The translations under genes were made by a program, and so were the position numbers. A stretch of 36,390 nucleotides of DNA from an uncultured Gammaproteobacteria bacterium (GTDB lineage Bacteria; Pseudomonadota; Gammaproteobacteria; JAADHQ01), in the NCBI GenBank assembly GCA_947258655.1, contig CAMYJD010000028.1:1-36390 (forward strand), in the 5' to 3' direction. Under the pieces are notes generated by a model. The model had not been told where the DNA came from. It saw only the letters and a program-made list of their open reading frames with translations, and did no database searches. This document shows, piece by piece, positions 1 to 36,390 of this stretch (its first letter is position 1; each line of letters starts with the position of its first letter).

Positions 1-37
1 CCTGTGTACGGGACTCTCCTTCAATAAATCCGCTCAT
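1..37 (-). CDS. Insertion-sequence transposase, N-terminal fragment (runs off left edge)
   Basis: Only the first twelve codons are in the window; they read MSGFIEGESRTQ. This resembles the opening of DUF772-type (IS1182/IS5-like) transposases, which commonly begin with M-x-x-(F/Y)-(I/V)-E-G-x-x-R-x-Q ahead of a T-L-F-P-E motif; that family pattern is from memory. The ATG at 37 follows a good ribosome binding site (GGAG, 7 bases upstream), and a perfect TATAAT lies further upstream on the same strand. The rest of the gene and the far end of the element lie outside the window, so intactness cannot be judged. Confidence 0.55.
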   Translation of the reverse strand, partial: MSGFIEGESRTQ

Positions 38-64
38 TGATCGCTCCATTCAATGAAAAATATG

Positions 65-70
65 ATTATA
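65..70 (-). promoter_or_regulatory. Candidate -10 box of the edge transposase gene
   Basis: The minus strand reads TATAAT here, a perfect sigma-70 -10 hexamer 28 bases upstream of the ATG at 37. No good TTGACA-like -35 sits 16-18 bases away. The stretch just upstream (about 82-105) could be the terminal inverted repeat of the element, but the partner end is not available to compare. Confidence 0.4.
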
Positions 71-252
71 CTCCGATTGAGGGTTTTCACACAGTCTGGG
101 TCAACACCAGCCATTCATCTCTATATTTCAACGGCTTTCTTTACCTGACTTGAATATCCGGACAATTGCTTGCAAAATGACACGGCACGACCGCTATGTT
201 GCCGATGATTCACATTGATGCAACACTTGTTTGAACATAACACCAAGAGCAT

Positions 253-816
253 TCACGCACGAGAAATAAATTCGCCGGTATCGGTATTGACCTTGATGAT
301 TTCTCCCGGGGTCAGGTACTCCGGTACCTGCACCACAAGGCCGGTGCTCAACGTGGCCGGCTTGTTTCTGGCCGAAGCTGAAGCCGCCTTCATACCCGGT
401 GCGCATTCGGTGATTTCGAGCGCCACCGTGGCCGGTAACTCGATACCTAGCACGGCGCCATCGGCGATCAACGCCCTGACGCCCTCAATGCCATCGAACA
501 AGTAGGGCAACTCCTCACTAATAGCATCCTCGGCAACAGTATATTGCTCATAGCTTTCCGTATCCATAAATGTACAACCGTCGGCATCGCGAAATAACAT
601 CTGCACATCACGCCTTTCCAGGTCAACCGGATTGATGACTTCGTCACCCTTGAAGCTGCGTTCAAATTTCTGTCGCGACACGACATCCTGCCCACGCGTT
701 TTATACAGTGTGCTACCGCTGCGCGACGACGGCGACTGTACCTGCACGGCTTTGACCAGAATATTGCGCCCGTCTACCAGGATCACCATCCCTCTCTTGA
801 TTTCATTGGCTTTCAT
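253..816 (-). CDS. efpL: Elongation factor P-like protein EfpL (YeiP)
   Basis: This 187-residue protein is a three-domain EF-P paralogue that relieves ribosome stalling at proline-rich and related motifs. It begins MKANEIKRGM, which matches the YeiP/EfpL start, and ends with the highly conserved GxKxASASARNKPATLSTGLVVQVPEYL-type region near residues 140-170. The tip loop of domain I reads QSPSSRSGSTLYK with arginine 32 where classical EF-P carries its modified lysine; that is the EfpL signature. I chose the ATG at 816 because it aligns with the family start. The reading frame continues upstream to 954 without homology. No strong Shine-Dalgarno is visible in front of 816. No EF-P modification gene lies nearby. 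Confidence 0.95.
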   Translation of the reverse strand: MKANEIKRGMVILVDGRNILVKAVQVQSPSSRSGSTLYKTRGQDVVSRQKFERSFKGDEVINPVDLERRDVQMLFRDADGCTFMDTESYEQYTVAEDAISEELPYLFDGIEGVRALIADGAVLGIELPATVALEITECAPGMKAASASARNKPATLSTGLVVQVPEYLTPGEIIKVNTDTGEFISRA

Positions 817-1033
817 TTCATACCCGACTGTTGTACCGATTAATATTGCACAGATAATAACAGCTTTTATACAGCCCTGTCTCACTCTCACAGCAGACGT
901 GCATTCTACTCTATTTCGCAGTGGATCTCTGATAATATTTGCCACTGATAACAAATATCATTCATACACAGAGTTGCAGACAGCCCTGCCAGGTTTCGTT
1001 ATAATTATGCGGACTTTTCCAACACGCTTCAGG

Positions 1034-1049
1034 AGCCTGCTCGCAGGCT
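1034..1049 (+). promoter_or_regulatory. Hairpin between ribosome binding site and zapE start
   Basis: AGCCTG-CTCG-CAGGCT forms a perfect 6-bp stem with a 4-base loop, ending one base before the zapE ATG at 1051. The only Shine-Dalgarno-like sequence (AGGAG, 1031-1035) lies 15 bases from the ATG, too far in the linear sequence. It overlaps the first bases of the stem. Folding could shorten the effective spacing or hide the site, so the hairpin may tune translation. This is inference from sequence alone. Confidence 0.4.
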
Positions 1050-1050
1050 A

Positions 1051-2151
1051 ATGGATATTTTTACAGTGACTCCGACCGAACATTACCAGCATGCACTTGA
1101 CACTGGTTTTGCAGCTGACGACATGCAGCGAACCACGGTGGCTTATACCCAGAAACTATACGATAGACTGACCGACCCATTAGCCAGACCGACGCTACTG
1201 GATCGTTTATTGCGCAAAAAACAGGTCATACGCGGACTGTATCTATGGGGAGGTACCGGTCGAGGCAAGACCTGGCTGGTCGACAGTTTCTACAGCTGCC
1301 TGCCATTTGAGCAAAAACACCGCACCCACTTCCATTCCTTCATGCGAAACATGCACGAGCGTTTGCAACATCTGCCAAAAACGCCGAACCCACTCAAGGT
1401 CATTGCTGCCGACCTGGCCACAAACATGCGCCTGCTGTGTCTGGACGAGTTCCACGTACATGATATTGGCGATGCGATGATCATGGCGGGTCTGCTCGAG
1501 GCCATTTTTGATCAGGGCATTGCGCTGGTAGCCACCTCGAATATAGCCATCGATGATCTGTATAAGAACGGTTTGCAACGCGAACGCTTCATGCCCACCA
1601 TTGCTTTGCTTAATAAATATACCGAAGAGATTAATCTCGGTCATGGTATCGACTATCGCTTTATGCGCCTTGACAAAAAGGGCACCTACTTTATCGGCGA
1701 TGCCGCACAAGGACATGAATTTTTACAGCAGCAACTGACCTCGATCGCACCCTGCACCGCCAAGCACAACAGGCAGATCAATATTAATAATCGCCCGATA
1801 GACTATATTGCCATGGCCGATGACGTTATCTGGTTCGACTTTGAGCAAATATGCAATACACCCCGCTCAGATAGTGACTATATCAATATTGCGCAGACTT
1901 GCCATACCATCATGATAAGCAATGTCAGATACATGGATGAGGAGCATGATAATATCGCCAAGCGCTTCATCCATTTGATCGATGCGATTTACGACCATCG
2001 CTCGAAATGCATTATCAGTGCGATTGACGAACCGCAAAACCTGTACCGTGGAAGGGCCTTGACCAGGGCATTTGAACGTACTGTAAGCCGTCTGGTGGAA
2101 ATGGATAGCGACAGCTACCTGACCCTGCCTCACCGACTCATATCGACCTGA
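1051..2151 (+). CDS. zapE: Cell division protein ZapE (AFG1-family ATPase)
   Basis: This 366-residue P-loop ATPase matches the ZapE/YhcM (AFG1, LACE1) family in length and order of motifs. The Walker A is GGTGRGKT at residues 67-74, the Walker B is LLCLDE at 128-133 followed by FHVHDIGDAMIM, and a sensor-1 type ATSN lies near residue 162. ZapE is known in E. coli as an inner-membrane-associated factor that acts on FtsZ rings late in division and under stress. The gene stands alone on the plus strand, divergent from efpL with about 230 bases between them. Identity is secure at family level; whether it acts on FtsZ here is inferred. Confidence 0.92.
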   Translation: MDIFTVTPTEHYQHALDTGFAADDMQRTTVAYTQKLYDRLTDPLARPTLLDRLLRKKQVIRGLYLWGGTGRGKTWLVDSFYSCLPFEQKHRTHFHSFMRNMHERLQHLPKTPNPLKVIAADLATNMRLLCLDEFHVHDIGDAMIMAGLLEAIFDQGIALVATSNIAIDDLYKNGLQRERFMPTIALLNKYTEEINLGHGIDYRFMRLDKKGTYFIGDAAQGHEFLQQQLTSIAPCTAKHNRQININNRPIDYIAMADDVIWFDFEQICNTPRSDSDYINIAQTCHTIMISNVRYMDEEHDNIAKRFIHLIDAIYDHRSKCIISAIDEPQNLYRGRALTRAFERTVSRLVEMDSDSYLTLPHRLIST

Positions 2152-2199
2152 ATCCTTGTTCGCCCGTCAGCTGCAATAATCAGCCTAGCCTTTCAAAGC

Positions 2200-2445
2200 T
2201 CAAGCCTTAACCGCTTTGTCCAGCTTGCGCGCCAGCTTGACCTTGTCACTGATCGGTTTTTTCCTGATATATCTTGGCACATAACCCAAAGCAATTATCA
2301 TTTCATCGACCTCATGATCGAGTACATTTTCGTCGCCAAACAAAAGTACATTTTCGGAGCCATAAAAGAACACAGCGACATTCCTGTCAGCACTTGCCCT
2401 GATAATTTCCTGAAATACACCAACCTCAACCAGCCTGGGCTTCAT
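2200..2445 (-). CDS. Small protein of unknown function, 81 residues
   Basis: I do not recognise this protein. It starts MKPRLVEVGVF and reads as a compact soluble alpha/beta protein with a lysine- and arginine-rich C-terminal tail (IRKKPISDKVKLARKLDKAVKA region). The ATG at 2445 is preceded by AGG at a suitable distance; the frame continues only seven codons further upstream. It is convergent with zapE and divergent from rapA. Absence of signal peptide or membrane segments suggests a cytoplasmic protein. It is probably a real gene because of the start signal and sensible composition. Confidence 0.6.
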   Translation of the reverse strand: MKPRLVEVGVFQEIIRASADRNVAVFFYGSENVLLFGDENVLDHEVDEMIIALGYVPRYIRKKPISDKVKLARKLDKAVKA

Positions 2446-2585
2446 AATACCTGGACACCACAACAATAATCACACTTTAATCATATCAAAGCGGCGCAAC
2501 AAGCGGAACCCGACGATTAAAATACCTGCATATCAGTGGATTTTTTTGTAATATAGCGCAACTTGAACAACTACAGGACAACAAA

Positions 2586-5489
2586 GTGCAGGATTTTGTA
2601 CCAGGTCAGCGCTGGATCAGTAATGCCGAACTGAATTTGGGCCTAGGAACTGTTGTTGCCGTCGACTTTCGCACAATCAATATGGTTTTCCTCGCCAGTG
2701 GCGAAACCCGCGCTTACGCCAAACAAACCGCACCTCTGAACAGGGTGGCATTTGCACCAGGTGACAGTATACGCAGCCATGAAGGCTGGGGCCTGACGGT
2801 ATCATCGGTCCATGAGGACAATGGTCTGCTGACCTATTATGGACAACACGAAGATGGCACGGAAGCACAGCTTGAGGAAGGAGAACTGGATAATTTTATT
2901 CAGTTAAACAGACCCACAGATCGTCTGTTTACCGAGCAAATTGATAAGGACAAATTATTTGTTTTACGTCACCGCACACACCAGCAATTAAACCGCCTGT
3001 CTCACACTGCCACACGCGGCCTGACCGGTGGACGTACGAGCCTGATTCCACATCAACTCTATATTGCCAAAGAAGTCGCCAATCGCTATGCACCGCGCGT
3101 ACTACTCGCAGACGAAGTCGGCCTGGGCAAGACCATCGAAGCTGGCATGATCCTGCATCAGCAACTTGTAACAGAGCGCGCCAAACGTATACTGATCGTC
3201 GTGCCAGAAACCCTACTACATCAGTGGCTGGTGGAAATGCTACGCCGCTTTAACCTGTTCTTCAGTATATTTGATGAGGAACGATGCCGCGCAGCAGAGG
3301 AAAGCACACAGCAGCAGAATCCGTTTCAGACCGAACAACTTGTACTGTGCACACTCGATTTTCTCGTCCAGCATCCACACAGATTCAAACAGGCACTGGA
3401 CGGGGAATGGGACCTGATGGTTGTCGATGAAGCCCATCATCTGCAATGGTCACCACAGGAATCCAGCATCGAGTACAATTGCATTGAACAACTTGCGGCC
3501 GTTACCAGTGGTGTTTTACTGTTGACAGCAACGCCGGAACAACTCGGCAAGCAAAGTCATTTTGCCCGTCTGCGCCTGCTTGATCCCGATCGCTTCCCGG
3601 ACTTTGACAATTTTATTGAAGAGGAAAAGTCCTATACACCAATAGCACACGTCGTAGAAGTCCTGCTTAATGGACAAGAACTCGATCCATCGAGTCTCAC
3701 TATTCTGAAAAATACAATAGGCGAAGGCGATAACCTTGAACTACTCAATACACTCCTGGACAGTGGCACCGACCAGCAGACTATCGCCATGGCCAGACAC
3801 AAGCTGGTTGAACACCTGCTTGATCGCCATGGCACCGGCCGCGTTCTGTTCAGAAATACGCGTGCTGCGATCAAGGGATTTCCGGGCCGACACGTCCACG
3901 CCTACCCACTGGCTGTACCTGGGCAATATGCCGAATGCCTCGCAGACCTCCAGGCTACCGGCATTACCGATCTACTGCAATTGTTATGCCCGGAACTGGT
4001 GTACCAGAGCATGTCAAGGCAAGGGCAAGCGCCGTGGACTGAATTTGACCCGCGCGTGGAGTGGTTGCATGACAAGCTCAAACAACTAAAGAGCGAAAAG
4101 GTGCTTGTCATTACTGCCAATGCAGAAAGCGCCCTCGACCTCGTTGATTCCCTGCGTGCTCGCTCCGGTATTCACGCCGCCGTCTTTCACGAGCAGCTCA
4201 GTATTGTCGAACGCGATAGAGCAGCGGCTTTTTTTGCCGACAAGGAATATGGCAGTCAGGTATTGGTATGTTCCGAGATCGGCAGCGAGGGACGCAATTT
4301 TCAGTTCGCCCATCACCTGATTCTGTTTGATCTGCCACTAAATCCCGACCTGCTAGAGCAACGTATCGGTCGTCTTGACCGCATCGGGCAGACAGAGACT
4401 ATCCGGATACATGTACCTTATCTTCAAAACAGCGCCCAGGAAATCATGTTCCAGTGGTATCATTTCGGCCTCAATGCCTTCGAACAGACCTGCCCGACCG
4501 GGCATAATGTTTTTGTTCAGGTTGAAGATGCACTGATTGAAGCACTTCATCAGATTGAGGATGGCATAGATGATTTGCCCGCCCTGATTGCAACAACACA
4601 AGGCATAAATCAACGCCTTGTACAGGAATTGCAGCAGGGCCGCGACCAGCTACTGGAATATAACTCATGCCGCCCGCTGGTCGCCGAATCGATCAGGGAA
4701 ACGGCACTACAGGAGGACAGGGACTCCAGTATCATCTCCTATATTGAAGACTGCTTCGACTGTTTCGGCATTGACTTTGAAGATCATAGCGAACATTGCT
4801 ACATTGCCCGTCCCGGCGAACATATGCAGGGCGGCAATTTCCCCGGGCTCCACCAGGAAGGCATGACCCTGACCTATGACCGCGATACAGCACTGGCAAA
4901 CGAAGATATTCAATATATCACCTGGGACCATCCACTCATCACTGCACTAATGGATATGATCGTCACTGACGAACCGGGTAACACCGCGGTTAGCGCCATT
5001 AAGATTCCGTCTGTCAAGCAGGGCAGTCTGTTACTCGAGTGCCTGTTTATACTCGACAGCGGCAGCGACAGGGAAGTTGCCAATATCCGTACACTACCGG
5101 CTCCAATGATTCGCACCGTTATCGATCAACGCGGACAGGATTTAACCGATACATTGCAACATGAAAATATAAACCGTGGCTGCGAAAATGTACCACATGA
5201 AACAGCCGTCAAAATCGTACGCGGGTTTACCCCGACCCTGAAACAAATGGTCACGCAGAGTAAAGCCCTGGCACAGTCACGTTCAGGCAGCAAGCTGGCC
5301 GAGACTTATCAGCCTGTCCTGGCCAAACTCGAAACCGAATCGAGTCGCCTGCTGGCCTTGCAACAGGTAAATCCCAATGTGCGCGATGAGGAGATTCAAT
5401 TTTTTCAATCGCAACACACTACGCTGTCACAGCTGATGGAGACTGCAACACTGCGCCTGGATGCACTCAGGTTGATCGTAACCATATAA
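2586..5489 (+). CDS. rapA: RNA polymerase-associated SWI2/SNF2 ATPase RapA
   Basis: At 967 residues this is full length for RapA (HepA), the translocase that binds RNA polymerase and promotes its recycling. The N-terminal Tudor-like region opens with GQRWIS and LGLGTVVAVD. The SNF2 motor has ADEVGLGKTIEAGMI at about 175-189 (motif I), DEAHH at 281-285 (motif II) and LLTATPEQLG (motif III). The second RecA lobe has CSEIGSEGRNFQF and LLEQRIGRLDRIGQ. The C-terminal domain ends RLDALRLIVTI, as in the E. coli protein. Translation starts at GTG 2586, supported by AGGA about 9 bases upstream and by alignment with the family start. It appears monocistronic; a long gene-free region follows. Confidence 0.97.
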   Translation: MQDFVPGQRWISNAELNLGLGTVVAVDFRTINMVFLASGETRAYAKQTAPLNRVAFAPGDSIRSHEGWGLTVSSVHEDNGLLTYYGQHEDGTEAQLEEGELDNFIQLNRPTDRLFTEQIDKDKLFVLRHRTHQQLNRLSHTATRGLTGGRTSLIPHQLYIAKEVANRYAPRVLLADEVGLGKTIEAGMILHQQLVTERAKRILIVVPETLLHQWLVEMLRRFNLFFSIFDEERCRAAEESTQQQNPFQTEQLVLCTLDFLVQHPHRFKQALDGEWDLMVVDEAHHLQWSPQESSIEYNCIEQLAAVTSGVLLLTATPEQLGKQSHFARLRLLDPDRFPDFDNFIEEEKSYTPIAHVVEVLLNGQELDPSSLTILKNTIGEGDNLELLNTLLDSGTDQQTIAMARHKLVEHLLDRHGTGRVLFRNTRAAIKGFPGRHVHAYPLAVPGQYAECLADLQATGITDLLQLLCPELVYQSMSRQGQAPWTEFDPRVEWLHDKLKQLKSEKVLVITANAESALDLVDSLRARSGIHAAVFHEQLSIVERDRAAAFFADKEYGSQVLVCSEIGSEGRNFQFAHHLILFDLPLNPDLLEQRIGRLDRIGQTETIRIHVPYLQNSAQEIMFQWYHFGLNAFEQTCPTGHNVFVQVEDALIEALHQIEDGIDDLPALIATTQGINQRLVQELQQGRDQLLEYNSCRPLVAESIRETALQEDRDSSIISYIEDCFDCFGIDFEDHSEHCYIARPGEHMQGGNFPGLHQEGMTLTYDRDTALANEDIQYITWDHPLITALMDMIVTDEPGNTAVSAIKIPSVKQGSLLLECLFILDSGSDREVANIRTLPAPMIRTVIDQRGQDLTDTLQHENINRGCENVPHETAVKIVRGFTPTLKQMVTQSKALAQSRSGSKLAETYQPVLAKLETESSRLLALQQVNPNVRDEEIQFFQSQHTTLSQLMETATLRLDALRLIVTI

Positions 5490-6357
5490 TCCTTTTCCAC
5501 TGTAGCAAATAACCCAGGGGATATATCAAGCAATTGAATATACATACTTTTTCAGATTGGGTGTTGGAAAAATGGCAGCGCCTGGTAAATTATTGTTGAA
5601 AAATTGCCATCCCGTACTTAAAAGTAATTTATTGACTTATTTTCATAAGTAATTGATGTTTAGCGCGTAGCCTGGTTTTCCACATTTACTGTGGATAACT
5701 TTGTGGATACATGGTTGGAAGAGCCCGCAAACCCGCGAAAATACACCCAATTTGTTAAATTGCGCAATAATTACACAATTGTAATAGTTGCGTTAAATCA
5801 ATAGCTTAATTAAACTATATTACAGACGTAAAATAACTCGATGACAGTGCCTTCACATTTTAAATTTCGCGAACTTTCTGTGCATAAAAGTGGCTCGATG
5901 GGCTTGTATGACAAAATATTTTATGTTATTAGCACGAATTCGTAACGACATTAATGTATAAAACACACGTGCAATTGATCGAATCTGCACAAATTTATTT
6001 ATAAAAATAAGCACTATCTAATAAAACTGCAGTGGAAGGCCTATTTTTATATATAAGCGTTTTCTTAAACTTCATCATTATGCCTGGATAATCATTTACT
6101 TAATGTTGAAGCAGGTACTGTCAGTGGCTGTCGAAGAATGCATATATGCAATTTAATGCAGGCTAACATTGAATATTATTACCTAATTACACCAGCAACG
6201 GGCATTGATGATCGGTTGTGGGGACGCATAGTACTGCAACAACGATAATTTAGCGCGACAGTAATAGACCAGTACAGTCGATGGAATCGGTAGATCTGGC
6301 GGTATCAAAAGATTGTGTGGCATCAAATATTTACTTGCCAAAAGGCAGGTGATGCCC
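5490..6357. other. Gene-free AT-rich region between rapA and the cold-shock gene
   Basis: No open reading frame of convincing length or composition lies here on either strand. The stretch is markedly richer in A+T than the flanking genes. It contains a cluster of DnaA-box-like sequences (5628-5887), described separately. The right part (about 5900-6350) shows no recognisable structure apart from short AT runs. Confidence 0.7.
5628..5887. repeat. Noncoding element copy A with four DnaA-box-like 9-mers
   Basis: The element starts with a 33-base block ending in TAAGTAATTGATGTT. It then has TTTTCCACA (5676-5684), TGTGGATAA (5690-5698, a perfect DnaA box on the minus strand), TGTGGATAC (5702-5710) and, after an AT-rich stretch, TGTGCATAA (5879-5887, fits TTATNCACA on the minus strand). 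A diverged second copy lies at 26382-26640 with spacing conserved to within one base. The first two boxes face each other across 5 bases and can form a hairpin. The arrangement resembles a replication-origin or DnaA-binding locus, but neither copy adjoins dnaA, mnmG or rpmH. Confidence 0.7.
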
Positions 6358-6393
6358 GAAAAAACAAACCCGCAGCAAGCTGCGGGTTTGTTT
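6358..6393 (-). terminator. Rho-independent terminator of the cold-shock gene
   Basis: The sequences at 6362-6376 and 6379-6393 are perfect reverse complements over 15 bases (AAACAAACCCGCAGC core). On the minus strand the GC-rich stem is followed by a run of T. It lies 21 bases past the stop codon of the cold-shock gene. The A/T symmetry of the outer stem could let it work in both directions. Confidence 0.9.
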
Positions 6394-6413
6394 AGTTATT
6401 AACAGTTCGAAAA

Positions 6414-6617
6414 CTAGTTAACAGTGACTTGCTTAGCTTGAGGGCCCTTAGGGCCATCTTCTACTTCGTAATTGACACTCTGTCCTTCCGCCAGTGTACG
6501 AAAACCATCTGCATTGATCGCAGAAAAATGTACGAATACATCTGCGCTACCATCAGAAGGTGCAATAAAACCAAAACCCTTAGATTCGTTAAACCATTTA
6601 ACAGTACCAGTTGCCAT
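6414..6617 (-). CDS. Cold-shock domain protein, CspA family
   Basis: The 67-residue product is a single cold-shock domain that binds single-stranded RNA or DNA as a chaperone. It begins [18 protein letters not shown], with RNP1 (KGFGFI) at about residues 13-18 and RNP2 (VFVHF) at about 27-31, and ends AKQVTVN. The ATG at 6617 is chosen because it matches the family start; an in-frame ATG further upstream adds unrelated residues. AAAGG lies upstream at slightly long spacing. An AT-rich leader of over 100 bases precedes it, as is common for cold-regulated csp messages. Which Csp paralogue it is cannot be told. Confidence 0.95.
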
Positions 6618-6749
6618 AAAAAAAATACCTTTCATAGAAATTATTAAACATTTACTCGATTGCATAACAAACAAGGCAACTGACAGTACAACCTCTATTT
6701 AAGATAAACCTGACAAGACCTGCATGACATGCATCCACCAAGAACTATA
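6618..6749 (-). promoter_or_regulatory. Probable promoter and long leader of the cold-shock gene
   Basis: On the minus strand TATAGT (6744-6749) is a plausible -10 box, giving a leader of about 120 bases. Long structured leaders are typical of cspA-type messages and mediate cold-dependent stability and translation. No good -35 hexamer is seen at the right distance, so the exact start is uncertain. Confidence 0.35.
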
Positions 6750-7324
6750 GCACAAAAATAGTATATGTCTCATTTTTTTCCGGAAATCTGCCTGGATTTA
6801 AAAAAAATTTCATATCATGCCGGCCACGGAATCAACGAACAACTGGGTTTAACGCCCAGTTGCATAAGCAAATAATAATATAGCAATTCACAGGCACTAC
6901 AGTAGCTGTTCACCTGCTAATAATTTGACACTCGCGCTGATTCATTACACCCGTGGTGAAAATCGCCGTCGACTGCGGGCGCCAAATCGTACAGGACTAT
7001 ACCTGAATACTACAGCTAAAGAATGCATAAAAATCTGGCGAGCCATTCAGCTCAGCGACAGATTGACGCGTCAGCGCTACTATGAAATCCAACTGCTCTA
7101 CCCGCGACCTCAGGATTTTGCTGTCGGCGAGTTATTCGGGGCACTGTGTATTTGCAGTCAAGCTTGAAATTGAAAACGCATATCGGTGCCTGTTCGGCAG
7201 GCAAAGGATTGTTGCCAATAACAACACACTGCAACAATGGCTTTGATGTATATTGGTGTAAAATTGTGCTGGCGCAAACGCATACACCAGAATATTGGAT
7301 CACAACAACGGGCCTGAAATTAAC
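6750..7324. other. Intergenic region between cold-shock gene and arfB
   Basis: No gene here is convincing. Two overlapping opposite reading frames (6925-7167 plus, 7052-7408 minus) lack a family resemblance and good starts. A perfect 8-bp hairpin, CAACTGGG to CCCAGTTG (6840-6862), is present without a following T run. The arfB promoter presumably lies towards the right end. Confidence 0.5.
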
Positions 7325-7738
7325 ATGCTGGTAATCACCAATAATATCACTCTCGCGGATGACGAAATTGAAATCAATGCCATCCGTGCACAGGGGGCCG
7401 GCGGTCAAAATGTCAACAAGGTTTCATCGGCCGTCCACTTACGTTTCGATATCAGGGCCTCGAGCCTGCCGGAGTTCTATAAGCAGCGCCTGTTGACCCT
7501 GCGTGATCATCGCATAAGCAAGGATGGCGTGATCGTGATCAAGGCCCAGCAATATCGCAACCAGGAAAAAAACAGACAGGACGCCATTGAAAGACTGCAG
7601 ACACTGATCAGGACAGCCGGCGTGGTCGCAAAGAAACGCAAGCCGACCAAACCCAGCCGCAGCTCAAGAATGAAGCGCCTGGAAAACAAGACCCGGCACG
7701 GGCGCAAAAAGGAAATGCGCAGGAAAGTAATAGACTAA
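7325..7738 (+). CDS. arfB: Alternative ribosome-rescue factor ArfB (YaeJ)
   Basis: The 137-residue protein has the release-factor catalytic GGQ motif in the context RAQGAGGQNVNKVSSAVHL at about residues 20-38. The basic C-terminal tail (KKRKPTKPSRSSRMKRLENK region) is the part that enters the empty mRNA channel of stalled ribosomes. ArfB hydrolyses peptidyl-tRNA on ribosomes that lack a stop codon, acting with or as backup to tmRNA. Its length matches E. coli YaeJ (140). I start at ATG 7325 (MLVITNNITLADDEI) because it aligns with the family; an ATG ten codons earlier does not. No clear Shine-Dalgarno is visible. It is convergent with the DUF445 gene, 4 bases apart. Confidence 0.95.
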   Translation: MLVITNNITLADDEIEINAIRAQGAGGQNVNKVSSAVHLRFDIRASSLPEFYKQRLLTLRDHRISKDGVIVIKAQQYRNQEKNRQDAIERLQTLIRTAGVVAKKRKPTKPSRSSRMKRLENKTRHGRKKEMRRKVID

Positions 7739-7742
7739 GGAT

Positions 7743-8483
7743 TTAAGCGACAAAACTGACCAGCAAGCCAATCAGTCCGCCAAACACGCCGCCCCAGACA
7801 ACCAGCCAACCGAGGTGCTCTCTGATCATGGTCTGGATAATGTCCTTTACCATATTGGGCGTGAGTTCCTGCAGGCGGTTATCCAGCATTTGTTCAATAT
7901 GTGCAAGTATATCGTCGCTCAGGGCCGGGGTATTGAAACTGGAGGCCAGCGCGTGCTGAAATGTTTGCGTGCCCGCCATTTCCTTCAGCGAAGCACGTAT
8001 TTTATTTGCAAACGGTTCACGCAAGGGCTCCAGCGCATCTGTACCGCCGAACATACCGAGCATTCCGCCGAATGATGACTCCATGATTGCATCGATCAGG
8101 CGCTGAAAGACCTGATCATAGTCAACATTATCCAGCAACGGCTCCAGATCCACGAGTTTACTGGCCGAATCCTCTTCTGCCTCGATCAGTTGGGACAGGT
8201 TCTCGCGGGTAAAGAACTGCTCCATCATCATGGTCTTGATAGCAGACTTGAATTCCTCGAAATGGCTCGGGATAACACCCGAACCGTACAACAACGGCAC
8301 ACGCTCAAACAGCATATACACTGCCAGCCAGTTGGTCACCGCCCCCGACAATGCAAACACCCCCATATTAAAGAGTTGCGCATGATATACCGGAACAAAA
8401 TAACTTACAGTGAGCAGGGCCGCAGCGACAACATTGGTCAACAGGCTCTTGTTTATCGTGAAGGAAGGCGTATCAGCCATCAT
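7743..8483 (-). CDS. DUF445 family membrane protein
   Basis: This 246-residue protein has two hydrophobic segments near the N-terminus (about 16-50) and one at the C-terminus (about 225-245). The motif GAVTNWLAVYMLFERVP at about residues 46-62 is diagnostic of DUF445. The soluble middle, with acidic helices and a FTRENLSQLI segment, probably faces one side of the membrane. The function of the family is not established. Two adjacent ATG codons (8483 and 8480) could both serve as start, with GGGATT upstream. It lies downstream of ybiT on the same strand, 59 bases away, and may be co-transcribed. Confidence 0.85.
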   Translation of the reverse strand: MMADTPSFTINKSLLTNVVAAALLTVSYFVPVYHAQLFNMGVFALSGAVTNWLAVYMLFERVPLLYGSGVIPSHFEEFKSAIKTMMMEQFFTRENLSQLIEAEEDSASKLVDLEPLLDNVDYDQVFQRLIDAIMESSFGGMLGMFGGTDALEPLREPFANKIRASLKEMAGTQTFQHALASSFNTPALSDDILAHIEQMLDNRLQELTPNMVKDIIQTMIREHLGWLVVWGGVFGGLIGLLVSFVA

Positions 8484-8542
8484 TTAATCCCGAGACTTTC
8501 TGGCAAAATAATCTGACCATTATGCCCATGTAGTGAATTGTT

Positions 8543-10135
8543 TTATTCGATCGCCTGGCTACGCAGATAATCATCATAGCTACCACTGAAATTAACCACA
8601 CCATCGGCCTTCATTTCAATAATGCGCGTTGCCAGTGACGATACGAATTCGCGATCGTGGCTGACGAATATAAGCGTACCAGGGTAATTTTCCAGCGCCA
8701 GGTTCAGGGATTCGATCGATTCCATATCCAGATGATTGGTCGGCTCATCCATGACCAGGATATTCGGCTTTTGCAACATCAGTTTACCGAACAACATACG
8801 TCCCTGCTCGCCACCGGAAATAATATTCACGGGTTTGTTTATTTCATCTTGCGAGAACAGCAAACGCCCCAGTGTCCCCCTAATGACCTGCTCATCATCC
8901 TCATCCTTGCCCCACTGCGACATCCAGTCATACAGTTTCATGTCACTGTCAAAGTCTTCGGCATGATCCTGGGCATAATAGCCGACACTGGCATTTTCCG
9001 ACCATTTAACCGTGCCGCTTTTTGCCGTGAGTTCGCCTATCAGTGTTCGTAACAACGTGCTCTTGCCAATACCGTTCGGGCCGATAACGGCAATACGCTC
9101 ACCGACCTCGACCATCATATTGATATCACTGAATAGCAACGCGTCGTCATATCCATTGCCGAGGTCCTCGACTTCAAGGGCCAGGCGAAACAGCTTTTTG
9201 TCCTGTTCGAAGCGAATGTAGGGATTCTGACGGCTGGATGGCTTGACATCTTCAAGCTGGATTTTTTCGATCTGCTTCGCGCGTGAGGTCGCCTGGCGCG
9301 CCTTGGAGGCATTGGCGGAGAAGCGGCTGACAAAACTCTGCAATTCGGCAATCTGCGCCTTCTTCCTGGCGTTATCCGCCAACAGGCGTTCACGTACCTG
9401 CGTTGATGCGGTCATATACTCGTCATAGTTACCCGGATACATGCGCAACTCACCATAGTCCAGGTCAGCCATATGCGTGCACACGCTGTTCAGAAAATGG
9501 CGATCATGTGAAATGATAATCATCGTACTGTTACGCTGATTCAGAATATTTTCCAGCCAGCGAATAGTGTTGATATCGAGGTTATTGGTTGGCTCGTCCA
9601 GCAACATGATATCCGGATCGGCAAACAATGCCTGTGCCAGGAGTACGCGTAACTTCCAACCGGGAGCCACCGCGCTCATCGGGCCGTTATGCTGCTCGAG
9701 TGGAATATCCAATCCCAGTAATAACTCACCGGCGCGAGATTCGGCGGTATAACCATCCAGCTCGGCAAAGGCCACTTCCAGCTCGGCCACCTTCATGCCA
9801 TCTTCTTCACTCATTTCTGCAAGTGCGTAGATGCGATCACGCTCGGCCTTGATCTCCCATAACTCGGTATGCCCCATAATAACGGTATCCAGTACCGTGA
9901 AGTCCTCGTATGCAAACTGATCCTGCCTGAGCTTGCCAACCCGCTCGTTCGGGTCAACGCTGACAGTGCCCGAGGTCGGCTCCAGATCGTCACCGAGGAT
10001 CTTCATGAACGTTGATTTACCGCATCCATTGGCGCCGATCAGGCCATAACGATTACCGTCACCGAACTTGACCGAGATGTTTTCAAACAGGGGTCTGGCC
10101 CCGAACTGCATAGTGATATTGGCTGTTGAAATCAA
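8543..10135 (-). CDS. ybiT: ABC-F family ATPase YbiT
   Basis: This soluble twin-ATPase without membrane domains belongs to the ABC-F group that acts on ribosomes. From TTG 10135 it is 530 residues, exactly the E. coli YbiT length, and begins (M)[11 protein letters not shown]. The first cassette has GANGCGKST and a signature region in the unusual YbiT form [15 protein letters not shown]. It is followed by [10 protein letters not shown]. The linker contains [23 protein letters not shown]. The second cassette has [17 protein letters not shown] and [10 protein letters not shown] favour the TTG start because CAGGG lies 7 bases upstream and the next in-frame ATG (10183) adds residues unlike the family. 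YbiT is thought to help translation through difficult sequences; the exact role is not settled. Confidence 0.93.
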
Positions 10136-10486
10136 AATAATACCCTGAATTGTGTTAACACCTGCCACCTTGCCGCTAAACATAGGCGTGTATCGCGATA
10201 CGGATGAGTTTGTCAGCGCTGGTATACGCTCATGCTGACGAAAGGCAAGCAAGATGGTGGCTGAATCAGGGCGCGATTCTATCAGAATCTGAACCAAGAA
10301 ACAGCTATAGCTATAGCATCCGTCGACCTGATTAACGAGAGGTTCAGGCACATGCCGCCGAATTGCCGCTTAACTTTTTGTAATAAAAGGGTTTTTTAGT
10401 GGGGGCAATAGCGCCGGGCACGCACAGCAGTATTAATTATGCTGGCAAGGAATAAGCGCCACGACTGGCATCATGGTTTCCAACCC
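10136..10486. other. Intergenic region between ybiT and sulP-type gene
   Basis: If ybiT starts at the TTG, this 351-base stretch carries only its promoter and leader and the 3' region of the transporter gene. The ybiT frame stays open up to 10351 but the added residues show no family resemblance. No terminator hairpin with a T run is apparent. Confidence 0.5.
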
Positions 10487-12292
10487 TTATTTTTCAATAG
10501 ATGATGCCTCAACCTGCTGTTTCACGGGTTTAACAAAACCGGGGTACAGCGGGCAGTAAAGCTGCTCACCGGCATCGGTTTCTATGCGTTGATAAATGGA
10601 CTCCAGGGCCAGATCGGCGGTCGGATGTACATTCTCTTCACCAACATGCTCCATCAGATTGGTGCGGCGCATGATCTGCAGGATCTGGCGTTTCAGGCCA
10701 CTGAATACCAGCGTGACATTGTTTTCCTGCAGGCGTGCGACCAGATGGTGCAGGACCTCCTCTCCGGATGCGTCCAGTTGATTGATACCATCACCGACAA
10801 CGAGTATAAATTTGGCATCGCGATTTTCGGCTACTGCCTCCAGTATTGCTTCCTCGAAGTGGGCGACATTGGCAAAATACAGAGAGCCGTCAAAACGCAT
10901 CGCAACCACTTTCTCATCAACCGGCAAATCGGTATGGACACGGATATCACGCAGCGTGCCATCCTTATAGCGGCCGAGGAAGGCTATACGCGGCTTCATG
11001 GTGCGATACAGATACAGACCTATTGCCAGGCCCGCGCCAATTATGATGCCCTTGTCCAGATGAGGGGCAAAACCCAGGGTCGCGACAAAAGTGACGATGG
11101 ATGCAATGCCATCGTTCCTGTTCGCCTGCCAGGCATGCTTGATCGCTTTTATATTGATCAGCCCGAACACGGCCATCATAATTACCGCCGCCAGCACTGC
11201 CTGTGGAAGATGGTACAACAGCGGTGTCAGAAATAGCAGCGTAATTACCACGACAATGGCGGTCACAACAGAAGAAAAACCCGTCTTTGCACCCGCATTA
11301 AGGTTTACAGCCGAACGTGAAAACGAACCACTGGCTGGATAGGCCTGGGTAAAACTGCCGGCAATATTACCAAGCCCCTGACCGATCAACTCCTGGTTCG
11401 GGTCGATGCGATCCTTGGTCCTTGCCGCCATGGCCTTGGCGATCGAGATCGCCTCCATAAAGCCGACCAGGGAAATCACGATAGCGGCAGGTAGCAGTTG
11501 CACTAGCAGGGCCATGCTGAATACCGGCGTCTGCAGCTCGGGCAGGCCTTGCGGGATGGCCCCGACCACCTTGCCATCCATCGCTTCAAAGCCGATCAGG
11601 AAACTGACCACGGTAGTCACTACCACCGCAACCAGGACGCCGGGCAACCTGGGCAGGTAGGCCTTCATCAACCACATCATTGCAAATGCCGCCACACCCA
11701 TGATCAGCGTCGGCATATGGGTACTGGCCAGTTGTTCGAGCACACCCCAGATACGTACCGTCAGGAAATGATCACCAGGCCCGCCGGGCATGCTGACGCC
11801 GAAGATTTTGGACAGCTGTGACAACCCAATCACCAGGGCCGCCGCATTGGTAAAACCGACAATCACCGGGTGGGAAAGAAAATTGACGACGATGCCAAGG
11901 CGGAACACGCCGAGGAACAGCTGGAACAGACCGACCAGCAAAGCCAGAAACATCGCAAGTGGAATATACTGGGACGCAAGCTCAGGGTTGGACTGGGCCG
12001 TGCCGCCGACGATCGGGGCCAGCGCGGTTGCGGTCATCAGCGAGACCACGGCCACCGGTCCGGTGGCCAGTTGGCGCGAGGACCCCCACAGCGCCGCGAT
12101 CATCACAGGTAGAAACGAGATATAGAGACCAAAGTAGGCAGGCAATCCAGCCAATTGCGCATAGGCCATGGATTGGGGAATCAGCACAAGCGCCACTGTA
12201 ATGCCGGCAATAATATCGGCGCGCAGTACATCCGCTGATTTTAGTTCACCTACCCATCCCGTAAACGGGAGAAATTTACGCCAAACCTCCAC
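10487..12292 (-). CDS. SulP family anion transporter with STAS domain
   Basis: The 601-residue protein starts (GTG 12292, AGGAG 8 bases upstream) with a short cytoplasmic segment and LRADIIAGITVALVLIPQSMAYAQLAGLPAYFGLY, the SulP signature. About 12-14 membrane segments follow, including GFTNAAALVIGLSQL and the conserved NIAGSFTQAYPASGSFSRSAVN region. The C-terminal part (about 440-560) is a STAS domain with VAMRFDGSLYFANVAHFEE. SulP proteins carry sulfate, bicarbonate or other anions, often with sodium or protons. No sulfur-assimilation or carbonic anhydrase gene adjoins it, so the substrate cannot be assigned. Confidence 0.92.
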   Translation of the reverse strand: MEVWRKFLPFTGWVGELKSADVLRADIIAGITVALVLIPQSMAYAQLAGLPAYFGLYISFLPVMIAALWGSSRQLATGPVAVVSLMTATALAPIVGGTAQSNPELASQYIPLAMFLALLVGLFQLFLGVFRLGIVVNFLSHPVIVGFTNAAALVIGLSQLSKIFGVSMPGGPGDHFLTVRIWGVLEQLASTHMPTLIMGVAAFAMMWLMKAYLPRLPGVLVAVVVTTVVSFLIGFEAMDGKVVGAIPQGLPELQTPVFSMALLVQLLPAAIVISLVGFMEAISIAKAMAARTKDRIDPNQELIGQGLGNIAGSFTQAYPASGSFSRSAVNLNAGAKTGFSSVVTAIVVVITLLFLTPLLYHLPQAVLAAVIMMAVFGLINIKAIKHAWQANRNDGIASIVTFVATLGFAPHLDKGIIIGAGLAIGLYLYRTMKPRIAFLGRYKDGTLRDIRVHTDLPVDEKVVAMRFDGSLYFANVAHFEEAILEAVAENRDAKFILVVGDGINQLDASGEEVLHHLVARLQENNVTLVFSGLKRQILQIMRRTNLMEHVGEENVHPTADLALESIYQRIETDAGEQLYCPLYPGFVKPVKQQVEASSIEK

Positions 12293-12535
12293 CTGTCACT
12301 CCTGTTATCCATTGTCGTTACATTCGGCCACTATGGTTCAACAGTCAGGGCCACTCCCTTCACATGAACAGACGTCTAATCACAGCTATTTGATTTTATT
12401 AAGAAATATACTGCGCTCCAGGACAATATGGCGTATGCAGAAATATGCATAGCCCGGGGCCTTTCAGCACCACTCGATAAGCTAGGCATATTACCCGATT
12501 TACATGATTGCAGCAAAAACACCCAGCAAGACTTT

Positions 12536-13057
12536 TCATTTCAACACAAGTGCCTGCTTACACTTGCGACAGTAGTAGCGGACACCGTCACGCATAATTC
12601 GGTTATGCCGGCGCTGCGTCAACTGATAATGACTACAGGCACAGGCATAGCTGTGGTATTGCAGCCGCCGCAGCGGTACACCCTGTAGATCATACGTACA
12701 TGTGCGCGTGGGCTCGGCACCCATGGCTTGCATCAGTGCCTGCCACTCCCTCCCGTGTGGGCGTATATTGTGCTGACCAAAGGCCTGGTCAATCGCATAA
12801 TGCGCGACTTCATGCGGGACGGTCTGTTGCAGGTTGTCATGAAAATACTTGGCGAATATATATGGATTATAGCGAATCCATTGCTTTCCCTGGCGGACAC
12901 AGTACATTCCGGCTGCACGTCCCTTCAGATCGAAGGTTACGGGTATCGCATCAATATCGCATTGCAGAATATCCGCTGCCAGCAGCACGTAATGGTCTGT
13001 CCTGGCCATGACCATGCGTTGTTGCTGTGCATCAATCGGCGTGACTAATTCACTCAT
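12536..13057 (-). CDS. sprT: SprT family zinc metalloprotein
   Basis: This 173-residue protein has the zincin motif HEVAH at residues 82-86, with a third likely ligand in the conserved RPHGREWQALM segment (about 99-109). A C-terminal zinc-ribbon-like set of cysteines (139, 141, 163 and 166) flanks HQL/RRHNR-type sequence. E. coli SprT has the same order (HELAH, APHGKEW, RCKCQEHQLTVRRHNR, YRCVHCG). The family resembles eukaryotic Spartan proteases, but the bacterial substrate is unknown. The gene starts 9 bases after the DUF3301 gene ends, so the two are probably one transcript. Confidence 0.9.
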   Translation of the reverse strand: MSELVTPIDAQQQRMVMARTDHYVLLAADILQCDIDAIPVTFDLKGRAAGMYCVRQGKQWIRYNPYIFAKYFHDNLQQTVPHEVAHYAIDQAFGQHNIRPHGREWQALMQAMGAEPTRTCTYDLQGVPLRRLQYHSYACACSHYQLTQRRHNRIMRDGVRYYCRKCKQALVLK

Positions 13058-13066
13058 GTATCAGGT

Positions 13067-13390
13067 CTACAATCCGGGTGGGAGCCGGTGTGTTTCCAGG
13101 AACAGGGAGCTGACCGTTTTACCCAACATGCTGATATTACCTCTGTAGCGACAACTGCCATCACTGGTAAATTCAAAATCATAGGAACGCCATATGTGCA
13201 TATGCCCGTCGGTATTGCGCTGCAAACGGATTTTTTGCAGGACCACTGTGTCATCCAGAAATGCGACATGATCCTGGTCACATGCACGGCGGCCCGCCTG
13301 TCGTGCGAGCTCCTTGACCCGTATGCCATCCAGCCAGTACCAGATGACCGCGATAAAGACAATAATAACCACCAGTTCGTATGCTTGCAT
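13067..13390 (-). CDS. DUF3301 family membrane-anchored protein
   Basis: This 107-residue protein begins MQAYELVVIIVFIAVIWYW, one membrane segment, followed by a basic patch (RVKELARQAGRRAC) and a soluble part with HIWRSYDFEFTSDG. The order of short TM, basic helix and YxFEFT motif fits DUF3301, a gammaproteobacterial family of unknown function. I chose the ATG at 13390 because the TM then lies right at the N-terminus; the frame is open to 13444. It is the upstream gene of a probable pair with sprT and is divergent from the coiled-coil gene at 13581. Confidence 0.75.
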   Translation of the reverse strand: MQAYELVVIIVFIAVIWYWLDGIRVKELARQAGRRACDQDHVAFLDDTVVLQKIRLQRNTDGHMHIWRSYDFEFTSDGSCRYRGNISMLGKTVSSLFLETHRLPPGL

Positions 13391-13580
13391 AGTTGATATA
13401 GTACTGAAACTATCGTGATACGTTCCAGTCATTATATTGAGCATCTCACGAGCACAAGCATTCTGTGCACGCCGTTTCCGATAAAGGCCATCATATACAC
13501 ACGCGACATCCGGGAAAAGCTCAACTTTTCAATTATTTGTCCGCTATACTGATATAGATTACAACCGCAGGAATACAATT

Positions 13581-15548
13581 ATGTCCGGCACCATGCTAAC
13601 GACAATAATCATCGTGTTGTCAGAAATTCTCCTGGTGTTGCTGATTCTGGGGATTTATCTATACCGGCGATCAAGCAAACGTAAGGCCATCGAAGCCAGG
13701 AAAAAACCGGCGCAAGCCGAGGTCGCCGAAAAAACGGCCGCCGGGCCGTCCGCGCTCGACTATTTAGAAGAGGAAATCCGCCGCACGTCCGCCAGACTGG
13801 AGGAGATTGAAGGCTCCGAGGAAGCAGCGACACAGACCAGTCTGACAACCCGCCTCAACCTACTGGGCGCCGAAAGACAGTTACTTGAAGCCCTGTCCGC
13901 AGATGATGAAAATACAGACTACTGGGGCAGCGTCAACCGCTGCTATGAAAGCGACGAAGAAGGCGAATATAAAGAAGACTATACCGATAAAAAGAATGCC
14001 ATTTACCTTGCACGGATAAAAAACCTGGAAAACTTCAAGACGATGTTCATGAATTCCCAGGAACAGCTGAAAGACTCATTTGATACCATCAACAAACTGA
14101 AAGAAGCACTGGGAAACCTGTCTTCCGATGAGGCCGCACAACTGGAAGAAATGGTCGACAAGTTGAGCATTGACAATATCAATTCGAACAAACAGCTGAA
14201 TGAAGCCAATCAACAATTGCAATCCGTTATGGAGGAACTGGAGGGTCTGCGCAGTGCAGATAGCGAACCGGCACAGACTGAAGAGGTGGCAGCGACTGAT
14301 CAATCATCGCCGCTTGACTATATAGAGACTGAAATCCAGCGCACCTCCACCAGACTGGATGAAATAGACGGCGCACAGGATCCGCAAGCACAGGCCAGTC
14401 TGACAGCTCGACTCAATCTACTCGGCGCCGAGAAACAACTGCTTGAATCCTTGCCCACAACAAATGATGACAAGGACTTGTGGCCCATCATCAACAAATA
14501 CTACAGCACCGGAACAGATGCAACAGATGTCACTGTCGCAGAGCAAGTTACTGATTCACGAGATGCCGTTTACCTGGCGAGGATAAAAAACCTGGAAAAC
14601 TTCAAATCGATGTTCATCGATTCACAGGATCAGTTACAAACCTCTTTTGAGACCATTAGCAACCTGAAAGATGCTATCGGGAATATGTCATCATCAGACG
14701 AAGCTGCACAACTGGAAGACATGGTCGACAAATTAAGCGTCGATAATTTCAATCTGAACAAGCAACTAAATGGTGCCACTCTGCAATTGCAGAACATGGT
14801 CGGAGAAATGGACACATTACGCACCAAGTTGAACGAAACAGATCCGTCACTCGAACAACTCAGCACCGACATGATCGAGGAGATGAGCGTCGAAAACATG
14901 GAACTGACCAAACAGCTCAATGATGCCCGGCAACAACTGCAAACCATGCTCGGCGCCAAACCCCAGGCAGGGGATACCGGTACCCTGGAGCAGCAAATAC
15001 AGACATTGAAAGAAGAAAACGAATTTCTCACTTCACAGGTAGAAAACCTGCTGGCACAGGAAGCGGAAAACAGCGAGCTGTTGAAAGCACAAATGCTACA
15101 GCCCGGAGTTGCAGCAAAGGAGAATGAAACAGGAGCAAGCACAGGCGAGTCCACCGCGCCGGAAATCGACGAACTGACAACAAAACTGCAAACTCTGCAG
15201 AAGGAAAATGAATCACTGCAATCCCGGATTACGCAACTATCCAAACAGGATGTGGAAGGCAGCAATCAACTGCGGGAACAAATCGACTCGCTCAAGACCG
15301 CCCTGATGGAAAAAGAAAAGGAACTCGAAGTGCTCTCTCAATCGAGCACGGCTCCAGGTAATGATGACCAGGAGCTAAGCAACAAAATGCAGACCATAGA
15401 AGAGGAAAACAAATTCCTTTGCGAACAGATACAGTTGCTGCTGCAACAGGAACTGGAAAGCAGCAACCTGATGAAAGCACAAATGGAGAACCTGAAATCT
15501 GCATTGGAAGAAAAAGAACAGGAATGTAATACACTCAAGGAGACGTAA
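13581..15548 (+). CDS. Membrane-anchored repeat-containing coiled-coil protein
   Basis: This 655-residue protein is not a family I recognise. Residues 6-28 form one membrane segment, followed by a basic stretch (YRRSSKRKAIEARKK), so the long remainder is probably cytoplasmic. Two tandem repeats of about 170 residues (58-226 and 244-415) share DY(L/I)E-EI-RTS-RL-EI, LNLLGAE-QLLE, YLARIKNLENFK and DEAAQLE-MVDKLS. A short third copy of the last part is at about 425-458. The rest is acidic coiled coil with three further units of about 55 residues built on EEN-FL--Q and KAQM. AGGA precedes the ATG. It stands alone, divergent from the DUF3301/sprT pair. A scaffold or polar-organiser role is possible but unproven. 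Confidence 0.85.
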   Translation: MSGTMLTTIIIVLSEILLVLLILGIYLYRRSSKRKAIEARKKPAQAEVAEKTAAGPSALDYLEEEIRRTSARLEEIEGSEEAATQTSLTTRLNLLGAERQLLEALSADDENTDYWGSVNRCYESDEEGEYKEDYTDKKNAIYLARIKNLENFKTMFMNSQEQLKDSFDTINKLKEALGNLSSDEAAQLEEMVDKLSIDNINSNKQLNEANQQLQSVMEELEGLRSADSEPAQTEEVAATDQSSPLDYIETEIQRTSTRLDEIDGAQDPQAQASLTARLNLLGAEKQLLESLPTTNDDKDLWPIINKYYSTGTDATDVTVAEQVTDSRDAVYLARIKNLENFKSMFIDSQDQLQTSFETISNLKDAIGNMSSSDEAAQLEDMVDKLSVDNFNLNKQLNGATLQLQNMVGEMDTLRTKLNETDPSLEQLSTDMIEEMSVENMELTKQLNDARQQLQTMLGAKPQAGDTGTLEQQIQTLKEENEFLTSQVENLLAQEAENSELLKAQMLQPGVAAKENETGASTGESTAPEIDELTTKLQTLQKENESLQSRITQLSKQDVEGSNQLREQIDSLKTALMEKEKELEVLSQSSTAPGNDDQELSNKMQTIEEENKFLCEQIQLLLQQELESSNLMKAQMENLKSALEEKEQECNTLKET

Positions 15549-16044
15549 TCAGCTCGAGTGCCGCAGGAACATAAATTGTATAAATTTAAACGCAATCTGG
15601 CAGAATGACAGACCAGTATCAATATTATTTGACAGTCAACATGTCGAAAAACCAACAAAGCGGACATTCACAGCAATGGGGCTGTCAGACCGATAACGAC
15701 CCATTGCAGATGGCGATATGTCATTGCGAGCGAAGCGAAGCAATCTCTAAAGCGGAGGGTACGATCAGCATCAATGATCTGGATATGATGGCTGAGAGAT
15801 CGCCACGTCGCGAAAAGCGCGACCACTTATCGATGGTTCAAAGGAATGGCCTATTATCCTCGCGATGACAGACCACTTTTGACCCGCTTTCTGCCTTAAT
15901 TCTAAAGGACTGACATAGGGTATACGAGACCTTCATGAGCAGACAATATTGTCTGGTCAAGTATAAATCTATTTTGCAATATGTCAGGTTGGGTTTGAGC
16001 AACTACACATAAATCACACCCATCCATATCGTGTTACGCACCAC
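15549..16044. other. Intergenic region holding a palindromic repeat element
   Basis: Apart from the repeat at 15719-15870 no gene is supported. An 87-codon frame from 15605 crosses the repeat and is therefore probably spurious. The right 170 bases separate two convergent genes; no clear terminator is visible. Confidence 0.5.
15719..15870. repeat. Interspersed palindromic repeat (ATTGCGAG...CTCGCGAT type)
   Basis: The 152-base element begins TGTCATTGCGAG and ends CTCGCGATGACA, an inverted repeat of 12 bases with one mismatch. Inside it GAAGCGAAGCAATCTCT is mirrored imperfectly by AGAGATCGCC. Repeats with the theme TCATTGCGAG-GAAGCAATCT are widespread in many bacterial genomes, usually between genes. 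A decayed relative appears at about 20590-20665. No coding capacity is apparent, so it would depend on outside enzymes if mobile. Confidence 0.7.
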
Positions 16045-17097
16045 CTAGAAATGATAGGTCAGATTAACACCGCCCCAATAATGTTCGCGCCTGCTGGACT
16101 GCTTAAACTCCGCTGATTTCGCATTCAATGAAAACGTCATCAGCGCCTTCCCGAGTGCAAGGGTCACACCGACTGCCCCTTCGTGTAACAGTCTTTCAAT
16201 CTGGTCCGGTGAAAATGTCAGGTCACTGTGTCTGAACTGACCCTGTAGCAATGCATCGTATGCGACCAGGCGGGCGCGATACGCGGCCCATACATACCAC
16301 TCGTTATCGGATAGCGACGGTAAAAAGCTGCCGCGATTAACCGGATCAAACGGAATACTCCAGAATGAACTGTTGAGCTTGCCCAGCCTTGCGGACACAC
16401 CCAGGCTCGTATTGGTCTGATATCCCAGCGACAGAGCCCAGGTCGCGGCGAGATCCCACAAACCCGTCGACTCGGCAAGCAGGCGTGAATTGGAAAAGCG
16501 CAGACGCATCGTCAGTTCACCACCATCAGAAATCTGGTGATCCCAGCCCTGTGGATCGACCGGCTCATTGCTGTCTGCCAATGAACGATACCAGCCATGT
16601 AATTTAAATTGAGTTTCCCTGGCAACCCGGGCACCCAACACGCCCACCAGTGCCTCGGCTGCAACGGCGCTTGTTTTACTGGCACGCACGCGCTTGTTAC
16701 CAAGATATAGCAGCGAGGCGTAAGGCCTGTCATCGGCAATTGGATCGGGATTGGACAGATCATCTGGCGTGAAATTCACCGAGCCGATAATAAAACTGGT
16801 TACGACACTGTCATCAGCACCGCCCATACCCATCCATCTGCCAACACGCCCCGCCATGCCATCAAGTGGATAGATGCCATCCTGTTTGTCCCAGAAAAAC
16901 TCGAAGGCCAACCCCATGGTATAATCTCTGTCTTCATTCACATACGGAAAAAACAGGTCCTGATCAAAATAGATACCGATTCCACGATCACGCTGTGGTC
17001 CGGCCTGCAAACTTGCAGCAGGCAGAAAAAGCCCTACAAGCAATAAAGCAGACCAAGCCTGGGTATATGACTTTTTTATTGAAATGTTGAAATACAT
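16045..17097 (-). CDS. LpxR-like lipid A deacylase family outer-membrane protein (DUF2219)
   Basis: The 350-residue product has a signal peptide ending near LQAGPQ (about residue 32) and then alternating beta strands finishing in an aromatic residue (NLTYHF), typical of an outer-membrane barrel. DRDYTMGLAFEF and ADDRPYASLLYLG match the TDR-YTNG and DRPYAG-LYLG blocks of LpxR, which removes the 3'-acyloxyacyl chain of lipid A in Salmonella. HGWYRS and PQGWDHQISDGGE correspond to the active-site H and E region. The usual ENDxF reads DQDLF and YTNG reads YTMG, so catalysis is not assured. AGGG lies 7 bases before the ATG. It is convergent with the coiled-coil gene. Confidence 0.75.
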   Translation of the reverse strand: MYFNISIKKSYTQAWSALLLVGLFLPAASLQAGPQRDRGIGIYFDQDLFFPYVNEDRDYTMGLAFEFFWDKQDGIYPLDGMAGRVGRWMGMGGADDSVVTSFIIGSVNFTPDDLSNPDPIADDRPYASLLYLGNKRVRASKTSAVAAEALVGVLGARVARETQFKLHGWYRSLADSNEPVDPQGWDHQISDGGELTMRLRFSNSRLLAESTGLWDLAATWALSLGYQTNTSLGVSARLGKLNSSFWSIPFDPVNRGSFLPSLSDNEWYVWAAYRARLVAYDALLQGQFRHSDLTFSPDQIERLLHEGAVGVTLALGKALMTFSLNAKSAEFKQSSRREHYWGGVNLTYHF

Positions 17098-17234
17098 CGA
17101 TATTCCCTGCCATACAGTCCGCTACCATGATAACCGTTTCAGCAAACGATTGCTTGCCTTCATAGGCATGTGGCCTGTCATTAATGCAAATGAATAAGGT
17201 ATTATTACTGGACAGTTATTAACAAGGCATACCC

Positions 17235-18416
17235 ATGAAAGAGGCCGATGTAATCATAATTGGCGCCAGTGCAGCCGGCCTGATGTGTGCGATTGAAGCA
17301 GGCAAGCGCGGGCGCAAGGTGGTCGTCCTCGACCACGCCAACAAAGCCGGAAAGAAAATCCTGATGTCCGGCGGTGGACGTTGCAATTTCACCAATTACG
17401 ATGTCAGTGCGGAAAATTATATCTCCCATAATCCCCATTTTTGCAAATCCGCCCTGAGTCGGTTTACACAATGGGACTTCCTCGCCATGGTGCAACGTCA
17501 CCAGATTGCATACCATGAACGTGAGCACGGCCAGTTGTTTTGTGACAATAGCGCAAAAGACATTGTTAACATGTTGCTCAGTGAATGCGGGCTGGCCGGC
17601 GTCAGCATCCATCTTGACACGCATATAGATAAAATAGAAAAAATATCCAAGCATCGCTTTCGTGTAAACAGCAGTTATAGTGATTATCAATGCCGTTCAC
17701 TGGTCATCGCTACGGGCGGCCTGTCGATTCCGACCATGGGTGCCAGCCCGTTTGGCTACAAGGTAGCGGAACAATTCGGTATCAAGGTCTGGCCTGTATG
17801 TGCCGGCCTGGTCCCGTTTACATTACACGACAGGGACAAACAACGCTTTGCATCGCTGTCCGGCATTGCCGTGGATGCCACTGTCAGTTGCAATGGACAG
17901 ACGTTCCGTGAAAATATCCTGTTCACGCACCGAGGCCTCAGTGGCCCGGCGATCCTGCAAATTTCGTCATACTGGCAAGCGGGCAACGAGATCCTTATCG
18001 ACCTGTTACCCGACCTGGATCTTGAGGGTGAGCTGAAACAGGCCCAGCTACAACAGCCCAATAGCAAGCTGCGCACCTGTCTGACACAACACCTACCTAA
18101 GCGACTGATATTACGCCTGCTCGATCCAGACCTTGCGGACATGCCACTGCAGCGGATCTCCCATCAGCAATTCCAACATATTGCCCGCCAATTCCATGAC
18201 TGGAGCATCAAACCAAACGGCACCGAAGGTTACCGCACTGCCGAAGTGACCCTGGGCGGTGTCGACTGCGACGCGCTATCGTCAAAAACCATGGAATGCC
18301 TGCAGGTTCCAGGACTGTACTTTATCGGCGAAGTGCTTGATGTTACTGGCTGGCTGGGGGGCTACAACTTCCAATGGGCCTGGTCGTCGGCCTGGTGCGC
18401 AGGGCAATATGTCTAA
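17235..18416 (+). CDS. yhiN: YhiN/HI0933 family flavoprotein
   Basis: This 393-residue FAD protein opens with the dinucleotide-binding motif IIIGASAAGLMCAIEAGKRG and an acidic residue (D33) ending the second strand. The family block KKILMSGGGRCNFTN follows at about residues 44-58. A second set, LVIATGGLSIPTMGASPFGY, lies mid-protein, and the C-terminal FAD contact is GEVLDVTGWLGGYNFQWAWSSAWCAG. The family is often labelled aminoacetone oxidase-like, but its reaction is not well established. AAGG precedes the ATG at 17235. The following genes (glutaredoxin-like, oxidoreductase, MnmM) are on the same strand, so it may head a redox and tRNA-modification transcript. Confidence 0.88.
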   Translation: MKEADVIIIGASAAGLMCAIEAGKRGRKVVVLDHANKAGKKILMSGGGRCNFTNYDVSAENYISHNPHFCKSALSRFTQWDFLAMVQRHQIAYHEREHGQLFCDNSAKDIVNMLLSECGLAGVSIHLDTHIDKIEKISKHRFRVNSSYSDYQCRSLVIATGGLSIPTMGASPFGYKVAEQFGIKVWPVCAGLVPFTLHDRDKQRFASLSGIAVDATVSCNGQTFRENILFTHRGLSGPAILQISSYWQAGNEILIDLLPDLDLEGELKQAQLQQPNSKLRTCLTQHLPKRLILRLLDPDLADMPLQRISHQQFQHIARQFHDWSIKPNGTEGYRTAEVTLGGVDCDALSSKTMECLQVPGLYFIGEVLDVTGWLGGYNFQWAWSSAWCAGQYV

Positions 18417-18496
18417 TAATGAAAAAAATGCTAATATAGCCTCCCTCGGCATTGTCCGTCTGCATTATCTGAAATTTAATTACTGGAATTGTGTAA

Positions 18497-18883
18497 ATGA
18501 GATTGTTTTTTCGTCTATTCTTCAAAACCGTCCGTGCCATCCTTGGCCCGATAATGTTGTTCGGGGACTGGATTACTACTCCAAAAGGCATGCAACGGCC
18601 TGCAGAGCAGCAGAGCCTTGTGGACAGTGAAACAAAAGACCTTATTATTTATGAATTCAGGACCTGTCCATTTTGCATAAAGACCCGCCGCGCGATCAAA
18701 CGCCTGTCGCTGAATATCGAACGCCGCGATACGCAACATAATCCCGACCACCGCCAGCAATTACTGGAAGGCGGCGGCCAGATCAAGGTGCCTTGCCTGC
18801 GGATCGTCGACGCACAGGGTGCAGACACATGGATGTATGAATCCGATGATATTATCCAATACCTGCAGGAACGCTTTGCCTGA
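18497..18883 (+). CDS. Membrane-anchored glutaredoxin/GST-N domain protein
   Basis: The 128-residue product has a hydrophobic N-terminal stretch (residues 3-25) that may anchor it to the membrane. A thioredoxin-fold domain then starts near LIIYEFRTCPFC. The redox motif is CPFC at residues 57-60, and the cis-proline is in KVPC at 98-100. The C-terminal helix WMYESDDIIQYLQERF is typical of glutaredoxins that resemble GST N-terminal domains. It probably reduces disulfides or binds glutathione; a partner is not evident. It ends 11 bases before the next gene, so the two are likely co-transcribed. Confidence 0.85.
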   Translation: MRLFFRLFFKTVRAILGPIMLFGDWITTPKGMQRPAEQQSLVDSETKDLIIYEFRTCPFCIKTRRAIKRLSLNIERRDTQHNPDHRQQLLEGGGQIKVPCLRIVDAQGADTWMYESDDIIQYLQERFA

Positions 18884-18894
18884 CCGTTCAGGCA

Positions 18895-19977
18895 TTGTCG
18901 CCTGAAGTGGGCGCCCGATCATATGACACGCTGATTATTGGCCAGGGCCTTGCAGGCAGCCTGCTCGCCTGGCAGTTGATCAAACTGGGGCAGCGAGTCA
19001 TGGTCATTAATCGCGCGGACCCGTACTGCGCCTCGCGTATGGCCGCAGGGCTCATCAATCCGGTTACCGGAAAACGTCTGGTCCTGCCGGCACTGATTGA
19101 CAGGTTCCTGCCGCAGGCGCTGTCCCTGTACCGGGAACTCGAAGCAAATTTTTCTGAACGCTTTTATCATCCAATACCAATGACCCGCTTGTTCAGATCT
19201 GCAGACGAAATCAGTGCCTGGGAAAAACGTATCAAAGACCCGAATTACCAACCTTACCTGAAAACGGACACCACAGTGGACTTGCCCGCGGGCATTCATG
19301 CGCCACTCGGTGGTTTCCAGCAACTACAGACAGGCTACCTCGATACGCTTGCACTGCTGAACAAACTCGATGACTATTTCATCCAACATGATGCATGCCT
19401 GCGCAGGACAGTGGACTATAGGGACATCCGCATTGAAAGCGACGCCGTGTATGTGCAGGAACTGTCCGCACAAAGGCTGATTTTTTGCGAGGGCTATCGC
19501 GCCATCAACAATCCGTGGTTTGAGTGGCTGCCGTTCAAGCCTGCCAAGGGGGAAATCCTTACTGTCACTATCGCACGGCCTGAAATCAAAGAGATTATAA
19601 ATGCAGGCAGATGGCTGCTGCCTGTTGGCAATGGCCTGTACCGCTTCGGCGCCACCTATGAATGGCAGGCATTGGACGAACATGCGACCGACACGGCCAG
19701 GCAGTCATTGTTGCAGTCACTGCATGAATTGCTCGACGCAAATAACGATGCAGAAGTTATCCGTCATCAGGCCGGCGTGCGTCCCTGCACAAAGGATACA
19801 ATGCCATTTATCGGCCTGCATCCACAGCTACCACGTCTGGGTATTTTTAATGGCTTTGGCTCGAAGGGATCATTAATGATCCCGTATTACGCCAAACTAT
19901 TTGGTGCTCACTTGCAAGACAGCAAGGCTGAATTTAGCGAGGCCGATATCAGGCGTTACCAGACTGATGACAACTAA
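18895..19977 (+). CDS. FAD-dependent oxidoreductase, DAO family (MnmL/MnmC(o)-like)
   Basis: The 360-residue protein has the FAD motif TLIIGQGLAGSLLAWQL (glycines 16, 18 and 21), then SRMAAGLINPVTGKRL, and ends with the DAO-family block HQAGVRPCTKDTMPFIG and GFGSKGSLMIPYYAKL. The DAO fold includes the oxidase half of MnmC and B. subtilis MnmL (YurR), which convert cmnm5(s2)U34 of tRNA to nm5(s2)U34. The next gene overlaps this stop by 11 bases and encodes an MnmM-type methyltransferase that would complete mnm5 formation. This link is inferred from context. The start is uncertain: TTG 18895 has AGG too close, and a GTG lies at 18907. A generic amine or amino-acid oxidase remains possible. Confidence 0.72.
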   Translation: MSPEVGARSYDTLIIGQGLAGSLLAWQLIKLGQRVMVINRADPYCASRMAAGLINPVTGKRLVLPALIDRFLPQALSLYRELEANFSERFYHPIPMTRLFRSADEISAWEKRIKDPNYQPYLKTDTTVDLPAGIHAPLGGFQQLQTGYLDTLALLNKLDDYFIQHDACLRRTVDYRDIRIESDAVYVQELSAQRLIFCEGYRAINNPWFEWLPFKPAKGEILTVTIARPEIKEIINAGRWLLPVGNGLYRFGATYEWQALDEHATDTARQSLLQSLHELLDANNDAEVIRHQAGVRPCTKDTMPFIGLHPQLPRLGIFNGFGSKGSLMIPYYAKLFGAHLQDSKAEFSEADIRRYQTDDN

Positions 19978-20551
19978 AACGACACTAACGACACGTGCAC
20001 ATGAGCTGGTCAGGGAACATCTGTCCAGCGGCGATATTGCAATCGACGCCACGGTCGGCAATGGCCACGACACGTTGTTCCTGGCCCAGGCCGTCGGCCC
20101 CGAGGGTAAGGTCTATGGTTTCGATATCCAGCAGCATGCATTGGATAGCTGCTATCGCCGCCTGCTAGAACACAAGGCCGACAAACAGGTGTCGCTCTAC
20201 CACGCCGGGCATGAGACCCTGCCGATCGTGATTCCCGCAACGCTGCACGATGGCAGGATAAAGGCCGTAATGTTCAATCTCGGTTATCTACCTGGTGGTG
20301 ACAAACAGCGCACCACACAAATCAGCACAACGTTAAGCGCACTGGATTCAGCACTACGCATGCTGAGCAAGAACGGTATTATCACGGTCCTCGCCTATAC
20401 CGGCCACCCGGGCGGCAAACAAGAGGCCGAATCGGTCGCGGCATGGGCAGCAACGCTTGATCCTCATATCTTCAATATCAGGGTTGAAAAAAACTCACAC
20501 AGTCAACGACCATCACCGGAACTGATCGCTATCAACAAACTGCCACCATAG
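19967..20551 (+). CDS. mnmM: tRNA nm5U34 methyltransferase MnmM (YtqB family)
   Basis: This 194-residue class I methyltransferase has the SAM-binding segment DATVGNGHDTLFLA (residues 27-40), an acidic strand-2 end in YGFDIQ, and the family block FNLGYLPGGDKQRTT (103-117), followed by YTGHPGGKQE. B. subtilis YtqB, shown to be MnmM, has the same blocks and the same length. MnmM methylates 5-aminomethyl-2-thiouridine at tRNA position 34. The start at ATG 19967 fits the family and overlaps the oxidoreductase stop by 11 bases, so translational coupling is likely. An earlier in-frame ATG (19901) lies deep inside the upstream gene. Confidence 0.9.
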   Translation: MTTKTTLTTRAHELVREHLSSGDIAIDATVGNGHDTLFLAQAVGPEGKVYGFDIQQHALDSCYRRLLEHKADKQVSLYHAGHETLPIVIPATLHDGRIKAVMFNLGYLPGGDKQRTTQISTTLSALDSALRMLSKNGIITVLAYTGHPGGKQEAESVAAWAATLDPHIFNIRVEKNSHSQRPSPELIAINKLPP

Positions 20552-20589
20552 TTTAGATGCAGCAAATCCAGGTCAGAGGGTAATAGAGT

Positions 20590-20665
20590 CCGACATTGAT
20601 AACGGAGGTAGCGAAGCAATCTTTGTGTATTGGAGTGAAAAAGACTGAGATTACTGCGCCAACAC
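20590..20665. repeat. Decayed copy of the GAAGCAATCT-type interspersed repeat
   Basis: CGACATTGATAACGGAGGTAG followed by CGAAGCAATCTTTG, and then GAGATTACTGCGCC further right, resembles the repeat at 15719-15870 and its widespread relatives. The ends are no longer good inverted repeats. It sits just downstream of mnmM. Confidence 0.45.
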
Positions 20666-20751
20666 TCACTATGCCTGAAGTCTTTACCTTTACTGATCAA
20701 GCAAACCTTATTGTTATCTGGCACGGATTTCCATGGCGCATAGATTTCGTA

Positions 20752-21141
20752 CTAGGTGACATATGAATAAATAACCATAGCCACGACATAAAGAAATGGA
20801 GATAGCAGAGCAATTCCAAGAATTGAAACAAGCGCTATATATTGCCTGATCTGTGCCGGCGATAATTCCCCTGATGCTTTACCTACAAGGGTTTTCAATG
20901 TGTAATTGTACCTATTTTCCCACACCTCCCAATACAATATATATGCGACAAATAGCACGGGTATGTAAATGGATGGCGGCCTGGATAGTATTTCGTAATG
21001 GAACAGGAAAAAAGAAATACTGAAAAGAACGGATACGATTTCACCTGATACGTAATACACAGCCTTCCTGTGATTCATGTAAATCGTACCGATACCCGCC
21101 AGAATAATAAATGCACAGTATATATAAGCCCAGATTGGCAT
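20752..21141 (-). CDS. Predicted inner-membrane protein of unknown function, 129 residues
   Basis: I do not recognise this protein. It has about four hydrophobic segments (roughly residues 5-20, 32-47, 57-73 and 102-126) joined by short loops, one of which carries NRYNYTLKTLVGKASGELSPAQ. The ATG at 21141 has GGAG 6 bases upstream, a good start signal. It follows another unknown membrane-protein gene on the same strand with about 70 bases between, so they may be co-transcribed. No catalytic motif is apparent. Confidence 0.65.
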   Translation of the reverse strand: MPIWAYIYCAFIILAGIGTIYMNHRKAVYYVSGEIVSVLFSISFFLFHYEILSRPPSIYIPVLFVAYILYWEVWENRYNYTLKTLVGKASGELSPAQIRQYIALVSILGIALLSPFLYVVAMVIYSYVT

Positions 21142-21213
21142 ATTAGCTCCAGCGCTTCAATTGTAACGGTTAACCGGCATATCGTCTGTTCGGCAACCTG
21201 GATTGAATTTTCA

Positions 21214-21849
21214 TCACTCGGCTCGTAAATTCCAGTCGATTGTCAGCGGTACTAAATACTCCAGCGGCGTATCACGTGCAATTGAACGCGAGTAGCTCGC
21301 CGAATAACCCTTCTCTATCATACCCGCTACGACTGATTCCTTGATCAGTTTTGTAGTTTCCGTCACTATGACGGCATCACCGTCCTGCGTGGCCTGCTCA
21401 TGAGTAGCCAACAACTCCCTGAACGAATCAGCATCAATGGGACGGCTGTTCTCATTTTGCAGGACAAACGGCACGATAACTAGCACTAAAATACCCGGCA
21501 CGAATGGCACAAGTTGTGAGGCCATAGACTTTCTCAGATTCAGGTACAGGAAAACAATTACAAGTAACAGACAGACAGTGCCGAGAAAATAATTTGTTAT
21601 CTCCATCTGGTGCGTGACCCAGGACAACGCAAGCAACCCCCCGACAGACAAGGCCTGAAGTACCAGCCAGAATTGTTGTTTACCTCTGCATGGCACAAAT
21701 GGCAGCGAGCAAAGCAACAACAGGAATGGTACCGGCGTACCCACAATTAAACCCCAGCTCAGAAGTGGCATGTGGCTGCTGCTTACATACCAAATCAGCG
21801 TAAGCAGAAATACAAATACGATCAGGAGGACATTCAGAGTTAACAGCAA
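21214..21849 (-). CDS. Predicted membrane protein with soluble C-terminal domain, 211 residues
   Basis: I do not recognise this protein. Five or so hydrophobic segments fill the first 130 residues. The last 80 residues are soluble and charged, with RPIDADSFRELLATHEQATQDGDA and a terminal segment ending LTIDWNLRAE. The start is weak: TTG 21849 has no Shine-Dalgarno, and the next ATG (M27) would remove the first membrane segment. An in-frame stop lies 11 codons upstream of the TTG. It is transcribed towards the smaller membrane-protein gene. Confidence 0.5.
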   Translation of the reverse strand: MLLTLNVLLIVFVFLLTLIWYVSSSHMPLLSWGLIVGTPVPFLLLLCSLPFVPCRGKQQFWLVLQALSVGGLLALSWVTHQMEITNYFLGTVCLLLVIVFLYLNLRKSMASQLVPFVPGILVLVIVPFVLQNENSRPIDADSFRELLATHEQATQDGDAVIVTETTKLIKESVVAGMIEKGYSASYSRSIARDTPLEYLVPLTIDWNLRAE

Positions 21850-22072
21850 TGCTCGCGTGAGTGCTTTCCAAGCAGCAGCTTATGTCGAGAATGGTCGAGA
21901 TACGGGCTTGTCGTCGGCTGCAGTTGTGCGTCAGCCCGGCAAGCGGCTAAGCGCTCGCTGTATATAATGTTTGTTTGATGATGCATAATTCTCCATTGCG
22001 CTACTGTTTTGCTCTATCCCTATTGATTTTCACAGATATCTTGTCACTTACATAAATACTTGTCGAAGCATC

Positions 22073-23959
22073 CTATTGCATGGCATCAAGCGCTTCACTG
22101 GCCTGCAGCCATTGTTCTTCGACATCCTCCAATGCCTGCTCCAGATATGATTGCCTTTGCAATATTTCTTTTAGCCTATCTTTATTCTGCTCTTCATAAA
22201 TATCGCTTTCGGCCAACAGCGCGTGTACCTGCAGTTTTTCGTCGTTAAAGGTTTGCAACTGTTTTTCCAGTTTGCGGATTTTATTCTGCAGTGGGCGCAA
22301 TTGCTCGCGCCTCGCCGCAGCATGTTGACGTTGCTGTTTTTTAGTTGCCACCGAGGTCTGCGCGGGTGCGGATGCATCCAGGTCTTTTCGTATTTGTTCC
22401 TTGACCCAGCGGCGGTAATCATCGAGATCGCCATCGAATGGCCCAACCGCAGCGTCTGCAACCAACAATAGTGTATCGGCAACGCTACGCAACAAGTGGC
22501 GGTCATGCGAGACTACGATCAATGCACCCTCAAATTCCTGCAACGCCGTGGTCAGGGCCAGACGCATTTCCAGATCGAGATGGTTGGTCGGTTCGTCCAG
22601 CAACAACAGATTCGGGCGCTGATAGACAATCATTGCCAGTACCAGGCGCGCCTTTTCGCCTCCGGAAAAGGGGGCTACGGGTGACGTGGCCATATCGCCC
22701 TGAAATGCAAACCCGCCGAGAAAATTACGTAGCTGCTGTTCGGTTGCCTGTGGATCGATACGTTGCAGGTGCAATAACGGACTGGCCTCGCCATCGAGTT
22801 GCTCCAGCTGGTGCTGGGCAAAATACCCGACATTAATTCCCTTGGCAGGGATACACTTGCCATCGACTGGCTGCATTGCTCCGGCTAGCAACTTGATCAA
22901 CGTCGACTTGCCTGCACCATTGTGCCCAAGCAGGCCGATACGATCGCCCTCCACAATATTCAGATTGATGTCATTCAGTATCACACTGTCATTGTATGCG
23001 GCAGCGGCATGCTGCAGGCGCAGTATCGGATTCGGCAGTTGATCGGGGCGATCGAAATGAAATTCAAACGGTGAATCGACATGCGCCTGGCTGATCAGGG
23101 TCATTCTTTCCAACGCCTTGAGACGGCTCTGCGCCTGACGCGCCTTGGTCGCCTTGGCGCGGAAACGCTCGACAAAGCCCTGCATATGTTTGATCTCGCG
23201 CTGTTGCTTCAGGTACTGCGCCTGTTGATGCGCGAGCTGTTCGGCCCGTTGCGCCTCGAAGTCCGAGTAACTGCCGGTATAGAGGGTCAGCGAGCGGTTT
23301 TCGACATGGGCGATGTGGGTCACGACCCGATCAAGGAAGTCGCGATCATGGGAGATCAGTAGCAACATACCCGGGTACTGACGCAGCCAGTCCTCCAACC
23401 AGATCACCGTTTCCAGATCGAGGTGGTTGGTTGGCTCATCCAACAGCAACAGGTCTGATCGACACATCAGGGCCTGGGCGAGGTTCAGACGCATACGCCA
23501 GCCACCGGAAAAACTGCTGACCGGCAGCTGTTCCTGCGCCGCGCTGAAGCCAAGCCCATGTAACAGGCGCGCCGCACGACTATCGGCGCTATATCCGTCG
23601 ATGGTCTCCAGATCTGACAGCAGATGTGCCAGTTGCTGACCATCACCATGCTGCTGCGCCTGCTCTATGCTTTTTTCCAATTCACGTAGTGCGGTGTCAC
23701 CATCCTTGACATACTCGAGCGCAGGCATGTCGACTGCCGGCGTCTCCTGGGCGACATGTGCGATAACCGTACCCGCTGTTAGCGAGAAATCGCCACTATC
23801 GGCCTGTAGCTCACTGCGGATCAATGCAAACAGGCTGGACTTGCCTACGCCATTGGCGCCGGTTATGCCAATCCGTTGCCCCGCATGGAAAATAACCGTC
23901 ACATCATGTAACAGCTCACGAATTCCACGACGCAGGGAAAGGTTTTTAAAGCTCAACAT
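22073..23959 (-). CDS. yheS: ABC-F family ATPase YheS
   Basis: This 628-residue twin ATPase matches YheS in length and motifs. The first cassette starts MLSFKNLSLRRGIREL, with GANGVGKSS, FSGGWRMRLNLAQAL and [10 protein letters not shown]. The linker carries GFVERFRAKATKARQAQSRLK. The second cassette has GHNGAGKST, FSGGEKARLVLAMIV and [11 protein letters not shown] long C-terminal coiled coil (about 540-628) with paired charged helices follows, as in other YheS proteins. ABC-F proteins bind the ribosomal E site and ease stalled translation; the YheS role is not fully defined. It starts 8 bases after hspQ ends, so it is probably co-transcribed with it. Confidence 0.94.
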   Translation of the reverse strand: MLSFKNLSLRRGIRELLHDVTVIFHAGQRIGITGANGVGKSSLFALIRSELQADSGDFSLTAGTVIAHVAQETPAVDMPALEYVKDGDTALRELEKSIEQAQQHGDGQQLAHLLSDLETIDGYSADSRAARLLHGLGFSAAQEQLPVSSFSGGWRMRLNLAQALMCRSDLLLLDEPTNHLDLETVIWLEDWLRQYPGMLLLISHDRDFLDRVVTHIAHVENRSLTLYTGSYSDFEAQRAEQLAHQQAQYLKQQREIKHMQGFVERFRAKATKARQAQSRLKALERMTLISQAHVDSPFEFHFDRPDQLPNPILRLQHAAAAYNDSVILNDINLNIVEGDRIGLLGHNGAGKSTLIKLLAGAMQPVDGKCIPAKGINVGYFAQHQLEQLDGEASPLLHLQRIDPQATEQQLRNFLGGFAFQGDMATSPVAPFSGGEKARLVLAMIVYQRPNLLLLDEPTNHLDLEMRLALTTALQEFEGALIVVSHDRHLLRSVADTLLLVADAAVGPFDGDLDDYRRWVKEQIRKDLDASAPAQTSVATKKQQRQHAAARREQLRPLQNKIRKLEKQLQTFNDEKLQVHALLAESDIYEEQNKDRLKEILQRQSYLEQALEDVEEQWLQASEALDAMQ

Positions 23960-23967
23960 GGAAATAT

Positions 23968-24282
23968 TTACATTGCGACCTGTCTGGGAATATACATCTC
24001 GCCACGGTATGCGCTAAAATATTTATCAATATCGGGATGATGTATTTCCGACATATTGACAGAAGCAGCCAGATGACGCTCGGCAACATAGGTGGTATGG
24101 GTAGCATTATCCACCAGCACATGATACCAGGGCCTGTCTTTCGGCGGACGTGAACGGGCAACCTGCTGGTACCATTCCTCCGACAGGGAAAAAACAGGAT
24201 CGACTTCAAATATGACACCGCGGTAATCAAACCGGGTGTGCTCGACTATTTGGCCGATATGAAATTTTGCCTGCTGAATCAT
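23968..24282 (-). CDS. hspQ: Heat-shock protein HspQ (YccV)
   Basis: The 104-residue protein begins with KFHIGQIVEHTRFDYRGVIFEVDPVFSLSEEWY, the HspQ signature (E. coli: [30 protein letters not shown]). The central PWYHVLVDNATHTTYVAERHL is also conserved. HspQ is a hemimethylated-DNA-binding-like fold protein that promotes Lon-dependent proteolysis and responds to heat in enterobacteria. AGGG lies about 9 bases before the ATG. It heads a unit with yheS and is divergent from selO, with only 44 bases between the two starts, so their promoters must overlap with the genes or each other. Confidence 0.93.
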   Translation of the reverse strand: MIQQAKFHIGQIVEHTRFDYRGVIFEVDPVFSLSEEWYQQVARSRPPKDRPWYHVLVDNATHTTYVAERHLAASVNMSEIHHPDIDKYFSAYRGEMYIPRQVAM

Positions 24283-24326
24283 CTGCTCATCGCCCTGCTG
24301 TAAACACTAACCTGATTGTCTCATAT

Positions 24327-25814
24327 ATGAAGAAAATCGAACAACTGAAGTTTAACAACACCTATGCCGGTCTGCCGGATGGCTTTTTCAGTCATGTCAG
24401 GCCGACACCACTCGGCGGTGCCCACCTGATCAGTGTCAACCCGGCCGTGGCCGAACTGCTGGAGCTGGACATATCGGATCTGCATCAAAGCGACCGTCTC
24501 GCTATGCTGTGCGGACAGACTGTGCTCGATGACATGCAGCCGATCGCGCAATGCTATGCCGGACATCAATTCGGCTCCTTTGTCCCGCGTCTCGGTGACG
24601 GGCGCGCAATCATGCTGGGGGAAATACAGACCAGTCAGTATGGCAAATGGGACCTGCAGATAAAAGGTAGCGGCCTGACACCCTATTCACGTGACGGCGA
24701 TGGCCGCGCCGTACTGCGCTCGACGATTCGCGAATACCTGTGCAGTGAGGCCATGCATGGACTCGGTATACCGACCACTCGCGCCCTATGCATGATCGGC
24801 AGTGACGAGGAAGTCTACCGCGAACAGATAGAAAAAGGCGCGATGTTATTACGCACAGCACCGTCTCATGTACGCTTCGGTACCTTTGAATATTTTTATT
24901 ACAGCAACCGCCATGAAGAAATCGGCCTGTTGATGGATTATGTCATCCGCCATCACTACCCCGAACTGCAGGATGCAGAGAATCCCGCCCTGGAGCTTCT
25001 GCGCGTGATCATCGACCGTACCGCCAGCATGATCGCACAGTGGCAGGCCGTCGGCTTTGCCCATGGCGTCATGAACACCGACAACATGTCCGTACTCGGC
25101 CTGACCATGGATTATGGCCCTTTCGGTTTCCTCGATGCCTACGACCCCGGCTTTATCTGCAACCATTCCGACTATCACGGGCGTTATGCCTTTGACCAGC
25201 AACCGAATATCGGCCTGTTTAACCTGAGTTGTCTGGCCCAGGCGCTACTGCCAGCCTTCGGCACAGATGTGGATACCGCCGTCAATGCAGCCAAACAGGC
25301 CCTGGAAGAATATCAGTCAAAATATACACACTATTATGCCCGCCTTATGCGTGCCAAACTCGGCCTGCAAAGCCGGCATGATGATGACCAGGCAATCCTG
25401 CAGGCATTACTGGACCTGATGGCGGAAGACGGCGTGGACTATACGATCCTGTTCCGCAGGCTATGCGATTTTTCGACACAGGACTCCTCTGGCAATCATC
25501 CGCTACGCGACCTGTTTATCCACCGGGACAGGTTTGATCAATGGGCACAGCGATATGCACAGAGACTATCCATTGAAGAGAACAGTGATTCACAACGTCG
25601 GACCGTCATGAGCCGCGTCAATCCGGTTTTTATTTTACGCAATTATATGGCAGAGACGGCCATCCGCCAGGCACAGCTTGAACAGGATTATAGTGAAATC
25701 GACCGCATGCTGAATTTATTGCAGGATCCGTTTACCGAACAAGCCGATTATGCACATTATGCCGGCTTTCCACCCGATTGGTCACAACAGATCTCGGTCA
25801 GTTGTTCGTCCTGA
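24327..25814 (+). CDS. selO: Protein adenylyltransferase SelO (YdiU)
   Basis: At 495 residues this is a typical bacterial SelO, a pseudokinase that transfers AMP from ATP to hydroxyl side chains of proteins in redox stress. Visible family blocks are RLGDGRAIMLGEI, KGSGLTPYSRDGDGRAVLRSTIREYL, RFGTFEYF and GFAHGVMNTDNMSVLGLTMDYGPFGFLD, which holds the metal- and nucleotide-binding residues. The protein ends SCSS, placing a cysteine at the C-terminal position where eukaryotic homologues carry selenocysteine. I start at ATG 24327 (MKKIEQLKFNN); the longer frame from 24267 runs into hspQ. Confidence 0.96.
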   Translation: MKKIEQLKFNNTYAGLPDGFFSHVRPTPLGGAHLISVNPAVAELLELDISDLHQSDRLAMLCGQTVLDDMQPIAQCYAGHQFGSFVPRLGDGRAIMLGEIQTSQYGKWDLQIKGSGLTPYSRDGDGRAVLRSTIREYLCSEAMHGLGIPTTRALCMIGSDEEVYREQIEKGAMLLRTAPSHVRFGTFEYFYYSNRHEEIGLLMDYVIRHHYPELQDAENPALELLRVIIDRTASMIAQWQAVGFAHGVMNTDNMSVLGLTMDYGPFGFLDAYDPGFICNHSDYHGRYAFDQQPNIGLFNLSCLAQALLPAFGTDVDTAVNAAKQALEEYQSKYTHYYARLMRAKLGLQSRHDDDQAILQALLDLMAEDGVDYTILFRRLCDFSTQDSSGNHPLRDLFIHRDRFDQWAQRYAQRLSIEENSDSQRRTVMSRVNPVFILRNYMAETAIRQAQLEQDYSEIDRMLNLLQDPFTEQADYAHYAGFPPDWSQQISVSCSS

Positions 25815-25857
25815 TGTCGTCAGCCCCAGGCACCGGGATGCGAAAAGGCGCTGAAAA

Positions 25858-25965
25858 CTAAATACCCGGTATGCCGATAGGACCCGGCATGTCAGGAATA
25901 ACGGTACAGGCTGCTACCAGACAAGCGCTTAACACCACGCCGATTGTTCTAACGAAATTTTTCAT
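25858..25965 (-). CDS. Very small lipoprotein, 35 residues
   Basis: This gene encodes MKNFVRTIGVV, a hydrophobic stretch, and the lipobox LVAAC with the lipidated cysteine at residue 20. The mature peptide would be only 16 residues (CTVIPDMPGPIGIPGI), with collagen-like PGP and IPG steps. The start is well supported by GGGGAG about 9 bases before the ATG. It is convergent with selO. Tiny proline- and glycine-containing lipoproteins with this layout are common in proteobacteria, some acting as entericidin-like or envelope-stress peptides, but I cannot assign a role. Confidence 0.75.
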   Translation of the reverse strand: MKNFVRTIGVVLSACLVAACTVIPDMPGPIGIPGI

Positions 25966-26381
25966 AACTACACTCCCCTGAGTTTACTACTTGACATCGA
26001 CACATCTGACAACTGCTCAAATGTTTCAACATTCCACAATAACGACTGAGGTTCGCCTGGATAAAATAGCTATGCTCAGTCGCCAACAACCAATTCCTGG
26101 CGATTTGTTAAACGATCAATCATGGACATAGACAATCATCCGGTATCTGCCCTGCCATAACATTAACGACCTGTGACAGGTTGATATTAAATATCTGGAT
26201 GATACAGGGATCATCATAGCGGGCAACTCAATACAAATAGTTCAATCGGTCTATTAATGACAACCTGTCCTTGCCCCCATTGATAAATCCCGGATAACGT
26301 GCTCTCCGCTGTCTTGTCAGCATAGTCGTCAGTATACATAGAGATAATTGCGTGAAACTGCGATGATTCAGCTTAATGCTA
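25966..26381. other. Gene-free region upstream of the small lipoprotein
   Basis: No reading frame here is convincing. The left end must hold the promoter of the lipoprotein gene. The composition becomes AT-richer towards the DnaA-box element at 26382. Confidence 0.5.
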
Positions 26382-26640
26382 TTTATTCAGTTATTTTCCT
26401 AAGTAATTGATGTTATTAGATGTCATTGATTATCCACATTCGCTGTGGATAACATTGTGGATATACTGGTAAAAATAGCCTGGAAGCCGCATTCTTACAG
26501 AACCTGGCTTAGATTGCCTAATTATTACTCAAATGTAATAATCATTTATAATCAATATGTTATATATCCTTACGATTTTATATAATATTTACCGAACATG
26601 AATCAGGCCAGTATCGTCGATATTATTTTGTTGTGCATAA
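26382..26640. repeat. Noncoding element copy B with four DnaA-box-like 9-mers
   Basis: This is the second copy of the element at 5628-5887. The first block (33 bases ending TAAGTAATTGATGTT) matches copy A at 30 of 33 positions, and the box region matches at 28 of 32. Boxes are TTATCCACA (26430-26438) and TGTGGATAA (26444-26452), a perfect 9-bp inverted pair, then TGTGGATAT (26456-26464) and TGTGCATAA (26632-26640). The distance from box 3 to box 4 is 176 bases, against 177 in copy A. Between them is an AT-rich stretch with the shared word TGTAATA, which could unwind easily. Confidence 0.7.
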
Positions 26641-26894
26641 ATATAACGAGATAGCCCGGAAAACAGACCATATTGGCTCATCGGGACATGCCAGGAATTA
26701 TATTTTAGTTAGATCACAAGGATTGACCCGCCCCTGTTGGCGTGATTTTTATTGGTGACAGTGGAAAATGCGCCAGTGCCGAAGATAAACAGGCTTTTTT
26801 TGCAATAAAGGAGCATAGGGACTTTAATAAACATCTATTAATCAGTAACTTGAAGCATAATCTCCAGGCCGACTCGCATCTGAAATCAATAATA
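26641..26894. other. Gene-free region downstream of the CDF transporter gene
   Basis: A 63-codon plus-strand frame from 26742 overlaps the end of the transporter gene and has no recognisable features, so I do not call it. No terminator with a clear hairpin and T run is visible. Confidence 0.4.
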
Positions 26895-27827
26895 TCAGTT
26901 ACCGCTCCCGCCGTTATTCAACGCAAGCCTTGATTCCGCCTCGATAAAAATTCGTTTAACATTTGGGAATTTTTGCTTGATATCGCTATCCAGGCGGGCA
27001 ATGGCTTGCTCCAGCTCGATCGCAGTCAGATCATCACGAAAGTCGATGCTGCAATTTGCCAGAATGAAATCAGGCCCCATGTGCATGGTCAGTAGCTCAT
27101 TCACATGCTCCACTTCACTATACAATTCAGCGATAGTGCGAATACCTTCTTCTACCTGTCTGTTGGCACTTTCACCTATTAACAGGCTCTTGGTTTCATA
27201 GGCCAGCCAGATCGCCGTACCCGCCAGTATCAGACCAATAATAACCGAGGCAAGACCATCGAATATCAGAATGCCGGTCGTCTGTGCTAACCAGATTCCG
27301 ACAAAAGCCACAATCAGACCGAGCCCTGCTGCCGAGTCCTCGAATAGTACGACAAACATGGTCGGGTCCTTACCACGCTTGACAGCTTCGATATACCCCC
27401 ATTTACCCTTGGCCTTCGTGAACTCATTAAAAGCGAAATACCATGCAAAACCCTCAAACACGATTGAGATACCGAGAACGATGTAGTTGATCATTGGATT
27501 TTCGATAGCTGTCGGGTGCAGCATTTGATGGATGCCTTCATAGATAGAAACGCCGGCACCGACTGCGAAAATCAGTATTGCGACGACAAAGCTCCAGAAG
27601 TAGATCTCCTTGCCATGACCGAACGGAAATTGTCTGTCGGCAGGCTTGCTCGCCTGGCGCATGCCGAGCAACAACAACACCTGGTTACCGGTATCGACGA
27701 GTGAATGGATACCCTCGGAGAGCATTGCCGAACTACCCGTCATGGCCGCTGCAATAAACTTGGTTACTGCAATCAGTCCATTTCCCACTAGCGCTGCGAA
27801 TATTACTTTTTTAGATGAACCGGCCAT
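26895..27827 (-). CDS. Cation diffusion facilitator (CDF) family transporter, ZnT9-like branch
   Basis: The 310-residue protein has six membrane segments and a soluble C-terminal domain (about 215-310), the CDF layout. The metal site in TM2 is H41-S-L-V-D45. In TM5 the usual second HxxxD is replaced by FEDSAAGLG (E163, D164), as I recall for the branch that includes SLC30A9/ZnT9. PFGHGKEIYFWSF after TM2 is a conserved CDF segment. It probably exports zinc, iron or manganese in exchange for protons; the metal cannot be set from sequence. No metal regulator adjoins it. Confidence 0.9.
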   Translation of the reverse strand: MAGSSKKVIFAALVGNGLIAVTKFIAAAMTGSSAMLSEGIHSLVDTGNQVLLLLGMRQASKPADRQFPFGHGKEIYFWSFVVAILIFAVGAGVSIYEGIHQMLHPTAIENPMINYIVLGISIVFEGFAWYFAFNEFTKAKGKWGYIEAVKRGKDPTMFVVLFEDSAAGLGLIVAFVGIWLAQTTGILIFDGLASVIIGLILAGTAIWLAYETKSLLIGESANRQVEEGIRTIAELYSEVEHVNELLTMHMGPDFILANCSIDFRDDLTAIELEQAIARLDSDIKQKFPNVKRIFIEAESRLALNNGGSGN

Positions 27828-28095
27828 GCTTGCTGTCTGCCCCGATGAAATTTTCGTCCTATTCTACCCTCAACATCGCGTCTGAGATGAAAAATATTGT
27901 TACATTCACAAGGAATCTTCTGAAAATTATGCCAAAAAACCACTTTAGCTAAGTGACTCGGTAGAGTATTGGAATTTGCATAGCGTCCATGCATTGCTAG
28001 GAGGTGGTTTATAGGCGCGCTGCAGCAAAGCCGCCTATAAGGGCGGATCGATAATGCTAGCGACTGACTGTCATGCAGGCCGATGCAGGCATACA
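27828..28095. other. Intergenic region with a 9-bp hairpin
   Basis: TTATAGGCG (28009-28017) and CGCCTATAA (28032-28040) are perfect reverse complements with a 14-base loop. There is no T run on either side, so it is not a classical terminator, though it lies downstream of the PhnD-like gene. The remainder holds the promoter of the CDF gene and nothing else that I can identify. Confidence 0.5.
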
Positions 28096-28944
28096 CTACC
28101 AGCCAAAGATAACGCCTTCGATCAATTTGTAATGATTGGCAAAATCTTCATCGGTTGCCGGCTTGAAGGCCTTTGCCTTGCCGCCAAAGCGCGCCAGAAT
28201 ATTTTTTGTTGCCGCAATCCGGTCACCCTTTGTCAGAGTTTCGACAATCGCCTTACGTGCCGATGGCTTGACTCGACTGCTGATAGTCAGCCCCTGATTG
28301 GGGAGTGCCGGGCTCTTGTACAGGACCTTGGTGGTACTACGCTGCTCATCGGTCAGCTTCTTGGCATAAAAGGTTGTACGAAAAACCGCACCCTTGCATT
28401 TGCCCGATTCGAATGACTTGTATACCTTAGTGAAGCCTCCCCTGACAGGAACAATAACCGGCTGGCGTGCGGGATGAACATAGGCCGCATAGACCGTCAG
28501 CGTACCGAGATTCGGAGGTGCTATACCGCAGACCTTTCTGCCAACCAGGTCATCTAGATCGGTGACCTTGTCGTCATCCTTGTTGGCTATAATAACGAAT
28601 TCCAGTGTACCTGGCAGTTTGACCACGGCCCTGTGTTCCTTGTTCTTTATGCGCCAGGAGATAAAATGCGGGCCATCAAAAATAATGTCATATTTATCGT
28701 TACGCATGTCGCGTTGATAGGCCAGCCAGTTACCCGGGTGTTTATACGTAACCGTCTCGCCAATCACTTTGCTTAACTCGGTTGCCAGTGGACCATACAG
28801 TTTCAGCCCGGCAGCCTTGTTTTCCCGTGGCGGCGCCGTCAGGATCAGTTCAGCTGCTACAAACTGGGCCTGGCTCGATAACAGGATTATCAGCGTAAGC
28901 GGTTTAACAAAGCGTCCAAGCAGACTGGGTAGAATGTCATTCAT
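28096..28944 (-). CDS. PhnD-like phosphate/phosphonate-type substrate-binding protein
   Basis: The 282-residue protein has a signal peptide (hydrophobic residues about 12-27, cleavage near FVAA/E) and then a type 2 periplasmic binding fold of the PhnD group. Typical segments are LATELSKVIGETVTYKHPGNWLAYQRDMRNDKYDIIFDGPHF, LDDLVGRKVCGIAPPNLGTL and GKCKGAVFRTTFY. Start ATG 28944 has AGGA upstream; an earlier ATG (28989) lacks a signal. No ABC permease or ATPase gene is beside it. Orphan PhnD-like proteins are common in gammaproteobacteria and may serve sensing or transport of varied ligands, so the substrate is open. Confidence 0.85.
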   Translation of the reverse strand: MNDILPSLLGRFVKPLTLIILLSSQAQFVAAELILTAPPRENKAAGLKLYGPLATELSKVIGETVTYKHPGNWLAYQRDMRNDKYDIIFDGPHFISWRIKNKEHRAVVKLPGTLEFVIIANKDDDKVTDLDDLVGRKVCGIAPPNLGTLTVYAAYVHPARQPVIVPVRGGFTKVYKSFESGKCKGAVFRTTFYAKKLTDEQRSTTKVLYKSPALPNQGLTISSRVKPSARKAIVETLTKGDRIAATKNILARFGGKAKAFKPATDEDFANHYKLIEGVIFGW

Positions 28945-29403
28945 TGTTATTGTTTCCTGCAAGCGAGTATAAGTATTCAAAGATAACAAAGCTGTGAATA
29001 CAAGGTTTTAAGAATGATGCAAAACCATGAATTGTACAGACATTATCAGATGTAATATGCAAAATAAACCTGCGAACAGCTTTATCTTTTGTTAAGCCTG
29101 GTAGTAACAGTGTGCTTATCGGCTGCGTTCACGCGTTCTTTAATCTCTCGCTCGCAGCTGTCAGCCGACCATGCAAATCGTTGTAGCTTTTCCCTGAATT
29201 TAGTAATGCAATTTATCCACTAATGAACACCGGTTTCCACTTATCCAGGAATGTGCCGAATCATAATGGATGTTATGTTGCGGTCGGTCAGTCATAGAAA
29301 CCTCCGCAGTATTCGCCGGACTCGCTGTGCGCGCGCAGATGACTTATAGAAAATAGCGGTAATAGTCAATTACCGCTGACAGTGGTTGTTGGCGATCACG
29401 ATT
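28945..29403. other. Gene-poor region with a hairpin and a tiny reading frame
   Basis: AGCGGTAAT (29355-29363) and ATTACCGCT (29369-29377) form a perfect 9-bp stem with a 5-base loop. On the minus strand a 31-codon frame (29295 down to 29200) has GGAGG a few bases before its ATG, but the peptide (MTDRPQHNIHYDSAH...) is not recognised and may be a remnant of a mobile element. The left part contains the PhnD-like promoter. Confidence 0.4.
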
Positions 29404-29431
29404 GAAAACATCCGTCCATGCGGACGGATGT
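29404..29431 (-). terminator. Rho-independent terminator of the small membrane-protein gene
   Basis: ACATCCGTCC (29408-29417) and GGACGGATGT (29422-29431) form a perfect 10-bp stem with a 4-base loop. On the minus strand it is followed by TTTT. It begins 22 bases past the stop codon of the 58-residue gene. Confidence 0.75.
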
Positions 29432-29453
29432 AATTGGTGAAGACAATCCTTGC

Positions 29454-29630
29454 CTAACTGGGCTGATTATTATTCATGACGATCTGTTCCTGCTCCGGCA
29501 GGGGCTCCAGACTTTGTATGACTGATTCATCATCACCACCGTTGGCGGCATAAACTACAAGTGAACCCAGTATCGCGATTACGAATCCCAGCGAGAATGG
29601 ATCCACGAGTCCACGCATCTTTTTATCCAT
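29454..29630 (-). CDS. Small single-pass membrane protein, 58 residues
   Basis: The product starts MDKKMRGLVDPFSLGFVIAI, has one membrane segment (about residues 12-29) and a short acidic tail rich in E, Q and N. The ATG at 29630 has AGAGAGG at good spacing, and a terminator follows the stop, so the gene is well framed. It is divergent from the LysR gene with 113 bases between starts, so LysR may control it. I do not recognise a family. Confidence 0.72.
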   Translation of the reverse strand: MDKKMRGLVDPFSLGFVIAILGSLVVYAANGGDDESVIQSLEPLPEQEQIVMNNNQPS

Positions 29631-29743
29631 GTCAGCGACCTCTCTGCTTAATATTATTCGAGATCCAAGCCTAGACTATTCATTAATACTTGATAATATA
29701 TAAATATTGCATATTAATTATTCTATTGAGGAATAAATTTACG
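29631..29743. promoter_or_regulatory. Divergent AT-rich control region of the small membrane protein and LysR genes
   Basis: The 113 bases between the two starts are strongly AT-rich around 29680-29720. ATTAAT words flank the centre (ATTAATACTTGAT on the left, GCATATTAAT on the right), an arrangement compatible with LysR-type operators. Both promoters must lie here. The exact sites cannot be fixed from sequence. Confidence 0.4.
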
Positions 29744-30655
29744 ATGGCAATCAATCTTCTGATGGCGATGGCCGTTTTCCGCCGGGTTGCAGAAACTGGC
29801 AATTTTTCCGAGGTAGCTCAAGAACTTAAGCTATCACAACCGACGGTCAGTAAGCAGGTTGCGGCCCTTGAAAACCACCTGGGCATCAAGCTGATGCATC
29901 GCAGCACACGGCAATTGAAACTCACCGAGGCCGGCAAGGATTACTATCAGCACTGTCGACAAATAATAGATGAAATCGATGAAAATGAAGCTAATATTCG
30001 TCAAAATCAATCATTACTATCGGGCACACTGCGTATTAGTACGCCGGTAAAATACGGCGAATTGCATATCGCACCCCTGGTTTGTGAATTTCTAAAACTG
30101 CATCCGCAATTGAAAATTGACCTGAATATGGATGACCATTATGTAGATCTGGTCAAGGAGGGCATCGATCTGGCTGTGCGCGTCGGACCACTGACAGATT
30201 CCAGCATGGTCGCACGCAAACTGGGTGATTTCCCTCGTGTTACCGTTGCCAGTCCCGACTACCTGAGTCGCATTGGCGTGCCGAAGACACCCCGGGATCT
30301 GGCAACACATAATTGCATTGTCTTCACACTACTGACAACACAGAACCAGTGGCATTATGTCGGTCCAAATGGTAGTGAAAAGGTCCAGGTCAGCGGCAGC
30401 TTTACAACCAATAATCCCAGCACGATGAAAAAGGCAGCACTTGAATCGATCGGCATCATTGTCGCACCGACCTGGCTATTGGAAGACAGCCTCAGACGAG
30501 GTGAGCTCGTGCCCATTTTGAACGATTACCGTGCCACGCCGATGGAAATCCATATCCTCTATCCGGAGCGACGCTTCGTCCCTGCCAGAGTGAGGCAGTT
30601 CATGAAGTTTCTGCGCGACAGACTCGGGACGGAGCAGTCTAACAAAGACAATTAG
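29744..30655 (+). CDS. LysR family transcriptional regulator
   Basis: The 303-residue protein has a winged helix-turn-helix at residues 1-64 (VFRRVAETGNFSEVAQELKLSQPTVSKQVAALENHLGIKLMHRSTR) and a periplasmic-binding-like effector domain from about 88 (LSGTLRISTPVKYGELHIAPLVCEFL). The effector part has the DLAVRVGPLTDSSMVARKLGD block typical of the CrgA-like branch. I start at ATG 29744 because it aligns with the family; GAGG lies about 12 bases upstream. The small membrane-protein gene diverges from it and is the most likely target. The effector is unknown. Confidence 0.93.
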   Translation: MAINLLMAMAVFRRVAETGNFSEVAQELKLSQPTVSKQVAALENHLGIKLMHRSTRQLKLTEAGKDYYQHCRQIIDEIDENEANIRQNQSLLSGTLRISTPVKYGELHIAPLVCEFLKLHPQLKIDLNMDDHYVDLVKEGIDLAVRVGPLTDSSMVARKLGDFPRVTVASPDYLSRIGVPKTPRDLATHNCIVFTLLTTQNQWHYVGPNGSEKVQVSGSFTTNNPSTMKKAALESIGIIVAPTWLLEDSLRRGELVPILNDYRATPMEIHILYPERRFVPARVRQFMKFLRDRLGTEQSNKDN

Positions 30656-30835
30656 CAGAAAATTATCTTCGGAAATTGCCTCATGCGAATTCGATCTCCG
30701 ATCAATCCGGGCCACCCTCGTGTTTGAGCAAAGACTGAAGTAATCGCGCCTCTTGTAGTCGAAAATAAACCAGTATGCCTTGCATCATCGGTTATCTATG
30801 CTAGATAGTTAATGATATAAGCCAGTCTATACATC

Positions 30836-31306
30836 ATGAATAGTAAACAGCACATAAGTATTTTGCAGGCACTGCCGATATTCGGAGGTATCAATGCCCA
30901 CTCGATCGAGTTCCTGCTCGCACGTTCAACGACGTGCAATGTTCTCCAGCATCAGTACTTCTTCCATCAAGGTGATGATGCCGAATCCCTGTTTGTGCTC
31001 GAACAGGGTTGTGCAGACCTGTTCAAGCTGCATGACAACAAGGAGTATTTTTTGCGCCAGCTGCACAAGGGAGACTGTTTTGGCGAAGTCGCGCTGATGG
31101 ACCTGATGCCAAGAAGCGCCAGCGTAAGGGCGAATACGGATTGCGAGGCCATTGAACTGCCCCGCTTTGCGCTGTATGAATTATACAAGGATAACCTGGA
31201 GCAATTCACAATGATCCAGATGAACATGGGCCGGGAAGTCAGTCGGCGCTTGCGCCAGGCGGATGAACGCTTGTTTGATGCCCACCTGCTAAAGCCATAC
31301 ACATAA
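30836..31306 (+). CDS. Cyclic nucleotide-binding domain protein
   Basis: The 156-residue protein is a stand-alone CNBD of the CRP fold without a DNA-binding domain. The beta roll has FFHQGDDAESLFVLEQGCADLF, and the phosphate-binding cassette is FGEVALMDLMPRSASVRA (residues 82-99), with the glutamate (E84) and arginine-serine (R93, S94) expected for binding of a cyclic nucleotide. The C-terminus is helical (MGREVSRRLRQADERLFDAHL). It may act by protein contacts. It is convergent with the CBM/VCBS gene, and the start at 30836 lacks a strong Shine-Dalgarno. Confidence 0.85.
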   Translation: MNSKQHISILQALPIFGGINAHSIEFLLARSTTCNVLQHQYFFHQGDDAESLFVLEQGCADLFKLHDNKEYFLRQLHKGDCFGEVALMDLMPRSASVRANTDCEAIELPRFALYELYKDNLEQFTMIQMNMGREVSRRLRQADERLFDAHLLKPYT

Positions 31307-31372
31307 CAATCCTGAGCCTTACCATGTAGCTATTTGCGTATTAGTCCTGGTGTAACAGCATATTGCGCCCAC

Positions 31373-33139
31373 TCAGGGTTCGACCACTTCATTCAGACGA
31401 TTGATCTTCAGCTTGTGCATCGAAACCTTACCCGAGGGCCAGCGTACCTTTACGCTGGCACTGGTGGCGGCGCCAAGACCAAAATGAACCAGAGGTTCAT
31501 CGAAGGCCCTGCGCGTCGTGTACTGATGGATGCGGTACTGCTTTCCGTTCAGGATGACCTCGGCGCCATAGGCATCTATAGGGCTTGCGGTCCCGCGTAG
31601 ACGGATACGCACCCAGTTGCGGTTACCACACTGGTTATTAACAAGGAATTTTTGTCGGCCTTCACGTTTGGTCGTGAACACATCGAGACAGCCATCGCCG
31701 TTGTAATCGCCTGCAGTGGCGGTATCGACCTTTCCCAACCAGATTTCCTGGTCACCATCGTTGTCGAAGTCGGCCACGGCCATACTGCCACAGGTGCCTC
31801 CCTGGATCTTGCGGGGTGCACGGAATTTGCCGTTACGCTGCTCGATAATCCACAGACCCAGGGTCTTTCTACTGCACAGAACGATGTCCGCACCAAGCAT
31901 ACCGTTGTCGATGAGCTCGAAGTCCTCGGTAAATTTCAGCTTGCCATACGTCCATCCCGGGAGATTGGTTTTTGCCCAGCTGTTCGCAGTCGGTCTCAGG
32001 ATCTGCCCCGGGAAGGCAGAATGCGTCAGAATCAGGAACGGATTACCGCCAACATATATCAGTCCGCCATTGTGAAGCTTCGCCGCGGTCAGGTCGCGCA
32101 GGCGTTTGAAACCCGTTGCACGTTGTACAAGCATGGTATTCGGAAATGTCTTGTCCTTGCGTTTTCCGACAAGCAGCACAACGTCTATAAGAGCATCATC
32201 GTCGAGACTCATCCAAACCGCATGTCGCCCCCTGCTCATTTGATAACGCAAACCCAGGGACTTGCCTATTTCCTTGAATATCAGACCACCGTCATTACGA
32301 TACAGCAGGTTCGGCTGTGCACCTTTGTCCTTGCCCCTGTTACCGCCGCCGGCAATGAACACATCGAGATCTCCATCATTGTCGAAATCGACGCATGATA
32401 CCGCATGTGTATCCCTAGATTTCACCGGTATTTTAATGGTCTTGAGTTTATTGCCATTCCACTTGTAGATTACATCGTTGTCGAAGTGGCGCGGATCCCA
32501 CATTTCGGGCAGGTCGTCTCCATCAAGATCGCACCATGCAATGCCGTAGGACTTGCCGTTGTATTTGATCGCCGGATGGGTGCTAAAGCCGCTGGCATTT
32601 GTTAATGATTCGTCTGGCTGCATGAACTCAAACGAGGACAGGTTTAGCCGTCCACTGTCAACTACGAGTCGCAAGGTGTGTTCTCCTGCGCCGAGTTCAA
32701 TGCCGGATTGAGAAAATTCGCTCCAGGCCTGCCAGCCGCCGCTGTTCGGGACCTCGATCTCACCACTGACATTCACGCCATCGATCTCGATATGCAGGCT
32801 TGCATCGTCATCGATTGTAGCAGTAGTGAAATATACGGTGTAGTTATCTGTAGAATCCACTACAATGTTGTATTCCAGCCATTCGTCCTTGACCATCGCT
32901 CCCACATAATGCCCCTGCGAAGCGGACGACCAAATGTCGACATCATTATGACGATACAGACCGCCCTTGTTCCCTTTTGTCGTATCGAAATATCCGTGAT
33001 TAAGTCCGCCTGCATTGTAGTCTTCGGCCTGTATGATACCCGGAACATTCCATGGCACGCCCCCATATGGCGCATCACTACCCCAGGCCGCCATCGTTGC
33101 ACAACAAAGTAACATAAGAATTGCACGAAACCTCGCCAT
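31373..33139 (-). CDS. Secreted CBM6-VCBS-ASPIC/UnbV domain protein
   Basis: The 588-residue product has a signal peptide (residues 1-21, ending near MAAWGS). A carbohydrate-binding module of the CBM6 type follows (about 30-175), with IQAEDYNAGG and DEWLEYNIVV, and the loop GEHTLRLVVDSGRLNLSSFEF. Next come FG-GAP/VCBS-like repeats with calcium-binding DxDxDG loops (DLDGDDLPE, DFDNDGDLDVF, DFDNDGDQEIW and DYNGDGCLDVF). The C-terminal part (about 505-580) is an ASPIC/UnbV domain (NRNWVRIRLRGTASPIDAYGAEV). Together this suggests an extracellular or surface protein that binds polysaccharide; no catalytic domain is evident. It stands alone. Confidence 0.88.
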   Translation of the reverse strand: MARFRAILMLLCCATMAAWGSDAPYGGVPWNVPGIIQAEDYNAGGLNHGYFDTTKGNKGGLYRHNDVDIWSSASQGHYVGAMVKDEWLEYNIVVDSTDNYTVYFTTATIDDDASLHIEIDGVNVSGEIEVPNSGGWQAWSEFSQSGIELGAGEHTLRLVVDSGRLNLSSFEFMQPDESLTNASGFSTHPAIKYNGKSYGIAWCDLDGDDLPEMWDPRHFDNDVIYKWNGNKLKTIKIPVKSRDTHAVSCVDFDNDGDLDVFIAGGGNRGKDKGAQPNLLYRNDGGLIFKEIGKSLGLRYQMSRGRHAVWMSLDDDALIDVVLLVGKRKDKTFPNTMLVQRATGFKRLRDLTAAKLHNGGLIYVGGNPFLILTHSAFPGQILRPTANSWAKTNLPGWTYGKLKFTEDFELIDNGMLGADIVLCSRKTLGLWIIEQRNGKFRAPRKIQGGTCGSMAVADFDNDGDQEIWLGKVDTATAGDYNGDGCLDVFTTKREGRQKFLVNNQCGNRNWVRIRLRGTASPIDAYGAEVILNGKQYRIHQYTTRRAFDEPLVHFGLGAATSASVKVRWPSGKVSMHKLKINRLNEVVEP

Positions 33140-34030
33140 TGTCCTTTCCCTGTTTGTTAACGTCTAGTTCTGCGAAAATTCATGCAGTCTTATTTAAAAG
33201 CATATCAGTGTAATGTTAAAAATCCAGCTATATCGAAAAAAATAACAGAACAGGAAAACAAAACATGACATGAATCAATGTCAACGAAGAATGATCATTC
33301 CCAAAATAAAATCACGATAACACTGGCTTATTAATGTTATCCCCCTTTAGTCGCAACGTCTGAAGAAATCATTGCAAATCAGTCTGCAACAGCCTCGCAT
33401 AAAACAGTACGCTATATTTTGTTCCAGATCTATGGCAATCGTGTTGATTTCATTCCTGAGCAGGCACATCGATATACACTGACCATCATTTCAACCAAAC
33501 AAGCATTAATCTCTAACGATATTGGCCCGTGCTCTATGTGCAATCTGTTACAAAGGCTAAACGGTAAATAAGTAATACAAACATTCATAGAAATCCAAAG
33601 ATTATTGCCATAACTCAATTGCATGTCGCGACTTACATATAAATGTTGCGATATATATGCGAAACTGGATATGAAATTTGATCTCTGCCCACGTTAGACA
33701 GATGGCAATGCCGAGTCTTCCATGCCCTTCGATGGGCCATTCCTGTACATTCGCACGACCACGGGCACAGTGCAAAATCCTGGACTTTGTAAACAACACC
33801 ATTTGAATATGCGTGCCACAGGGATGCGATGATATGTCAATTATGATATTCAAGTTTTAAAAAAGTTTAGTAAATATGATTCATGGCAGCGGACACACGA
33901 CAACTGTCTGATGCCCATGTTTATAAAAGGAAAGCCGTCATGCGCCGATAACAGATATAATAAATGGAAAGTGTTACTATAAACGCGCGCTATAATGAAC
34001 AAGGGTGTAATCGTCAGAGGTGCAGGGTCC
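33140..34030. other. Gene-poor region before the globin-GGDEF gene
   Basis: Short frames on the minus strand (33430-33624, 33602-33853 and 33850-34032) overlap each other and carry no recognisable motif or ribosome binding site. The region is AT-rich. It may hold degraded coding sequence and the promoters of the flanking genes, but I see nothing specific. Confidence 0.4.
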
Positions 34031-35057
34031 ATGAGTCACGAATATTGCAAGATCTTTCATTTTGATCAGTCAGCGATAGCATCTACACTGACACTGCTGG
34101 AGCTCGACCCGCAGCATAATCATCTTGCTGAACAACTGCAAAAAACCATCATCAAACCGCATCTCGATGCGATTATCGACAAGTTTTATCACGACTACAT
34201 ACTGGTACATGAGCCTGAAGGCCAGCCAGGCCCGATATTTGCTATCACTGGGTATTGATTTTCATACACTGGACTACTTCGAGAACAGGCTGCGTGTCGG
34301 CGTCGCACATCAGCGGGTTGGATTGAACCTGAGCCTTTATAATTTCGCCTACCAGAAATTACGCGAACTAATATTGTCATATTTACCCGATAAAAATCAC
34401 CTTGAGCATCAAGCATTACGGCGCTTCATTGACAGAATCATTGCCCTGGACACATCACTTGCTATAGCAAGCTATCACCAGGGAAGCCAGACAAAACTTG
34501 AATCGTCGATAGAGCATCTGAAACAAGTACAAACAAAACTGCAGGAAAAGGCCAGGACCGATACACTGACACATTTCAATTCCAGAGAGACGACGCTGAA
34601 ACTGCTTGAACAGGCATTGGAACAAGGTCGGCAGGGCAATAAACCGGTTATTGTTATGATGATCGATATCGACGATCTTGGCAGCATCAACGATAAATAC
34701 GGCCACCTGGTCGGCGATCATGTCATGAAAGAAATAGCCGGGCGTATCGACAAGGTCGTGCCATCCCTGGACAGAATAGGACGCTATGGTGGTGATGAGT
34801 TCATGATTATTACCAGCATGAACCTGTCACAGGCAATGACACTGGCGGAACAGGTGCGTAGCGCGATCAGCTCACCACCACTGCCATTAGGGGACAGCGG
34901 CGTGCTGATCACAGCCAGTCTCGGTGTCTGTCAAAGTACTGCGAATGACTCCATTGCCAGCATCATCCAGCGCGTTGACCGGGCGATGTTTGCGGCCAAG
35001 AAGGCCGGTGGTAACCGGGTAACCTCCTGTCAAAAGCAAGCGCCTGCAGATAAATAA
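34031..35057 (+). pseudogene. Globin-coupled diguanylate cyclase, frame broken in the globin domain
   Basis: Two frames together give one protein. The first (from ATG 34031, MSHEYCKIFHF) runs through IDKFYHDYILVHE and meets a stop at 34256-34258. The second resumes at about 34215 with LKASQARYLLSLGIDFHTLDYFENRLRVGVAHQRVGL, the rest of the protoglobin-like sensor including the proximal histidine (VAHQR). It continues into a GGDEF domain with RYGGDEFMII intact. The RxxD inhibitory site reads PSLD, so feedback control would be absent. The step lies near 34211-34215. Compared with E. coli DosC the segment between FY and LK is about 12 residues short, which suggests a deletion rather than a one-base reading error. 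A separately translated GGDEF product cannot be excluded. Confidence 0.75.
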
Positions 35058-35129
35058 GTTTAGCCGGTACAAAACGCCGGACCAGCAACGGCACATTAAA
35101 CTCACCAGATATTTTAATGATATTCGCCC

Positions 35130-35173
35130 CTCTTCCAGGGACGAACCCGCGTAAGGAGTCGTCCCTGGAAGAG
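35130..35173. repeat. Perfect 15-bp inverted repeat between convergent signalling genes
   Basis: CTCTTCCAGGGACGA (35130-35144) and TCGTCCCTGGAAGAG (35159-35173) are exact reverse complements with a 14-base loop. It lies between the 3' ends of the convergent GGDEF and HD-GYP genes. There is no T run on either side, so it could be a REP-like element or a bidirectional terminator of unusual type. Confidence 0.75.
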
Positions 35174-35230
35174 ATAAATTACAGGTGGATTTATATACTT
35201 TGTGTCTTCGTGGCAATGATCTCTGCAAGA

Positions 35231-36313
35231 CTACTCTTCAGCCGTAGGCTCGGCATACTGCTCTTTTATCATCAATACATCGGGCAGGATCTCCCTGAAC
35301 AGATGTGTCAGGTTCGGATCGAAGTGCGCACCACTGATACGATCAATCTCCGCCAGTGCGTCTTCCACGCTCCACGCCTTCTTGTAGGGGCGTTCCGAGG
35401 TCAGCGCATCGAAGACATCAGCGAGCGCGACAACTCGACCCGTTAGCGGTATGTCTTCGCCCTTGATTCCCTCCGGATATCCACTGCCATCCCATTTTTC
35501 ATGGTGTGTCAATGCAATGAGTTTCGCCATATCCATCAATTCCGATGGATGGCCGGACAGAATCTCGGCGCCGATCGAAGTATGGGTTTTCATGATTTCC
35601 CATTCACCGGCATCGAGCTTGCCTGGCTTCAACAATATACTGTCGGGTATACCGATCTTGCCGATGTCATGCATCGGGCTGGCATTGAGCAATACTTCCG
35701 CCTCGTTTTCGCTCATACCCGCCGCCCGCCCCAGCAGCTGGGAGTACTTACTCATGCGAATAATGTGCAGACCGGTCTCATTGTCACGATATTCGGCCGC
35801 ACGTCCGAGGCGGCGAATGACCTCCAGGCGTGTCTCTTGAAGTTCATCGGCCTTTTCAATCAATTCCTGCGTACGTTCACGTACCTTTTCCTCGAGGATA
35901 TCTTTTTGCCGACGGACCTGGGTATGCAGCAGGCGTACTTCGAGCATATTATGAACACGATTCAGAAACTCGACATTGTCAAACGGTTTGGTCAGATAAT
36001 CCTTTGCTCCCGCCTCCAGGGCACGGATGCGGGTGTCGCGATCTGCCAGTGCAGTCAATACCAGAACCGGCATATAACCATCCTCATCGGTGCTGTTAAT
36101 CTGCTCCATGACCCCGAAGCCATCGATATGGGGCATGTTGATATCGAGCAAAACAAGGTCGAAGTCATTGTTGTGATAAAGATCGATGGCTTCACGCGGA
36201 TCTGTTGTCATGGTAAGCCTGCTGTAACCCCCTTTTTCCAGCAAGCGTTGCAATAGCAGTACGTTGACTTGTTCATCATCTACGATCAGAATACTGGCTG
36301 ATGTTATTTCCAT
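35231..36313 (-). CDS. Response regulator with HD-GYP phosphodiesterase domain (RpfG-like)
   Basis: About 360 residues. The receiver domain (about 6-125) has the acidic pair in LIVDDEQ, the phospho-acceptor in DLVLLDINMP and the lysine in DYLTKPF. A coiled segment (about 130-170) links it to an HD-GYP domain with HDIGKIGIPD and HHEKWDGSGYPEGIKGEDIPL; the HD and GYP elements needed to hydrolyse c-di-GMP are present. The ATG at 36313 is preferred over 36319 because GAGG lies 6 bases before it, while for 36319 it is directly adjacent. It follows the partial receiver-domain gene by 11 bases, so the two are in one transcript. Confidence 0.94.
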   Translation of the reverse strand: MEITSASILIVDDEQVNVLLLQRLLEKGGYSRLTMTTDPREAIDLYHNNDFDLVLLDINMPHIDGFGVMEQINSTDEDGYMPVLVLTALADRDTRIRALEAGAKDYLTKPFDNVEFLNRVHNMLEVRLLHTQVRRQKDILEEKVRERTQELIEKADELQETRLEVIRRLGRAAEYRDNETGLHIIRMSKYSQLLGRAAGMSENEAEVLLNASPMHDIGKIGIPDSILLKPGKLDAGEWEIMKTHTSIGAEILSGHPSELMDMAKLIALTHHEKWDGSGYPEGIKGEDIPLTGRVVALADVFDALTSERPYKKAWSVEDALAEIDRISGAHFDPNLTHLFREILPDVLMIKEQYAEPTAEE

Positions 36314-36324
36314 ACTCATCCTCG

Positions 36325-36390
36325 CTATTTATCAGGACTCAAGGTCTGGTCCAGCGTATAGATCAATTCACGTATATTGTATGGCTTGGT
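36325..36390 (-). CDS. C-terminal end of a receiver-domain protein (runs off right edge)
   Basis: The last 21 codons read TKPYNIRELIYTLDQTLSPDK and then TAG. The K-P pair followed by a helix with (I/L)REL is the end of a response-regulator receiver domain (conserved lysine of the phosphorylation site). It is most likely a hybrid sensor kinase or a stand-alone regulator. The stop lies 11 bases before the HD-GYP start, so this gene probably heads the operon and may phosphorylate the HD-GYP protein. Confidence 0.7.
   Translation of the reverse strand, partial: TKPYNIRELIYTLDQTLSPDK

Follow-up and report, generated by a model that had tools for sequence, protein, structure and literature searches.

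Two probable DnaA-reactivating sequences with a recurrent order of candidate Fis and IHF sites, 20.8 kb apart in an uncultured gammaproteobacterium

Introduction

To our knowledge, the reactivation of DnaA has been worked out almost solely in E. coli. The DnaA-reactivating sequences (DARS) that carry it out act in the direction opposite to datA. DARS1 and DARS2 each contain three DnaA boxes at identical spacing, with box I opposed to boxes II and III (PMC5742627); the head-to-head box pair is characteristic of DARS and essential for it, and sequences like DARS1 and DARS2 are conserved in many proteobacteria (PMC10380432). In E. coli strains, the two DARS loci lie on different replichores (PMC4585315). 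The flanking sites matter as well: shifting the IHF or the Fis site of DARS2 by 5 bp impaired its activity (PMC4245941).

Here we describe two elements in a 36,390-nucleotide stretch of DNA from an uncultured gammaproteobacterium (contig CAMYJD010000028.1), referred to below as the window. A first-pass annotation of these letters had noticed four ordered DnaA boxes in a gene-free region and a second copy of the arrangement, and had proposed an unrecognized oriC, a datA-like site, or a DnaA-regulated leader.

Results

The boxes, their order, their spacing, and the second copy were all confirmed. Each core reads box I, 5 bp, inverted box II, 3 bp, inverted box III; copy A lies at 5676-5710 and copy B at 26430-26464, a distance of 20.8 kb, and the spacings of 5 and 3 bp are the same in both. 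In copy A, box I (TTTTCCACA, 5676-5684, plus strand) stands head-to-head with box II (5690-5698, minus strand; TGTGGATAA as read forward, TTATCCACA on the minus strand), and box III (5702-5710, minus strand; TGTGGATAC forward, GTATCCACA on the minus strand) follows with one mismatch. Copy B has box I at 26430-26438 (TTATCCACA, plus strand), box II at 26444-26452 (TTATCCACA, minus strand), and box III at 26456-26464 (ATATCCACA, minus strand, one mismatch). A distal fourth box, inverted and exact in both copies, is found at 5879-5887 in copy A (minus strand; TGTGCATAA forward, TTATGCACA on the minus strand; +203 from the start of the core) and at 26632-26640 in copy B (minus strand; TTATGCACA; +202).

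Compared with a three-box template (TTWTNCACA, then the inverted box after 5 bp and again after 3 bp), each core departs at one base only, the last of box III. When 300 first-order Markov sequences were simulated with the dinucleotide frequencies of the window, the best site of each sequence differed from the template at 5 to 8 bases; the copies are therefore not a product of chance. A scan of the 3.48-Mb assembly for the inverted pair, with any gap from 3 to 8 bp allowed, found it at copies A and B only, rather than at the dozens of places expected of a dispersed repeat. Both copies occupy intergenic, noncoding gaps, as had been noted for copy A: no open reading frame of at least 80 amino acids was found within 5490-6413 or 25815-26894. 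A search of Rfam returned no match in the window.

The geometry of the core extends well beyond this genome. Of 143 relatives, 71 have the inverted pair when, as before, any gap from 3 to 8 bp is accepted; the gap was 5 bp among all matches listed, and the third box was in place in 28 of the 29 relatives' elements compared. These numbers bear out the earlier suspicion that the box geometry is under selection. The strict three-box pattern was present in 167 of 377 genomes of the class, while a reversed control pattern gave zero matches in the same 377. A phylum-wide sample of 397 genomes contained the strict pattern in 33, eight of them outside the class: G423, G429, G432, G451, and G458 (family f216), G445 and G470 (f220), and G660 (f247). 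Two elements (G588:C1:229668-229708 and G445:C13:38658-38698) are symmetrical, with the pattern on both strands and thus four boxes around one inverted pair.

Outside the core, information content computed over 57 elements revealed a motif spanning +79 to +100 and a second one near +120. The former holds the Fis consensus GnnYAnnnnnTRnnC in register at +86 and the latter holds the IHF consensus (consensus forms from PMC4245941 and PMC10380432). Since these registers had been found by looking, we turned to a hold-out set of 60 further strict-pattern elements (117 elements in all); some of its genomes belong to families of the discovery set, so that it tests new sequences and not new lineages throughout. 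With one mismatch allowed, the Fis consensus stood at +86 in 40 of the 57 discovery elements and in 43 of the 60 held out (background, about 0.7 elements per position; 0.67 for the hold-out set); 19 hold-out elements had it exactly (background, 0.05). The IHF consensus at +118 to +123 was matched within one mismatch by 44 of the 60 (background, 0.09 per position) and exactly by 18 (background, 0.002). An inverted distal box, a feature noticed first in the window, lay at +197 to +207 in 39 of 60 hold-out elements, against 6 in the other 292 positions; 37 of 57 discovery elements had one, with 7 at other positions, and over the full set 76 of 117 had one at +197 to +211, with 13 in the other 292 positions. 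Among the 60 hold-out elements, 59 had one or more of the accessory sites and 18 had all three. As the Fis and IHF consensus forms are degenerate, it is the register alone that carries conviction for these candidate sites.

Both window copies have the Fis, IHF, and distal-box consensus exactly and in the conserved register. The candidate Fis site of copy A (GCGCAATAATTACAC, 5762-5776) is at +86, the position enriched over the 117 elements, and its candidate IHF site (AATCAATAGCTTA, 5796-5808, plus strand) is at +120; in copy B the corresponding candidates are GCCTAATTATTACTC (26516-26530, +86) and AATCAATATGTTA (26550-26562, plus strand, +120). A further motif, TTARATTG, at 5755-5762 and 26509-26516 (+79 to +86), directly precedes and overlaps the Fis site, and its conservation across the class is about that of the Fis and IHF sites.

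We built a sequence-only profile, R1, from 56 gammaproteobacterial elements, with E. coli left out. At E ≤ 1e-9, R1 found matches in 291 of 377 class genomes and 212 of 271 genera, mostly one or two per genome; G229 and G360 (family f168) have six strong matches each. Both window copies score about 78 bits. Applied to E. coli, R1 gave 35.6 bits for DARS1 (E = 8e-10, full length), 20.8 for DARS2, 13.7 for datA, and 13.4 for oriC. The best hit in DARS2 is a core followed by two IHF near-matches 3 bp apart, as published for IBS1-2; we read these near-matches as IBS1-2 and the Fis match as FBS2-3. Another candidate for the DARS2 core, L037:3452, was dropped in favor of L037:3136, which has the IHF near-matches 3 bp apart downstream and the higher R1 score.

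Because the core geometry equals that of E. coli DARS1 and R1 ranks DARS1 and DARS2 above oriC and datA, each window copy is very probably a DARS, as judged from sequence. The first-pass annotation was thus right to place the elements among DnaA loci that control replication, while none of the three options it offered is likely and DARS was not among them. The best placed of these is a datA-like site, which would titrate DnaA and, with IHF, promote ATP hydrolysis and so lower the level of ATP-DnaA. The several strong DnaA boxes and the IHF consensus between core and distal box would suit such a site, and any such cluster of boxes titrates some DnaA too; however, the head-to-head pair of boxes I and II with spacings of 5 and 3 bp is the mark of DARS, and the R1 match to datA spans just 56 positions and falls far below that to DARS1. 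We therefore regard a datA-like role as improbable.

The window genome encodes the main proteins that a DARS would be expected to work with. Its Fis-family protein scores above the curated cut-off (102.5 bits), IHF-alpha (ihfA) scores 170.3 bits, Hda (hda) scores 261.6 bits, and dnaA is also present; since Hda is encoded, RIDA is likely active in this lineage. Fis-family matches were found in 359 of the 377 class genomes, only 185 of them above the cut-off. With nearly all class genomes matching, the presence of Fis was uninformative as a test of dependence on Fis.

Each copy is flanked by convergent genes. Copy A lies between rapA (2586-5489, plus strand) and a cold-shock gene (CspE-like; 6414-6674, minus strand; 119.5 bits against a cut-off of 120), and copy B between a selO-like gene (24267-25814, plus strand; YdiU subfamily, above cut-off) and a cation diffusion facilitator gene (26895-27827, minus strand). 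Within the genus, copy A has orthologs in G003 and G002, between the same rapA and cold-shock neighbors, and copy B has one in G003, between selO and the transporter gene; further B-type elements occur in G002 and G001, near the ortholog of window positions 28096-28989. In an alignment of seven genus elements, the core was present and an upstream block was found at -30 or -31 in all seven, an IHF-like site at +120 within one mismatch in six, and the distal box in five. The upstream block, TAAGTAATTGATGTT, lies at -30 in both copy A (5646-5660, plus strand; IHF-like on the minus strand with one mismatch) and copy B (26400-26414, plus strand). It is nearly invariant in the genus, and in a few further families a weaker form occupies the corresponding position.

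Outside the core, copies A and B are 57% identical, whereas the median identity of copy A to all compared elements is 38%, which suggests duplication or exchange inside their own lineage. One copy could be a decaying, nonfunctional duplicate. Decay does happen: a third, weaker relative on the dnaA contig (C12:10528-10738; 30.3 bits) has boxes II and III and a distal box at +202 and lacks box I and a Fis match. It adjoins a parB-like gene about 29 kb from dnaA and has weak, probable counterparts in G003 (on the dnaA contig), G002, and G001. The two window copies, in contrast, both score at the level given above, keep exact Fis, IHF, and distal-box consensus, and have orthologs in other species of the genus, so that decay of either is a slightly poorer prospect than a datA-like role. 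Comparison of context across families found no flanking genes in common outside the genus; an attempt to equate A and B with DARS1 and DARS2 by synteny was abandoned for this reason. A DnaA-regulated leader or promoter of a neighboring gene, a role for which the location of the E. coli DARS loci in the uvrB and mutH promoter regions (PMC5835720) offers a precedent, is very hard to credit, as the genes on both sides of both copies converge and neighbors vary between families while the internal register of the element is kept.

The view that the copies are an unrecognized chromosomal origin in two copies deserves equally little credence. AT-rich DNA with DnaA boxes and with sites for IHF and Fis is what makes up an oriC as well. 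Taken in 3-kb bins, however, the window has negative GC skew in all twelve, and the skew check proposed by the annotation showed no switch at copy A or B anywhere across it. As the annotation had observed, dnaA is not nearby: it is on contig C12, in a block that reads as mnmE-yidC-dnaA-dnaN-recF-gyrB (names other than dnaA from reading translations), and the cumulative-skew minimum of this 88-kb contig, one of 92 in the assembly, falls at 40.0 kb, where dnaA lies. The elements of complete relatives are 114 kb to about 1.04 Mb from dnaA; the smallest element-dnaA distance seen was about 55 kb, on a contig of G086. The low R1 score of E. coli oriC agrees with this.

Placement on the chromosome was followed in the seven single-contig relatives with two strong matches, with dnaA taken to mark the origin (G363 and G310 with rounded sizes). 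Distances from dnaA ranged from 0.07 to 0.73 of the replichore, and in six of the seven each replichore carries one copy, which is also the E. coli arrangement; G363 is the exception. The window pair, 20.8 kb apart, departs from this usual arrangement, which counts against the DARS reading; separate replichores are a feature of placement, however, and not of DARS activity. The join within the window is supported by two relatives: G003:C27, in which the window order persists to about 20.5 kb, and G002:C129, which has that order from 17.2 kb, past the ABC-F gene at 22.1 kb, as far as the copy B counterpart. In G003, separate contigs carry the counterparts of A and B, which lie about 34 kb or more from each other. 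Close pairs were also found in G128:C22 (17.3 kb), G194:C6 (41 kb), and G068:C3 (2.3 kb). DARS-like elements 0.4 to 2.3 kb apart occur at G068:C3:19395-21787, G332:C20:21699-22279, and G181:C1:2379297-2379839; the main contig of G181 has many weaker matches besides.

Discussion

If copies A and B are DARS, their most likely function, by analogy with E. coli, would be to replace the ADP on DnaA by ATP ahead of initiation, under the control of Fis and IHF. From the E. coli system we infer the protein binding, ADP release, timing, and bending that follow. ADP-DnaA, made after initiation, would occupy box I and box II in head-to-head orientation, and one more molecule would sit on box III; the AAA+ domains of the core-bound DnaA would touch each other, and ADP would be released. 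The apo-DnaA would then leave and bind ATP, so that more ATP-DnaA would be available when the dnaA-linked origin next fires. Bends made in the flank by Fis at +86 and by IHF at +120 would gate the reaction by growth phase and cell cycle, and the inverted box at +202/203 may be an added DnaA contact that these bends could return to the core. Any account of what the reversed Fis-IHF order and the distal box do is conjecture; because the order is reversed relative to DARS2, where 5-bp shifts were harmful, the activation geometry of E. coli cannot simply be transferred.

DARS in these genomes are not new in kind, similar sequences having already been reported in many proteobacteria (PMC10380432). 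For the layout of Fis at +86, IHF at +120, and inverted box at +203, a limited search of open-licence papers found no description. The four-box, Fis-before-IHF element may be the ancestral gammaproteobacterial DARS, with DARS1 a copy that has lost the Fis and IHF sites and DARS2 a rearranged form, though we lean slightly away from this reading. If it is true, most of the class uses a bending geometry other than that of E. coli, and copies otherwise split between replichores can come to lie close together with both of them kept, as in the window.

A fixed six-site module present in about three-quarters of the sampled gammaproteobacterial genomes gives a sequence handle with which DARS may be found in lineages that are uncultured or have been little studied. 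The positions at which Fis and IHF act are predicted by this module, which also suggests that the arrangement of E. coli DARS2 is not the usual one. Two copies lying 20.8 kb apart, in turn, offer a natural test of the idea that initiation timing depends on the DARS being placed apart, one on each replichore.

Among known systems, oriC shares with the window copies its DnaA boxes and its IHF and Fis sites; the copies differ from it in having no skew switch, no dnaA, rpmH, or mnmG neighbor, a changing gene context, and, in relatives, a position far from dnaA. E. coli datA is likewise a noncoding cluster of DnaA boxes with IHF that acts on the nucleotide state of DnaA, but to the opposite effect. 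It uses boxes 2, 3, and 7 and one IHF site for head-to-tail assembly of ATP-DnaA, whereas the window core is head-to-head. The R1 match to datA is short and weak. The DARS of ColE1 plasmids, unlike the window copies, is plasmid borne.

The closest relatives are the chromosomal DARS. E. coli DARS2 (rppH-mutH) resembles the window copies in having a three-box core with downstream IHF, Fis, and extra boxes within about 220 bp. Its IHF near-matches are at +93 and +109, its exact Fis match is at +145, and its forward box is at +211, compared with Fis at +86, IHF at +120, and an inverted box at +202/203 in the window. The order in the window is thus core-Fis-IHF and not core-IHF-Fis, and the E. coli DARS2 layout was found in 0 of the 60 hold-out elements; we therefore do not file the copies as DARS2 orthologs. 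E. coli DARS1, unlike the window copies, has no Fis or IHF consensus at +86 or +120 (best, 4 and 2 mismatches), and its boxes near +203 and +223 have one mismatch each, whereas the distal boxes of the window are exact. Its core, TTATCCACT-attcc-TGTGGATAA-cca-TGTGTATTA, between bioD and uvrB, has the same box order, orientation, and 5/3 spacing as copies A and B.
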